A stretch of DNA of 64,000 bases, from positions 1-64,000 of the forward strand of contig PHDA01000006.1 in NCBI GenBank assembly GCA_002842465.1, written 5' to 3'. The translations under genes were made by a program, and so were the position numbers. Positions 1-64,000 of the stretch are shown one piece after another. The DNA comes from Bacteroidetes bacterium HGW-Bacteroidetes-7. GTDB lineage: Bacteria; Bacteroidota; Bacteroidia; Bacteroidales; UBA932. Position 1 is the first letter of the stretch. Each line of letters opens with the position of its first letter. The notes beneath the pieces are model-generated. The model was given only the letters and a program-made list of their open reading frames with translations, had not been told where the DNA came from and searched no databases.

Positions 1-58
1 AAGCCCGTTTGCGCCGATGGTACTGCTATACCAAGTGGGAGAGTAGGTAGCCGCCATC
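1..58 (+). rRNA. rrf: 5S ribosomal RNA, 3' portion (truncated by window start)
   Basis: Sequence cgccgatggtactgc...gtgggagagtaggtagccgcc is the conserved 3' half of bacterial 5S rRNA; an intrinsic terminator follows immediately. Confidence 0.9.
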
Positions 59-64
59 TTTTAC

Positions 65-94
65 AAGCCCGATGAGAAATCATCGGGCTTTTTT
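65..94 (+). terminator. Intrinsic terminator of the rRNA operon
   Basis: Perfect 11-bp stem aagcccgatga/tcatcgggctt (65-75 / 80-90) followed by a T tract. Confidence 0.9.
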
Positions 95-135
95 GTTATG
101 AGTTACTCACTGGAGAAGACTATTAGATAGGATAC

Positions 136-167
136 TTGGTGACGGACAAAGATTTTTGCTAACTTTG
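136..167 (+). promoter_or_regulatory. Putative Bacteroidota-type promoter (TTG ... TAACTTTG) upstream of the ECF sigma gene
   Basis: -7 element TAACTTTG at 160-167 matches TAnnTTTG; TTG at 136-138 with 21-nt spacing; ATG at 182. Confidence 0.5.
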
Positions 168-181
168 ATGGTTTGAGAAAA

Positions 182-721
182 ATGTTTAAGCAACATATTT
201 ATATATCAGACAAAAAGTACGCATTTAAAGAGATCTTTAAAGACTTTTATGCGTCCCAGGTTCTGTTTGCAATCAAGTTGATTGGAAGTAAGCATGATGC
301 AGAGGATTTAGTCCAAGACGTATTTATGAATATCTGGCGCTCAAAACCAATATTTAGAAACGAAATTGCTTTTAAATCATACATATACCTATCTACAAGA
401 AACAGATGTATAGATTTTCTGCGAAAAAAGAGACCTCCGGGCGATACAATAGAATCAATCGAGCACATTACACATGAGGTTGATTTTGCTGTTAAAGAAG
501 AGGCATTTCGAATATTGGAAAAGGCAATTGAAAAACTCCCAACCCAAACCAAAGAGATAATGAAACTCTCTATGTCAGGTCTTTCAATCCAGGAAATTGC
601 CAATCAGTTGGGAGTATCGGTAAATACGATTAAAACATTAAAATCAAGAGCTTACAAAAATCTTAAAGAGACATATGGTGATGTATTTATGATGTTACTG
701 GTTACATTGTTATCTTTTTAA
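182..721 (+). CDS. ECF RNA polymerase sigma-70 factor
   Basis: Sigma region 2 (AEDLVQDVFMNIWRSK...RNRCIDFLRKK) and region 4 (LSIQEIANQLGVSVNTIKTLKSRAYKNLKE); ATG at 182 preferred over TTG at 173. Confidence 0.9.
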   Translation: MFKQHIYISDKKYAFKEIFKDFYASQVLFAIKLIGSKHDAEDLVQDVFMNIWRSKPIFRNEIAFKSYIYLSTRNRCIDFLRKKRPPGDTIESIEHITHEVDFAVKEEAFRILEKAIEKLPTQTKEIMKLSMSGLSIQEIANQLGVSVNTIKTLKSRAYKNLKETYGDVFMMLLVTLLSF

Positions 722-780
722 TCACTGTTAAAAAGAATTAGGCTGTCATAATGAATATTGATTAAATTCAATAAATGGTT

Positions 781-810
781 AAACGGAGGCGTCGCCTCCG
801 TTTTTTTTTA
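781..810 (+). terminator. Intrinsic terminator/attenuator between sigma and FecR genes
   Basis: Stem aaacggaggc (781-790) / gcctccgttt (794-803), 3-nt loop, then a T run. Confidence 0.8.
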
Positions 811-888
811 TATAATGACATTAAAATTAATAGATGCAGTCACCCTTTTTCTGATTTATTCGTTTATATATTAAAGAAATATTGTTTT

Positions 889-2019
889 ATGACAGAAGAT
901 AAATTTTACAAAGCCTTTGAGGAGATTGAAAAAGAGGTGGATAGAATTCTTGAAAGTCCTGATAAAGAGGACTTGGAATATATTGAATACCGAAAAGGGG
1001 CAATTTCTGAAATTAATGTGACCCGAGCCTGGTTAAAGATTTTGTTTAAACGTAATAAGAAATCCCTATACTACTCTACAGCTGCAGCTGCTGTAGTTTT
1101 ACTTATGTCTGTATTAATTTTTGCCCCGACAAAAGATGAATCAGTAATTGATTCAATGATTGTTCAAGAGATTATGCCTGCAGATGGATCTGTCACATTG
1201 CAGCTTGCATCAGGCAAAATAGTTGATTTGAGTTCAACTGATAACGCGAAGGAGTTATCAGGAGGAGTAGTTTTAGATACAAAAGGGGGAGAGATTTCAT
1301 ATGAAGGCATCACTAATGATAATGATGATGAAACCATACTTGATCAATCAGCTGAAATGCCAAACGAGTATAACGAACTATCAACTCCGAAAGGACGTTC
1401 TTTCTCTATTGTCCTCAATGACGGATCAAGAATATGGCTAAATGCTCAAAGTAAAATTAAATACCCAGTCAGATTTGGAAAAAGTGAAAGGAGAATCCAA
1501 ATTGCCGGCGAGGCCTTTTTTGACGTTAAACATGATCCGCAACGACCTTTTATTGTAGAGACTACAGATTACAGCGTAAAAGTGCTGGGTACAAAATTCA
1601 ATGTTAATGCATACGATCAGGAAGAGAGTAGCGCAACCACTCTGATCTCCGGCTCCGTTCTGATTCCAATGAAAACAGGCATCGAGAATGTGCTTACTCC
1701 GGGAGATCAACTAAAATATTCAAGGTCAGATAAATCAATTTCAATTCAAAAGGTAGATGTTGAGTTATATACCTCTTGGATTGACAATAATTTACGTATT
1801 GAGCAGATGTCTCTTGAGGAGATTTTTAAGATACTAATGAGGAGATATGATATAAACGTCTATTATTCTGATGATATATCCAAATCTGAAAAATTTAGCG
1901 GGAAGATACCCCTGAATGATAACCTTAAAATAGTTCTTGATCAGATGTCTAAGGTGTCAAATGTAGATTTCCAGTTTGAAAAAAATCTTGTTGTTGTAAA
2001 ATACAAAGTTTCAAAGTAA
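889..2019 (+). CDS. FecR family anti-sigma factor
   Basis: Cytoplasmic N-terminus, one TM (STAAAAVVLLMSVLIF), FecR domain (LNDGSRIWLNAQSKIKYP...GEAFFDVKHD...VLGTKFNVNAY), DUF4974-like C-terminus; start moved from 775 to ATG 889 because 775-888 spans the hairpin. Confidence 0.9.
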   Translation: MTEDKFYKAFEEIEKEVDRILESPDKEDLEYIEYRKGAISEINVTRAWLKILFKRNKKSLYYSTAAAAVVLLMSVLIFAPTKDESVIDSMIVQEIMPADGSVTLQLASGKIVDLSSTDNAKELSGGVVLDTKGGEISYEGITNDNDDETILDQSAEMPNEYNELSTPKGRSFSIVLNDGSRIWLNAQSKIKYPVRFGKSERRIQIAGEAFFDVKHDPQRPFIVETTDYSVKVLGTKFNVNAYDQEESSATTLISGSVLIPMKTGIENVLTPGDQLKYSRSDKSISIQKVDVELYTSWIDNNLRIEQMSLEEIFKILMRRYDINVYYSDDISKSEKFSGKIPLNDNLKIVLDQMSKVSNVDFQFEKNLVVVKYKVSK

Positions 2020-2068
2020 AAAACAGCATGTTAGCAGTTATACAAAAAGGTCATTTATATAATAATTT

Positions 2069-5000
2069 ATGAAAAAATTTAGCAGCGCGATCTTCTTAAT
2101 CTTAGTGGTTTTTCTGATGCCGGGTTTTGCTTTGATGGGTTTTTCCCAACAGATAAAATCCTTTAGTGTACAGAAAGCTACTCTGGAACAGTGTTTAAAG
2201 CAGATAGAAAATCAAACAGGTCTAGGATATCTCTCTAAAGGAGAAGACATCAAAGGAATAAAGGATATAACCTATTCTGCAGAAAATAAAGATGTTAAGG
2301 TGATATTGAAGGATATCCTGTCAAATACAGGCTTCACATATGAAATTGATAACGGAGTAATACTTATAATCAAAGCTCCTCCTACCCAGCCAATAAAACA
2401 GAATCCACCAAAGGGGGGCATTCTTACCTTGAAAATTCATGATTATGAGACAGGAGATCCGTTAGTTGGAGCTTCGGCATTAATCAGGCAATATGGAGCA
2501 TATGGAATTGCAAATGGCACTGGAATCGCTTCTATTAAAAATTTGCCGGGAGGTAATGCAAACCTGGAGGTTATGATAATTGGATATGAAACATATAATA
2601 ACCAGATTATCATAGATGGAGATCAAGAGATTGCTATAAGGCTTAAACAGACCTCACTTGAACTTGACGAGGTTGTTGTAACAGCTACAAAAAGTGTAGC
2701 AGGCACATCGACAAGTTCTAAGATTGGAAGACAGGCCATGGATCACCTTCAGGCAACAAGTTTGAAAGATATTATGCAACTTATTCCCGGTCAGCTGCTT
2801 TCAGGTGTAAGCAATATGACTTCGTCTGAAAAAATCACTATCAGAACATTAAATACCGCAAGTGCAAATAACGCATTCGGAACATCAATTTTGGTAGATG
2901 GTGTTCCGGTTTCTGACAATGCCTCACTTTCTGATAAAACAGCGATTAGTTCAACCGGAGGAACTGGGGTAGATCTAAGACAGATTGGAGCTGACAACAT
3001 CGAATCTATTGAAGTTATCAGAGGTATTCCATCTGCCGAATATGGCGATTTAGCTTCCGGAGCAGTAATTGTAAATACAAAGGCTGGTTATACACCTTAT
3101 GAGATAAGAACTAAAATAAATCCAGTCACATTCAATACCTCCCTAGGAAAAGGTTGGAATTTTGGGAAAAACAAGGGTAGTATGAATGCAAATATTGATT
3201 ATGCTCAGGCATGGGGTGATCCAAGGCAGAAAAGCACCTCATTTGACAGAATTTCAGGAGGGGTAACATACACAAGATCAATTGGTAAAATATGGTATAC
3301 AAATTCTAAAGTATCTTTCAGTAATCTACTAGACTTCAGAGGAACTGATCCTGACGTCATTATTGAGGGATCTGAAAACACACAAAAATCAATGTCATTA
3401 AGACTAAGCCATAACGGTAGAATAAGTGTGAATGCTCCATTAATGAGAACTCTATCTTATGCAATGGGTTATTCGCAGTCATTAAATGAGTCCGAAAACA
3501 CTACAATTGTTTCTGCAGGAGGAGGATTGCCAATTATAACTTCTCTAACTCCCGGCTACTATGAAGTTCCATATATTACTAACTCATACAGAGCTACGGG
3601 GGGTACAATTGGCAGACCAAGAAGCTTTTTTGCTAAAGTTTCGAATGCCTTTTTCTATAACATTGGTGATTTTCATCAGAGATTTAATATGGGGGTAGAG
3701 TATAGGCTAGAGGAGAACAGGGCTAAAGGTTTTTACAACGAAGATGATGCACTGCCTTTAAGACCAAATAGCAACGGAAGACCTAGACCCTACTATGATA
3801 TTCCAAGAATCAATCAGGTTTCTGCATATTTTGAAGATAATATTAATTGGAAATTTAGCGATAATATGGGATTCAAACTACAGGCAGGTGTAAGGTTCGA
3901 TATGCTTCAACCCGGGCAGCCTGAACAGGTTTCCTCTATATCTCCAAGATTTAATACATCACTGAAGTTAGCAGATTGGATTGAACTGAGAGGTGGCTGG
4001 GGCAGAAACTCAAAAACACCGGGTCTTTCTCATTTATACCCCGAGCCAAGGTATTCAGACAGAGAAGCAGCTAAATATCTACCTACAAGTATTCAGAACC
4101 AGCTGGTTATGTATCAAACATATATAACTTATGTGGAGAGAAACAATATGCTAAATAATGCTACTAATACAAAATCTGAAATTGGAGCAGATATTAAATT
4201 GCCAAATGATATGTCGTTTTCGGTTGTCGCATATCGTGACTACATGGCTAATGGATTCGGAAATTTAACGGAATACGAGATCTACTATTCAAATTATTAT
4301 ACAGCAAATCAGGGTATGATTATTACACCGGGAGAGAAACCGATAATTGACTGGAACAATCCGGCTAGAATAGATACTGTATTTACTACAAGTGGGAGAA
4401 TAGGCAACACTCAGGCAAGTCTTGACAGAGGTGTCGAGTTTGATTTCAGTTTTGGTCAGATCAAATCAATAAGAACCTCTTTTGATTTGTCGGGAGCATT
4501 TATGGAGACATCAAGTTGGGAGAACGGACCAAACTATTCAAACCCGGTAGGTATTCCCTCAAACTCTGTTTATGGACAAGGTGGTGCAAACACACCTCCA
4601 TTTAAGCTTGAATACCCTACCGGACTCTCTAAAAGCATACAACGCAGATTCAGTACAGTGTTAAGGGCTGTCTGCCACATTCCTCAACTTAGAATGGTTG
4701 GGTCTGTGAGCGGCCAAGTTATATGGTATACATACTCTGTTACAACCAACCAAAGCTCATCGCCGCTTGGATGGATAGATACAGACCTCTCTTATCATGG
4801 TATTACACAAAATATGCTGGATGATCCGGAGTATCGAATCAAAGGACTCTTATTAAAAGATCAGATAAAAGCTCCTAGAGATACAGATCCAATTACAATG
4901 CCTCCGCTATGGATATTGAATGCACGTCTTACAAAAGACATATCAAAATCTTTGGGATTCTCATTCTTTGTAAATAATATCTTCTTTTATACTCCTTACC

Positions 5001-5083
5001 AATCAAGTAGTGCTTCCGGGACTCTTATAGAAAGAAATACAGGAACATTCTCATTTGGGATGGAACTATTTGTAAAAATTTAA
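2069..5083 (+). CDS. TonB-dependent receptor with STN (secretin/TonB N-terminal) domain
   Basis: Signal peptide; STN domain (SVQKATLEQCLKQIENQTGLGYLSKG); carboxypeptidase-like repeat; plug (LKDIMQLIPGQL...IESIEVIRGIPSAEYGDLASGAVIVNTK); C-terminal beta-barrel. Confidence 0.93.
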   Translation: MKKFSSAIFLILVVFLMPGFALMGFSQQIKSFSVQKATLEQCLKQIENQTGLGYLSKGEDIKGIKDITYSAENKDVKVILKDILSNTGFTYEIDNGVILIIKAPPTQPIKQNPPKGGILTLKIHDYETGDPLVGASALIRQYGAYGIANGTGIASIKNLPGGNANLEVMIIGYETYNNQIIIDGDQEIAIRLKQTSLELDEVVVTATKSVAGTSTSSKIGRQAMDHLQATSLKDIMQLIPGQLLSGVSNMTSSEKITIRTLNTASANNAFGTSILVDGVPVSDNASLSDKTAISSTGGTGVDLRQIGADNIESIEVIRGIPSAEYGDLASGAVIVNTKAGYTPYEIRTKINPVTFNTSLGKGWNFGKNKGSMNANIDYAQAWGDPRQKSTSFDRISGGVTYTRSIGKIWYTNSKVSFSNLLDFRGTDPDVIIEGSENTQKSMSLRLSHNGRISVNAPLMRTLSYAMGYSQSLNESENTTIVSAGGGLPIITSLTPGYYEVPYITNSYRATGGTIGRPRSFFAKVSNAFFYNIGDFHQRFNMGVEYRLEENRAKGFYNEDDALPLRPNSNGRPRPYYDIPRINQVSAYFEDNINWKFSDNMGFKLQAGVRFDMLQPGQPEQVSSISPRFNTSLKLADWIELRGGWGRNSKTPGLSHLYPEPRYSDREAAKYLPTSIQNQLVMYQTYITYVERNNMLNNATNTKSEIGADIKLPNDMSFSVVAYRDYMANGFGNLTEYEIYYSNYYTANQGMIITPGEKPIIDWNNPARIDTVFTTSGRIGNTQASLDRGVEFDFSFGQIKSIRTSFDLSGAFMETSSWENGPNYSNPVGIPSNSVYGQGGANTPPFKLEYPTGLSKSIQRRFSTVLRAVCHIPQLRMVGSVSGQVIWYTYSVTTNQSSSPLGWIDTDLSYHGITQNMLDDPEYRIKGLLLKDQIKAPRDTDPITMPPLWILNARLTKDISKSLGFSFFVNNIFFYTPYQSSSASGTLIERNTGTFSFGMELFVKI

Positions 5084-5087
5084 TTAA

Positions 5088-6308
5088 TTGAAAATGAAAA
5101 GAATATTTATAATTCTCGCATCTATAAGCTTCTTTGCCTTTGGTTGCACAAGAGAAGAGCCTGTGCAGGTAAGAAATATGAAGATAGAATTTGAACTCCC
5201 TTCAAACTTCAAGCCGGGGATCAAGTACGCAAATAAAGAGGTTGTTTTTACCAGCCCTTACAAAACATATAAATTTTCCACAGATAATAATGGTGTTTTA
5301 ACCATTCCTGAAATAATCCCTGATGAATATACAATTAACACAAGTTGGGAGATTAGTGGATCAGAATATAAAAGTATTATTACTACCAATGAACTGATTG
5401 AAGATAAGGCAACAGTACTTTTAAGGGCTACATTAAGCAACTATCAAGTCTTTACTCAGAAAGATATTAAAATGGCACTTGATATGCTTGTTATGAGGAG
5501 TCTTTTAATATCCAAAGTTTATTTTTCAGGAACAAAAGATAATTCTAATAGAAATTACATAGTTGATTCTTTTATAGAGATTTACAATAATTCAGACGAG
5601 GTTGTTTATGCCGACGGCAAATATCTTGCTCTTGCTGAATCAATGTCACCGGCTGCTTATTTAGCAAAAGATAACCCGGAATACATTTACACTAGACAAA
5701 TATGTAGGTTCCCCGGTAATGGTACTACATATCCGATATTGCCTGGCAAGAGCATTGTAATTGCGGCCAGAGGTGCAAGAGATCATAGAACAAGTGCTTC
5801 AACATCGGTAAACCTAGCTGATGCCGATTTTGAAGTCAAGGATCTAGATGGTACAGGTAACCCTGATGTTAAAGCTCTTCCCGTAATATCAAGTTCAACT
5901 TCAATTAAATTTTTCAATCTGATTACAGGAGCCCCTAATGCAGTTTTCATATTTGAAACAGATGAAGACATAATGCAATGGCCTGAATATTTCGCTCCCG
6001 GAAGAACCTCAGGAGAGAGATTCAGAAGAGTACCGATCAATACTGTTCTTGATGGAGTTGAATGTCTTAAAAACAACGCCGGAACAGGCCCTGATGTTAA
6101 CCTGAAACGTTTTCAGGACATTGTCGATGCTGGTTTTGCGTTTATAAATGCCTCAGCGGGATATGTAAATGAATCAATCGAGAGAAAAATTAGCAGTGTG
6201 ATAGATGGCAGGGTTGTTTTAAAAGACAGTAATAACAGCACTCAGGATTTTGTTATTGTGTCAGGGCCCGTGCCAAGAAATTATGATAATCCATTATTGC
6301 TTAACTAG
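5088..6308 (+). CDS. Lipoprotein, DUF4876-like
   Basis: Lipobox FFAFGC; lamin-tail-like stretch (DSFIEIYNNSDEVVYADGKYLALAES...LPGKSIVIAARGARDH); position directly after the TonB receptor. Confidence 0.65.
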   Translation: MKMKRIFIILASISFFAFGCTREEPVQVRNMKIEFELPSNFKPGIKYANKEVVFTSPYKTYKFSTDNNGVLTIPEIIPDEYTINTSWEISGSEYKSIITTNELIEDKATVLLRATLSNYQVFTQKDIKMALDMLVMRSLLISKVYFSGTKDNSNRNYIVDSFIEIYNNSDEVVYADGKYLALAESMSPAAYLAKDNPEYIYTRQICRFPGNGTTYPILPGKSIVIAARGARDHRTSASTSVNLADADFEVKDLDGTGNPDVKALPVISSSTSIKFFNLITGAPNAVFIFETDEDIMQWPEYFAPGRTSGERFRRVPINTVLDGVECLKNNAGTGPDVNLKRFQDIVDAGFAFINASAGYVNESIERKISSVIDGRVVLKDSNNSTQDFVIVSGPVPRNYDNPLLLN

Positions 6309-6311
6309 AAA

Positions 6312-7892
6312 ATGTATATGAAAAAAGTTATAATAATTATAGTTGCTATTGTTTTTATTACATGCACATTATCAGGACAAAGCAATGATTCGATTCAAAA
6401 ATATCCTGACTTCCAAAAGAGGGAGTTGCAAGCTTTAAGGCAATTGTGGAATAAAAGCGATAACGCAGCGGGAATGGGATTTTCGAATGTAAATACAGGT
6501 AGTTTAACATCTCTGCAAAAATATTACAGTAATGGAGACCACCACAGGGTTCAGGAGGGATCCGCCAATAATGGTCTAACCTTTTCAACCGAAAGATATG
6601 ACCGATTTAGCGAAAAGGTGTATGTAAGGGGTTCATTTGCGTTCAATATGAATACAGAAGAAGACCGGGCGTGGTCGGATGTTGTTAATACTTACAACTC
6701 CAATCCATACATTTATGGCAGCAGCGTTAGAGGTAATTATGAGTCTCAAAATTTTGATCTCAATCTGAAAGTGTTTTCAGTTAGGCAGAGTGGACTGAAC
6801 TACGGGCTTACCATCGATTACCATGTTGCAGATATTTCCAGACAGAGAGACCCAAGATCAAGAACATATGTCCTGGATTACTCAATAATACCATCTTTGA
6901 CATATACTTTAGATAACCATAATTCTATTGGTATTAACCTTAATTACCGCTTTGATAAGGAGAAGATGCCAGGACTTACAACCGTACAGACCGATCCCAA
7001 CCTAAAATATTATACTTTTAGTGGCTTAGAAAATGCTATTGGCAGAATTGGTGGTTTCCGTGCATTTTCAAGACAATTCATTGGTGATAATGCTGGAGGA
7101 GCACTACAGTATAACTATAAAAACAATAGTATTAACTGGCTTGTCTCTTTTGGAATGGATGCCAGTTGGCAGGAGACGCTCGGTGATAAAAAACAGACTC
7201 CGGGATCATTTAATTCATTTAATTATAATTTGTTATCAAATCTGTTAATAAAGAAAAACAGCTACTTGCATAATTTTCTTTTAAATGTTAATATTAAAGA
7301 CGCAGGAGCCGACGAACACAGGCAGAATCTTATAAGCACCAGAGACACATTAACAGGAATAACAACTGAAAACTGGGTAACAATCTATACCTACAAAAAT
7401 AGGTTTGTATCACTGACTTCTGATATAATCCTCAAGTGGGATCTATATTCTTTACAAAAGAATAGTGATTCATACAATTGGAAAGTTGGAGTAAATGCTG
7501 GATACTCAACCTTTTCGAATATCTATTACTTACCAAAATCGGAGTACTCAGCAGGTAAACTCGTTGCCGGATTAAGTGGAGCTTATGTTATCACAGCAAA
7601 AAAACAAAGAAAATTACTTTTTGAAGGAAGCTTCAACAGTGGTATAAATACAGGCGCTGAGCTGAATCTGGCTTCACAGACAGAAATTGCAGAGAACATA
7701 TTGATACCGGATCTCGAATTTCATAAACGAAATACAGCAGAGCTATTTGGAAGTGTAAAGTACACATTCCCTCTTCAATTTATTAAGAATGCCAACTTAT
7801 CAGGATATGCCAGAATATATGGTGGTAACCTCTTTGCTGGCTCTGCCAATTGGAGCAATTTTGGATTTGCAGTTGGAATATTAACCTTATAA
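6312..7892 (+). CDS. Outer-membrane beta-barrel protein of unknown function (possibly DUF6850 family)
   Basis: Signal peptide; alternating aromatic/polar beta-strand pattern throughout; strand-like C-terminus (WSNFGFAVGILTL). Confidence 0.55.
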   Translation: MYMKKVIIIIVAIVFITCTLSGQSNDSIQKYPDFQKRELQALRQLWNKSDNAAGMGFSNVNTGSLTSLQKYYSNGDHHRVQEGSANNGLTFSTERYDRFSEKVYVRGSFAFNMNTEEDRAWSDVVNTYNSNPYIYGSSVRGNYESQNFDLNLKVFSVRQSGLNYGLTIDYHVADISRQRDPRSRTYVLDYSIIPSLTYTLDNHNSIGINLNYRFDKEKMPGLTTVQTDPNLKYYTFSGLENAIGRIGGFRAFSRQFIGDNAGGALQYNYKNNSINWLVSFGMDASWQETLGDKKQTPGSFNSFNYNLLSNLLIKKNSYLHNFLLNVNIKDAGADEHRQNLISTRDTLTGITTENWVTIYTYKNRFVSLTSDIILKWDLYSLQKNSDSYNWKVGVNAGYSTFSNIYYLPKSEYSAGKLVAGLSGAYVITAKKQRKLLFEGSFNSGINTGAELNLASQTEIAENILIPDLEFHKRNTAELFGSVKYTFPLQFIKNANLSGYARIYGGNLFAGSANWSNFGFAVGILTL

Positions 7893-7902
7893 AACAAATA
7901 TA

Positions 7903-9387
7903 ATGAGAAAATTAAACAAGATTAATTACTTAAGAATTTTTCTATTGATACCTTTTATGGTATTATTCATGTCATGTGAAAAGATAGATGATAACAAAGT
8001 GAAAATTCCATTAGTAACATTTGAAACATCACAGATAAGCGTTAACACCGAAACCGGATCATATGATGTTGTATTAAAGCTTTCAGAATTGGCTTCCAAA
8101 GAATTGACAATCAAGGTGGGAATGTCTGGGTCTGCAACAGAAAATGAGCATTATACCGTTGCTGCAAAGGAGATTAAAGTTCCTGCAGGCGCAAATGAGG
8201 GCAAGTTGCCAATAACAATTTTACACAATAATATATGGGATGAAAATCTTGAAATTATAGTAATTCTAGCTCCGGGAACAGATTATGTTATTGATCCCAA
8301 ACAGGTTTCAGAGATTAAAATCAAATTGACCAAGCAGATAGTTTTACCTGTTATGTCATTCGATATGGAGGGTACTACTCTGCATACAAATCCTTTTAAT
8401 GCAGAAAATATTACTTTGAAACTAAAACTTGACCAGCCGCTAAGAGCTGAAAGTCAAGTAAATCTTGCTTTTGAAGGTGATATGACCATTGGAGCTGATT
8501 TTGCAGTGAATGGAGGTAATTCTAATAAACTTACTATACCAAAAGATGTAACAGCATATACCTTTACCCTGAAAATCAACAAAAAAGACAACGCAGGGTT
8601 TAATAAAAATCTAAAAATAACTGCTTCTCCTGTTGATCAAAAAACCTTTACTGTTAGTCAGGAAAAATCATCTTTTACATTGAATGTCCATGATCCATTG
8701 GTTGATATGACTCCGATTTTAAAAACAGCAGCATTACTTAGCGGAAGTGGATTTCAGATTTATCAGAATGTTAAAACAACTACAGGCTGGTCATCAAACG
8801 TTACTGTAAACGCTTTAGCGAATTCAGTTAAAAAGAATTATTTAAAAACCTTCAGAAATACTTCATTTAACACTGCATTTGGTTGCGAGTCAAATGCTCC
8901 CGGCGGAGATGTTCTAAGACTTGGAGATATGCTAAATTTTGCAAATACAGATACTGTTATTGCAGATTATGGAGTGGGCAAAACAACAAGGCATTTCAAC
9001 CCTTCTGACTCCCTCTTAAGATTTGTTGCTGACGGTGAGAATCCTCTTAAAGGCACTGTAACTACAGTCCCACAAAAATTCAGAGCGAATATTATTCTTA
9101 AAGTTGACTGGGAAACAGGTGCAAATGGTTTTAAACAGTGGCATCTGGACTCAAAAGCAACCGGCGGAAAAATTGAAATGAGTACCTATCCGGTTATCGC
9201 CGCTGTTGTTATTGATCTGGTTAAGGTAGAAGGTAGTTATGACTTCACACTAGCAACTCCTGAAATACTCTTTACTGCTTGGTTCAAAAGCAGTTCACCT
9301 TACTTTATGAAGAATCTAAACAGTACATACGATATTGTTAAAGAGGGTGAACATTATAAAGTTTCATACAGATATATTCCAAGATAA
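7903..9387 (+). CDS. Lipoprotein with Calx-beta-like repeats, function unknown
   Basis: Lipobox (LFMSCEK); Calx-beta-like stretch (VTFETSQISVNTETGSYDVVLKL...DENLEIIVILAPGTDY). Confidence 0.55.
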   Translation: MRKLNKINYLRIFLLIPFMVLFMSCEKIDDNKVKIPLVTFETSQISVNTETGSYDVVLKLSELASKELTIKVGMSGSATENEHYTVAAKEIKVPAGANEGKLPITILHNNIWDENLEIIVILAPGTDYVIDPKQVSEIKIKLTKQIVLPVMSFDMEGTTLHTNPFNAENITLKLKLDQPLRAESQVNLAFEGDMTIGADFAVNGGNSNKLTIPKDVTAYTFTLKINKKDNAGFNKNLKITASPVDQKTFTVSQEKSSFTLNVHDPLVDMTPILKTAALLSGSGFQIYQNVKTTTGWSSNVTVNALANSVKKNYLKTFRNTSFNTAFGCESNAPGGDVLRLGDMLNFANTDTVIADYGVGKTTRHFNPSDSLLRFVADGENPLKGTVTTVPQKFRANIILKVDWETGANGFKQWHLDSKATGGKIEMSTYPVIAAVVIDLVKVEGSYDFTLATPEILFTAWFKSSSPYFMKNLNSTYDIVKEGEHYKVSYRYIPR

Positions 9388-9389
9388 TT

Positions 9390-11675
9390 ATGATTAAAAA
9401 GATAGCTCTATTATCCGTATTTATTCTAATTTTCAGCCATCTCAAATCAGAGGAGACCTTTATTAAAGTCATTCAAGATGGGAAGAATTTCAAGTTTGAA
9501 ATCCCGGATTCAATTCTTGGTAGAGACCTCTTGTTTGGTTCGAGAATAGTTGATATTAGTTCTCCTAACGCAAAGGTTTATGCAGCCGGCCAGATGAGAA
9601 GACCTCCCGTTTTAGCTAGATTTTCTAAAAGGGGTCGCACTTTGGTAATTGAGGAGGTTAGCAGCTTTGTAGACACAGAGGCAGATAATCCAATAAATGA
9701 GGTGCTGGAGAGAAATATGAAAATTGGAGGAGTTAATCTTTTTGACATTGAATCCAGAAATCCTAAAAACGATGCATCAGTTATTGATGTAACAAAATAT
9801 TTTTCGGAGGAGGTTCAGCTTGCATGGCCTCTTCCGGATAATGTTAAAAAAGGCAGACTTGAACCCAAAATTAGTGGTATTCAGTTTATAAAAGAGTTTG
9901 AAAACAGAGTAAATATCAGAAGTTATTATGAGTTCTTGGGAGGTAAAGAGACATTCACAATAACGGTTCAGTACTTTTTACTCCTCCTTCCTAAGGAGCC
10001 TTTAATGACAAGATTCAACGACGACAGAGTAGGTTATCAACCTTTTAATAAGAAAAGTTATAGGTCGGGAAAGCCTGTTTCTACAAACAGATATATTTCA
10101 AGATGGAGGATAGAGCCATCTCCCCAAGATATTGACAAACATTTCAAAGGAGAAGTAGTTAAGCCTGCAAACCCCATTGTGATATATATTGAACCATATT
10201 TTCCAGAAAGTTGGATCCCCTATATAAAAAAGGGAATTGAAGACTGGAACTCTGCCTTTGAGAAGATTGGATTTAAAGATGTACTTATTGCAAAAGAGTT
10301 TCCCAATGACCCATCTTTTGACCCATACGATATAACAATAAATGCAGTTAGGTACATTCCTCTTGAAGAGGCAAATGCAGCAGGACAGATATGGACCGAT
10401 CCAAGGAGCGGAGAGATAATAAACGGCGAGGTTTTGTGGTGGAAAAATGTAGTTAATCTCATAAATATGTGGAGATTTACTCAGACTTCAGCTGTAGACC
10501 CGGCAGCAAGAGCATTGAACTATTCTGATGAGATTATGGGAGAGATGGTTAGATATGCAATTGCTCATGAAGTTGGTCATGTGCTTGGATTACAACATAA
10601 CATGAGAAGCTCTTATGCCTACCCTTCAGATTCCCTTAGATCGCCCACTTTTACTGCAGAATTTGGAACAACGGCATCAATTATGGACTATGCAAGGAAT
10701 AATCACATTGCCAGACCTGGAGACCTGGAAAGAGGCGTTAAACTTACACCCCCAATTTTGGGGCCCTACGACTATTTATCAATAGAATATGGCTACAAAT
10801 ATTTGCACAATATTATTAAACCGGATGATGAATTACCCTATTTAGAATCGATTTTTACATCAAAAGGTGAGGACCCTATCTATCAATTTGCACCATTTAT
10901 CGCCTCTCCAATTTCTCCAGATCCGGCTGCTCAGGCAGAGTCTCTTGGCAATGACATAATCACCTCATCAACTAACGGCATTTTAAACACAAGAATAATA
11001 CTAGACAGCCTTATTAAATGGACCACAGAAGCAGGAGGTGGAACTAAAGAAATAGAGACTAGATATGACGCTCTTTCTAAACAATATTTTAGATACATTA
11101 CATTAACAATGTCTTACATCGGAGGCACATACGTTACGCAGGGGCCACTCTCTGCTAACCCTGTAAAATTCAAAAATGTCTCAAAATCAAAACAAAAAGA
11201 GGCAGTGCAATTTGTATTAAAACAACTTAGAGAAGCACCACAACATCTAGACAGAAAAGATCTTACCCCAATAACAGGCACTCAAACAGATGCTGTCCTA
11301 AAAAAACAGGGCGAGGTTCTGACCTCTTTGTTAAACAACTTCATTTTACCCAGAGTTGTTACAAGCAGCTTCCCCTTAAATGAGGGGTACAATATAAACG
11401 AATACCTCTCTGATATTGATTCACATATGTGGAAGATTGATGGGAAGCTTAATATTTACGATAGAAATCTTCATATAGTTTATATTCAGACACTGCGTTC
11501 CATCTCAGTTATTCAGAAAAGAGGGGATGAGTCCGTTTTTGGAATTCCGGTAATAATTAGCGAAGCTGCATTCAGACAATTACAGAAAACCAGAATAATT
11601 CTGGAAAAGAAGAGAAGAGCCAAAAGTGAACGCGAGCATTATGATTTTCTGCTCTCAATAATTACTAAAGGCTAA
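9390..11675 (+). CDS. Zinc-dependent metalloprotease (DUF5117/DUF5118-type)
   Basis: Signal peptide; zinc site HEVGHVLGLQHNM; following Met-turn-like SIMDYARNN. Confidence 0.88.
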   Translation: MIKKIALLSVFILIFSHLKSEETFIKVIQDGKNFKFEIPDSILGRDLLFGSRIVDISSPNAKVYAAGQMRRPPVLARFSKRGRTLVIEEVSSFVDTEADNPINEVLERNMKIGGVNLFDIESRNPKNDASVIDVTKYFSEEVQLAWPLPDNVKKGRLEPKISGIQFIKEFENRVNIRSYYEFLGGKETFTITVQYFLLLLPKEPLMTRFNDDRVGYQPFNKKSYRSGKPVSTNRYISRWRIEPSPQDIDKHFKGEVVKPANPIVIYIEPYFPESWIPYIKKGIEDWNSAFEKIGFKDVLIAKEFPNDPSFDPYDITINAVRYIPLEEANAAGQIWTDPRSGEIINGEVLWWKNVVNLINMWRFTQTSAVDPAARALNYSDEIMGEMVRYAIAHEVGHVLGLQHNMRSSYAYPSDSLRSPTFTAEFGTTASIMDYARNNHIARPGDLERGVKLTPPILGPYDYLSIEYGYKYLHNIIKPDDELPYLESIFTSKGEDPIYQFAPFIASPISPDPAAQAESLGNDIITSSTNGILNTRIILDSLIKWTTEAGGGTKEIETRYDALSKQYFRYITLTMSYIGGTYVTQGPLSANPVKFKNVSKSKQKEAVQFVLKQLREAPQHLDRKDLTPITGTQTDAVLKKQGEVLTSLLNNFILPRVVTSSFPLNEGYNINEYLSDIDSHMWKIDGKLNIYDRNLHIVYIQTLRSISVIQKRGDESVFGIPVIISEAAFRQLQKTRIILEKKRRAKSEREHYDFLLSIITKG

Positions 11676-11710
11676 CATTTCTAATCACAATAGGAAAATT
11701 ATATAACAGA

Positions 11711-13900
11711 ATGAAAAGATTACTTATTATATTTTTATCAATAACATTTTTATCAAATTTTAAAGCAACTGCTGACGAGGGAATGTGGCTTCCACTACTT
11801 TTGAAAGAACAGAAATTTGCTGAAATGCGAAAAATGGGACTAAGATTATCAGCAGAAGAGATTTACAGCATCAATAAAGCATGTGTTAAAGATGCGGTAA
11901 TAGGACTGATGGGAGAGGGTGCTAATTTGAGGAGTTTTGGCACTGCAAGTTTTATCTCCGAAAGTGGTCTGATCATAACTAACTACCATGTTGTACTCTC
12001 TTATATTGAGCGATTTTCTACAGAAAAGAATGATTTCTTAAAATATGGTTACTGGGCCAAAAATTCATCAGAAGAGTCTCTGTGCCGAGGGTTGCAAATG
12101 AAGCAACTTATTAGGATGGAAGATGTAACTGATGCAATTCTTGTGGGGACAGAGGGTTTGACAGGAGCTGCAAAACGAGATAAAATCGACCAAAACGGTA
12201 AGGAGATAGCAAAGAGTGTAACCAAAGGCACAAGATATGAGGTAAGAATGCAATCTTTGTTTGGTAATAGCCAGTATATTATGAACGTATATGCAGTTTA
12301 CAGAGATATCAGAATGGTTGCCGCACCACCTTTTGCTATAGGAAAATTTGGAGGTGACAAGGATAACTATAGCTGGCCAAGGCACACCGGTGATTTTGCA
12401 ATCTTAAGGGTATATGCAAATAAAGAGAATAAACCAGCACCATTTTCAGATAAAAATGTTCCTTATAAACCAATTCATTATTTCCCAATTTCATCTAAAG
12501 GTGTTAAAGAAGGTGATTTTATTATGATACCTGGTTATCCCGGATCAACCAGACAGTACATTCCATCATTTGCTCTTGAAAAGATAATCTACACCGATAA
12601 TGCCCACAGAGTTGCTATCAGAAAGGATAAAATGCAAATTCTTAATAGTGCAATTAATGAAAATCCAGACTTAAAATTTAGATATACATCAAGGCTTTCA
12701 TCGGTGGGCAATAGTTATCTTAGATGGAAAGGTGAGATTATGGGCGTAACAAAGATGGATTTGGTAAACAGAAAAAGAGAAGAGGAGAGAAAATTTACTG
12801 AATGGGTGAATTCTGATAAACAAAGAGTTGAAAAGTACGGTGAAATCCTTAAGCAAATGGAAGATCACTATAAGGATGTGTCACTTTATAACTTGGCTGA
12901 GATCTATTTTAATGAAGCTGGAATTAATGGTTCTGAGATTGTCCCTTTCATAGGAAAATTTGAAAAACTAGCAGCAATCTATTCAAGAAAGAATCTGGAT
13001 TTAAAGGCTGCAAATTCAGAGGCTTCAAGGCTAATAGGGCTCACTCATCAGTTCTTCAACAACTGGGACTACGAAGTGGACAGACAGATGTTCCGGAATA
13101 TGCTTTATAGATACTATAAGGAGATGCCTGATATGTTTAAACCGGAGTCTATGAACAGGTATATTTCTATTTATAACGGAGATATTGAGCTGTTATCTAA
13201 AGATGTGTTTGAAAAGTCTGTTTTTACCAACAAAACCAAGTTATTGGCATTCCTTGAAAATGATGACAGAGATGTATCAACTTTAATTAAAAATGATCCC
13301 CTTTACCAATTATCAATAGGGTATTATATGGTTAATGTTGATAAAATTAGCAGACAGCGCGGTGCACTGCAGTCCAGATTATTGGAGATGAACAATACTT
13401 ATATCTCAGGAGTGTTGGAGATGAACTCAAAAAAGAGTCTTTACCCAGACGCTAATAACTCACAAAGAATTAGTTATGGTCAAGTGAAAGGTACAGCCGC
13501 ACAAGATGGTATGATTTACACAAGTACAACATACCTAAAAGGTGCAAATGAAAAATATCTCAACAACATTGAAGAGTCAGATTTTTATCTGCCCAAAAAG
13601 ATAAGAGATCTCTTAAATAATAAAGAATTTGGTAGCTATGCCACAAAAGATGGTAAAATGGCTGTCAATTTTTTAACTAACGCACATACCACAAGTGGAA
13701 GTTCCGGCTCCCCCGTTTTGAATTCAAAAGGAGAGTTGGTAGGTCTTAATTTTGACAGAATTTGGCAGGGTGTAGCTTCAGACTACAAATATGACGACGA
13801 TATTTCAAGATCAATAGCAGTTGACATAAGGTATATACTTTTTATTTTAGATAAGTATTCTCCTTCTGACTATGTTATAAAAGAGTTAATTATAAAGTAA
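11711..13900 (+). CDS. S46 family dipeptidyl-peptidase, DPP11-like (Asp/Glu-specific)
   Basis: Signal peptide; SESGLIITNYHVV (catalytic His); SGSSGSPVLNSKGELVGLNFDRIWQG (catalytic Ser and the FDR Arg typical of DPP11; DPP7 has FDG). Confidence 0.88.
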   Translation: MKRLLIIFLSITFLSNFKATADEGMWLPLLLKEQKFAEMRKMGLRLSAEEIYSINKACVKDAVIGLMGEGANLRSFGTASFISESGLIITNYHVVLSYIERFSTEKNDFLKYGYWAKNSSEESLCRGLQMKQLIRMEDVTDAILVGTEGLTGAAKRDKIDQNGKEIAKSVTKGTRYEVRMQSLFGNSQYIMNVYAVYRDIRMVAAPPFAIGKFGGDKDNYSWPRHTGDFAILRVYANKENKPAPFSDKNVPYKPIHYFPISSKGVKEGDFIMIPGYPGSTRQYIPSFALEKIIYTDNAHRVAIRKDKMQILNSAINENPDLKFRYTSRLSSVGNSYLRWKGEIMGVTKMDLVNRKREEERKFTEWVNSDKQRVEKYGEILKQMEDHYKDVSLYNLAEIYFNEAGINGSEIVPFIGKFEKLAAIYSRKNLDLKAANSEASRLIGLTHQFFNNWDYEVDRQMFRNMLYRYYKEMPDMFKPESMNRYISIYNGDIELLSKDVFEKSVFTNKTKLLAFLENDDRDVSTLIKNDPLYQLSIGYYMVNVDKISRQRGALQSRLLEMNNTYISGVLEMNSKKSLYPDANNSQRISYGQVKGTAAQDGMIYTSTTYLKGANEKYLNNIEESDFYLPKKIRDLLNNKEFGSYATKDGKMAVNFLTNAHTTSGSSGSPVLNSKGELVGLNFDRIWQGVASDYKYDDDISRSIAVDIRYILFILDKYSPSDYVIKELIIK

Positions 13901-13921
13901 GGTTAAGTTTGTATTGTTTCT

Positions 13922-13957
13922 GAAAAGGGAGTGTCTGTTAGAAGTCACTCCCTTTTC
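13922..13957 (+). terminator. Putative terminator after the S46 peptidase
   Basis: 12-bp perfect stem gaaaagggagtg / cactcccttttc; weak T tail. Confidence 0.65.
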
Positions 13958-14002
13958 TATTTACAATCTCTTTAATTTTCCTGACAAAAACACTAAAAAT
14001 GT

Positions 14003-14010
14003 TATATTTG
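14003..14010 (+). promoter_or_regulatory. Putative -7 element TATATTTG upstream of the asparaginase gene
   Basis: Matches TAnnTTTG, 22 nt before the ATG at 14032; no clear -33 element. Confidence 0.45.
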
Positions 14011-14031
14011 TAAACCTAACTAAACTTAACA

Positions 14032-15033
14032 ATGATCAAAAAAATCTTACTCACCACTCTGGTGATTACCACCGCGACAATAAGCTCATTCTCCCAAAGT
14101 GAGACAAAAAAATGGGCAATAGCACTTCACGGAGGAGCAGGAGGCGCTCCATCTTCAATGACAACCGAAAGAAAGGCTGAGTATGAAAAACATCTTCTTG
14201 AGGCAATTAAGATTGGTGAACAGCTTTTGGCTGAAGGAAAAACATCTCTTGAGGCGGTAGAAAAGGTTGTTATATATCTGGAAAATTGCCCTCTATTTAA
14301 TGCGGGTAAAGGGGCAGTCAAGACTATTGACGGTACTCATGAACTGGATGCCGCTATAATGGATGGTTCAAACCTTATGGCCGGAGCAGTTGCAGGGCTT
14401 AAAGACATAAAGAACCCAATCATGGCAGCCAGACTTGTTAAAGATAGTACATCTCATGTGCTCCTGATTGGTGAAGGGGCTTCATCTTTTGCTAAAATAA
14501 TGGGGCTTGAAGTTGTAGAAAATAGCTATTTTTCGACCAGACAAAGAGAAGAGCAATTCAATAGAATTCGTGAAAATAAAGAACATACAGATCCCAGAGG
14601 AACTGTAGGATGTGTCGCCTTAGACATTTACGGCAACCTGGCAGCAGCAACATCTACAGGTGGAATGTCCGGCAAGAAGTGGGGTAGAGTAGGTGATGTA
14701 CCAATTATTGGTGCCGGAACCTATGCAAACAACAATACAGCAGCAATTTCCGGTACAGGACACGGTGAATTCTGGATAAGAAGAGTAGTTGCTTTTGATA
14801 TTTGTGCCCTTATGGAGTATAAAGGAATGTCCCTTGAAGCGGCGGCTAACGAAGTTATTTTTAAAAAAATTGACCCCATGGGAGGGTCAGGCGGTGGAAT
14901 AATTGCTGTAGATAAAAAAGGCAATATATCATTTGTATTCAACACAGGGCTTATGCATAGAGCTTGGTCAAAATCTGATGGTGAATACGGAGTAGGAGTT
15001 CTCAAAGGTGAAGAAAAATCATTTAAGAGATAA
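14032..15033 (+). CDS. Isoaspartyl peptidase / L-asparaginase (plant-type Ntn-hydrolase), exported
   Basis: Signal peptide (KKILLTTLVITTATISSFSQ); HGGAGGAP; autocleavage Thr in DPRGTVGCVALDIYGNLAAATSTGG. Confidence 0.92.
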   Translation: MIKKILLTTLVITTATISSFSQSETKKWAIALHGGAGGAPSSMTTERKAEYEKHLLEAIKIGEQLLAEGKTSLEAVEKVVIYLENCPLFNAGKGAVKTIDGTHELDAAIMDGSNLMAGAVAGLKDIKNPIMAARLVKDSTSHVLLIGEGASSFAKIMGLEVVENSYFSTRQREEQFNRIRENKEHTDPRGTVGCVALDIYGNLAAATSTGGMSGKKWGRVGDVPIIGAGTYANNNTAAISGTGHGEFWIRRVVAFDICALMEYKGMSLEAAANEVIFKKIDPMGGSGGGIIAVDKKGNISFVFNTGLMHRAWSKSDGEYGVGVLKGEEKSFKR

Positions 15034-15038
15034 TCTTC

Positions 15039-16214
15039 ATGAAGACAAAATTCAAACCAGGACTCTTAACCAAGATTATAATAGCAATTTGTCTTGGAAT
15101 TTTATTCTCTCTATTTTCTCCTGTATGGGTAGTTAGAATCTTTGCCACAATTAATGGAATATTTGGCAATTTTCTAGGATTTATCATTCCGCTTCTTATT
15201 CTGGGCCTTGTTGCTCCCGGAATTGCCGACTTGGGTAAAGGCGCAGGAAAACTTCTCGCAATAACAGCGGCAATAGCTTACGGATCAACAATCGTTGCCG
15301 GTTTCTTCTCATATTTTACTACCAGATGGTCGCTACCTTTGCTGCTAAATCCTGAAGATACTTTTGGAGGTAGCGGTATTGAACTTGCTGAAAACATTGG
15401 AGCTTTCTTCTCTATTGAAATGCCCCCGCTTATGGGCGTTACAACCTCTCTAGTGCTTGCTTTCGTTATAGGGCTTGGTGTATCTGCAGTAAACGGCCAA
15501 AAGCTAAGATCTGCCCTTTGGGAATTCCGGGATATTATTATTGTTATTATTAAAGATGTTATTATACCATTTTTGCCTTTGTACATTTTTGGAATATTTC
15601 TTAAAATTGGTGCAGAGGGCCAGGTATCTTCAGTACTTTCTCTCTTCTTCAAAATAATCCTGGTGATATTTGCAATGCATATTATACTGCTTTTAGTTCA
15701 GTTTTCAATTGCCGGTATAGTTTCAGGGAAGAATCCTCTTAAGGCTCTCTACACAATGCTGCCGGCTTATGTCACTGCCTTAGGTACTCAATCATCTGCT
15801 GCTACCATCCCTGTTACTCTTGCTCAGGCTAAGAAAAATGGAGTTGATGATGAAATTGCAGACTTTGTAATTCCGTTATGTGCAACTATTCATCTTTCAG
15901 GAAGCATGTTAAAGATTGTCTCCTGTGCATTTGCTGTAATGTACATGACCGGAATGAGTACTGGGCTAGACCTGTTTTCCGGCTTTATTATGATGTTGGG
16001 AATCACCATGGTTGCAGCACCGGGTGTGCCGGGTGGAGCAATCATGGCTGCAGTGGCGCTGTTACAGTCAATGCTTGGGTTTGATCAGACACTTACAGGT
16101 CTTATGATAGCTCTTTATATAACTATGGACAGCTTTGGAACGGCCTGCAATGTAACAGGAGACGGAGCAATAGCGCTGGTATTAAATAAAATATATAAAA
16201 AACAGGTTAATTAA
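15039..16214 (+). CDS. Dicarboxylate/amino acid:cation symporter (DAACS), atypical substrate motif
   Basis: Multi-TM; HP1-like TQSSAATIPVT; TM8 motif DSFGTACNVTGD; TM7 NMDGT replaced by HLSGS. Confidence 0.85.
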   Translation: MKTKFKPGLLTKIIIAICLGILFSLFSPVWVVRIFATINGIFGNFLGFIIPLLILGLVAPGIADLGKGAGKLLAITAAIAYGSTIVAGFFSYFTTRWSLPLLLNPEDTFGGSGIELAENIGAFFSIEMPPLMGVTTSLVLAFVIGLGVSAVNGQKLRSALWEFRDIIIVIIKDVIIPFLPLYIFGIFLKIGAEGQVSSVLSLFFKIILVIFAMHIILLLVQFSIAGIVSGKNPLKALYTMLPAYVTALGTQSSAATIPVTLAQAKKNGVDDEIADFVIPLCATIHLSGSMLKIVSCAFAVMYMTGMSTGLDLFSGFIMMLGITMVAAPGVPGGAIMAAVALLQSMLGFDQTLTGLMIALYITMDSFGTACNVTGDGAIALVLNKIYKKQVN

Positions 16215-17437
16215 TGAAAAAAATTGCTCTTCACTGGCAAATTCTGATTGCAATAATAATTGCAGTGCCATTTGGAATTCTATTCCATGAATTTACACCA
16301 TCAATTAAATGGCTTGGTGATATGTTTATCAGAGCGTTAAAGATGATTTCAATCCCAATCGTCTTTTCATCGCTCATTATGGGAGTTTCCAGTCTGGGTG
16401 GATACAAAGACTTGGGCAGATTAGCCGGTAAAACATTCTCATTCTACCTACTTACAACCTTGCTTGCTACAACTCTCGGAGTTTTGCTGGTAAATATTTT
16501 TCAGCCGGGAGTTGGAGCAGATCTCAATCTTAGCGAAACCGTCACAGATCTTGCTGTTACAAAACTATCTTTTAAAGATCAAATTGTAAGCATTATACCC
16601 GAAAATATATTTATTGACCTGACAAAAGGAAATATGTTGCCGGTAATATTTTTTGCAATCCTGTTTGGTTTTTTTGCAACTAAAGTTAGCGAGAACTCAT
16701 CTCTTACTATGACTAACTTCTTTACATCGGCTTTTGATGTCTTTATGAAGATGACTCTGTTTATTGTAAGGTTCACTCCACTTGGTGTATTTGCAATTGT
16801 TTCCAATATTGTTGCAGCACAGAATGGTGATCCTGAAAGACTGATAAGTATAATCAGCAGCCTAGGAGTATATACTGCAATTGTTTGGGCCGGTTGCATT
16901 ATCCATTCTGGGGCGGTTTTGCCAGCTTTGGTGTTTGGCTTCACGAGGCTTAACCCCTACAAACATATGAAACAGATGTCCATTCCTCTGTTGACAGCCT
17001 TCTCTACCTGCTCGTCAGGAGCAACGCTGCCATTAACCATCAAGGAGTCTCAGGAAAAAACAGGCATTTCAAATAAGATTGCAAGCTTTGTGCTCCCATT
17101 GGGAAGCACTATCAATATGAATGGAACTGCTCTATATGAAGGAGTTACTGCTATATTTATCGCCCAGGCTTATGGGATAGATCTCTCTGTTGGTCAACAG
17201 TTTGTTATTGTATTAACTTCTGTTCTGGCATCAATAGGAGCTGCAGGAATACCAATGGCAGGTCTGGTGATGGTAGCGGTAGTGCTTAGTGCCGTAGGTT
17301 TGCCTCTTGAGGGTATAGGACTTATTTTGGCAGTTCAGCAACTGTGTGATATGCCAAGAACAGCAGTAAATGTACACGGTGATACCTGTGCTGCTGTTGT
17401 AGTGGCTCATTCTGAGGGAGAGAAACTAAATCTCTAA
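16214..17437 (+). CDS. Dicarboxylate/amino acid:cation symporter (DAACS), canonical Asp/Glu-type
   Basis: Multi-TM; STCSSGATLPLT; NMNGTALYEG; DMPRTAVNVHGD. Confidence 0.92.
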   Translation: MKKIALHWQILIAIIIAVPFGILFHEFTPSIKWLGDMFIRALKMISIPIVFSSLIMGVSSLGGYKDLGRLAGKTFSFYLLTTLLATTLGVLLVNIFQPGVGADLNLSETVTDLAVTKLSFKDQIVSIIPENIFIDLTKGNMLPVIFFAILFGFFATKVSENSSLTMTNFFTSAFDVFMKMTLFIVRFTPLGVFAIVSNIVAAQNGDPERLISIISSLGVYTAIVWAGCIIHSGAVLPALVFGFTRLNPYKHMKQMSIPLLTAFSTCSSGATLPLTIKESQEKTGISNKIASFVLPLGSTINMNGTALYEGVTAIFIAQAYGIDLSVGQQFVIVLTSVLASIGAAGIPMAGLVMVAVVLSAVGLPLEGIGLILAVQQLCDMPRTAVNVHGDTCAAVVVAHSEGEKLNL

Positions 17438-19945
17438 TCCTCTGCCGGATTCAGAAATCATTTTCTTAACAGAATTTTTGAAGAGGTTATCATTGGTAAT
17501 CTCTTCAATTGTTTTATGTATTCTGTAGTTCCAGATATGCTCAGAATCTGCCGGAATGTTAATCCTCTCCTCGTTAAGATCTCTTTGTGACAACGTGTCA
17601 GAGAGATTAAACCAGTCCTGAAGCGGAATTATTGTTGCGAAGGAAGGTGATTCAAGGTTGATTTTTATAAGCTCTTTTAGGATCTCTTTTTGACTTTTCG
17701 ATTTTTTCTCATCGCTTAAGCCAAGCTCCGTTCTGTTAATATCTCCCATCTCTTCTAACTCATTTAACCATTCCTTTAAAGTAGAAGTATCATGAGTTCC
17801 TGTGGAACATATTGAGAAGTACGGATATTGTGTTGGATTTGCAAATTTGTGACCACTGCCTTTTGGAAATCGCTGTATATCAAGGGTAAGAGTTTTGAAG
17901 TGTCTAAGCACTTTGGGTACAGATGCAGGAATCATTCCCAGATCTTCTGCACATGCCAGCATTTGAGTGAATGAGAGCAACTCCTGAAGTTTACAGAATC
18001 CGTTTTCTGACCACAACTTCTCGTTGTTCTGAAAGTAGTAGTGATTAAATAAATTATCAAATGCCTCTTTGTCGAATTTGTCTAATAATTTGTAGCTATT
18101 TGATTTTCTTGCGTTAATTTTTGGAATGTAACTCTTATTCTCACGGGGAGATTTAATTAACAACCCAAATTTTATCATCTCTTCTGCTGATTTCTTTAAG
18201 TTGAATTGTGAAAGTTGTTTTTGGTTATATGAATATGAGGGGTTAAAGCTCCCTGATAGGCCATCTTTGAATTTCAAAGGAATCTCCCAAATCCTGAAAA
18301 AGCCAAGAATATGGTCAATTCTGTAAGCATCAAAAAAAATTGACATAAAATCTAATCTTTTGCGCCACCACATGTAACCGTCGCTCTTCATAACCTCCCA
18401 ATTGTAGGTGGGGAACCCCCAATTTTGCCCGGTTTCAGAAAAATCATCAGGCGGAGCTCCAGCCTGCATGTCAAAATTAAACAAAGAGGGCTCAGTCCAG
18501 GCCTCAACTGAATTTCTGCTTATTCCAATTGGAAGATCACCTTTGAGAATTACTCCTTTTTTTGAGGCATAATCTCTTAAATGCGAAAGCTGCTTATATA
18601 GATGATATTGAACGAAGTAACATATTCTTATATCTGACTTGCAAGCCTCATCACTCTCTGAAAATGCCTTAGTTTCTTCATAATCATATGTAGAGAAATG
18701 TGGCCACATTCTGAAATTTGCAGTTTTATACCGATCTCTTAAATGGCAGAATATTGAGTATGGAGTGAGCCAAATGTAGTGCTCTTTGTAAAAAAGTTCA
18801 AATTCAGATGAATTCAAAAGCTCCTCTCCGTACATATCAAACAACTTTATGATATAGCTCCATTTCAATCTCTCTGTAGTTACATAATCGATTTTTGAGA
18901 GTGAATTGACTATGAAAGCCTCTTTATTGAAATTTTCAATAAACTCATTGTCAGAAATATCTCCTACCATTTTAAGGTTGAGATAGAGGGGATGAAGTGC
19001 AAAAACAGAGATAGAGTTATACGGGTAACTATCTTTATCGGTATGAGTTGCAGTTGTGTCATTAACAGGCAGAAGTTGAAGTATGTTCTGCGAAGTATCA
19101 CTCAAGAAATCGACCATTTTAAATAGGTCACCAAAATCACCAATCCCACAGCTCTCAGTGCTCCTAAGTGAAAAGACAGGGATTGCGGTACCGGCAATAT
19201 GTGGTGTCTGAATTTGAATGTGTACTATGTTGTGGTTAATGACTGTAAAACCATGTGAGTCATTTACATAATTCCTGTTGCAGCCCTCTTCCCAAGTGTA
19301 CTGAATAGTTTCACTATCAATAAATCTAAAAAGAAACTTATATTCAAGTATTTCCGGGAGGTCGGCTTTATCCATAGTAATACTCCACAAACCTCCTCCG
19401 GAATAATTGAGCTTCTTTGACTTAGATATCTCCCAGTCACCAAGTGTTTTACAATTGCCGGATATTACAACTGTTATATTATCACTGAGATTGAGTGCAA
19501 AGACATTAAATGTAAGATCTCCATCAAATGATTTTTTATAGGAAATTCTCCGGTATAGAACATCTGTAAAGGCTTTTGTATAAAATGGGGTGTAACCATT
19601 GTAATCTCTCCATTCATCCCAAACTTCTAATAATTCTTCCGTCTCAAATATCTTTTCAACCTCTGACCTTCCTCCACTCTTTGAATAATCTTTACCCGGA
19701 ATTATTAACAACCTGTCGCAACCAGCTTCATTTATATCAACTGAGTGAGTTTCAGAGATACGATATCGGTATTTAAATTTGGATATTTTATTCGTACGAA
19801 CCTCTGCAATCCAGGTGCCATCAATGTAATTCATTTTTGTTGCCCGGAAGAGTTCTGAGCTCATCTCCTCGTTAACCATCTGGATATCCAATACAATCTC
19901 CTGACCGAATTTTGTGGGATAATTAATATGAAACTTGACTAGCAT
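17426..19945 (-). CDS. malQ: 4-alpha-glucanotransferase (GH77) with N-terminal CBM20-like modules
   Basis: GH77 motifs (GDLPIGISRNSVEAWTEPSLFN, DAYRIDHILGFFRIWEIP, AEDLGMIPASVP); N-terminal starch-binding-like repeats. Confidence 0.9.
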   Translation of the reverse strand: MLVKFHINYPTKFGQEIVLDIQMVNEEMSSELFRATKMNYIDGTWIAEVRTNKISKFKYRYRISETHSVDINEAGCDRLLIIPGKDYSKSGGRSEVEKIFETEELLEVWDEWRDYNGYTPFYTKAFTDVLYRRISYKKSFDGDLTFNVFALNLSDNITVVISGNCKTLGDWEISKSKKLNYSGGGLWSITMDKADLPEILEYKFLFRFIDSETIQYTWEEGCNRNYVNDSHGFTVINHNIVHIQIQTPHIAGTAIPVFSLRSTESCGIGDFGDLFKMVDFLSDTSQNILQLLPVNDTTATHTDKDSYPYNSISVFALHPLYLNLKMVGDISDNEFIENFNKEAFIVNSLSKIDYVTTERLKWSYIIKLFDMYGEELLNSSEFELFYKEHYIWLTPYSIFCHLRDRYKTANFRMWPHFSTYDYEETKAFSESDEACKSDIRICYFVQYHLYKQLSHLRDYASKKGVILKGDLPIGISRNSVEAWTEPSLFNFDMQAGAPPDDFSETGQNWGFPTYNWEVMKSDGYMWWRKRLDFMSIFFDAYRIDHILGFFRIWEIPLKFKDGLSGSFNPSYSYNQKQLSQFNLKKSAEEMIKFGLLIKSPRENKSYIPKINARKSNSYKLLDKFDKEAFDNLFNHYYFQNNEKLWSENGFCKLQELLSFTQMLACAEDLGMIPASVPKVLRHFKTLTLDIQRFPKGSGHKFANPTQYPYFSICSTGTHDTSTLKEWLNELEEMGDINRTELGLSDEKKSKSQKEILKELIKINLESPSFATIIPLQDWFNLSDTLSQRDLNEERINIPADSEHIWNYRIHKTIEEITNDNLFKNSVKKMISESGRGLEI

Positions 19946-20028
19946 TGAATACCTTTTGTAATTTTAGTTATCTTTTTAAGGTTATCTTTGTGTATTGAGC
20001 GCACCAATATACAACATATTTTTTTTGA

Positions 20029-20802
20029 ATGAAGATAGTACTTGTAAACTGTGATATTGAATGGGAGTCTCCTGCCATAAATCTCTTCAAGTATAATATT
20101 ATACTTGAGAGTATTATAAACGAAGAGAAAGACAAGCCAGATCTTATTGTTTTCCCGGAGATGTTCACTACCGGTTTTTCTGTTAATGCCAAATTTGCCG
20201 AGACTGTAAACGGAGAGACACACAAATGGATGAAAGGGTGGTCTAAAAGGCTCAACTCTGCAATAATGGCTTCCGTTCCTGTTAAAGAGGGTGATAATTT
20301 GTACAACAGAGCCCTTTTTGTTACACCTGAAAGTAACTATCATTACGATAAAAGACACCTCTTTTCTCTAGGGGGAGAGGAGGGTGTATTTAAAAATGGA
20401 AATAAGCCGGTAATTGTTAATTTTAGGGGATTTAACATTTTTCTGCAAATCTGTTATGATCTTAGATTTCCGGTATGGAGCCGCAATTCAGGACTCTCAT
20501 ACGATTTAATAATTAACATTGCTAACTGGCCTACTGCAAGAGACAGTGTTATTGAACCCATGTGTCGCTCAAGGGCAATTGAGAACCTTTCATATTTTGC
20601 ATTTGTTAATAGAAAGGGAAAGGATCCAAATAATGAATACAGCGGACAAAAATTCATAGTTGATTTTAAGGGTAACTTTATGACACCAGTTATGGAGCAT
20701 CCCTATTATGATACATTTGAAATTGATACGGCTAAACTGAATTCATTCAGAGAGAAGTTTCCTGTATGGAAAGATGCCGACAGTTATAGTATTGAATATT
20801 AA
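20029..20802 (+). CDS. Nitrilase-superfamily amidohydrolase, omega-amidase (YafV-like)
   Basis: Catalytic Glu (VFPEMFTTGF), Lys (YDKRHLFSLGGE) and Cys (QICYDLRFPVWSRN). Confidence 0.88.
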   Translation: MKIVLVNCDIEWESPAINLFKYNIILESIINEEKDKPDLIVFPEMFTTGFSVNAKFAETVNGETHKWMKGWSKRLNSAIMASVPVKEGDNLYNRALFVTPESNYHYDKRHLFSLGGEEGVFKNGNKPVIVNFRGFNIFLQICYDLRFPVWSRNSGLSYDLIINIANWPTARDSVIEPMCRSRAIENLSYFAFVNRKGKDPNNEYSGQKFIVDFKGNFMTPVMEHPYYDTFEIDTAKLNSFREKFPVWKDADSYSIEY

Positions 20803-20815
20803 TAATTAAAACCAT

Positions 20816-22570
20816 ATGAAAAAAATAAATTTTATTCTTCTGCTCATTATTTCTTCACTTTTTATTCACTCATGTTCAGAAAAAGTCAAAGACGGAGTCT
20901 ATTTAATTGATATATATGCTACCAACGATTTACACGGAAGACTGTTCGATACACTTTATACAGAAAATTCACAAACTACGCAGATTCTTCAAAATAGAGT
21001 TCACCCTTACTCGCTCTCAGCTGTATCGACATTTATAAAAGATGCAAGATCTAATTCAGATAGGAGTATGGTTCTTCTTGATATGGGAGATCACTTGCAA
21101 GGCGACAACTCTGTATTCTACTACAATTTTATTGACACAACCTCTAATCACATATTTGCAGAGGTGATGAATTATCTTGAATATGATGCAGTAGTAGTTG
21201 GCAATCACGATATTGAAGCAGGCCCGAAAGTTTACAATAAAATTGTAAGAGAGATGAAAGCTCCATATCTTGCTGCCAATGCAATCGATGAGAAAAGCGG
21301 GAAACCCTATTTTAAACCATATACTATTATTAAAAGAGAAGGTATTAAAATCGCAATAATTGGAATGACCAACCCAAATATCCCAAAATGGCTTTCACCT
21401 GATCTATGGAAAGGTATTAAATTTCAAGAGACTGTAGAATCACTGGAGTATTGGGTTGATTATGTAATATCAAAAGAAGAACCGCATTTGATTGTTGCAG
21501 CTTTACATGCCGGACTTGGTACAACAGAAGAGAATTCATTGGAAAATCCGGCAAGGTTTGTTGCATCTAATGTAGATGGTATAGACATCGTTTTTGCCGC
21601 TCATGACCACAGGAGTACTGCAGAGGTCGTGTATAACGGAGACAGACCGGTTTGGGTCATGGAAGGTGGGTCAAGAGGCAGCTCCCTCTCACATGCTTCA
21701 ATTAAAATTGGGGTTTCAGATGGTATAATAGTTTCAAAAAACATCGAAGGGGCTTTAATCTCAATGAGAGAAATTGAACCGGATAAAGAGTACAATAACT
21801 ATTTTAAAGAGAGTTTTAATAATATTAAGGAGTTTACCAACAGATATGTAGGATCTCTTACCAAAAGCATTACAACCAGAGATGCATACTTTGGATCTTC
21901 TGAGTACATAGACATGATTCATACACTTCAGCTTGAAAACTCAGGAGCAGATATCTCATTTGTTGCACCGCTATCAATGGATGTAACTGTTAAGGCCGGC
22001 GATTTGAATTTTCAGGATTTATTAAACATTTATCCCTACGAAAATCAACTTTATGTAATGGAACTAACAGGTGAGGAGATTAAAAACTACCTTGAATTCT
22101 CTTATTCAAAATGGGTTAATAAAATGGAAGGAAAAGATGCCTCTCTTTTGCTGCTTAATATTGGAGGGAGAGGTGACAGAGGCAGATTCAAAAATATATT
22201 CTTCAATTTTGATTCAGCTGCAGGCCTAATATATGAAGTAGATGCAACAAAAGGCGATGGTGAGAGAATAGTAATATTCTCCGAGAGTAATGGCCAGTCT
22301 TTTGACCTTCAAAAGAGATACAAGGTTGCCATTTCGTCATACAGGGCCAGCGGAGGAGGTGATATGCTTGAACTTGGCGCAGGTATTCCCAGAGAGGAGC
22401 TTGAAGGCAGAGTGGTGGAGCGTTTGTCAGATATAAGAGAGATGCTTTACAATAAATTAAAACGTGATGGTTCTATCACTCCTGAGAGGCTTAACAACTG
22501 GAAGTTTGTTCCTGAAGATTTGGTTAAAGGAGCTGCAGTAAGAGATTACAAAACACTTTTTGGCGAATAA
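20816..22570 (+). CDS. 5'-nucleotidase / bifunctional metallophosphatase (UshA-like) lipoprotein
   Basis: Lipobox SLFIHSC; DIYATNDLHGRL, VVGNHDIEAG, FAAHDHRS; C-terminal nucleotidase domain (VAISSYRASGGGDM). Confidence 0.9.
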   Translation: MKKINFILLLIISSLFIHSCSEKVKDGVYLIDIYATNDLHGRLFDTLYTENSQTTQILQNRVHPYSLSAVSTFIKDARSNSDRSMVLLDMGDHLQGDNSVFYYNFIDTTSNHIFAEVMNYLEYDAVVVGNHDIEAGPKVYNKIVREMKAPYLAANAIDEKSGKPYFKPYTIIKREGIKIAIIGMTNPNIPKWLSPDLWKGIKFQETVESLEYWVDYVISKEEPHLIVAALHAGLGTTEENSLENPARFVASNVDGIDIVFAAHDHRSTAEVVYNGDRPVWVMEGGSRGSSLSHASIKIGVSDGIIVSKNIEGALISMREIEPDKEYNNYFKESFNNIKEFTNRYVGSLTKSITTRDAYFGSSEYIDMIHTLQLENSGADISFVAPLSMDVTVKAGDLNFQDLLNIYPYENQLYVMELTGEEIKNYLEFSYSKWVNKMEGKDASLLLLNIGGRGDRGRFKNIFFNFDSAAGLIYEVDATKGDGERIVIFSESNGQSFDLQKRYKVAISSYRASGGGDMLELGAGIPREELEGRVVERLSDIREMLYNKLKRDGSITPERLNNWKFVPEDLVKGAAVRDYKTLFGE

Positions 22571-22584
22571 ACTTTGTCAAATAG

Positions 22585-22617
22585 AAAAGAGCCAACAAAT
22601 TAGTTGGCTCTTTTTTT
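22585..22617 (+). terminator. Intrinsic terminator after the 5'-nucleotidase gene
   Basis: Stem agagccaac/gttggctct with flanking A and T tracts (22585-22596 / 22603-22614); may act in both directions. Confidence 0.85.
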
Positions 22618-22659
22618 ATATCAATAAATCAGATATATGCACAAATTTGACTTGGAAGT

Positions 22660-24195
22660 TTATTTAGCAAAGCTTACCGAGCGAGTCTCTCTGATTACAG
22701 TTATTTTAACCTGACCGGGATAAACCAGTTCATCCTGAATTTTCTTTGCAATATCGAGAGACAGTTGTTCAGAATCTTTATCTGAAACGTACTCGCTGCC
22801 TACGATAACCCTAAGCTCCCTACCTGCTTGAATAGCGTATGATTTAGTAACACCAGGATAGGAGAGGGCAAGATCTTCCATCTCTTTTAGCCTTTTAATA
22901 TACGACTCAATAACCTCTCTTCGGGCTCCCGGCCTTGAACCGGAAATAGCATCACTTACAAGGACAAGAGGTGAAATTAAAGAGTTCATCTCGGTCTCTT
23001 CATGGTGGGCACCTATAGCGTTGCAAATCTCAGGTTTCTCTTTATATTTTTCGGCTAACTTCATACCCAGTAATGCGTGTGGCAACTCCGGATCTTCGTC
23101 GGAAACCTTTCCAATATCATGTAGTAAACCGGCTCTTTTAGCCGTTTTTGGGTTAAGTCCAAGTTCAGATGCAACAGTTGCTGCAATATTTGCAACCTCT
23201 CTTGAGTGCTGTAGCAGATTCTGACCATAGGATGAACGGTATTTCATTCGTCCAATCAGTTTCACCAACTCAACGTGCAATCCATGAACGCCAAGGTCTA
23301 TACATGTTCTTTTTCCGGTTTCAAGAATTTCATCGTCAAGCTGCTTTTGAACTTTGGCAACTACCTCTTCAATTCTTGCAGGGTGAATACGACCGTCAGT
23401 AACCAGCTGGTGAAGTGCCAGACGGGCAACCTCTCTTCTGACAGGATCAAATGCTGAAAGAAGTATCGCTTCAGGTGTGTCATCAACAACTATCTCAACG
23501 CCGGTTGCCGCTTCAAGAGCACGTATGTTTCTTCCCTCTCTTCCAATAATTCTTCCTTTGATTTCGTCACTCTCAATATTGAAAACAGTCACCGCATTTT
23601 CAATAGCAGTTTCAGGTGCGATTCTCTGGATTGTATTGATAATGATTCTTTTTGCCTCTTTACTTGCTGTAAGCCTGGCTTCATCCATTACCTCGCTTAT
23701 GTATGACATTGACTGACTTTTTGCTTCAGACTTCATAGTTTCAATAAGCTGGTTCTTAGCATCCTGAGCTGATAATCCTGCAATATTTTCAATTTTTTGA
23801 ATAGCCTCCAGTCTTAATTTTTCATACTCTTCACCTTTTCTTTCAACAATTTCTTGCTGAAGCTTAAGGTTGTCTCTGATGGCGTCAACCTCCCTTGTCT
23901 TTTTTTGAACTTCGGAATTTTGTTGATTAAGTACAAGTTCGCGTTGTTTAAACTTTGCCTCTTGTTGAATTACATGATTTGAACGTTCGAGAATCTGTTG
24001 TTCATGCTCGGATTTGAGTTGCAGAAACTTCTCTTTGGCTTGAAAAATTTTCTCTTTCTTAATGTTCTCACCGTCTTGTTCTGCGCATCTTAATATTTCG
24101 TCTCTTCTTCTTTTAAGGATAATATTGTTTCCCACATAATAGGCAACGCCAAAGCCTGCCAGTGCGGGTAGCAAAATAGTTAGTATAATTTCCAT
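22660..24195 (-). CDS. rny: Ribonuclease Y
   Basis: N-terminal TM and coiled coil; KH domain ([29 protein letters not shown]); HD domain (GLLHDIGKV...[11 protein letters not shown]). Confidence 0.97.
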
Positions 24196-24229
24196 TTTTA
24201 AGTTTATATATATGTAATGTGTTGGGCAA

Positions 24230-24420
24230 GTTAAAAAAGCCGTTGATCTAGCTGTTTAGGCTAAAATCTTATAAACAAGATTTGAGCTCCGATTATTGAT
24301 CGCAAACGTCCAACGTCCCGTAAACGGAATCCCCGAAGGTAAATAGGCCTGTTTTTGATCATCGAGTTGGCTCGGTATTTTAATAGTGTTGATTTTGGCA
24401 AAGAGCTAAACCAACGGCTA
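24230..24420 (-). ncRNA. ssrS: Structured ncRNA between zapA and rny, 6S RNA (ssrS)-like
   Basis: About 190 nt; terminal pairing agccgttg/caacggct (24412-24419 with 24238-24245), a second helix gtttagct/agcctaaac, 3'-side hairpin aaatctt-ataaac-aagattt (24264-24283), distal helix UGAUC..AAAC/GUUU..GAUCA, ends in a T tract. Confidence 0.68.
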
Positions 24421-24436
24421 AACTAAAATGGCCGAA

Positions 24437-24730
24437 TCAGCTAAGATTGATTTTGATGTATTCGTCAAGAAGTGTATCGAGTGAGCGCAACTCATCAGTT
24501 ATCTGATTGGCCTCCTCTTTTTGTTCTGCCTCAATTAACCTGATTACAAATTGCAACAGAGCCATTGAAAGAGCATCCTGTGTATCACGATTTGCATACC
24601 TCTTTTTATAGAGTGCAATTTTTTCGTTGATAATCTTGGCCGCTGCTCTGATCTTCTCCTCGTCATTAGCGGGGATTCTCAGTGGGTAGTAGCGGTCAGC
24701 GATGCTGATTTGTATTGATTGTTGTTCCAT
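24437..24730 (-). CDS. zapA: Cell division protein ZapA
   Basis: Small ZapA-like protein (ISIADRYYPLRIPANDEEKIRAAAKIINEKI), upstream of rny. Confidence 0.85.
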   Translation of the reverse strand: MEQQSIQISIADRYYPLRIPANDEEKIRAAAKIINEKIALYKKRYANRDTQDALSMALLQFVIRLIEAEQKEEANQITDELRSLDTLLDEYIKINLS

Positions 24731-24733
24731 TGC

Positions 24734-25027
24734 TTAATCATTTAAAAGAGCTATACACTTGTCTATCTCTTTCACTATCTTACCAATCTTTTGCTTAGCC
24801 TCCTTAACATCGGTCGATGATGTCTTGAAAGCTTCAACCAATTGTAATTTGTTTACTTTTTCTTCCAGTTCCTTTATTTTGTTAATATTCTTTTCCTCTT
24901 CTGCCTTGCAGATAATGAGCTCCTGCGACAACTTGCGGTTATCAGCAGCAACTTGTTCGTATTTTGAGATTATTGTCTCAATTTTTGTCTTTAGTCCGTT
25001 AATGACTGTTTGATAATCTGTGCTCAT
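24734..25027 (-). CDS. Coiled-coil protein, hypothetical, paired with ZapA
   Basis: 97-aa heptad-rich protein; start MSTDYQ (25027) preferred because a -7 element lies at 25045-25052. Confidence 0.65.
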   Translation of the reverse strand: MSTDYQTVINGLKTKIETIISKYEQVAADNRKLSQELIICKAEEEKNINKIKELEEKVNKLQLVEAFKTSSTDVKEAKQKIGKIVKEIDKCIALLND

Positions 25028-25044
25028 AATCTTTCGTAGCAACG

Positions 25045-25052
25045 CAAAGATA
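25045..25052 (-). promoter_or_regulatory. Putative -7 element TATCTTTG for the coiled-coil/zapA unit
   Basis: Minus-strand TATCTTTG matches TAnnTTTG, about 18 nt before the preferred ATG. Confidence 0.5.
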
Positions 25053-25064
25053 ATAATTAAAATG

Positions 25065-25112
25065 TATAAAAATAAAAAATGCTCCCACTTTGATTAACAA
25101 AGAGGAAGCATT
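25065..25112 (-). terminator. Intrinsic terminator of the oxoacid:ferredoxin oxidoreductase operon
   Basis: Minus-strand hairpin aatgcttcctctttg-ttaat-caaagtgggagcatt then T-rich tail. Confidence 0.75.
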
Positions 25113-25131
25113 AAAAATTTGTTACAGTTTA

Positions 25132-25683
25132 TCAGATTGTGTTAATATCCTTAACTTTTTCCATTCCTACACTGATTGCTTTCTCATTCATAGGAATCAG
25201 AGAATGATGCCTTTCCGGTATGGATTTCTTAAGACCTTTAATTACATTCTCCAGTGAAACAATGGGTTTCTTCTTTAAAAATGCTCCAAGAACTACCATA
25301 TTGTAAGCTTTTGAGTTTCCAAGCTCCGCAGAAATATCAACTGCTTCAATAGTGCAGATTCTAATGTCTTTTCTTACCGGATGGCGAGTTATACCGTTTG
25401 GATCGTAGATTAAAAGTCCTCCCGGTTTAACCTGATTTTCAAACTTATCAAGCGATTGTTGGTTCAGGATAATAGCTGTATCAAAGTTGCTTAATATGGG
25501 TGAACTTATCTTTTTATCACTTAGGATAACTGTTACATTTGCAGTTCCTCCCCTCATTTCAGGGCCGTATGAAGGCATCCAGGTTACCTCCTGATTTTGC
25601 ATTATGCCGGAGTAGGCAAGAATTTTACCCATTGATAAAACCCCCTGTCCGCCAAATCCTGCAATTATTATCTCTTCTTTCAT
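25132..25683 (-). CDS. 2-oxoacid:ferredoxin oxidoreductase, gamma subunit
   Basis: MKEEIIIAGFGGQGVLSMGKILAYSG...SYGPEMRGGTANVTVILSD; start moved to 25683. Confidence 0.9.
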   Translation of the reverse strand: MKEEIIIAGFGGQGVLSMGKILAYSGIMQNQEVTWMPSYGPEMRGGTANVTVILSDKKISSPILSNFDTAIILNQQSLDKFENQVKPGGLLIYDPNGITRHPVRKDIRICTIEAVDISAELGNSKAYNMVVLGAFLKKKPIVSLENVIKGLKKSIPERHHSLIPMNEKAISVGMEKVKDINTI

Positions 25684-25696
25684 ATTTGCTGTATTT

Positions 25697-26458
25697 TTAT
25701 CTGTCTTTAATGTCACCCAGTGGATATTGAGGAAACATGTTTTCAACCATCCATTCATTGGCTTTTACTGGGGAGAGTTTCCAGCCTGAATTACACGCGC
25801 TTACTACCTCGACAAATGATGTGCCCTTAGAGAGTGCAGAGTTTTCAAACGCTTTGCGAATAGCTCGTTTTGTTTTTCTGGCAGCTGCTGCAGATTGAAC
25901 TGATTGTCTGGTAACATAGCATGTTCCTTCAAGTTGAGCAATAAGTTCAGTTATTTTTAGAGGTTTTCCGTGTAACTCTTCAGATCTTCCGTAAGGAGAT
26001 GTAGAGGTTTTCATTCCAATAAGGGTTGTAGGGGCCATCTGACCGCCTGTCATACCATATATGGCGTTATTTATGAAAATCACAACAATGTTTTCACCTC
26101 TGTTACAAGCGTGCATTATCTCTGCTGTACCAATTGAAGCAAGGTCACCATCTCCCTGGTATGTAAATACATATTTATCAGGAAAAAGTCGCTTTGTAGC
26201 TGTAGCAACAGCAGGGGCTCTGCCGTGAGCTGCCTGTTGCCAGTCAATATCAACGTAGTTGTAGGCAAAAACAGAACAACCAACCGGAGAAATGCCAATG
26301 GTCTTTTCCTGAATTCCCATCTCTTCAATAACCTCTGCAATTATTTTATGAACAGTTCCGTGAGAGCATCCCGGGCAGTAGTGCATTACATTCTCGGTAA
26401 GAACCGGAGTCTTGGCGTAAACCCTGTTTTCCGGTTTGATTATATCTTTAAGATCCAT
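25697..26458 (-). CDS. 2-oxoacid:ferredoxin oxidoreductase, beta subunit (TPP-binding)
   Basis: HYCPGCSHGTVHKI; TPP motif GDGDLASIGTAEIMHACNRGENIVVIFINNAIYGMTGGQ. Confidence 0.93.
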   Translation of the reverse strand: MDLKDIIKPENRVYAKTPVLTENVMHYCPGCSHGTVHKIIAEVIEEMGIQEKTIGISPVGCSVFAYNYVDIDWQQAAHGRAPAVATATKRLFPDKYVFTYQGDGDLASIGTAEIMHACNRGENIVVIFINNAIYGMTGGQMAPTTLIGMKTSTSPYGRSEELHGKPLKITELIAQLEGTCYVTRQSVQSAAAARKTKRAIRKAFENSALSKGTSFVEVVSACNSGWKLSPVKANEWMVENMFPQYPLGDIKDR

Positions 26459-26473
26459 ATCTAATACTTTTAT

Positions 26474-27550
26474 TTATTTGATCTCTTTTTTAAATGCTTC
26501 GAACACCTCTTCAGGAGAAGGAACAATACCGCCCAGTCTGCCAAAAAAGTTTACAGGAACTCTACCATTCACTGCCAGTCTTACATCTTCTACCATTTGA
26601 CCGGCACTCAACTCAACAGACATCATTGTCTTTAATTGAGGTACCAACCTGTTGATCTCTGCTGTTGGAAAAGGATAGAGAGTAATTGGACGAAGCAGGC
26701 CAAGTTTAATGCCCTCTTTGCGTGCAAGTTCAACTGTACTTTCACATATTCTTGCCATGCATCCGTATGCTACAATTACATGCTCGGCATCTTCGCACAT
26801 GAAGGTTTCAAACCTAACATCCTCTTGTTCCATTTGTTTGTATTTCTGCTGAAGCTTGTAATTAAGCCTCTCATGAACAGCAGCATCAAGTGCGAGTGAT
26901 GTGATTACATTTTGCTTTCTGTCAGGAGTTTTACCGGTAGTTGCCCATTTGAAAGTTGACTTAATATAGTCATCACTCCACCTTGGTTTCATTGGTTTCA
27001 GCTCTACCTTTTCCATCATCTGACCAACAACACCGTCGGCAAGAATCATAACCGGATTTAGATATTTGAAGGAAAGATCAAACCCAAGATCAACAAAATC
27101 ATACATCTCCTGTGCCGATGAAGGGGCAAGCACTACCATTTTGTAGTCACCGTGTCCGCCGCCTTTACATGCCTGAAAATAATCACCCTGACCGGGTTGA
27201 ATAGTACCAAGACCGGGACCACCACGCACAACATTAACTACAACACAAGGCAATTCGGCTCCTGCCAAATAACTCAATCCTTCACACATAAGACTCAAGC
27301 CGGGGCTGCTTGATGATGTCATAACCTTTTTACCGCATGAGGCTCCTCCGTACAACATATTGATTGAAGAGGTCTCACTTTCTGCCTGAAGTACGACCAT
27401 ACCGGTTGTTTCCCAGGGCTTTTCCTCCATCAGGGTCTCCATAACCTCCGATTGCGGAGTAATAGGGTATCCGAAGTATCCGTCACAGCCGTTTCTTATA
27501 GCTGAGATGGCAATAGCTTCATTCCCTTTCATTAAAATGTGTTCTGCCAT
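26474..27550 (-). CDS. 2-oxoacid:ferredoxin oxidoreductase, alpha subunit (VorB/KorA-like)
   Basis: GNEAIAISAIRNGCDGYFGYPITPQSEVME...TSSSSPGLSLMCEGLSYLAGAELPCVVVNVVRGGPGLG. Confidence 0.93.
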   Translation of the reverse strand: MAEHILMKGNEAIAISAIRNGCDGYFGYPITPQSEVMETLMEEKPWETTGMVVLQAESETSSINMLYGGASCGKKVMTSSSSPGLSLMCEGLSYLAGAELPCVVVNVVRGGPGLGTIQPGQGDYFQACKGGGHGDYKMVVLAPSSAQEMYDFVDLGFDLSFKYLNPVMILADGVVGQMMEKVELKPMKPRWSDDYIKSTFKWATTGKTPDRKQNVITSLALDAAVHERLNYKLQQKYKQMEQEDVRFETFMCEDAEHVIVAYGCMARICESTVELARKEGIKLGLLRPITLYPFPTAEINRLVPQLKTMMSVELSAGQMVEDVRLAVNGRVPVNFFGRLGGIVPSPEEVFEAFKKEIK

Positions 27551-27572
27551 ATAATAATTTATTTTTTTACTG

Positions 27573-27794
27573 TTATACTTTAACCCGGTAGACTGTTATG
27601 CAGGTGTCGGGGCAAACTGTGGCGCAGTTTGTACATCCGGTGCAATTTTCAGGATATGCCATATAGGCAAAGTTATATCCTTTGCTGTTTACCTCTTTGG
27701 CTAAAGCAATGGTATTGGTGGGGCAATTTACAAGGCATACGCTGCATCCCTTGCACTTTTCTGTATCCACCACAATAGCTCCTCTAAGTGCCAT
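27573..27794 (-). CDS. 4Fe-4S ferredoxin subunit of the oxidoreductase
   Basis: Two clusters CKGCSVCLVNCP and CTGCTNCATVCP. Confidence 0.92.
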   Translation of the reverse strand: MALRGAIVVDTEKCKGCSVCLVNCPTNTIALAKEVNSKGYNFAYMAYPENCTGCTNCATVCPDTCITVYRVKV

Positions 27795-27881
27795 TTTAAA
27801 TTTGTGATTAAGTTTATAATTATTTACAAAAATATAATATTATATCTAAAAGTGAAAGCATTTTGGATAAAAAAGATATAA

Positions 27882-28049
27882 TTATTTAGAAAAATATTTA
27901 AATCCGTTATATGCCTCATCAATTATAAAACGCCATCGGACAATAATACCTATTATGACAATCAATAATATAACAATAAAACCCCTGGTCACAGGAGTGA
28001 ATTCATTCCATTTTATGAGCAAACTGTTAAATCTGGTTTTAATGGTCAT
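27882..28049 (-). CDS. Small single-TM protein, hypothetical
   Basis: 55 aa from MTIKTRF; TM GFIVILLIVIIGIIV; start abuts the stop of the upstream gene at 28051. Confidence 0.5.
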   Translation of the reverse strand: MTIKTRFNSLLIKWNEFTPVTRGFIVILLIVIIGIIVRWRFIIDEAYNGFKYFSK

Positions 28050-28050
28050 T

Positions 28051-30114
28051 TTAATTCTTGATTTGTTTTTCAATACGTATTCTTGCATCTACGGCAATAA
28101 CCTGCTTGGAGTTTCCAAGAAGAGGATTGAGGTCCATTTCAAAGATTTCAGGTGCAAAATTACATAATGCAGAGACTCTTCTTATCGCTTCACTAAAGAG
28201 GAACTCATTAACGCCCTCCTGGCCTCTGCTCCCTTTTATCAGTGAATAGCTTTTTAAATTCTGAATCATCTCAGATGCCTCTTGTTTTGAAACCGGGTTT
28301 AGCGAAGTGTTTACATCTCCCAATGCTTCAACGAAAATACCTCCTAGACCACACATTATAAGATGTCCGAATTTATCCTCTCTTTTGGCGCCTATGAAAA
28401 TCTGTGTTCCGGAAAGCATCGGCTGAATAAGAACAGCAGTTGTCTCGTCAATTTTCATCATCCTGTTAAATTCAATAACAAGTGTCTCTTCATCTGTTAC
28501 ATCCAGCACAACTCCTCCCACATCGGATTTATGAACAGGACCGACTACCTTCATAACCAAAGGATATCCAATCTCCTTAGCTCCTTTTCTAAGTTCGCTT
28601 TCAGTTTTAACCACTATCTCTTTTGCACGAGAAATACCTGCAGCATCAAGTAATATCTGAACATCCTCAGGATTTAGGTATCCATCGGAGGCGTTATCGA
28701 TAACAGATTTAATCATTTTTGTGTCAACAGGAGGGAGGTCAAATTTGTCCGGATTGGCCTTCTGGTTTAAAACCTTGGCAAGAGCCGAGCCAAAAGCAAC
28801 CTCATCAGGGAAAGAGATACCTCCTTTATTCTGGAAATGTTCTATTTCATCTTTAACATTTACCACCGAAGGCATAATGGGGTAAATTGGCTTTTTTGAA
28901 CTTTTAATTTTGTCTAACAGAACATCGTAAACATCATACACAGTTGTAAGGCCTGGAGATCCAAAAATTACAGCCATTGAGTCCACATCAAAATCTTTTT
29001 CACAGGCATCAATGATATCAGAGAGTTGAGCCGCTGTACCGGTAGCTAGAAAGTCCACCGGATTTGAGACAGATGATCCCGGGAATAGCTTCGAAAGCAG
29101 TACATCAGCTTTTGGTCCTGAAATTTCAGGAATTTCAATTCCGCCGGCTGAGAGCACATCTGTAAGCATAACAGCAGGTCCGCCGGCATGTGTAATTATT
29201 GCTATCTTCTTCCCCTGTGGTTTAGGGTACATCAGAACTGAAGCAACTGTTACAAGTTCGGTTCTGCTGAAGCATCTGATAATGCCAGCCTTACTGAATA
29301 GTGCCGAAACTGCTTTATCGGGGCTTGCAAGAGCACCTGTATGAGATGATGCTGCCCTGCTGCCTGCCTCACTGTAACCAGATTTGACTGCAGCAATTTT
29401 AGCCCCCTTTTTAATAAGTGACTGTGAATGTTTAAGCAGCTTCTCAGGTTTGTTAATGCTTTCAATATATAATAGCTTAACAGGAGAGCTTTTCCCATGG
29501 ATATATGTATTATCAAGATATTCAAGAATATCTTCCACTCCAAGTTGAGCGCTGTTACCTACAGAGAAAACAGAAGAAAATGTAAGACCAAGTTCAATAG
29601 AGGCTTCGATAATAAATACTGCTGTAGCTCCTGAACCGGAGATAATATCAGCACCCATTGGGTTTAATCTCGGAATAGGCTTTGTAAAAACACCTGAGTA
29701 GCCAGGGGTCAGAACGCCTATGCAATTTGGACCGATAAGAGATGCTCCTGCTTTGTTTACAATCTTTACAATCTCCATCTCCAGCAGTGCTCCTTCACTA
29801 CTCGACTCATGAAAACCAGAGGAGTAAATTATTATGGCTTTACACGCCTTTTTATTGCAAAGAGTCTTAACTGCAGAAACACACATCGAAGCCGGAATCG
29901 CCAGAATTGCAAGATCAACCTGCGGGAGTTCATCAACTGTCGAATAACTTACAACTCCCTGAACGTTTTCAGATTTTGGATTAACAACATATAAATTTCC
30001 TGAAAACTTAGTCTCTATTAGGTTTTTAAGCACGTTACCACCTGGTTTGTGCGTATCTTCAGAACCTCCGACTACTACTATGCTTCTGGGAGAGATAAGC
30101 TCTTTTGTGATCAT
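28051..30114 (-). CDS. Acetate/acyl-CoA ligase (ADP-forming), fused alpha-beta
   Basis: CoA-binding domain (VVVGGSEDTHKPGGNVLKNL), phospho-His region (KSGYSEAGSRAASSHTGALASPD), ATP-grasp (GYPLVMKVVGPVHKSDVGGVVLDV). Confidence 0.93.
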   Translation of the reverse strand: MITKELISPRSIVVVGGSEDTHKPGGNVLKNLIETKFSGNLYVVNPKSENVQGVVSYSTVDELPQVDLAILAIPASMCVSAVKTLCNKKACKAIIIYSSGFHESSSEGALLEMEIVKIVNKAGASLIGPNCIGVLTPGYSGVFTKPIPRLNPMGADIISGSGATAVFIIEASIELGLTFSSVFSVGNSAQLGVEDILEYLDNTYIHGKSSPVKLLYIESINKPEKLLKHSQSLIKKGAKIAAVKSGYSEAGSRAASSHTGALASPDKAVSALFSKAGIIRCFSRTELVTVASVLMYPKPQGKKIAIITHAGGPAVMLTDVLSAGGIEIPEISGPKADVLLSKLFPGSSVSNPVDFLATGTAAQLSDIIDACEKDFDVDSMAVIFGSPGLTTVYDVYDVLLDKIKSSKKPIYPIMPSVVNVKDEIEHFQNKGGISFPDEVAFGSALAKVLNQKANPDKFDLPPVDTKMIKSVIDNASDGYLNPEDVQILLDAAGISRAKEIVVKTESELRKGAKEIGYPLVMKVVGPVHKSDVGGVVLDVTDEETLVIEFNRMMKIDETTAVLIQPMLSGTQIFIGAKREDKFGHLIMCGLGGIFVEALGDVNTSLNPVSKQEASEMIQNLKSYSLIKGSRGQEGVNEFLFSEAIRRVSALCNFAPEIFEMDLNPLLGNSKQVIAVDARIRIEKQIKN

Positions 30115-30169
30115 ATTTTAAATTTTGATTGCAAAAATATAAAAAAGTAACTAAATTAAGCCATATTGC

Positions 30170-31804
30170 TTATAATATTTCAATAAAATTTGAAATTGGT
30201 TTATAACTGTTAATTGTTTTACTAAATATAAACCAAATTCGCTCTTTATCCAAATTAAAATATTTGTAATAATAATCTCTACTGTCACTTCGAAAAACAG
30301 GATTTATTATTATGTCACCAAATTTCCAGTTTTTTAGAAGTCTGCCAGGTCCTTTGTGATGAGAATAGCCACTTCTAATCCACTCTTTAACAATACAATC
30401 ATGTGAATTTTTGAAGTAATTCAAACAAAAATTCCATAATAGAAGTGCCCTTTTTTCGGCACCTGAGTTATAATCAAAGTTAGCATTATCATAAAATTCA
30501 ATTAACAGTTCAAGAAAATTCTCATTCTCACTGCACAATTTTACAAAACTCTCTTTCAAAATTTTGCCATTAAAGAATATATCTAAAATTTTTGATAAAG
30601 TATCTGCCTTTTTCAGTTCTTCAAATGAGGTATGACTTGTCTGAAGAACCTCATATGGAGGGAGAGGTGAATAGCAGATGTCATATTTAAAGGCCTCATC
30701 TCTTAATTTTGTTCCAGGTAGTAATTTTAAAGATTCGAGCTGAATCTCCTCCGGGTTTAATAATATCAATTCCCGGACATCGCGCTTCAGCCGATCGAAG
30801 GTATAAAAGGGAAGCCCTGAAATAAGATCTGTGTGGATTTCAAATGGTGTGTCTCGCACCAAAAACCTGAGACCTTCGAATGAAGAGTCTGCATCTCCCG
30901 ATCGATTACACTCTGAAATGACTTTATTGTCAAGGCTTTGCATGCCAGCCTCAATGTGCAAAAGATCTGGTGGCAGGCTCAAAAGAGAATCCTTAATTTC
31001 TTCATTTAGAAGAGATGGATGAATCTCCAAGTGAAATTTTATATCGGGAGAGTATTCGGCAAACAGATTTAGAAGAGAGATTGCCCGTTTTGAATTGGAA
31101 TTAAAGGTTCTGTCCAGAATTCTAACCTCTTTTACTCCTCTTTCCCTAACTTTATTTAACCTCTTCCTTAATAAAGAGACAGGAATATTGTCAATTTTTC
31201 TTCCGGTTCCACTTATACAGAAAGAGCATCTGTTAAAACATCCTCTGGAGGTCTCAATTTGAACGAATGGCCTTTCCCATTCAAAAAATGAAGAGCTTTC
31301 AGGCACTTCAACAGCAGAAAAATCACTAACCTCAGCAATGTCATTATCACAATAGTTTCCTTTTTTATCAATGTGGCAAAAACCCGGAAGAGTTCTCCAC
31401 TCATGATCATTGGAGAATTTCTCAATAAACAGAGGAAAAACCTCCTCGCCCTCACCCCTAAAAACCGCATCAATAAAGCTATTGCGTAACAAATATTCAT
31501 AGTTGTTACCCAGAAATTCAGGTCCTCCCAGAATTATTGAGGCATCTTTCAGGAGGGCTTTAGATCTTATCAGAAGAGAGTATAGGTAATTGTGGTTGAA
31601 AAGCCATGCGGTTGAGAGAATAAGATTTGGATTAAATTCAAAAATTTCTCCAATATATGATGAGATGTCCCTGTTAATTGTTCCGGATATGACCTTCCAC
31701 TCAATTTTTGACCTTTCGGATTCCCTTAACTGTGCATCAAGAGCGGGAATTGCGAGAGATGTGTGAGAATAGGAAGAGTTTATGTTTAACCAGAGAATTT
31801 TCAT
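30170..31804 (-). CDS. B12-binding domain-containing radical SAM protein, DUF4080-type
   Basis: Radical SAM motif CFNRCSFC; N-terminal B12-binding-like fold (LSTAWLFNHNYLYSLLI...ILGGPEF). Confidence 0.87.
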   Translation of the reverse strand: MKILWLNINSSYSHTSLAIPALDAQLRESERSKIEWKVISGTINRDISSYIGEIFEFNPNLILSTAWLFNHNYLYSLLIRSKALLKDASIILGGPEFLGNNYEYLLRNSFIDAVFRGEGEEVFPLFIEKFSNDHEWRTLPGFCHIDKKGNYCDNDIAEVSDFSAVEVPESSSFFEWERPFVQIETSRGCFNRCSFCISGTGRKIDNIPVSLLRKRLNKVRERGVKEVRILDRTFNSNSKRAISLLNLFAEYSPDIKFHLEIHPSLLNEEIKDSLLSLPPDLLHIEAGMQSLDNKVISECNRSGDADSSFEGLRFLVRDTPFEIHTDLISGLPFYTFDRLKRDVRELILLNPEEIQLESLKLLPGTKLRDEAFKYDICYSPLPPYEVLQTSHTSFEELKKADTLSKILDIFFNGKILKESFVKLCSENENFLELLIEFYDNANFDYNSGAEKRALLLWNFCLNYFKNSHDCIVKEWIRSGYSHHKGPGRLLKNWKFGDIIINPVFRSDSRDYYYKYFNLDKERIWFIFSKTINSYKPISNFIEIL

Positions 31805-31869
31805 TTTTATTGTAAAGTTACTTAATTATCCTACAGAGAGTTTTTTTTAAATATTGGCTCAAAAATGAT

Positions 31870-31877
31870 TATTTTTG
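31870..31877 (+). promoter_or_regulatory. Putative -7 element TATTTTTG upstream of the deaminase gene
   Basis: Matches TAnnTTTG, 19 nt before ATG 31896. Confidence 0.4.
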
Positions 31878-31895
31878 GAAAATTTTAAAAATTAA

Positions 31896-33152
31896 ATGAA
31901 GAAATCAATATTAATTAGAAATATAACACTAGACGATAAAGTCACAGACATTTTTATTAATGGTGATACAATCGAAAAGATTTCAGAGAGAATCGATGTT
32001 AATGCAGACAAGGTTATTGATGGTAAAAACAAGACAATCATACCAGGTTTTGTCAACATGCACACACATGCTGCAATGACATTGATGAGAGGCATTGGTG
32101 AAGATATGCTCTTAATGGATTGGTTATACAAGAAGATTTGGCCTACAGAAAAAAAACTGAATGATGAGATGGTTTACTGGGGTACAAAACTAGCTTGCCT
32201 TGAGATGTTAAAGACGGGTACAACTTGCTTTAACGACCAGTACTGGAGCCTTTCACATGCCGTGAAGGCAGTTTCGGAGATGGGACTTCGTTCTGTACAA
32301 CCTTTTGTGATTCTTGACCTTTTTGATAAGGAGCGTTGGAGTAAAATAAAGGAAGATTGTCAAAAAGCTTACGAAGAGTCTGCGGGATGGAATGAAATTA
32401 ATCGTTTTGCAATTGGTTTGCACTCACCATACAGCGTCTCTGAGGAGATGCTGGTTTGGGGAGCTGAGTTTGCAAAATCGAAGGGGTTACTCGTGCACAT
32501 TCATATCTCCGAAACCAAAGGAGAAAACGAAGATTCAATAGCCAAACATGGGCTTACGCCAACAAAATATCTTGACAGCCTGGGTGTTCTGGGGCCAAAT
32601 ACAATTGCAGCCCACTGTCTCTGGATTGATGATCAAGATATGGAGATACTTGCAAAAAGAGATGTTAAGGTTGTTCACAACATTAACTCCAATCTTAAAA
32701 TTGCATCGGGATATAAATTCAGATATAACGAATTTCGCGATGCCGGTGTGACTGTAACACTGGGAACTGACGGTTGTGCATCTTCTAACAACCTTGACAT
32801 GATTGAAACCATGAAGACAACTGCCCTTCTCCAAAAAGGGTGGAGAGGTGATCCAACAGCTATGCCTCTAAATGAACTTATGGATCTCACAACAAAAAAC
32901 GGAGGAATTGCTCTGGGGCTTAATACCGGAGTTATAAAAGAGGGGGCATTGGCAGACCTTACAATAATAGATACAGACTCTTATGCCTTTACACCAAATA
33001 TTAGTTTCTATGCAAATCTTATCTATTCTGCAAATAGTTCGTGCGTAGATACTGTGATTTGCAACGGTAAAGTATTGATGGAAAAAAGGTTAGTTGCAGG
33101 AGAACACGAGATACTAGATAATGTTAACAGACTTTATAAGAAGTTATTATAA
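31896..33152 (+). CDS. mtaD: Amidohydrolase, 5'-methylthioadenosine / S-adenosylhomocysteine (or 5'-deoxyadenosine) deaminase
   Basis: PGFVNMHTHAAMTLMRG, HIHISETKGE, GTDGCASSNNLDMIETMKTTALLQK; ATZ/TRZ-type deaminase signature. Confidence 0.88.
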   Translation: MKKSILIRNITLDDKVTDIFINGDTIEKISERIDVNADKVIDGKNKTIIPGFVNMHTHAAMTLMRGIGEDMLLMDWLYKKIWPTEKKLNDEMVYWGTKLACLEMLKTGTTCFNDQYWSLSHAVKAVSEMGLRSVQPFVILDLFDKERWSKIKEDCQKAYEESAGWNEINRFAIGLHSPYSVSEEMLVWGAEFAKSKGLLVHIHISETKGENEDSIAKHGLTPTKYLDSLGVLGPNTIAAHCLWIDDQDMEILAKRDVKVVHNINSNLKIASGYKFRYNEFRDAGVTVTLGTDGCASSNNLDMIETMKTTALLQKGWRGDPTAMPLNELMDLTTKNGGIALGLNTGVIKEGALADLTIIDTDSYAFTPNISFYANLIYSANSSCVDTVICNGKVLMEKRLVAGEHEILDNVNRLYKKLL

Positions 33153-33177
33153 CAGAAATTGATTAAATAACAGGGAT

Positions 33178-34005
33178 ATGGAATTAGATATTCTAAAAAG
33201 AATTGAAGAGGCTGCTCAATTTGTGAAATCAAAAATTGGCAGTAATAAACCATTTGCAGGAATAATCCTCGGCAGCGGTTTAGGAGAACTTGCAGAAATA
33301 ATTGAAAATAAAACGGTTATACCATACAGTCAGATACCCCACTTTGCCACATCTACTGCGGTTGGGCATAAAGGTAACCTGATTGCCGGCCTTTTGGGAG
33401 GCAAATTTGTAATTGCTATGCAGGGCAGATTTCACTATTATGAAGGGTACGGAATGGATCAGGTAACCCTTCCTGTTAGAGTTATGAAGGTGCTGGGAAT
33501 ATCTTATCTTTTTGTATCTAACGCGGCCGGAGGGGTAAATGAGAAATACAGGGTAGGGGATTTGATGATATTAAAAGACCACATTAACCTTATGCCAAAC
33601 CCGCTAATCGGAAAGAACCTTGATAATTTTGGGCCAAGATTTCCTGATATGACACGCCCTTACGATCTTAAATTGATTTCAAAGGCAGAAGAGATAGCGG
33701 CAAGTAACAATATTTTGGTTCACAAAGGGGTATATCTTGCCGGAACCGGACCAACTTATGAAACTCCTGCCGAATACTCATTTTTCAGAGCAATTGGAGC
33801 CGATGCAGTAGGAATGTCAACCGTTCCGGAGGTTATTATTGCAAGACATTCATCAATACCGGTTTTTGGTGTCTCTGTAATCACAAACGAAGCATTCAGC
33901 TTTGCCGAAGACTTTGTTAATGATGGAGATGATGTTGTAGATGCTGCAAACAAGGCAGCAGATAAAATGACTAAACTCTTTACTGAACTGATATCTGTAC
34001 TCTAA
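33178..34005 (+). CDS. Purine-nucleoside phosphorylase (possible methylthioinosine phosphorylase)
   Basis: [65 protein letters not shown]. Confidence 0.93.
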
Positions 34006-34665
34006 ATGGCCATAATTCCCGAAAGATACACCCAAGCTGCAAAACAACTTGCAACATTTTCGCATTTGCTTTATCAAAAAGGATTTGCAGATGCAAACGG
34101 GGGTAATCTCTCGGTTAAACCAGACGAAAACATCATTATTACAACACCCACACTTGAATCAAAAGGGACCCTTAAGTATGGAGATATGGTAATAACTGAC
34201 AATAATGGCAACCATTTGTATGGTTCAAAAAGAGCCTCATCTGAACTTACTTCTCACCTTGCAGTGTACAGAGCTAACCCAAAAGCAGGGGCAGTAATCC
34301 ATTCGCACCCTCCTTATGTTTGCTCCTATGTTTACACAAGGTGTACACCTCTCTTAGACTCAAGCCCCGAAACCCTAATATGGACAGGGGAGGTGTGTGA
34401 TATTCCTTTTATTATGCCCGGATCGCAAGAGTTAGCGGAAAAACTGCAACAAGAGTGTCAAAACAAACATGTTGTATTACTTAGAAATCATGGCCTTATT
34501 ACATGGGGCGGAAATTTAAGAGAGGCATGGTGGAGAACTGAAGTATTTGAACACCATTGTAAAATTTCACACCTAATACAAGTTAGGGGAGATAGTCAGG
34601 TTGCACTTGGAAAAGAGGCGGTAAAACGTTTGAATGAACTAAGAAAAGATTTTTTAAAAAAGTAG
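34006..34665 (+). CDS. Class II aldolase (fuculose-phosphate / 5-deoxyribulose-phosphate aldolase-like)
   Basis: Zinc-site residues (ASSELTSHLAVY, AVIHSHPPYVC, LLRNHGLITWG); GGNLSVK. Confidence 0.9.
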   Translation: MAIIPERYTQAAKQLATFSHLLYQKGFADANGGNLSVKPDENIIITTPTLESKGTLKYGDMVITDNNGNHLYGSKRASSELTSHLAVYRANPKAGAVIHSHPPYVCSYVYTRCTPLLDSSPETLIWTGEVCDIPFIMPGSQELAEKLQQECQNKHVVLLRNHGLITWGGNLREAWWRTEVFEHHCKISHLIQVRGDSQVALGKEAVKRLNELRKDFLKK

Positions 34666-34669
34666 TTCA

Positions 34670-35725
34670 ATGGTTGAAAATCTTTTTGAATACGATTCAG
34701 TTTCGTTATGCGATAACGGAGAGGGGTTAAAAATTCTTGATCAGACAAAGTTGCCTAATGAAGAGGTTTTTATCATTTTGCAAAACGAAGAGGACTTCAC
34801 AGATGCAATTTGCTCTCTTAAGGTTAGAGGTGCCCCTGCAATAGGAATAGCAGCAGCATACGCTCTGTTTGTGCTAATGAATAATTCCGGGATAATGAGG
34901 GTTCCCGATTATAGCGCTGAATTCTCAAGAATTAAAAATTTGCTTTTAAATACAAGGCCCACAGCAGTAAATCTTTCTTATTCCCTTAACAGGATGGAGT
35001 TTAGATATAACGAGTGTTTGAAGGACAAGAGCATTACAACAGAGCTGATAAACCAGAAACTGAGAGCAGAGGCAGAGTTAATCAAAAAAGAAGACATTTG
35101 TTCAAATCTTGAGATTGCCAAAAATGCCATAACCCTCTTAAAGCCATCAATGTCAATTCTTACTCACTGCAATGCGGGTCACCTTGCAGTTTCGCGACAT
35201 GGTACTGCGCTTGCTCCTATATATCTTGCAAAATCAAAAGGTTGGAATATTAAAGTTTACGCATGCGAAACCAGACCTTTACTGCAGGGTGCGAGACTAA
35301 CCTCATTTGAGTTAAAGAGAGCAGGAGTTGACGTTACACTTCTATGTGATAATATGGTCAGTTCGCTTATGTCAGAAGGTAAAATTGATGCTGTAATTAC
35401 CGGTTGTGACAGGATAGCACGAAATGGAGACACTGCAAATAAAATAGGCACATCTTCTATTGCTGTTCTAGCTGCATATTATAAAATTCCATTTTATGTT
35501 GCAGGTCCTTCAACAACAATCGATCATTATTCACTTACCGGCGATAGTTTTGTAATTGAACAACGCTCACCTGATGAAGTAACTGAAATGTGGTATTCTA
35601 AGAGGATGGCACCAAAGGACATAAGTGTCTATAACCCTGCTTTTGATGTGACAAAATCACAACTTATTAGTGCCATAATAACAGAAAAGGGCATTTTTAG
35701 ATATCCTTATAATTTTGAAATTTAG
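34670..35725 (+). CDS. mtnA: S-methyl-5-thioribose-1-phosphate isomerase
   Basis: KVRGAPAIGIAAAYAL, catalytic Cys in LTHCNAGHLA, catalytic Asp in ITGCDRIARNGDTANKIGT. Confidence 0.93.
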   Translation: MVENLFEYDSVSLCDNGEGLKILDQTKLPNEEVFIILQNEEDFTDAICSLKVRGAPAIGIAAAYALFVLMNNSGIMRVPDYSAEFSRIKNLLLNTRPTAVNLSYSLNRMEFRYNECLKDKSITTELINQKLRAEAELIKKEDICSNLEIAKNAITLLKPSMSILTHCNAGHLAVSRHGTALAPIYLAKSKGWNIKVYACETRPLLQGARLTSFELKRAGVDVTLLCDNMVSSLMSEGKIDAVITGCDRIARNGDTANKIGTSSIAVLAAYYKIPFYVAGPSTTIDHYSLTGDSFVIEQRSPDEVTEMWYSKRMAPKDISVYNPAFDVTKSQLISAIITEKGIFRYPYNFEI

Positions 35726-35729
35726 TTTT

Positions 35730-36341
35730 ATGATAAAAAATATAGTATTTGATCTTGGAGGTGTTCTTGTTCCCCTTAACAGGCAGGAATGTGAGGCGGC
35801 ATTTGGAAATATTGGTTTTAACGATTTCGGTAAAATCTTAAATGAGTACGTTCAGGGAGGGTTTTTTCTCGACTATGAAAAGGGAACTATAACAACAGGT
35901 GAATTCAGAGACATCTTAAGGGGTTATATCGATAATAAAGTAACAAATCATCAGATAGATACAGCAATGGGATCATTTCTCGAAATAATACCTGATGACA
36001 AACTAGAACTACTCATATCACTTAAGAGTAGATTCAAATTGTATATGCTAAGCAACACAAATGAAATTGCTATGAATATTGTCAAACCTTTCTTCAACAA
36101 AGGCAATCTGACAATTAGTGATTATTTTGATAAGCTTTTTCTCTCTTACGAGATGAAAATGGCCAAACCAGACAGTGAAATATTTATTAAAATGGCAGCT
36201 GATGCCTCTCTTGAGGCTTCAGAAACCCTCTTTATTGACGATTCTCCGGCAAATATTCAAACAGCCCGGGAGTTAGGCTTCAAAACACTGCTCTTTAACC
36301 GCGATATGGATTTAAAAACTGAGGTTGAGAAATTGATATGA
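35730..36341 (+). CDS. HAD family phosphatase
   Basis: VFDLGGVLV, LSNTNE, KPDSEIF, FIDDSPANIQTARELG; start ATG 35730. Confidence 0.88.
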   Translation: MIKNIVFDLGGVLVPLNRQECEAAFGNIGFNDFGKILNEYVQGGFFLDYEKGTITTGEFRDILRGYIDNKVTNHQIDTAMGSFLEIIPDDKLELLISLKSRFKLYMLSNTNEIAMNIVKPFFNKGNLTISDYFDKLFLSYEMKMAKPDSEIFIKMAADASLEASETLFIDDSPANIQTARELGFKTLLFNRDMDLKTEVEKLI

Positions 36342-37132
36342 TAAGATTTATTAGCCTAGCAAGCGGAAGCAGTGGCAATTGTTATTACATTGGAGATGAA
36401 TTTGCCTCTGTTTTAATTGATGCCGGACTAGGACCCAGAACGATAAAGAAGAGATTAGCAGAATATTCAATATCAATTGATTCCATTGATCTTATACTGG
36501 TTACTCATGACCATTCAGACCACGTAAGACATCTTAAAGCAATTGTAGAAAGGTATAACAAGCCCTTTATCTCTACCGCTCCCATAATAAAATCATTAAG
36601 CACACATCCGGTAACTAAGGGTATTAAAAATGGTTTTATCAAAGAGATTGAAAAAGAGGTTCCTTTTTCTTTCAAAGAGATAAATATTACAGCATTCGAA
36701 GTATTTCATGATGCTACCGAAACATTAGGTTATCACATTGATTTTAAAGGGGAAAAATTTACGTTTGTCACCGACATTGGCAGAATAACCCAAAAAGTAA
36801 TTGATTTTTGTAAACTATCACACAATCTAATCATAGAGTCAAATTACGACTGCACGATGCTCGAAAAAGGAGGATATCCACTAATGCTTATTAACCGAAT
36901 AAAAGGGGGCAGAGGTCATCTAAGTAACAAAGAGACAGCCGGAGCACTAAAGCAGATTTATAATCCTGCAATTAAAAACATATATCTGTGCCATCTTAGC
37001 GAAAATAACAACACCCCAAATCTTGCTTACGATGAATCATTCAAATCGCTTTGCGAGATTGGAGTGTCGGTAGGTAAAGATCTCTCATTGGAGTGTCTTC
37101 CCAGGAGAGATCATATCTGTTACTTAGTCTGA
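36338..37132 (+). CDS. MBL-fold metallo-hydrolase (YycJ/WalJ-like)
   Basis: LASGSSGNCYYI, THDHSDHV, TDIGRI, HLS. Confidence 0.9.
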   Translation: MIRFISLASGSSGNCYYIGDEFASVLIDAGLGPRTIKKRLAEYSISIDSIDLILVTHDHSDHVRHLKAIVERYNKPFISTAPIIKSLSTHPVTKGIKNGFIKEIEKEVPFSFKEINITAFEVFHDATETLGYHIDFKGEKFTFVTDIGRITQKVIDFCKLSHNLIIESNYDCTMLEKGGYPLMLINRIKGGRGHLSNKETAGALKQIYNPAIKNIYLCHLSENNNTPNLAYDESFKSLCEIGVSVGKDLSLECLPRRDHICYLV

Positions 37133-39678
37133 ATCATTGCATTAGGCATCAATTCGCGAAAAAATATTGCATTCATGAATAGTCTTGATGTACCAAACCA
37201 ATAGGCTCTGAAATTTGGGTTGTCACTAAAATAGACAGCACCTCTTCCTGTAAGTACAGAGGTCATTCCTTTAACTCTTTCAAGGTTTGAAGCAGATAGA
37301 TAACCACTTACAAGCGGATCTTTGCTGTATTTAACAGGAACAGTAAATAGTGCTGCAGGCTCAGAAATAATTGTTCGCCCTCTTTTAAAAATATACAGAT
37401 TGTCTGAGTTTACGCCATATAAAAGTGGATTTCCCCTATCTATATCGGCTTTAAGAATAACACCGTTAATATTTGTATTTCCTCTATTATACCTGCTGTC
37501 AATGTAATTGGTTTGAGCAGACACACCTCTTTGATCGGCGATCTCTTTAATATCAGATATGCCAATTTCGTTTAGTGTTATATATGACTGGTCTATTGCC
37601 ACAAATCTATTTCCTGTCATTTGAGACCAGCTTTTGAGTTTGTCATTTACATCTTTGGGAAATCTGTAGTTACCATTGATTATTATTGTGTTGTATGCTG
37701 CAAGATCCAAGTCGGATAACATAGCCGCATCTATTAATGATGCAGGAATATTATATTTCTGATCGAGCAGATGCCACAACTCACCAATTGAAGAGTAGGA
37801 GGCACCTCTTCCAACTATAATTGCAATTTTAGGCAATGTAACTCTTTGAAAATGTGAGCTTCCAAGATCGAATTCAACCCCCATGCTGGTGTGCACCGCT
37901 AACATTTTTACACAACCTTGATTATTAAGTTCAACTATCTGTTTGTGAATAATATCCGGGCTTTGCTCTTGTTCTCTGACCGGGATAAATATTGTGCCGT
38001 AATCAAAAAAGTGTTTAACGCCATCCTTTTCAAATGTAAATGGCATATCTGCCACTTTTAGCTTTATGCCCTTTTTTTGAAGAGAGTACATGAGGTTATA
38101 AGAACCCAAGTCTTTAAGTTCGAAAAGGTAGCCAACTTTGCCAAGTTCCGGTTCAGAATAGTTATTTCCGTTAATCTTCTCCACTTTACTGCCAATAAGC
38201 CCTGCCGTGGCTGAAATTGGTTGGTAGTTGAGGTTCATTGCAAGAGGAAGAGTCCATGCAGTAATATCATAAAAGGTTGTATCTACATAATGAGTTAGCT
38301 TATCAAAAAGCGTTCTGATAATACGATACTCTTTCTGCTCAAGAGGCAATATATAGCTTGTGGATTCTTCGAACTTCCTACCATTTACAGTAACATCTTT
38401 AGCAAGAGCGTATATGTCAATTCTGTGGACTGAGAGAATATGCAACAACTCTCTCATGAGACTCTTGTCACCATTGCTGTTTATAACATAACCTTTTGTA
38501 AGCCCTTTTGAGGCCATATTTGAAGCCTCTCTATAGGCCTCCATCTTGTATTTGTTAAGCTCAATCCGTTTATCTATGCCTGCTTTTATTGCCGAATAGG
38601 AGCACATAGCCTGGTATCTTACAATGTCAGGAAATTTAACGGTTACGCCATTAACAACTTGATGATGGCCTCTTGATGATGGCATCTCATAAAGTATACC
38701 TATAGCACCCAGAAGATCGGGGTACGAAGCCCCCTTACCGGGATAAAAATTGTCATATACCTCTTTGGTGAAAAAGAGAGACCCATCGCTTGTAATAGCA
38801 TCGGCATGATAAAGGGCAATATCCTCAGTTAGTTTACGATTTCCGGCAGGAACAATTTCGTTGACGCTCCCTTTCATCCCTGGAGAGAAGTAGGGGCTGC
38901 TGGTGCTTCCCTGCTCATGATAATCACTCACCAAAACCGGATGCCAGTCATGGAAGAGTTTCATTCTGTTATATGTCTCGGGGTGCTGACCCAAAAGCCA
39001 GTCCCTGTTAAGATCAAACCAATAGTGGTTGGACCTGCTGCTTGGTGCCTGCTCTCTGAATTCTCTGGAAAACTGATCTGTCACTCCCGAGTAGCTTCTG
39101 GCAGAGTTTACCCAATTAGCAAACCTCTGAATTCCATCGGGATTCTGAGCAGGTTGGATTATTATTACAGACTCTTTTAGAATTTTTTCTATCTCTGCAC
39201 CCTCTGCGGCTGCAAGGTAATAAGCTACTGCAAGAGATGCATTTACACCACTTGCCTCATTTCCGTGAACACTGTAACCGAACCATAAAACCGCAGGCAT
39301 ATCATTGAGGTTAAGTGTAGAAGATTTTGCCGGATCTGTTAGTAAAAGTTGGTTTTTTTGAATGTCATCAATTTTGGCAATATTATCTATAGAACTAATA
39401 ACCAAGAAAATAAGTGGTCTGTTTTCGTAAGTTACACCAATCTCTTTTGCAATAATTCTGGGAGATTTTATGGCAAGTTCTCTCATATAAAAGAGTAACT
39501 GATCATGACTTACATGATGCTCTCCAGGGTTGAATCCAAGAAACTGTTTTGGTGTAGGTATTTCAGGATTAAGTGTATAGTCCCCTTCGGGAAGGAAATA
39601 ATTTAATTCTTGTGAATAGGCTGTTATCTGCACACACATTGCAAACAACACAACCATAATGTGTTTTATCTTAGACAT
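37120..39678 (-). CDS. M14 family zinc carboxypeptidase, exported
   Basis: Signal peptide; GYSVHGNEASG zinc motif; PAQNPDG; SDYHEQG. Confidence 0.88.
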   Translation of the reverse strand: MSKIKHIMVVLFAMCVQITAYSQELNYFLPEGDYTLNPEIPTPKQFLGFNPGEHHVSHDQLLFYMRELAIKSPRIIAKEIGVTYENRPLIFLVISSIDNIAKIDDIQKNQLLLTDPAKSSTLNLNDMPAVLWFGYSVHGNEASGVNASLAVAYYLAAAEGAEIEKILKESVIIIQPAQNPDGIQRFANWVNSARSYSGVTDQFSREFREQAPSSRSNHYWFDLNRDWLLGQHPETYNRMKLFHDWHPVLVSDYHEQGSTSSPYFSPGMKGSVNEIVPAGNRKLTEDIALYHADAITSDGSLFFTKEVYDNFYPGKGASYPDLLGAIGILYEMPSSRGHHQVVNGVTVKFPDIVRYQAMCSYSAIKAGIDKRIELNKYKMEAYREASNMASKGLTKGYVINSNGDKSLMRELLHILSVHRIDIYALAKDVTVNGRKFEESTSYILPLEQKEYRIIRTLFDKLTHYVDTTFYDITAWTLPLAMNLNYQPISATAGLIGSKVEKINGNNYSEPELGKVGYLFELKDLGSYNLMYSLQKKGIKLKVADMPFTFEKDGVKHFFDYGTIFIPVREQEQSPDIIHKQIVELNNQGCVKMLAVHTSMGVEFDLGSSHFQRVTLPKIAIIVGRGASYSSIGELWHLLDQKYNIPASLIDAAMLSDLDLAAYNTIIINGNYRFPKDVNDKLKSWSQMTGNRFVAIDQSYITLNEIGISDIKEIADQRGVSAQTNYIDSRYNRGNTNINGVILKADIDRGNPLLYGVNSDNLYIFKRGRTIISEPAALFTVPVKYSKDPLVSGYLSASNLERVKGMTSVLTGRGAVYFSDNPNFRAYWFGTSRLFMNAIFFRELMPNAMIQTK

Positions 39679-39689
39679 ATAATAGTTTA

Positions 39690-41357
39690 TTAATCTACAA
39701 ACTGACTTGCATAATATTTGGGTGTAAGCTTCTCACCTGTAGCTGCTTCTATCATATCATTCCACTTAAGCTTCATGCCTGTTTCGAAAACCTTCTCCCT
39801 GATCCAGTTCCCAACTTCTTTATTTGCGATGTATGAGTCGCTCTTAATGTTTCCTGATTTTGTAATGTTATTTACAATATAGTAATGGAACTGTGATGCT
39901 AAAAGCTCACCCAGTTGGTAGTTGTGATAGTAGCAAGGATACAATGCCACGTGTATTTTTGTAGCCCAGTCAGGTTCGTTTCTGCCTTCTGGTTTTGTCA
40001 ACATCTGGTATTTAGAAACCAATGTCCACCATAGCTCGTTAAGATCTTGGCTTGGATTTGAATACATCTCTTTTTCAAAGCGATACATAACCTGAACCCA
40101 CCTACTGAAAACAAGTTGCTGCAAACGTGATGATTTGTGACAATCATCCATTATCTTCTCCATTTCAGAGAGAGGTAATTCAAGCATTTGAGCCATCCAC
40201 TCAGGGTTTCTTGAGAGCCTTCCAAAAAGCATGGCCACAGCCTCAGTTGTAAATGAGTGCGCAGCCTCTCTTAAAAAATATGGGTTAGCAGGATTATCAT
40301 GTCCCTGAGCATAAACAGCATGACCAAATTCATGGAGCATAGTACCCATCCACGGTTCGTTATCTCTAATGTTGCACAATACTCTTACATCACCTTCTGA
40401 ATCAATATCAATGCAGTACGCATGCTGATTTTTGCCAGGTTTTTCATAAAGATCGCTATTAGCCATAATTTGCTCAACATCCAGGCCGATACCTAAAAAA
40501 TAAGATTTTGTAAGCTCCTCAAGATTTTTACCAGAGTAGTATTTGTCAAGTTCAACGGGGTAAAGCTGTGGTGATTCCTGGAAAAATCTGCCCTGATAGT
40601 GCCATGGCATAAGTTTCTCCTTTTCTGTTTTGTATCTTTTTGAAAAGTGGCTGTCCATCTCATCTTTAAGCTGTGCAAATGCATCTTTAGTAAGCAAATC
40701 AAGTTCATCAAATAATTCAGAAACCTCATTTGGATTTTGCCCTGAGAGTTCAAGACTCATGGAGTGATAGTTGTCGAATCCCAAAGAGATGGCTACCATA
40801 TTCCTCAACTTTACAAGTTCAATAATATCCTTTTCAACTGTAGGGCCTATCTTTTTATGAGCCATCCAGGCCTCTTTAAGGTCATTGTTGTTTAGTGAGG
40901 TCTGAAGGATGTTTTCAACTTGATTATCAGAAATGTCAGAACCCTTGTAATTGGCCCTGAAAGTGGCATATTTTTGCTCAAGTGCAGATGAGCGTTGAAT
41001 AATATCGTTTAATAAAGATGTATCCGTTTGATTGCCGAGAAATCTGTTGTAAACAACCTCAAGTTCTCTAATTAGCAACGGATCTTTGATTTTATTGCTC
41101 TCGAATATACGTTTCAGTTTTGCAAATAGCTCCCTGTCTGAGTAAACCTTTACTATCTGCATGTTTGCAGCAGAATACTTATCAAACTCAACAGGATCTC
41201 CTGTAATTGTACCATTCCAGTAGGCTAGTGCGGCCTCTTTATTGAGAGGTCTTACCTGCTCCTCAATACCGTTAATTATGTTTTTAAGTTCCATCTCTTT
41301 TTGTTTTGTGCATCCGATAAGCACCAGCACAGTGGTTATAATTAGTAAGTTTTTCAT
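39690..41357 (-). CDS. M2/M3-like peptidyl-dipeptidase lipoprotein
   Basis: Lipobox VLIGC; HEFGHAVYAQ zinc motif with downstream Glu (EAAHSFTTEAVAM). Confidence 0.82.
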   Translation of the reverse strand: MKNLLIITTVLVLIGCTKQKEMELKNIINGIEEQVRPLNKEAALAYWNGTITGDPVEFDKYSAANMQIVKVYSDRELFAKLKRIFESNKIKDPLLIRELEVVYNRFLGNQTDTSLLNDIIQRSSALEQKYATFRANYKGSDISDNQVENILQTSLNNNDLKEAWMAHKKIGPTVEKDIIELVKLRNMVAISLGFDNYHSMSLELSGQNPNEVSELFDELDLLTKDAFAQLKDEMDSHFSKRYKTEKEKLMPWHYQGRFFQESPQLYPVELDKYYSGKNLEELTKSYFLGIGLDVEQIMANSDLYEKPGKNQHAYCIDIDSEGDVRVLCNIRDNEPWMGTMLHEFGHAVYAQGHDNPANPYFLREAAHSFTTEAVAMLFGRLSRNPEWMAQMLELPLSEMEKIMDDCHKSSRLQQLVFSRWVQVMYRFEKEMYSNPSQDLNELWWTLVSKYQMLTKPEGRNEPDWATKIHVALYPCYYHNYQLGELLASQFHYYIVNNITKSGNIKSDSYIANKEVGNWIREKVFETGMKLKWNDMIEAATGEKLTPKYYASQFVD

Positions 41358-41366
41358 ATTGTAGTT

Positions 41367-42116
41367 TTATTTAAGTTTTCGGGATTTTTTGACCTTTACT
41401 GACAAGATTATCACATCTGTAACCGGTCTGTCATTCGAGTCTGTAGGAAATGCCGAAATCTTATCAACAACTTCGTATCCGCTTACAACCTCTCCAAAGA
41501 CAGTATATTGTGTGTCCAGGTGTGGAGTACCACCAATTGTTTTATAAATCTTTTTCCATTCATCAGGAATTATGTGTTTTTCGTGAATGTTGTTGGCAAC
41601 ATTTCGGGTATTAATTCGATTTTCTACAGTTATAAGACCTTCATCATCAAATACCTTTCCCTTCACAATGTAAAATTGAGACCCTGAAGACTTTCGTTCA
41701 GGATTGACACTGTCTCCCTCCCTTGCCGAAGCTACAACACCTCTTTTATGGTATAGTCCGGGAACTATCTCCGCAGGAAGATCGTAGCCGGGGCCCCCGT
41801 TTCCGTAAAGCTTACCGGATTCTTTTGCCTTTGATTCCGGATCACCCCCCTGAATCATAAAATTATCAATAACCCTGTGGAAAAGAATGCCGTCAAAGAA
41901 CCGCCCTTTTGCAAGTTTAACGAAATTATCTCGGTGTAAAGGGGTTTGATTGTAAAGACGAAGTGTTATTTCACCTACATTTGTGTTAAGTGTAATATAG
42001 CTGTGCTTTTCTCTCTTTGCCAGCAGATTAGTACCGGTCGTAATGAGAAACAAAATAATAAAAGCAACCCGTATCAAGGCATTAGCTGATACGGATTTTA
42101 AAAAAATAATTTTCAT
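41367..42116 (-). CDS. Cyclophilin-type peptidyl-prolyl cis-trans isomerase, exported
   Basis: FHRVIDNFMIQGGDPE; SGSQFYIVKG; YTVFGEVVSGYEVVDKI. Confidence 0.93.
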   Translation of the reverse strand: MKIIFLKSVSANALIRVAFIILFLITTGTNLLAKREKHSYITLNTNVGEITLRLYNQTPLHRDNFVKLAKGRFFDGILFHRVIDNFMIQGGDPESKAKESGKLYGNGGPGYDLPAEIVPGLYHKRGVVASAREGDSVNPERKSSGSQFYIVKGKVFDDEGLITVENRINTRNVANNIHEKHIIPDEWKKIYKTIGGTPHLDTQYTVFGEVVSGYEVVDKISAFPTDSNDRPVTDVIILSVKVKKSRKLK

Positions 42117-42130
42117 TTTTAGAAGTAATA

Positions 42131-43723
42131 TTATAACTGAGGCCCCGAATGTTTAAGAGCTTCAGCAGCGGGATTATCACAATACTGTTCAAAGTTAGCA
42201 ATATATTTTGCTGCAAGAGATTTTGCCTTTATTTCCCACTCATTTTTGTCCTGATATGTATCCCTTGGATCAAGAATCCCTTGTGATACATTATTTAAAA
42301 ACTGAGGTATTGTAAGGTTCAATATAGGTATATGTCTCGTATTTGCACTCTCAATTGAGCCGTCCAGTATTGCATCTATGATTGCGCGGGTATCTTTAAT
42401 AGAGATTCTTTTTCCGGTGCCGTTCCATCCTGTGTTTACAAGATATGCCTTTGCCCCGTGCTGTTCCATTTTATTGGCGAGTATGCTTGCATAAATGGTT
42501 GGGTGAAGTGTAAGAAATGCCTCCCCGAATGCAGGTGAAAATGATGGAACCGGTTCGGTAATTCCCCTTTCAGTTCCAGCAATTTTCGAGGTAAAACCGC
42601 TCAAAAAATGGTATTGCGCCTGATTTCTGTCAAGTATTGAAACCGGAGGCAAAACTCCAAAAGCATCAGCTGAAAGGTAAATCACCTTTTTTGCATGACC
42701 TGCTTTTGATGGAAGCACAATTTTATTAATATGGAAAATGGGGTAGGAGACCCTTGTATTTTCTGTAATAGAGCCATCTGAAAAATCTATATTACCCTCA
42801 TTATCAATTACTACATTTTCAAGGAGAGCATCCCTTTTAATGGCTTTCCAAATATCCGGTTCATTCTCTTTGCTTAGATTAATGGTTTTGGCGTAACAAC
42901 CACCTTCAAAATTGAATACCCCTTCATTATCCCAGCCGTGTTCGTCATCTCCAATCAAATATCTCTTAGGATCGGCAGACAGAGTAGTTTTGCCAGTGCC
43001 GGAAAGTCCGAAAAATACTGCTACATCTCCCTTTTTTCCAACATTGGCCGAGCAGTGCATTGATGCAATACCTTTAAGTGGTAAATAGTAATTCATAATC
43101 GAAAAGATGCCCTTTTTCATTTCACCACCATACCACGAACCTCCAATTACCTGAATTTTCTCTGTCAGATTAAACAGTACAAAAACCTCTGAGTGAAGGT
43201 TGTGCTCTTTCCATTTAGGATTTGTTGCCTTTGATGCGTTTATTGAGACAAAATCAGGTTCGCCAAAATTGTCCAATTCGTATTTTGTAGGCCTGATGAA
43301 CATATTTGTCACAAAGTGAGCCTGCCATGCCACCTCCATTATAAACCTCACCTTTATACGTGTCTCTTCATTTGTGCCGCAAAATGTATCTACTACATAT
43401 AGGCACTCTTTGTCAGAGAGTTGCTCTCTGGCTATCTCCAGACACTCATCCCATACCTCTTTATCAACCGGTTTGTTTATATTGCCATCCCACCAAATTG
43501 TCTTTTCTGTTGTACTGTCTTTAAGAATATATCTGTCTTTTGGAGAGCGGCCGGTGAATATGCCTGTTTTGACGGCAACTGCTCCGGTTTTTGTTAAAAT
43601 ACCTTTTTCAAAGCCTTGATTATTCTCTGACATTTCTGCCTGATAAAGTTTTTCATAAGATGGATTATGAATTATTTTTCCGATATTTCGGATACCATAA
43701 ATTGAGAGGTCAATGTGTAACAT
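42131..43723 (-). CDS. pckA: Phosphoenolpyruvate carboxykinase (ATP)
   Basis: [45 protein letters not shown]. Confidence 0.97.
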
Positions 43724-43815
43724 AAAGTTGTTTAAGTTGTGGTTAGTTTGGGTTGAAGTAGTAAATCATAACGAATTTAAGTAAAAATCTTCACAAAACA
43801 GAATATAAATATTAC

Positions 43816-43823
43816 TATTTTTG
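43816..43823 (+). promoter_or_regulatory. Putative -7 element TATTTTTG upstream of recQ
   Basis: Matches TAnnTTTG, 8 nt before the ATG, giving an almost leaderless transcript. Confidence 0.4.
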
Positions 43824-43830
43824 CTAATTA

Positions 43831-45738
43831 ATGGACATTATGTTACCTCACCTTGAAGTATTAAAACAATACTGGTCTCACGACTCTTTCAGACCAATGC
43901 AGGAAGAGATAATAATGTCTGTGTTAAATAACAGAGATACTTTAGCCCTTTTGCCTACCGGAGGTGGCAAATCTGTATGTTTCCAGATTCCGGCAATAAT
44001 GAAAGAGGGAATTTGTGTTGTAGTTACTCCCCTTATAGCATTGATGAAAGACCAGGTAGAGAATCTTCGAAAAAAGGGGATAAAGGCACTTGCTGTATAT
44101 TCAGGAATGACATCAGGCGAGATAGATGCAGCTTTTGACAATGCAATTTACGGCAACTATAAGTTTTTGTACCTCTCCCCGGAGAGGCTTAGAAGTGATA
44201 TTTTCAGGGTCCGCCTTGAGAAGATGAATGTGTCGTATCTTGTTGTTGATGAGGCTCATTGCATTTCTGAATGGGGTTACGATTTTCGTCCGGACTATCT
44301 TTTAATAAGAGATGTCATGGAGATTACAGGCCCTATACCCGTTATTGCACTCACAGCAACTGCAACTCCCAAAGTTGCAGCAGATATCGTAGAAAAACTT
44401 GGTTTTCGTGAATCAAATATCATTAAATCAAGCTTTTCGAGAGAGAATCTGGCATACATCGTAAGATATTGTGAAGATAAAAACGGTCAACTTTTAAGAG
44501 TAATACGAGGGGTCAGAGGATCGGGAATTGTGTATGTAAGAGAGAGAAAGAGGGCTGAGGAGGTAGCCCTTTTCCTAAAAGCACAGGGTCTTTCTGCTGA
44601 TTCATATCACGCAGGTTATTCTACAGATTTAAGATCACGTAAACAGGACGACTGGAAGAACGGAATTACTGATATTATAGTCTCTACCAACGCATTCGGC
44701 ATGGGCATTGATAAACCCGACGTAAGATTTGTATGCCATTTTGATCTCCCTGAGTCACTGGAGGCTTATTTTCAGGAGGCAGGAAGGGCCGGTAGAGATG
44801 GTGTAAAGTCATATGCAGTACAACTCTGGAACAACAACGATGTCAAAAGGCTGAAACAGATTGTGAATATCTCTTTCCCGGAGATTGAATATATTAAGGA
44901 CGTTTACCAAAAGCTCTACAAATTCTTTGACTACACCTACGGCACAGGCAAGGGAGATGCTCAGCGATTTAACCTTGTTGAATTTTCACTTAAATACAAA
45001 CTACACGCCGGATCTGTCTATTATGCAATCAAATACATGGAGAGTGAGGGCTACCTTGAGCTGACAGAGGAGTTGGATAATCCGTCAAGAGTAATGTTTA
45101 TTGTAAATAGAGATGAACTATACATGGTTCAGCTAAAAAATGAGTCTCTGGATTCATTTATTAAATCTCTTTTGCGCATTTACACAGGTCTCTTCTCTGA
45201 ATTTGTCTCAATTGACGAAGAGTATATTGCAAGAGTCCTCAGAAACAGCAAAGCAGCTGTAACCTCAATGTTGATGCGTCTCTCAAGAATGGGAATAATG
45301 TCTTATATACCAGGAGCAAGATCGCCGCTTTTAATATTCAACGAAGAGAGGCTGGAGGAGAAGGGAATATATCTGCCGGAAAGCAGATATAACGCAAAAA
45401 AAGATATGCATATGGGAAGAGCAGAATCAGTGATAACCTATGTATCTCAGGATAGCAGCTGTCGCTCTCAGTATCTGCTTGACTATTTTGGGGAGGATAG
45501 CTCACCCGAATGTGGAGAGTGTGATATTTGTATCGAAAACAGAAGGTCTGATGGCAGGTCTAAAGAGATTGAACGACAAATACTTGAGGCGCTAAGTAAC
45601 GGGCCTGTTGAAGTATCCGGGTTCACCTCTTTTATCTCTGCAGAAAACAAAGTGATTATAAGTTCAATAAGAGATATGTGTGACAGAGGAATCCTCAAAA
45701 TTGAGGGAGATACTGTTAAGCTTGCTTCAAAGCGATAA
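43831..45738 (+). CDS. recQ: ATP-dependent DNA helicase RecQ
   Basis: LLPTGGGKSVCFQIPA, VDEAHCISEWGYDFRPDY, TATATPKV, AFGMGIDKPDVRFVCHFDLPESLEAYFQEAGRAGRDG; zinc Cys cluster. Confidence 0.95.
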   Translation: MDIMLPHLEVLKQYWSHDSFRPMQEEIIMSVLNNRDTLALLPTGGGKSVCFQIPAIMKEGICVVVTPLIALMKDQVENLRKKGIKALAVYSGMTSGEIDAAFDNAIYGNYKFLYLSPERLRSDIFRVRLEKMNVSYLVVDEAHCISEWGYDFRPDYLLIRDVMEITGPIPVIALTATATPKVAADIVEKLGFRESNIIKSSFSRENLAYIVRYCEDKNGQLLRVIRGVRGSGIVYVRERKRAEEVALFLKAQGLSADSYHAGYSTDLRSRKQDDWKNGITDIIVSTNAFGMGIDKPDVRFVCHFDLPESLEAYFQEAGRAGRDGVKSYAVQLWNNNDVKRLKQIVNISFPEIEYIKDVYQKLYKFFDYTYGTGKGDAQRFNLVEFSLKYKLHAGSVYYAIKYMESEGYLELTEELDNPSRVMFIVNRDELYMVQLKNESLDSFIKSLLRIYTGLFSEFVSIDEEYIARVLRNSKAAVTSMLMRLSRMGIMSYIPGARSPLLIFNEERLEEKGIYLPESRYNAKKDMHMGRAESVITYVSQDSSCRSQYLLDYFGEDSSPECGECDICIENRRSDGRSKEIERQILEALSNGPVEVSGFTSFISAENKVIISSIRDMCDRGILKIEGDTVKLASKR

Positions 45739-46327
45739 TAAACTCCTTAAGTTTATCACTAAGTTTCTGAACAGGTAATCCTACAACATTAAAATAGGAG
45801 CCCTCAATCCTTTTAATAGCGGTGTATCCCAGCCAATCCTGAGCTCCATAGCTTCCTGCCTTATCATAGGGGGAATAATTATCCAGGTAATAGTTAATTT
45901 CATCATCATCAATCTCTTTGAACCACACAGTGGTCTCTGCAGAAAATGTAGTTTCCTTTTCTTTTGATCTTAAGGTAACCCCGGTAGAGACAATATGTGA
46001 TCTACCGGAGAGTCTTCTAATCATTTTGAATGCTTCTTCTCTGTCAAGAGGTTTTTCAAGAATCTCTCCCTCACAAATTACCAGAGTATCAGCTGTTATG
46101 ATTATTTCATCATCGTTTAATAATCGGGTAAATGAGTGCGATTTTCTAACAGAGAGCATTAATGGAACATTCAAAGGGTCGAGAGAAGGATCAAATTCCT
46201 CAGATACATTGCCATTAAGTTCTACCTTAAAATCTATTCCTAAACCGGCAAGAAGATGACTCCTCCTTGGAGAGGCTGAGGCTAGAATAATTTTATAATC
46301 TTTAAGCAGGTTGGCTAAAACAGGCAT
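45716..46327 (-). CDS. maf: Maf-like nucleotide pyrophosphatase
   Basis: ILASASPRRSHLLAGLGIDF; TADTLV; YDKAGSYGAQD. Confidence 0.95.
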   Translation of the reverse strand: MPVLANLLKDYKIILASASPRRSHLLAGLGIDFKVELNGNVSEEFDPSLDPLNVPLMLSVRKSHSFTRLLNDDEIIITADTLVICEGEILEKPLDREEAFKMIRRLSGRSHIVSTGVTLRSKEKETTFSAETTVWFKEIDDDEINYYLDNYSPYDKAGSYGAQDWLGYTAIKRIEGSYFNVVGLPVQKLSDKLKEFIIALKQA

Positions 46328-46344
46328 ATTAACATATTTTTTGG

Positions 46345-46869
46345 TTAACCTGAATAGGCCTCAGGATTGGCACTCCATTTACCTTGAATTTTTAGAGTTT
46401 GTTCAATAACATCCCTAACACAGCCTCTGCCACCATTAAACAGAGAGACATATTCGCTCACCTCTTTGACCTCATTAACTGCATCTGCAGGGCATGTTGC
46501 CAATCCACAATTTTTAAGAATTCCAATATCCGGAATATCATCGCCCATAAACAGTACCTCTTCAGGTTTAAGGTTGTGCTTAGAACAAAACTTCATGAAA
46601 TCGGGCATTTTTTTGTGTGATTTGAGATAAATATCCTCTACTCCAAGTGGGGCAAATCTTTTAATAATACTTTCAGATGTACCACCTGTGATAATTGCAA
46701 CAGGAAAGTTGTTTAGAATAGCCATCCTCACAGCATATCCATCCTTCGCATTATGAGAGCGCAAAAGATCACCCGATTCAGTTACTATAACAGTGCTGTC
46801 TGTAAAAACTCCATCTACATCAAAAGCAAATGCTTTAATCTTTGATAATTTTACTTTATAATTGGACAT
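46345..46869 (-). CDS. KdsC-like 3-deoxy-D-manno-octulosonate-8-phosphate phosphatase (HAD)
   Basis: FDVDGVFTDS; AIITGG; FMGDDIPDIGILKNCGLATCPADAV. Confidence 0.9.
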   Translation of the reverse strand: MSNYKVKLSKIKAFAFDVDGVFTDSTVIVTESGDLLRSHNAKDGYAVRMAILNNFPVAIITGGTSESIIKRFAPLGVEDIYLKSHKKMPDFMKFCSKHNLKPEEVLFMGDDIPDIGILKNCGLATCPADAVNEVKEVSEYVSLFNGGRGCVRDVIEQTLKIQGKWSANPEAYSG

Positions 46870-46895
46870 AAGAACTTAATTTTCTTTATTTTATA

Positions 46896-47783
46896 TTACT
46901 CTTTGTTGGTATTCTTATCATTTACCAATGTTTTTTGCTTCAGTATTAACATTGAAATTGTCTCATAAACAAGCTTATGGTCTTCCATATTCTTGAGTAA
47001 CTCAAGGTGCTTGTCCATTGTTTGATGATCATCTCTTACCGCAGGGCCTGTCTGAACAAGTGAAGGGTGCTCATATAGAAATGCCTTCCTCACAGTCTCA
47101 ATCGCAAGGGGCATTAAAAACATCTGATTTTGCCCTGAAATATCAAATGCCAATCCGGTAAGATAATTGACAAAATTGCTTACAAAAACTGCAGCCGTAT
47201 GCACTTTAAGCCTCTCTTCAGACGAACAGACCTTGTATTCTGATTTTAAAGAGTAACACAGAGAAACAAGCTCTTCCATGACTGCACTATTGTTTGCCTC
47301 AAGAAAAAAAGGAATAAGCCTGAAGTCAACAGGCTTTGTTTTAGATAAGGTCATCAGTGGATAGAAGACTCCATATTGCGGCCAATTGCTAAGCAGGCTT
47401 ATATCAGTTGCTCCGCTTGAATGAAGAACAACAGGTAGGTTGCTGTTTATATTGTATTTAAGTGCCAGGTACATCTTATTTGAAACCTCATTAATGGCGT
47501 TATCTGAGACCGCAAGAATTATAATGTCACTTCCCAAGAGCTCTTCAAAACTATCAGTACCCTTAGTTTCAATAATCTCATCTTTTTTAATGTGATTAAC
47601 AGAAGGTTTATGCTCCAGTATTTCGGGTTTATTTAAAATGTATGCAAGTTTGTTTGCCTCATTCAGGTCTCTTCCGTAAATATTAGGAACAGAGTGACCG
47701 GCACTCTTTAAAGCAATAGAGAGCCTGTAGGCCACATTTCCGCAACCAACAAATGATATCTTATAATGCTTGTGTTTATGCAT
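46896..47783 (-). CDS. Rossmann-fold / DUF2520 protein
   Basis: ISFVGCGNVAYRLSIALKSAGH; HSSGATDISLLSNWPQYGVFYPLMTLSK; VHTAAVFVSNFVNYLT. Confidence 0.87.
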   Translation of the reverse strand: MHKHKHYKISFVGCGNVAYRLSIALKSAGHSVPNIYGRDLNEANKLAYILNKPEILEHKPSVNHIKKDEIIETKGTDSFEELLGSDIIILAVSDNAINEVSNKMYLALKYNINSNLPVVLHSSGATDISLLSNWPQYGVFYPLMTLSKTKPVDFRLIPFFLEANNSAVMEELVSLCYSLKSEYKVCSSEERLKVHTAAVFVSNFVNYLTGLAFDISGQNQMFLMPLAIETVRKAFLYEHPSLVQTGPAVRDDHQTMDKHLELLKNMEDHKLVYETISMLILKQKTLVNDKNTNKE

Positions 47784-47817
47784 TTAATGTATTGCTTTAA
47801 CTATTTACTAATCGCCT

Positions 47818-49194
47818 CTACCTTACACCTTTTGAAAACACGGGAAGACTTTCGTTTCCCTTTTCGCTAACAGACTGAACTCCAAAGAAATAGTTATCTT
47901 TGCTCAAAGGAACCTTTATTTCTGTGCCTTTAACAAAAATCTTTTTTTGCCAAATAGGAGAGTCTGTATCTCTTATTAACAGATAGTATCCGTCAGGTTT
48001 GGGACCCTTCACTGGCTCTTTCCACGAAATATCTGTAAAATTTGAAAGGGATGAAACATTTGTAGAGACATTGAGTGGCTCATACGGTGCAAGGGCTAGG
48101 TTCATTAGTGAAGATAGATTTACAGAGGTGTTCTTGCGAAGATATTCAAAATCGACACCTTCAATTACATCTCCGTATTGTTTTCCGTCTCTAACCTCTG
48201 TCTTTTGATGAGTTCTGTCGTAGTTTTCGTAGAATTCACAAATTCTCACCGCCGTAAAACCCTTTCTGTTGAATGGAGTATGGTCTCCACCTCTTCCGTA
48301 GCGGTCATTACGGTAAATGAGTTTAACAATAAGATTATGTGTATAACGCTCTCCGCTCTCTTTAACATATCTCGCAAGCTGTCTGGAAGGGGAGTCATTC
48401 TCTGCAGAGTTAAAAAGCCTCTCTCTTGCCTGTGCCTCGTTTTCGGTAAACGGGATATTCTCCGAAAAGACTCTGACTATAGAATTGTTTCTTATATCAG
48501 TATCACTGGAATGGCTGTTGCTTATCATATCGTTGTTTAATACAGCAATAAGATTCCACTTTTCATCCTGAGCAAGCTGAGCCATATGGGCAGCGCCCAA
48601 AAGTCCGTGCTCTTCTCCAGAAAGGAACATAAGTTTAATTGTAGCGCCAAACTCTTTACCGGCAAGAATTCTTGCTATCTCCAACAAAGCAGCAACACCG
48701 CTTCCGTCATCATTTGCCCCCGGAGCATATGTTGTAGAGTCGGTGTTATCTTCCGAGCGACTGTCATAATGAGCAAGAAGAGCAATAACTCTGTCATCCG
48801 AAGAGTTGCCTTTAATAGTTGCAACAACATTTGTAAGAGTTATTTCCCTGCCCAGACGTGTTCCGGCTCCTCCCGCTTTGTAATTCACTCTCTCAACAGT
48901 AAAACGGCTGTCAGATTTTGCATATTCTTTTAATTTGTTCTCCAGATAAGTTGCTGCAGCTCCAATTCCAAAATCAGTTCTGCTTTGAGTACTTAGGTTG
49001 TGACGAGTATGAAATTTAAGCAAACCAGAGATGTTATCCATCATATTATCTGTAGATATCTCGTTTACAGCAGCCTCAATTCTAGGATCTTTGTTTATGA
49101 TAGTCTGCGAAAAAGCAGTGTTGACATGAAAAAGAACAAATGCTAAAAGCAATGTTCCTTTTATAAATTTCCAGTTTGAATATTTGTTCTTCAT
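47818..49194 (-). CDS. M28 family aminopeptidase, exported
   Basis: ALLAHYDSRSED, PGANDDGSGVAALLEIARIL, FLSGEEHGLLGA. Confidence 0.92.
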   Translation of the reverse strand: MKNKYSNWKFIKGTLLLAFVLFHVNTAFSQTIINKDPRIEAAVNEISTDNMMDNISGLLKFHTRHNLSTQSRTDFGIGAAATYLENKLKEYAKSDSRFTVERVNYKAGGAGTRLGREITLTNVVATIKGNSSDDRVIALLAHYDSRSEDNTDSTTYAPGANDDGSGVAALLEIARILAGKEFGATIKLMFLSGEEHGLLGAAHMAQLAQDEKWNLIAVLNNDMISNSHSSDTDIRNNSIVRVFSENIPFTENEAQARERLFNSAENDSPSRQLARYVKESGERYTHNLIVKLIYRNDRYGRGGDHTPFNRKGFTAVRICEFYENYDRTHQKTEVRDGKQYGDVIEGVDFEYLRKNTSVNLSSLMNLALAPYEPLNVSTNVSSLSNFTDISWKEPVKGPKPDGYYLLIRDTDSPIWQKKIFVKGTEIKVPLSKDNYFFGVQSVSEKGNESLPVFSKGVR

Positions 49195-49238
49195 ATTGAG
49201 GAGTTTAAGTTTAGCATTATGTTGATTTACTTATGTTA

Positions 49239-50501
49239 CTAAATTTCTGACATATACTTCATGACCCTTTTAAGTACCTTTTTGTTTTTGCCTGGAATCA
49301 GAATTGTGTGGTTACCCAGATACGAATTCAGGTAATCATCCATGTCATCATCCGATTTAAAGATAAACTTAATTTGAGTTCTGCATCTTTCAATAACAGA
49401 TGTGTTTTGAACCACCTCTCCTTCAAATAGATAAAACTTATTTAGTTTTTCGCCGGCACATTTAAACAGGTTGTATTTACCTAATGACATTTTTGCCTTA
49501 ACTCCAATTCCCAATTTTGATTCATAGTGGCTTGTAAGGGTATAACCTTCCGACAAAGATAGTGGAGCTGTGCAATGTGCGAAATCGATACTGTTGTCAA
49601 CCCTTTCAATTGAAGCAGGATTTGCCATAAAAGAAATTTTACCGCAGAATACTCTTGAAATTATCATACTCCACATCGAAGGTATATCACCTTCGCATCC
49701 GGCTGTAATACCATTATCGTTAAGTAAAGCAAGGGCCAGACAAGCTGTTGTATTGCATGGGACAAGGATATCAAAACACTTAATGGTGAGAGAGGTCAGT
49801 TTGTGTTTCTTACAGTATTTTAAAAGTACATTATAGAATCGTACAGCATCTTTTAGTGTCTCTTCGTTGGTGTGCATATCCAGACGAGATGCAATTTCGA
49901 GAGCAAAATCTGTGACCGAAGCATCCTTAACGCTCTCCTTTTCGAAATCCTTAATCAATTCCTGCGGATCAATTTCAATGAATGTGACTCCATATTTTTC
50001 TCCAATATACTCTTTATCAATTTTTGAAGAGATAAGCCATGGAGATTCTCCTCCAATCAGCCCGATTCTCTCGTGTTTTAACTGAGAAAAGCCGCTCTGA
50101 ATAACATCTGTATAATCAAGCTCTTCGAGTATCTCCTCAATTACCTTCCTTGAGGGTTCTGCCGGAAAAACAATATGTTTATGCATAATGTTATTGTTGT
50201 GCATCCATGAACAAATCTCTAGTGATGCCGCAAGCGAGTTGTGATATGAATCACTCAGAATAACAACAGGTTGAGGTATCAACTTATGGATTTTCAGAAA
50301 GAGCTCCTCAGTACCGCCGGTTGCAATAAACAGAACCGTGTACCCTTCCGGCTGCAACCCGGTTAATATTTGATCGTATGAGAACTCTTTTGCTACAAAG
50401 TGAGACCGCAAAACCGGCAGTATATCTCTATTAGAAGTTATCTCCTGTGAATTGCCGTGAAGAGGCGAGGCGAGTGTAATTATGTTAAGTGTTTTCTCCA
50501 T
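49239..50501 (-). CDS. L-fucose/L-arabinose isomerase-fold protein of unknown specificity
   Basis: SLTIKCFDILVPCNTTACLALALLNDNGITAGCEGDIPSMWSMII, typical of FucI-like C-terminal regions; start at MEKTLNI. Confidence 0.72.
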   Translation of the reverse strand: MEKTLNIITLASPLHGNSQEITSNRDILPVLRSHFVAKEFSYDQILTGLQPEGYTVLFIATGGTEELFLKIHKLIPQPVVILSDSYHNSLAASLEICSWMHNNNIMHKHIVFPAEPSRKVIEEILEELDYTDVIQSGFSQLKHERIGLIGGESPWLISSKIDKEYIGEKYGVTFIEIDPQELIKDFEKESVKDASVTDFALEIASRLDMHTNEETLKDAVRFYNVLLKYCKKHKLTSLTIKCFDILVPCNTTACLALALLNDNGITAGCEGDIPSMWSMIISRVFCGKISFMANPASIERVDNSIDFAHCTAPLSLSEGYTLTSHYESKLGIGVKAKMSLGKYNLFKCAGEKLNKFYLFEGEVVQNTSVIERCRTQIKFIFKSDDDMDDYLNSYLGNHTILIPGKNKKVLKRVMKYMSEI

Positions 50502-50720
50502 TTTTCTAATTATATCGGACAAAATTGCCGTAGTTATATCTAACAAAGTTAAAAAATTATCGCGATCAAACTTTTGTTTGTAATTTCAACCCGTTTTTAA
50601 GTTATTCTTAAGCCTGAAAACCTACACTTCACTTTTTTGCCATTAATATAACATCAACAATTAAAGTAAATAAACAAAAACCAATATAAACGGTTATTAA
50701 TAAGATAAAAAGTTCAAAAA

Positions 50721-51629
50721 ATGTCGCAAGACCATACACATAAGCACAGTGCAAATAGCAACAGCACAAAAAACATTGTTTACGCATTTGTTTTAAACCT
50801 ATCATTTGCGCTGATGGAGCTGGTTGGAGGGCTTTTAACAAATTCGGTGGCAATTCTCTCTGACGCTGTGCACGATTTTGGAGACTCTTTGTCACTTGGA
50901 GTTGCCTGGTATCTTCAAAAGTATTCGCAGAAGAGGGGAGACCGTTTCTACTCGTATGGTTATAAGAGGTTTTCACTGCTTGGTTCAATTTTTATTTCGC
51001 TGGTTCTTGCAATCGGTTCGGTATTTATTGTTCAGGAGAGCGTGAAGAGAATTATTGAACCTCAACAAGCGCATGCTCCGGGGATGATTTTGCTTGCTAT
51101 AATAGGGATAATTGTGAACGGAGCGGCAGTATTGCGTTTGAAACATGGTACGAGCCACAATGAAAAGGCTGTTTTACTTCATATGATGGAGGATGTTTTG
51201 GGATGGATAGCTGTATTTATTGGAGCAGTTCTCATGTATTTCTTTGATCTTCCTTTCCTTGACCCTCTGATGTCATTGATAATTACCGCCTGGGTTCTTT
51301 GGAATGTTTATCGCAATCTCAAAAATACCGTAAAAATAATGCTTCAGGAGGTTCCCAAGAGTGTGAATATTGAGGAACTTGAAGGCCGATTACTTTCAAT
51401 TAAAGAAATTACCTCTGTTCACGACCTGCATATTTGGAGTCTTGACGGAGAAAACCACATATTGACACTTCACGTTGTGGTTGCGGATGAAACCGATTCA
51501 TTAACAATTTGCAATCTAAAGGAGAGGGTGCGTGAGATTACATCCTCGTCAGGAATAGATCACATTACAATTGAGGTTGAACGCTCAGGAGAGGCCGACA
51601 ACTGCAAATACACAAACTTCTGCGGGTAA
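50721..51629 (+). CDS. Cation diffusion facilitator (CzcD-like)
   Basis: Poly-His N-terminus; NSVAILSDAVHDFGDSLSLGVAWYL; HMMEDVLGWIAVFIGA. Confidence 0.93.
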   Translation: MSQDHTHKHSANSNSTKNIVYAFVLNLSFALMELVGGLLTNSVAILSDAVHDFGDSLSLGVAWYLQKYSQKRGDRFYSYGYKRFSLLGSIFISLVLAIGSVFIVQESVKRIIEPQQAHAPGMILLAIIGIIVNGAAVLRLKHGTSHNEKAVLLHMMEDVLGWIAVFIGAVLMYFFDLPFLDPLMSLIITAWVLWNVYRNLKNTVKIMLQEVPKSVNIEELEGRLLSIKEITSVHDLHIWSLDGENHILTLHVVVADETDSLTICNLKERVREITSSSGIDHITIEVERSGEADNCKYTNFCG

Positions 51630-51661
51630 TGTCTAACTGCCTTGGTGTACACTACGAAGAA

Positions 51662-51695
51662 AACGAGCCAATTCTGTAGTTAGAATCGGCTCGTT
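51662..51695. terminator. Hairpin between convergent genes, possible terminator
   Basis: aacgagcc-a-attct / agaat-c-ggctcgtt; lacks a strong T tract on either strand. Confidence 0.45.
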
Positions 51696-51753
51696 CGTAT
51701 TATACCATGTGTAAATATTTGCAGTAAACTATCTTAGAGAAACTCGCAGTGGT

Positions 51754-53481
51754 TTACGCCTCCTTTACGTGTTCCTCTTTAACGGCCTGGAATGCGCTAA
51801 GCTGGAATGGTGAGAAGTTCTTCAGATAGCTGAATCTTTCGTCATTCCATGATTGAGCTTTAGTAATGTATATTTGCGCTGAGTTGTCAAAGCTGGAGTC
51901 AATCTGAGCGTCATTAAGCAGAAGATATGACATTGCTATGTGCGCAGCCATCTCTACAAGTCGCCTTGCGTGGAAATCGATGTATTCGTTGTCTTTGCCA
52001 ACAAGCATTTCGACAGCCTTCTCATATTGATTTGTCATTTCGACAAGTATCTTTTTGAGCTGCTCGTACTCTGCCTTAACAGGCTTACTCTCATATTCAC
52101 GAAGCTGTCCAAGGTAGCCACCGTTGGTAACATATCTCTGAGCTGCTACAACCTGTAGTTGTGAAGTACCTTCATAGATGGTTGTAATTCGGGCATCTCT
52201 GTAGATACGCTCAATAGGGTAGTCCTTCATAAAGCCCGAGCCACCATGAATCTGAAGAGAGTCGTATGCATTCTGATTTGAATACTCCGATGCCATAAGC
52301 TTGAGCATTGGGGTAAACATATCTGCTAATTTTTGGAACTGTTTTGATTCAGTTCTCTCCTCGGGAGTGAGCTTTCTTGTCTCAGCAACAAAGCCATACG
52401 ATTTATATACATCAACAAATCTTGTTGTTTCATAAAGCAGTGCCCTTGAAGCCTGTAACTTGGCCTTAATCACAGCAAGCATTTCATAAACTGCCGGAAA
52501 CTGAATTATGGGTTTGCCAAATTGAGCTCTCTCATGAGCATATTTAAGTGCCTCACGGTATGCAGCTTCTGAAATACCAACAGACTGTGCACCAACACCA
52601 AGTCTGGCACCATTCATAAGAGACATCACATACTTGATAAGACCCATTCTGCGTTCACCTACCAGTTTGGCAGGAGCGTTTGCAAATACCAGTTCACAAG
52701 TAGGTGATCCCTTTATTCCAAGTTTGTTCTCTATTCTTCTTACAGTAACACCTCCCCATTTTTGATCATGAACAAAGTAAGAGAGACCTCTGCCGTCAGT
52801 AGTGTTTTCTTCTGAACGAGCAAGAACCAGTTTAATCTGTGCATCACCGTTTGTGATAAACCTTTTAACTCCATTCAGGTACCACATACCATCCTTTTCG
52901 TTAAGTGTAGCCTTAAGCATAACTGCCTGAAGGTCACTACCGGCATCCGGCTCAGTAAGGTCCATAGAACAGGTTTCCCCTTGATGAATTCTAGGAAGAA
53001 ACTCCTCTTTAATCTCTTCAGTAGCAAATTCGTGAATAGTTTCGGCACAATCCTGAAGACCCCAGATATTGGCAAATCCCGCATCGGCTCTTGCAACTAT
53101 CTCGGCAGCCATAACGTATGGAACCATTGAAAAATTAAGTCCTCCAAACTCTCTTGGCAGAGACATTCCATAAAGGCCTGCCTGAGTGAGGGTATCCTGG
53201 TTTTGCTGAGTACCTTTTGCATAAGTTACCCTTCCGTTCTCATGATGAGGGCCGGAGTGGTCAACCTCTTCGGAATTTGGAAAGATTACATCACCGCAAA
53301 TCTCTCCAAGTATCTCCATAACCTTGTCATATGAGTCAACTGTATCTTCGAAAGATGAAGGTGCATAGTCAATATTTCCAGAGTCTTTAAAATCCTGTTC
53401 CTTGAGTCTCACTATTTTAGACATCAAAGGATGACTGAACTGAAATTTTAAATCGTTATTATCTTTATAAAAATTGGCCAT
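51754..53481 (-). CDS. Acyl-CoA dehydrogenase
   Basis: MDLTEPDAGSDLQAVMLKA; LMNGARLGVGAQSVGISEAAYREALKYAHERAQFGKPI; YRDARITTIYEGTSQLQ. Confidence 0.95.
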   Translation of the reverse strand: MANFYKDNNDLKFQFSHPLMSKIVRLKEQDFKDSGNIDYAPSSFEDTVDSYDKVMEILGEICGDVIFPNSEEVDHSGPHHENGRVTYAKGTQQNQDTLTQAGLYGMSLPREFGGLNFSMVPYVMAAEIVARADAGFANIWGLQDCAETIHEFATEEIKEEFLPRIHQGETCSMDLTEPDAGSDLQAVMLKATLNEKDGMWYLNGVKRFITNGDAQIKLVLARSEENTTDGRGLSYFVHDQKWGGVTVRRIENKLGIKGSPTCELVFANAPAKLVGERRMGLIKYVMSLMNGARLGVGAQSVGISEAAYREALKYAHERAQFGKPIIQFPAVYEMLAVIKAKLQASRALLYETTRFVDVYKSYGFVAETRKLTPEERTESKQFQKLADMFTPMLKLMASEYSNQNAYDSLQIHGGSGFMKDYPIERIYRDARITTIYEGTSQLQVVAAQRYVTNGGYLGQLREYESKPVKAEYEQLKKILVEMTNQYEKAVEMLVGKDNEYIDFHARRLVEMAAHIAMSYLLLNDAQIDSSFDNSAQIYITKAQSWNDERFSYLKNFSPFQLSAFQAVKEEHVKEA

Positions 53482-53482
53482 A

Positions 53483-54526
53483 CTATTTGCTGTTTAGTTT
53501 GTAAGATTTAATCATCCGCGGGATTATTTCATTCAGATCACCTACAATTGCGAAGTCGGCAATCTGATGAATAGGAGCCGCAGGATCGTTATTGATTGAA
53601 ATTATCATTGCAGACTGGTCCATTCCGGCAGTGTGCTGAATCTGACCAGAGATTCCAACTGCAATGTAGAGTTTGGGTCTTACAGTAACTCCTGTCTGTC
53701 CGATTTGCCTTGCAGATTCCGCAAACCCGGCGTCAACAGCTGCTCTTGAGGCGCCAACCTCGGCACCGAGTACTGCAGCAAGATCGTAAAGAAGTTTAAA
53801 GTTCTCTTTAGAACCCACTCCAAAACCTCCGGCAATAATAATTGGGGAGCCTTTTATATCAATTTTTCGCTCCTCTATGTGTCTTTCAATAATCTCAACT
53901 ACAAAATCTTCATCTTTAAGAATAGCAGCAGTATCAATTACCTTTACCTTACCCTTTACTGCCACATCTAAAGGCTCCTTCTTCATTACTCCCTCTCTCA
54001 CTGTTGCCATCTGAGGTCTGCAATCAGGGTTTATAATTGTTGCTATAATATTACCTCCAAAAGCAGGTCTTATTTGATAAAGTAGATTTTTGTACTCTTT
54101 ACCACTTTTAACCTCTTTATGATCACCTATTTCCAAAGAGGTACAGTCAGCAGTCAGTCCGCTCACCAATGCGCTTGATACTCTCGGTGCAAGATCTCTT
54201 CCAACGCTTGTTGCTCCAAAGAGAGCAATTTGCGGATTCTCCTTTTTTAGAACCGATATTACAATTGAAGAGTATGGTAGAGTCAGGTAATGCTTTAGCC
54301 TTTTGTCTTCGGCAATATGAATTGTCTGAGCACCGTATTGGAAGAGTTCTTCCTTATGTTGAGCCACACTGTCACCTATGATAAGTGCCTCAACCTCACA
54401 TGAGAGCTCTTTTGCCAGAGAGCGGGCTTTGGTCAGAAGCTCAAGGCTTACATCAGCAATTTTTCCCCCCTCAGTCTCTATATAAATAAAAATATTGTTC
54501 ATACTTATTGATTTTCTGTTATCCAA
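53483..54526 (-). CDS. etfA: Electron transfer flavoprotein, alpha subunit
   Basis: GASRAAVDAGFAESARQIGQTGVTVRPKLYIAVGISGQIQHTAGM. Confidence 0.95.
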   Translation of the reverse strand: MDNRKSISMNNIFIYIETEGGKIADVSLELLTKARSLAKELSCEVEALIIGDSVAQHKEELFQYGAQTIHIAEDKRLKHYLTLPYSSIVISVLKKENPQIALFGATSVGRDLAPRVSSALVSGLTADCTSLEIGDHKEVKSGKEYKNLLYQIRPAFGGNIIATIINPDCRPQMATVREGVMKKEPLDVAVKGKVKVIDTAAILKDEDFVVEIIERHIEERKIDIKGSPIIIAGGFGVGSKENFKLLYDLAAVLGAEVGASRAAVDAGFAESARQIGQTGVTVRPKLYIAVGISGQIQHTAGMDQSAMIISINNDPAAPIHQIADFAIVGDLNEIIPRMIKSYKLNSK

Positions 54527-55394
54527 TGGTGTGTGATGAGAATAGTTCTTTAATTAGCGAATCGATATCTTCGAATGATGAAGTGAGTATCTTTGACTCT
54601 TTGGCCTGATGCACAATGTTCTCAATCTTTTTCACCTTTGTTGGTGAGCCCGAAAGGCCGTAATGAATCTCATCTCCTCCAACGTCGGCAACACCCCATT
54701 CCGGGATTCTTAGATTTGCTTTTGCCTCAATAGGGAGGTAAGAGTTATGTTCGTTGTCCTGCTCCTCTGTAAATGTACGGGCATGTTTGTATTTCATCAG
54801 ATGTTTTGCGTGTCTTGGGCGGCAGTCAGGCGCAGTAGCATGAACAGTAATGACAGCAGGAAGCGGGGTTTTTACTGTCTCAACTCCTCTTTCAAGCCTT
54901 CTCTTAACAACAAGTTTCTCTCCGTCTAATCCGGTAATGTCTTCTGCATAAGTTACCTGAGGATAATTCAATTTCTCGGCAACCTGAGGGCCCACCTGCG
55001 CTGTATCACCATCAATAGCCTGTCTGCCGGCGATTACAATATCCGGTCCGATTTTTTTGATAGCCATTGAAAGAGCATAGGATGTGGCAAGTGTGTCTGC
55101 ACCTGCAAATTTACGGTCGGTAAGAAGTACTCCTCCGTCTGCTCCCCTGTAATATCCTTCACGGATTATTTCGGCAGCCCTTGGTGGCCCCATAGTCAGG
55201 AGCAACACCTCGCTTCCGGGGAAACGGTCCTTAAGTCTTAATGCCTGTTCCAATGCATTCATATCTTCAGGGTTGAAGATTGCCGGAAGGGCAGCACGAT
55301 TTACCGTACCATCCTCTTTCATTGCATTTTTCCCAACATTACGGGTGTCCGGCACCTGTTTGGCCAGAACAACAATTTTAAGTTTTTTTGTCAT
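54519..55394 (-). CDS. etfB: Electron transfer flavoprotein, beta subunit
   Basis: VVLAKQVPDTRNV; VIAGRQAIDGDTAQVGPQVAEKLNYPQVTYAEDI. Confidence 0.95.
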   Translation of the reverse strand: MTKKLKIVVLAKQVPDTRNVGKNAMKEDGTVNRAALPAIFNPEDMNALEQALRLKDRFPGSEVLLLTMGPPRAAEIIREGYYRGADGGVLLTDRKFAGADTLATSYALSMAIKKIGPDIVIAGRQAIDGDTAQVGPQVAEKLNYPQVTYAEDITGLDGEKLVVKRRLERGVETVKTPLPAVITVHATAPDCRPRHAKHLMKYKHARTFTEEQDNEHNSYLPIEAKANLRIPEWGVADVGGDEIHYGLSGSPTKVKKIENIVHQAKESKILTSSFEDIDSLIKELFSSHTIG

Positions 55395-55411
55395 ATTTGA
55401 TTAATGGAAGT

Positions 55412-55720
55412 TTATGCCTCGGCCGAATTATTACCGAAGTTTATTGGTACTTTATTAATAGGTTCGTTGTGAAGTTCTATTTCACCATATTGACTTTCGA
55501 ATTTGTCAATATTATCCTTTATGGCAAGGAGCAGTCTTTTGGCATGTTCGGCAGTCATAATTATCCTGCTGTGTACCTGAGCTTTTGGTACCCCGGGCAT
55601 CATTCTTATAAAATCAAGAATAAATTCACTGCTTGAATGTGTGATTATCGCAAGATTTGAGTAAGATCCCTGTGCCACATCGTTGCTCAATTCTATATTC
55701 AGTTCATTTTCAGCACTCAT
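55412..55720 (-). CDS. DUF3467 family protein
   Basis: EGIYSNLAII-like stretch AQGSYSNLAIITHSSSEFILDFIRMMPGVPKAQVHSRIIMTAEHAKRLLLAIKDNI. Confidence 0.85.
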   Translation of the reverse strand: MSAENELNIELSNDVAQGSYSNLAIITHSSSEFILDFIRMMPGVPKAQVHSRIIMTAEHAKRLLLAIKDNIDKFESQYGEIELHNEPINKVPINFGNNSAEA

Positions 55721-55746
55721 GTCCTTCGTATTTTTTTAGATCAACG

Positions 55747-55754
55747 CAAAGATA
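55747..55754 (-). promoter_or_regulatory. Putative -7 element TATCTTTG for the DUF3467-etf unit
   Basis: Minus-strand TATCTTTG; same extended motif TATCTTTGCGTTG as at 25045. Confidence 0.45.
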
Positions 55755-55775
55755 AGATTTTTTCTTAATTGCTAA

Positions 55776-55808
55776 TTTGTTCACTTTTTTTAAAATTGAT
55801 TAACTTTG
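55776..55808 (+). promoter_or_regulatory. Bacteroidota-type promoter of valS (TTTG-N21-TAACTTTG)
   Basis: TTTG at 55776-55779 and TAACTTTG at 55801-55808, 34 nt before the ATG. Confidence 0.6.
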
Positions 55809-55841
55809 TAGTTTGTATTAAACATCACTCATTAACTCTAT

Positions 55842-58490
55842 ATGGAAATTTCCACAAAATACGACCCGTCACTTACCGAAGATAAATGGTACAAATTCTG
55901 GCTGGAAAAGGGCTATTTTCACTCTGAACCGAATGAAAAAGAGCCTTATACTGTTGTAATACCTCCTCCAAATGTAACAGGAGTACTGCATATGGGACAT
56001 ATGCTAAACAACACCATTCAGGATGTGCTGGTCAGAAGGGCAAGAATGATGGGCAAAAATGCCTGTTGGGTACCCGGAACAGACCATGCCTCTATAGCAA
56101 CCGAGGCAAAGGTTGTGGCCAAACTAAAGGAGATGGGACTCGAGAAGAGCAGTATTACCCGTGAAGAGTTTTTAGAGCACGCATGGGAGTGGAGAGAGAA
56201 GCACGGAGGCATTATTTTGGAACAGCTAAAAAAGCTGGGAGCATCATGCGACTGGAACCGTACAACATTCACAATGGATCCCGAATATAATAAATCTGTA
56301 ATCAATACCTTTATTCACTTTTATAACAAAGGGCTCATATACAGAGGTGTTCGGATGGTTAACTGGGACCCTGAAGGACAAACGGCAGTCAGTGACGAAG
56401 AGGTAATCTACAAAGAGACACCATCTAAGCTCTACTATCTTAAATACTTTATCTCAAATGACGGAAAACCGTCGGAAGAGTATGTAGAGATTGCCACCAC
56501 AAGGCCCGAAACAATAATGGCAGACACCGCAGTTTGTGTACATCCAAATGACCCGAGATATACAAAACTCAAAGGAAAAAAAGTATTAATTCCACTAATA
56601 AACAAAGAGATACCGGTAATTGAAGATGAGTATGTTCTAATGGATTTTGGCACTGGCTGTCTTAAAATTACCCCTGCACACGATATAAACGACTACGAGA
56701 TTGGAATCCGACACAATCTGCCAGTAATTGACATTCTTGATAACTACGCAAAACTGAACGAAAAAGCGCAGATTTTGATAGGTGAAGATAGGTTTGTTGC
56801 AAGAAAGAGGATTATTAAGATGCTTCAGGAGAGTAATCAACTGGTTAAAGAGGAGCAATACAGCTCTCCTATTGGCTACTCAGAAAGGACAAACGCTGTT
56901 ATTGAGCCAAGATTGTCACTTCAATGGTTTTTGAAGATGACAGAGGCTGCAAAACCTGCACTGGAGTATGTAATGAACGACACAATCAAGATTATACCTG
57001 ATAAATTCAAAAACACATATCGCCACTGGATGGAGAATGTGAAGGATTGGTGTATATCAAGACAGTTATGGTGGGGTCAGCAGATTCCAGCATGGTATAT
57101 GCCTGATGGAAAGATTGTTGTGGCAGTCGATAAAGATGAAGCACTGGCAAAAGCGAAACTAATCAATCCTGATTTGACAGAAAATGATTTGAAACAGGAC
57201 CAAGATGTTGTTGATACGTGGTTCTCATCATGGTTATGGCCAATTTCGGTATTTGACACTTCAAAGCCGGGTTTCCCCGATAAAAAACCAAACAGTGAAC
57301 TTGCTTATTACTATCCAACAAACGATTTAGTTACAGCACCGGAAATTCTATTCTTCTGGGTTGCTCGTATGATAATGGCAGGAAACGAGTTTTGTGGTGA
57401 TATTCCATTTAAAAATGTATATCTGACAGGGATCGTAAGAGATAAACAGGGCAGAAAAATGTCAAAATCGCTGGGAAATTCACCTGACCCCATTATGCTA
57501 ATGGAGAAATACGGTGCTGACGGCGTGAGAGTAGGGATGCTTTTATGCAGCAGTGCAGGAAACGACATTCTCTTTGACGAAAGTCAGGTGGAGCAGGGCA
57601 GAAACTTCTCAAATAAAATTTGGAACGCATACCGCCTTGTAAACGGGTGGACAATTGACAAAGATATTGAACAAAGCGCCCAAGCAGCGGCAGCGGTTAA
57701 ATGGTTCGATGGAATTCTCAGTGAGTCTCTTGAGACAATAACTGACCACTTTGAAAAATTCCGTCTCTCTGACGCCCTGATGCACGCATATAAACTTTTC
57801 TGGGACGATTTCTGTGCCTGGTATCTTGAGATAATCAAACCCGAATTTGGAAAAGGAATTGACAGTAAGACACATGAAGCCACGCTTGAACTTTTTGAGA
57901 AACTGCTTAGAGTTCTGCATCCATTTATGCCTTTCATCACAGAAGAGCTTTGGCAGCACCTTGCGAAGAATAAAAATCATGAAAGCATCATGATTTCAAA
58001 TATGCCGGAACCTGAAAACTACTCAAAGGAGTATGCAGCTGCATTTGAACTGGTAAAATCTGCAATTGTTAACATAAGAAACATAAGACAATCAAAGTCC
58101 ATCTCACCTAAAACAGAGCTAAACCTTTATGTAAAAGGAGATGTTGACAGAAACCTCTATTGCGTAATACAGAAAATGGCCAACATATCACAAATCGAAG
58201 ATATGTCAGCCAAGGATTCCGGGCAAACAGGAAACTCATTTATGGTTGGCACTTCAGAATTTTTTGTACCGCTTGAAGGTATGGTAAATGCCGCCGAAGA
58301 GTTAAGCAAAATTGAGACAGAACTTAAGCACCTCGATGGATTTCTTAAATCTGTAAATGCCAAACTTAACAACGAAAAGTTTATGGCAAACGCAGCAGAA
58401 AACATCAAAAACACAGAGCTTAAGAAGAGGGCAGATGCCCTCGAAAAGATTGCCAAACTATTAAAACATAAAGAGGAGTACAGTAAGTAA
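55842..58490 (+). CDS. valS: Valyl-tRNA synthetase
   Basis: PPPNVTGVLHMGHMLNNTIQD; GRKMSKSLGNSPDP; C-terminal coiled coil. Confidence 0.98.
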   Translation: MEISTKYDPSLTEDKWYKFWLEKGYFHSEPNEKEPYTVVIPPPNVTGVLHMGHMLNNTIQDVLVRRARMMGKNACWVPGTDHASIATEAKVVAKLKEMGLEKSSITREEFLEHAWEWREKHGGIILEQLKKLGASCDWNRTTFTMDPEYNKSVINTFIHFYNKGLIYRGVRMVNWDPEGQTAVSDEEVIYKETPSKLYYLKYFISNDGKPSEEYVEIATTRPETIMADTAVCVHPNDPRYTKLKGKKVLIPLINKEIPVIEDEYVLMDFGTGCLKITPAHDINDYEIGIRHNLPVIDILDNYAKLNEKAQILIGEDRFVARKRIIKMLQESNQLVKEEQYSSPIGYSERTNAVIEPRLSLQWFLKMTEAAKPALEYVMNDTIKIIPDKFKNTYRHWMENVKDWCISRQLWWGQQIPAWYMPDGKIVVAVDKDEALAKAKLINPDLTENDLKQDQDVVDTWFSSWLWPISVFDTSKPGFPDKKPNSELAYYYPTNDLVTAPEILFFWVARMIMAGNEFCGDIPFKNVYLTGIVRDKQGRKMSKSLGNSPDPIMLMEKYGADGVRVGMLLCSSAGNDILFDESQVEQGRNFSNKIWNAYRLVNGWTIDKDIEQSAQAAAAVKWFDGILSESLETITDHFEKFRLSDALMHAYKLFWDDFCAWYLEIIKPEFGKGIDSKTHEATLELFEKLLRVLHPFMPFITEELWQHLAKNKNHESIMISNMPEPENYSKEYAAAFELVKSAIVNIRNIRQSKSISPKTELNLYVKGDVDRNLYCVIQKMANISQIEDMSAKDSGQTGNSFMVGTSEFFVPLEGMVNAAEELSKIETELKHLDGFLKSVNAKLNNEKFMANAAENIKNTELKKRADALEKIAKLLKHKEEYSK

Positions 58491-58906
58491 TGTATATATC
58501 AGAGACCATATTAGAGGTAAGGTATTACGAAACAGATCTGATGGGTATAGTGCACCATTCGAACTACATCCGCTATTTTGAGTGTGGCAGAAGCGATGCT
58601 TTGGCCAATCTGGGACTACCTATTCATGAGATTGAAAAGTTAGGCATTATGATGCCGGTTGTAAGTGTCACCTGTGACTACAAATTACCGGCAAAGCTTG
58701 GAGATAAGCTAAGAATTGTGAGCACAGTAAACGAATTACCAAAAGCAAGAATGATTATTGACACCGTTATTTACAACCAAGAGGGCAATACTGTTTGTGC
58801 AGGTTCTGTTACTCTGGGCTTCATTCATGTAAATAACCGAAGGCCAACAAGGGCTCCTTCCTTTATTATTGATATCTTTGCCAAATACTATAAAGAAAAC
58901 GACTAA
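58490..58906 (+). CDS. Acyl-CoA thioesterase, YbgC/4-hydroxybenzoyl-CoA thioesterase family
   Basis: Hotdog motif [29 protein letters not shown]. Confidence 0.92.
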
Positions 58907-58917
58907 ATTTTACAGAT

Positions 58918-59121
58918 ATGAACCATTTTCTACTATTCGGAACGCTTGGAGCAACCGAAATCATTATTATCGCGCTAATTGTTTTATTGCTTTTCGGCGG
59001 TAAAAAAATTCCCGAACTTATGAAGGGAATCGGTAAAGGTGTAAGGAGTTTCAAAGATGGGATGAAGGGCATTGAAGAGGAAATAAAAGAAGATAAAAGC
59101 TCCGAAGAGGAGAAAAAGTAA
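58918..59121 (+). CDS. tatA: Sec-independent protein translocase TatA
   Basis: [41 protein letters not shown]. Confidence 0.95.
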
Positions 59122-59133
59122 ACTGACCCCGCC

Positions 59134-59916
59134 GTGAGCAAAGAGATGACATTTTGGGACCACCTTGATGAACTGAGGGGAGTACTCTTCCGTTCTGCGA
59201 TTGCATTGCTTATAGCAGCAATCGTAATTTTTTTTAACAAAAGCTTTGTATTTGACACGGTAATTTTTGCACCTACAAGTTCGGACTTTATCCTTTATAA
59301 ATGGTTTGAACAGCTCGCAACCTTTACAGGAATTGCAGCCATGAATCCGGAGCCATTCTCTGTTAACCTCATAAACATTGAGCTGTCGGCACAATTTTTC
59401 ACCCACGTAAGCGTCTCATTAACACTTGCATTTATTTTAACTGTCCCTTATATTATATACCAGCTTTGGACATTTGTAAGTCCGGGACTGTATGAAAAGG
59501 AAAAAGCAGCTATAAGAAAGGCCTTTGCATTTGCCTCTGTGCTCTTTTTTATAGGGATTTTAGTTGGATATCTATTTGTTTTCCCTCTGACTGTAAGATT
59601 TTTAGGTACATATCAGGTTAGTGACTGGGTTCAAAATCAGATTTCTTTAAAATCATACATATCTATGTTTACATGGCTGATTCTTATTATGGGAGTGGTA
59701 TTTGAGATGCCCGCCCTTGCAGCCATTCTCTCAAGACTTGGAATAATTTCCAAAAGTATGCTCAGAAAATACAGAAAGCATGCCTTTACAATATTAATAA
59801 TAGTTGCGGCAGTTATTACTCCGAGCGGAGACGCATTTACCCTCTTTATTGTAGGGACACCGCTCTATTTACTTTACGAATTTAGCATACTTATTTGCCG
59901 TGATATCGATCAATAA
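59134..59916 (+). CDS. tatC: Sec-independent protein translocase TatC
   Basis: MTFWDHLDELRGVLFRSA; FVSPGLYEKEKAA; FEMPALAAILSRLGI; GTG start. Confidence 0.95.
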   Translation: MSKEMTFWDHLDELRGVLFRSAIALLIAAIVIFFNKSFVFDTVIFAPTSSDFILYKWFEQLATFTGIAAMNPEPFSVNLINIELSAQFFTHVSVSLTLAFILTVPYIIYQLWTFVSPGLYEKEKAAIRKAFAFASVLFFIGILVGYLFVFPLTVRFLGTYQVSDWVQNQISLKSYISMFTWLILIMGVVFEMPALAAILSRLGIISKSMLRKYRKHAFTILIIVAAVITPSGDAFTLFIVGTPLYLLYEFSILICRDIDQ

Positions 59917-61825
59917 CCTTACAGTCTCTTTTGGTGGATTCACCCTCTTTGACAATGTTAATTTCCACATTAACGAGAACGATAAAATCGGACTTGTCGG
60001 CAAGAATGGTGCCGGTAAGACAACTATTCTCAAGATAGTAGCAGGTATTATTGCTCCATCAGGCGGCGCTGTGCAGCAGCCATCCGAAATAACAATCGGC
60101 TATCTTCCTCAGGAGATGGAGTACTCAAAAAAGAGCACAGTTATTGACGAGACTCTCAAAGCATTTTCACATATAAAGACTATTGAAGATAGAATAGCCA
60201 AAATAAACAAAGATATTTGTGAAAGAACGGACTTTGAAAGCGACTCCTATCATGATCTTATTGTTAAGTTTAACGAATTAAACGACAAACTTAACCTTTA
60301 TGGAACTATCAACCCTCAGGCTCTGTCAGAAAGAGTGCTAAAGGGTCTTGGATTCAGCCGCAGTGATCTAACCAGAGAGAGAGCAGAACTCAGTCTTGGT
60401 TGGAACATGAGGATAGAGCTTGCTAAGATATTATTGAGAAAGCCCGATATCCTGCTGCTTGATGAGCCAACTAACCACCTTGATATTGAATCAATAAGGT
60501 GGCTTGAATTATATCTGCAGGGTTTTCGCGGAGCACTTGTACTTATTTCCCACGACAGACGTTTTCTGGACAGCGTAACAAACAGAACCGTTGAGATAAT
60601 GCTAGGCAAGATAAATGATTACAAAGTACCATATACAAAATACACACAGCTTAGAAGGGAACGTCTTGAACAACAGAAAGCTGCGTACGATAATCAGCAG
60701 AAATTGATTGAGAAGACCGAAGATTTCATAGAGAGGTTCAGATACAAAGCCACTAAATCAAATCAGGTTCAATCAAGGATTAAACAACTAGATAAACTTG
60801 ACAGAATTGAGGTTGAGGAGGAGGACAAAGCAAAACTTTATCTTAAATTTCCACCTTCACCGCGTTCGGGCAACGTTGCATTAAAATCTGTTGATGTAAA
60901 GATGTCATTTGGTCAAAAGTGCGTCTTTGATAAGGCCAACATTGTGATAGAGAGAGGAGAAAAGATTGCTTTGCTTGGTAAAAATGGCGAGGGTAAAACA
61001 ACCTTTATGAGGCTGATCACCGGAGAACTCACCCCTGTTTCAGGTAGAATTGAGTTAGGTCACAATGTTTCATTAGGATATTACGCACAAAATCAGGAAG
61101 ATTTATTAAGAAAAGAGGAGACGGTATTTGAAACCCTTGACAATGTTGCAACAGGAGATGTCAGAACAAAATTAAGGGACATTCTTGGTTCATTTCTTTT
61201 CAGAGGAGAGGATATCGATAAAAAGGTGGCAGTTTTGAGCGGAGGTGAAAAGTCACGCCTGGCAATGGCAAAACTGATGCTTAAACCATACAACCTTCTT
61301 GCGCTTGATGAACCTACCAACCACATGGATATCAGATCAAAAGATATTTTAAAACAGGCACTTCTTAAGTACGACGGTACACTTGTAATCGTTTCTCACG
61401 ACAGAGATTTTCTTGACGGACTGGTAAATAAAATTTATGAATTTAAAGATGGAGCAGTTCGCGAACATTTAGGTACATTTGAGGAGTTTCTTTCACGGAA
61501 AAACATAGAGAGCCTTGATGAGTTAGAATTGGAAAAATCTGCTTTAAAAGCCACTCCGGAAGCAAGACAACAGGAGAGTGTTGTGCCTGTTGACCATAAC
61601 CTAAAAAGAGATCAGGAGAGAGAGCTAAAAAGAAAGAAAGCAAAAATTGAAAAGTGCGAGAAACGCATTGAAGAGCTTGAATCAAAGATAGCATCAGCAG
61701 AAATCGAACTTGCCGATGTTACTGATGCTGTTAAAGCACTCTCACTTGTTGAGAGTTATGAGAAACTTAAAAAAGAGCTGAACAGTGAGATGGAGGAGTG
61801 GGAAAAGCTTCACAATAACCAATAA
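59900..61825 (+). CDS. ABC-F family ATP-binding protein
   Basis: Two ABC domains (GKNGAGKTT ... LLLDEPTNHLD; GKNGEGKTT ... LSGGEKSRLAMAKLML ... LALDEPTNHMD), no TM; GTG start overlapping tatC. Confidence 0.94.
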   Translation: MISINNLTVSFGGFTLFDNVNFHINENDKIGLVGKNGAGKTTILKIVAGIIAPSGGAVQQPSEITIGYLPQEMEYSKKSTVIDETLKAFSHIKTIEDRIAKINKDICERTDFESDSYHDLIVKFNELNDKLNLYGTINPQALSERVLKGLGFSRSDLTRERAELSLGWNMRIELAKILLRKPDILLLDEPTNHLDIESIRWLELYLQGFRGALVLISHDRRFLDSVTNRTVEIMLGKINDYKVPYTKYTQLRRERLEQQKAAYDNQQKLIEKTEDFIERFRYKATKSNQVQSRIKQLDKLDRIEVEEEDKAKLYLKFPPSPRSGNVALKSVDVKMSFGQKCVFDKANIVIERGEKIALLGKNGEGKTTFMRLITGELTPVSGRIELGHNVSLGYYAQNQEDLLRKEETVFETLDNVATGDVRTKLRDILGSFLFRGEDIDKKVAVLSGGEKSRLAMAKLMLKPYNLLALDEPTNHMDIRSKDILKQALLKYDGTLVIVSHDRDFLDGLVNKIYEFKDGAVREHLGTFEEFLSRKNIESLDELELEKSALKATPEARQQESVVPVDHNLKRDQERELKRKKAKIEKCEKRIEELESKIASAEIELADVTDAVKALSLVESYEKLKKELNSEMEEWEKLHNNQ

Positions 61826-61837
61826 AAACAATAAGAA

Positions 61838-62572
61838 ATGGAGAGTAATTATATTTGCGGAATACACCCCGTGACAGATGCAGTATTAGGAGGTAAAAAG
61901 ATTGAGAAGGTTTTGTTTAAGCAGGGTATGGATAGCCCACACTTTAGAAACCTGATGGAGCTATTACAGGAAAAAAACATTTCAATTCAATTTGCACCCA
62001 TCGAGAAACTAAACTCTTTGACAAGAGCAAACCACCAAGGTGTAATTGCATTTCTCTCTCAAGTAGATTATGTGTCTCTTGAAGAGATGGTTGCAAAAGC
62101 AATTGAAAATAAGAAAAACCCTGTAATAATACTGCTTGACGGCGTAAGCGACGTAAGAAATTTTGGAGGAATTGCCCGTTCAGCAGAATGTGCATCAGCA
62201 GATGGCATTATAATGCCGGCAAAAGGGAGCGCAGCCATAAATGCAGAATCAATTAAGACATCCGCAGGAGCACTGATGAGAATTCCTGTAGCAAAAGTAT
62301 CAAACCTCAGGGAAGCAATATTTTATCTCTCACAAAGTGGTTTTCAAATAATTGCAGCAACAGAAAAGGCAGATAAAAACATTTACGATGCCGACTTTAG
62401 CAAAGCAACAGCAGTTATTTTAGGATCTGAAGATAAAGGCATATCTAAGTCATCTCTATCCCTGGCAAACGAATTGGTTAAAATACCTATAACGGGAGTA
62501 ACCGGGTCACTTAATGTGTCCGTAGCCGCGTCGGTTGTCCTGTTTGAAATTGTCAGACAGAGGATCGTTTAA
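61838..62572 (+). CDS. rlmB: 23S rRNA (guanosine-2'-O-)-methyltransferase RlmB-like (SPOUT)
   Basis: YICGIHPVTDAV; LLDGVSDVRNFGGIARSAECASADG; GSEDKGIS; IPITGVTGSLNVSVAASVVLFEI. Confidence 0.92.
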   Translation: MESNYICGIHPVTDAVLGGKKIEKVLFKQGMDSPHFRNLMELLQEKNISIQFAPIEKLNSLTRANHQGVIAFLSQVDYVSLEEMVAKAIENKKNPVIILLDGVSDVRNFGGIARSAECASADGIIMPAKGSAAINAESIKTSAGALMRIPVAKVSNLREAIFYLSQSGFQIIAATEKADKNIYDADFSKATAVILGSEDKGISKSSLSLANELVKIPITGVTGSLNVSVAASVVLFEIVRQRIV

Positions 62573-63272
62573 ATTCCGAACATATTACAGCAGTTGCGAT
62601 TGCGACATTTAGAGATTCACTGCACTTTTCAGAAATTGAAAAGGATGGAATTGCTAATCTTTTATCAATCAATGACTCTATATCAGGGGATATCCCCTCG
62701 GATTCACTTCCCATAACAACAAGTGCCCCCTTTGGCAAACTCTCATTGTAGATATTATTCCCATTCATAAATGTGCCATAAACCGGCAACTTGCCTTGAA
62801 GCTCATCAATTAGTTTGGTAAGATCGGTATAAACAACTTTGGTGCGGAAAATTGCCCCCATTGTTGACTGTACTACCTTAGGATTGTACACGTCAACACA
62901 ATTGTCTGAACAGTAAATTGTATTAATACCAAACCATTCAGAAAGCCTGACAATAGTACCCAGATTTCCCGGATCTTTTACTGAATCAAGAGCAAGTGAA
63001 AGAATGTTTAAATCAGGCGATGTAAAAGATGTTGGTTTTGGAATTCTGACCACCGCAAGGGCAGGAGAGGGGCTGGAAAGAAGTGTTATTCTTGACATTA
63101 GATCTTCGCCAATCTCATCAGTGGTGAACACTGCAACAATATCCCAGCCAGACTCAATGGCCTCCTGAACAAGTTTCTCGCCCTCAACAACAAACAATCC
63201 GTTCTCCTCGCGATTTTTTCTCTTTGCAAGGGAACGGATTAGTTTAATCTCTGATTTTGAAGGGGTCATCAA
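62553..63272 (-). CDS. TrmH-family RNA 2'-O-methyltransferase (SPOUT)
   Basis: KNREENGLFVVEGEKLVQEAI; LDSVKDPGNLGTIVRLSEWFGI; MGSESEGISP; CSESLNVAIATAVICSEF. Confidence 0.92.
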   Translation of the reverse strand: MMTPSKSEIKLIRSLAKRKNREENGLFVVEGEKLVQEAIESGWDIVAVFTTDEIGEDLMSRITLLSSPSPALAVVRIPKPTSFTSPDLNILSLALDSVKDPGNLGTIVRLSEWFGINTIYCSDNCVDVYNPKVVQSTMGAIFRTKVVYTDLTKLIDELQGKLPVYGTFMNGNNIYNESLPKGALVVMGSESEGISPDIESLIDKRLAIPSFSISEKCSESLNVAIATAVICSEFKRSSV

Positions 63273-64000
63273 TATCCTAAAATCTTAAGCATCGACTTGT
63301 AAGTCTGCTCTTTACTAAAGAGTTTTGTATAATACTCGCCGTTTTCGTCAACATCAATGGTAATATGCTTTGGAGCAGGCTGCAAACAGTGCTGAATACC
63401 TCCGAATCCTGCGATAGACTCCTGGTAAGCACCGGTATGAAAAAAGCCAATATATAGAGGTTCTTCGCCATTTACTACAGGAAGAAAGATTGCATTAGCA
63501 TGAGCCTCTGCGTTATAGTAATCCTGACTATCGCATGTTAATCCACCCAAAAATACCCTTTGATACTCCTTGTCCCACTTATTGATGGGAAGAAGAATAA
63601 ATCTCTGCTTAATTCCCCAGGTATCAGGCAATGTTGTCATAAAAGAGCTATCAACCATATACCACCTCTCTCTGTCGTTCTGCTGCTTCTGATCGAGCAC
63701 CTGATAAATTACAGCACCGCTTTCACCAACGGTAAAACTCCCAAATTCGGTAAATATGTTTGGTTCAGGAGTTCCTCTTTGATCACAAATGCTCTTAATT
63801 TGAGCGATTATCTCTTCGGCCATATATTCATAATCGTAATCGAATGCCAAAGAGTTCTTTATAGGGAACCCACCTCCAATATTAAGGGAATCAAGTTCAG
63901 GGCAAAGTGCCTTTAGATCGCAATATACAGAGACGCATTTTGAAAGCTCATTCCAGTAGTAGGCATTGTCGCGCATTCCGGTATTAATAAAGAAATGAAG
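63269..64000 (-). CDS. speA: Biosynthetic arginine decarboxylase, C-terminal part (truncated by window end)
   Basis: Reading continues without a stop to 64000 (LHFFINTGMRDNAYYWNELSKC...LNIGGGFPIKN...FTEFGSFTVGESGAVIYQVL). Confidence 0.9.
   Translation of the reverse strand, partial: LHFFINTGMRDNAYYWNELSKCVSVYCDLKALCPELDSLNIGGGFPIKNSLAFDYDYEYMAEEIIAQIKSICDQRGTPEPNIFTEFGSFTVGESGAVIYQVLDQKQQNDRERWYMVDSSFMTTLPDTWGIKQRFILLPINKWDKEYQRVFLGGLTCDSQDYYNAEAHANAIFLPVVNGEEPLYIGFFHTGAYQESIAGFGGIQHCLQPAPKHITIDVDENGEYYTKLFSKEQTYKSMLKILGY

Follow-up and report, generated by a model that had tools for sequence, protein, structure and literature searches.

Does the gap between zapA and rny in this Bacteroidales genome hold a structured RNA and, if so, of which kind? 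The intergenic region (positions 24195–24437 of the window, by which we mean the whole 64,000-nucleotide stretch of DNA analysed) lies between two minus-strand genes, zapA upstream (24437..24730; Pfam PF05164 ZapA, E 4e-17) and rny, encoding RNase Y, downstream (22660..24195; Pfam RNase_Y_N, KH_1 and HD). The original prediction had placed a closed rod resembling 6S RNA in this gap. 6S RNA imitates an open promoter and sequesters RNA polymerase, and it belongs to the small group of global regulators that consist of RNA. We consider it highly probable, at about 0.93, that the locus encodes the 6S RNA of the organism, its role at the polymerase being assigned by analogy.

The gene occupies 24231..24420 on the minus strand, as placed by a relaxed match to the Rfam model Bacteroidales-1 (RF01693; 24232–24419), a match to our own covariance model R1 (24233–24420) and homologues. 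Its 5′ end falls near 24419 and its 3′ end in a U tract near 24233, giving an RNA of 188 nt, close to the predicted size of about 190 nt, with a closing stem, a large bubble, a long apical stem and the U tract. The closing stem pairs 24405..24419 (5′ strand, AGCCGUUGGUUUAGC) with 24238..24252 (3′ strand, GCUAGAUCAACGGCU), both strands being supported by the fold and by compensatory changes. The prediction had described an 8-bp terminal helix followed by a second helix; the closing helix is present and slightly longer, at 15 bp when G-U pairs are counted. The 5′ strand of the central bubble (24374..24404, UCUUUGCCAAAAUCAACA...) is unpaired, formed no structure when folded alone in any of 21 sequences from the genus and its closest relatives, and consists of columns that are invariant or nearly so in this set; it is likely, by analogy, to be the template for product RNA (pRNA). 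On the opposite side of the bubble lies the expected hairpin (24264..24283, AAAUCUUG UUUA UAAGAUUU), of 8 bp where 7 bp had been claimed, and an AAAUC-anchored hairpin of 7–9 bp recurs in 20 of the 21 sequences. The distal helix was also found as described, in the form of an apical stem (24284..24373) supported by fold and covariation and ending in a two-hairpin head, with CCUUCGGGG at 24331–24339 and CCGUUUACGG at about 24317–24328. The T tract of the prediction corresponds to a run of A at 24233–24238 read in reverse, which on the minus strand is a terminator-like U tract (24233..24238), conserved as CGGCUUUUUU in the genus; the RNA ends in AACGGCUUUUUU. A closing stem, an open 5′ bubble strand and a 3′ bubble hairpin are the anatomy of the 6S RNA class, and at this locus the architecture of closing stem, large central bubble and long apical stem is under evolutionary constraint.

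The closed rod, predicted without reference to strand, was borne out on the minus strand, with a folding energy of -56.9 kcal/mol (z = -3.3). The plus strand of the locus folds comparably (z = -3.75) because the rod is near-palindromic, and folding energy alone is therefore not decisive for strand. R1 scored 217 bits on the minus strand versus 35 bits on the plus strand, and we assigned the RNA to the minus strand because the homology models, the orientation of the two flanking genes and the 3′ U tract all point that way. The 35-bit antisense match (24237–24424) likewise reflects the near-palindromic rod, and automated annotation could on this account put the RNA on the wrong strand.

The search for a dedicated promoter was negative: across relatives no TAnnTTTG motif, the Bacteroidota -7 box, keeps a fixed distance to the RNA 5′ end, and the minus strand has no sigma-70-like site at the locus. 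Many relatives have a UAAGGUUUUG-like stretch in the 3′ bubble strand, which was considered by eye as a possible mimic of the sigma-A -7 box and discarded, its spacing being unfit for TAnnTTTG. The candidate transcript may be independent or processed from the zapA message.

We searched the window with Rfam models and found no RNA family at the curated (gathering) thresholds. At a relaxed threshold the best match at the locus was Bacteroidales-1, aligned along its full 179 model positions; it scored 31.1 bits, the cut-off being 60 (E 0.001 in a 251-base search). 6S-Flavo (RF01685) came second, with all of its 108 positions aligned and a score of 21.4 bits, the cut-off being 85. Two of the three models named in the original prediction ranked first and second, and both fell below the gathering score, which is a curation threshold. 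When the whole genome was searched (2.39 Mb in 42 contigs, an assembly 92% complete), the locus was the best match to RF01693 (E 0.002, the next match having 0.42) and the sole match to RF01685 at E up to 10. Two models that were built separately thus agree on one place. The general 6S model RF00013 had no match in the genome at E up to 10. The prediction had said that a better 6S candidate elsewhere in the genome would count against it; none emerged from the RF01693, RF01685 and RF00013 searches, and within this 92% complete assembly there is about one copy. We therefore class the RNA as a Bacteroidales-type homologue of 6S RNA that is an above-threshold member of none of the three Rfam models.

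R1 was built from the genus sequences. Homology to Bacteroidales-1 proved whole-length and reciprocal: the locus aligned to model positions 1–179, and R1 recovered L009, a 136-bit RF01693 member, at full length with 50 bits. At E up to 0.01, R1 matched 67 of 295 genomes of the order. A second model, R2, was built from 60 order-wide sequences and found the RNA in 265 of the 295 genomes (E up to 0.001), nearly always once in each; the E-values of both models are rough, and some of the loci used to train R2 come from these very genomes. The curated RF01693 cut-off was reached in 55 of the 295, so that most Bacteroidales 6S RNA is missed at the Rfam threshold. The RNA gene is conserved, covarying and essentially single-copy, and homologous to the 6S families of Bacteroidales and Flavobacteria.

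The position of the gene was compared across the phylum. A search of 297 genomes of the phylum with RF01685 gave matches in 37, and all of the best 30 loci examined lay between zapA and rny; R1 recovered each of these 30 6S-Flavo loci at the same position. RF00013 matched 59 of 297 genomes, all 59 belonging to the same phylum but to other classes and all matching below its cut-off, and the best 20 loci examined also lay, without exception, between zapA and rny. Within the order, the same was true of 25 of the 30 R1 loci examined. The locus is thus orthologous in position to the recognised 6S genes of the phylum (30/30 RF01685 and 20/20 RF00013 loci), and as loci of the Bacteroidales-1-like, 6S-Flavo and RF00013 types share the zapA–rny slot, synteny supports the 6S identity. 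The prediction had appealed to the zapA neighbourhood of 6S RNA in proteobacteria; the RF01685 and RF00013 loci now place that neighbourhood in Bacteroidota itself.

The surroundings of zapA were also recorded. Directly upstream of it lies a minus-strand ORF (24734–25042; likely start 25027, 97 aa) that is coiled-coil-looking and has no Pfam match. Across the phylum, 176 of 183 loci with zapA have an ORF ahead of it, mostly of 89–111 residues, where zapB is found in the proteobacterial zapB-zapA-6S array (PMC7641849). Three genomes of other classes (L184, L186 and L189) have RF00013 matches between zapA and rny, and an apparent end of pheT, recognised by eye, upstream of the coiled-coil ORF; the gene order there is possibly pheT, coiled-coil, zapA, 6S, rny.

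A rival reading is that the RNA is a conserved Bacteroidales-1-type non-coding RNA that does something else, for example as a protein-binding or base-pairing sRNA. Bacteroidales-1 was originally given as a candidate RNA only (PMC2864571), and Rfam grades its 6S role as 'suggested'. Against this stand the slot common to 6S-Flavo and RF00013 loci, the cross-recovery of these loci by one model, the bubble architecture with its open 5′ strand, and the report of a 6S RNA with pRNAs in B. thetaiotaomicron, where two classes of product RNAs accompany the detected Bacteroides 6S RNA (PMC7366714). We regard a function other than that of 6S RNA as very unlikely.

The RNA also immediately precedes rny, is read the same way and has a U-tract end, an arrangement alike in the 25 of 30 R1 loci above, so it might be read as a cis-regulatory leader that senses, for example, the level of RNase Y and attenuates rny through its terminator-like end. 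Six genomes of the order argue otherwise, as in these the RNA lies outside the zapA–rny slot (L009, L131, L133, L135, L143 and L146), and two of these genomes, L009 and L146, carry it on the strand opposite to both neighbours. In the genomes with a relocated RNA, zapA and rny are still adjacent, separated by a gap of about 95–145 nt that holds only a simple terminator, and the RNA is therefore a stand-alone gene and no required leader of rny. The fold is moreover self-closing, with no evident alternative fold into rny, and its homologues match 6S families. The relocated copies lead us to reject the leader, a reading to which we give scarcely any probability. Relocation out of the slot was seen in several families of the order.

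Evidence that the fold is maintained by selection came from covariation, which the original prediction had proposed to seek across zapA–rny gaps and which was strong both in the genus and in the order. The genus set comprised 21 distinct sequences from the same genus or closest relatives, including loci of Bacteroidales bacterium CF, GWF2_40_14 and HGW-Bacteroidetes genomes, each with zapA upstream and rny downstream, and was aligned by sequence only. Across the 39 pairs, 98.9% of cells pair; compensatory changes occur at 9 pairs, compared with 3.6 in shuffled alignments, and 34 cells are changed on both sides, compared with 9.9 when shuffled and at most 3 with the partners slid. Three pairs of the closing stem carry such changes (U-A to C-G and G-C to A-U, for example). 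The distal stem shows A-U to G-C in 7 sequences and U-A to C-G in 10, and the apical hairpin C-G to U-A in 8; in the numbering of A1, the apical-stem pairs 61:135, 62:134 and 100:107 show AU-GC, UA-CG and CG-UA exchanges. Over the 60 order-wide sequences, aligned to R1, both-side changes were found at 38 of 39 pairs and in 481 cells, compared with 120 shuffled and at most 85 with the partners slid, and compensatory changes reach every one of the 10 pairs modelled for the main closing helix. These order-wide counts are favoured by an alignment that was fitted to R1 and so leans towards its structure, for which reason the genus-level count is the stricter test. Covariation at both levels means that the structure is no chance fold or artefact. 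A strong zapA terminator plus chance folding, to which the terminator-like end downstream of zapA and the moderate z-score (-3.3) might lend themselves, is refuted by 188 conserved nucleotides that covary throughout the rod, far past any terminator, and has a negligible chance of being correct.

The 6S RNA identity put forward in the original prediction is thus supported by the relaxed Rfam matches, by covariation and by the uniqueness of the locus in the genome. That it is transcribed, binds polymerase and is released through product-RNA synthesis we infer from 6S RNAs studied elsewhere. The minus-strand transcript, probably made with or just after zapA, would end in the U tract, and in the closed rod into which it would fold the central bubble looks like an open promoter. 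The analogy with those 6S RNAs suggests that it would bind polymerase carrying the housekeeping sigma factor, sigma-A, and would keep it off promoters as growth slows. The polymerase may then copy the 5′ bubble strand into a short product RNA, upon which, on the same analogy, the 6S RNA would be released.

The RNA itself is of a known 6S kind, and the new insight is a modest one, namely the shared zapA–6S–rny slot. As one slot for three catalogued RNA types (Bacteroidales-1-like, 6S-Flavo and RF00013), it provides a simple 6S finder in the phylum and supports joining the Bacteroidales-1, 6S-Flavo and RF00013 families. It further suggests that the zapA–6S linkage is older than proteobacteria. 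In the literature covered, which was partial and did not include the 2014 6S survey, we found no paper that treats 6S RNA, zapA and RNase Y together. A wider proposal, which we advance tentatively and hold to be rather doubtful, is that the linkage is ancient and common to Bacteroidota and Pseudomonadota, and that in Bacteroidota the coiled-coil (ZapB-like) gene, zapA, 6S RNA and rny form a conserved unit, with the neighbouring RNase Y gene supplying the enzyme that matures the 6S RNA or turns it over. If true, cell division, the availability of polymerase and the decay of RNA would all be linked to growth state through such a unit.

Among known RNAs the closest is Bacteroidales-1, for which Rfam notes '6S-Bacteroidales RNA suggested'. 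In addition to the full-length alignment and the reciprocal recovery by R1, the two have AAAUACCGAG, CCUUCGGG, CUCAAAUCUUGU and CGGCUUUUU in common. They differ in that the Rfam model has no pair annotation of the closing stem, and in that the gathering-level member examined (L009) is located away from zapA–rny. Bacteroidales-1 and 6S-Flavo were both described in 2010, when 6S-Flavo was taken as 6S RNA (PMC2864571), and a 6S RNA has been detected in F. psychrophilum (PMC9723704). 6S-Flavo resembles the present RNA in its slot, in its bubble elements and in its recovery by R1 (30/30), whereas it is shorter, the best R1 matches spanning about 160 nt, and the best R1 alignment shows a much shortened head between its GCC and UUGGA elements. 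RF00013 6S (E. coli ssrS, B. subtilis 6S) is unlike the RNA described here in that its model matches nothing in this genome by sequence and structure (E up to 10), and like it in size, in the closing stem, in a central bubble with a 3′ hairpin and in the long apical stem. In beta- and gamma-proteobacteria zapB–zapA is followed by 6S (PMC7641849); zapA is immediately upstream here too, with rny downstream instead of fau/ygfA.
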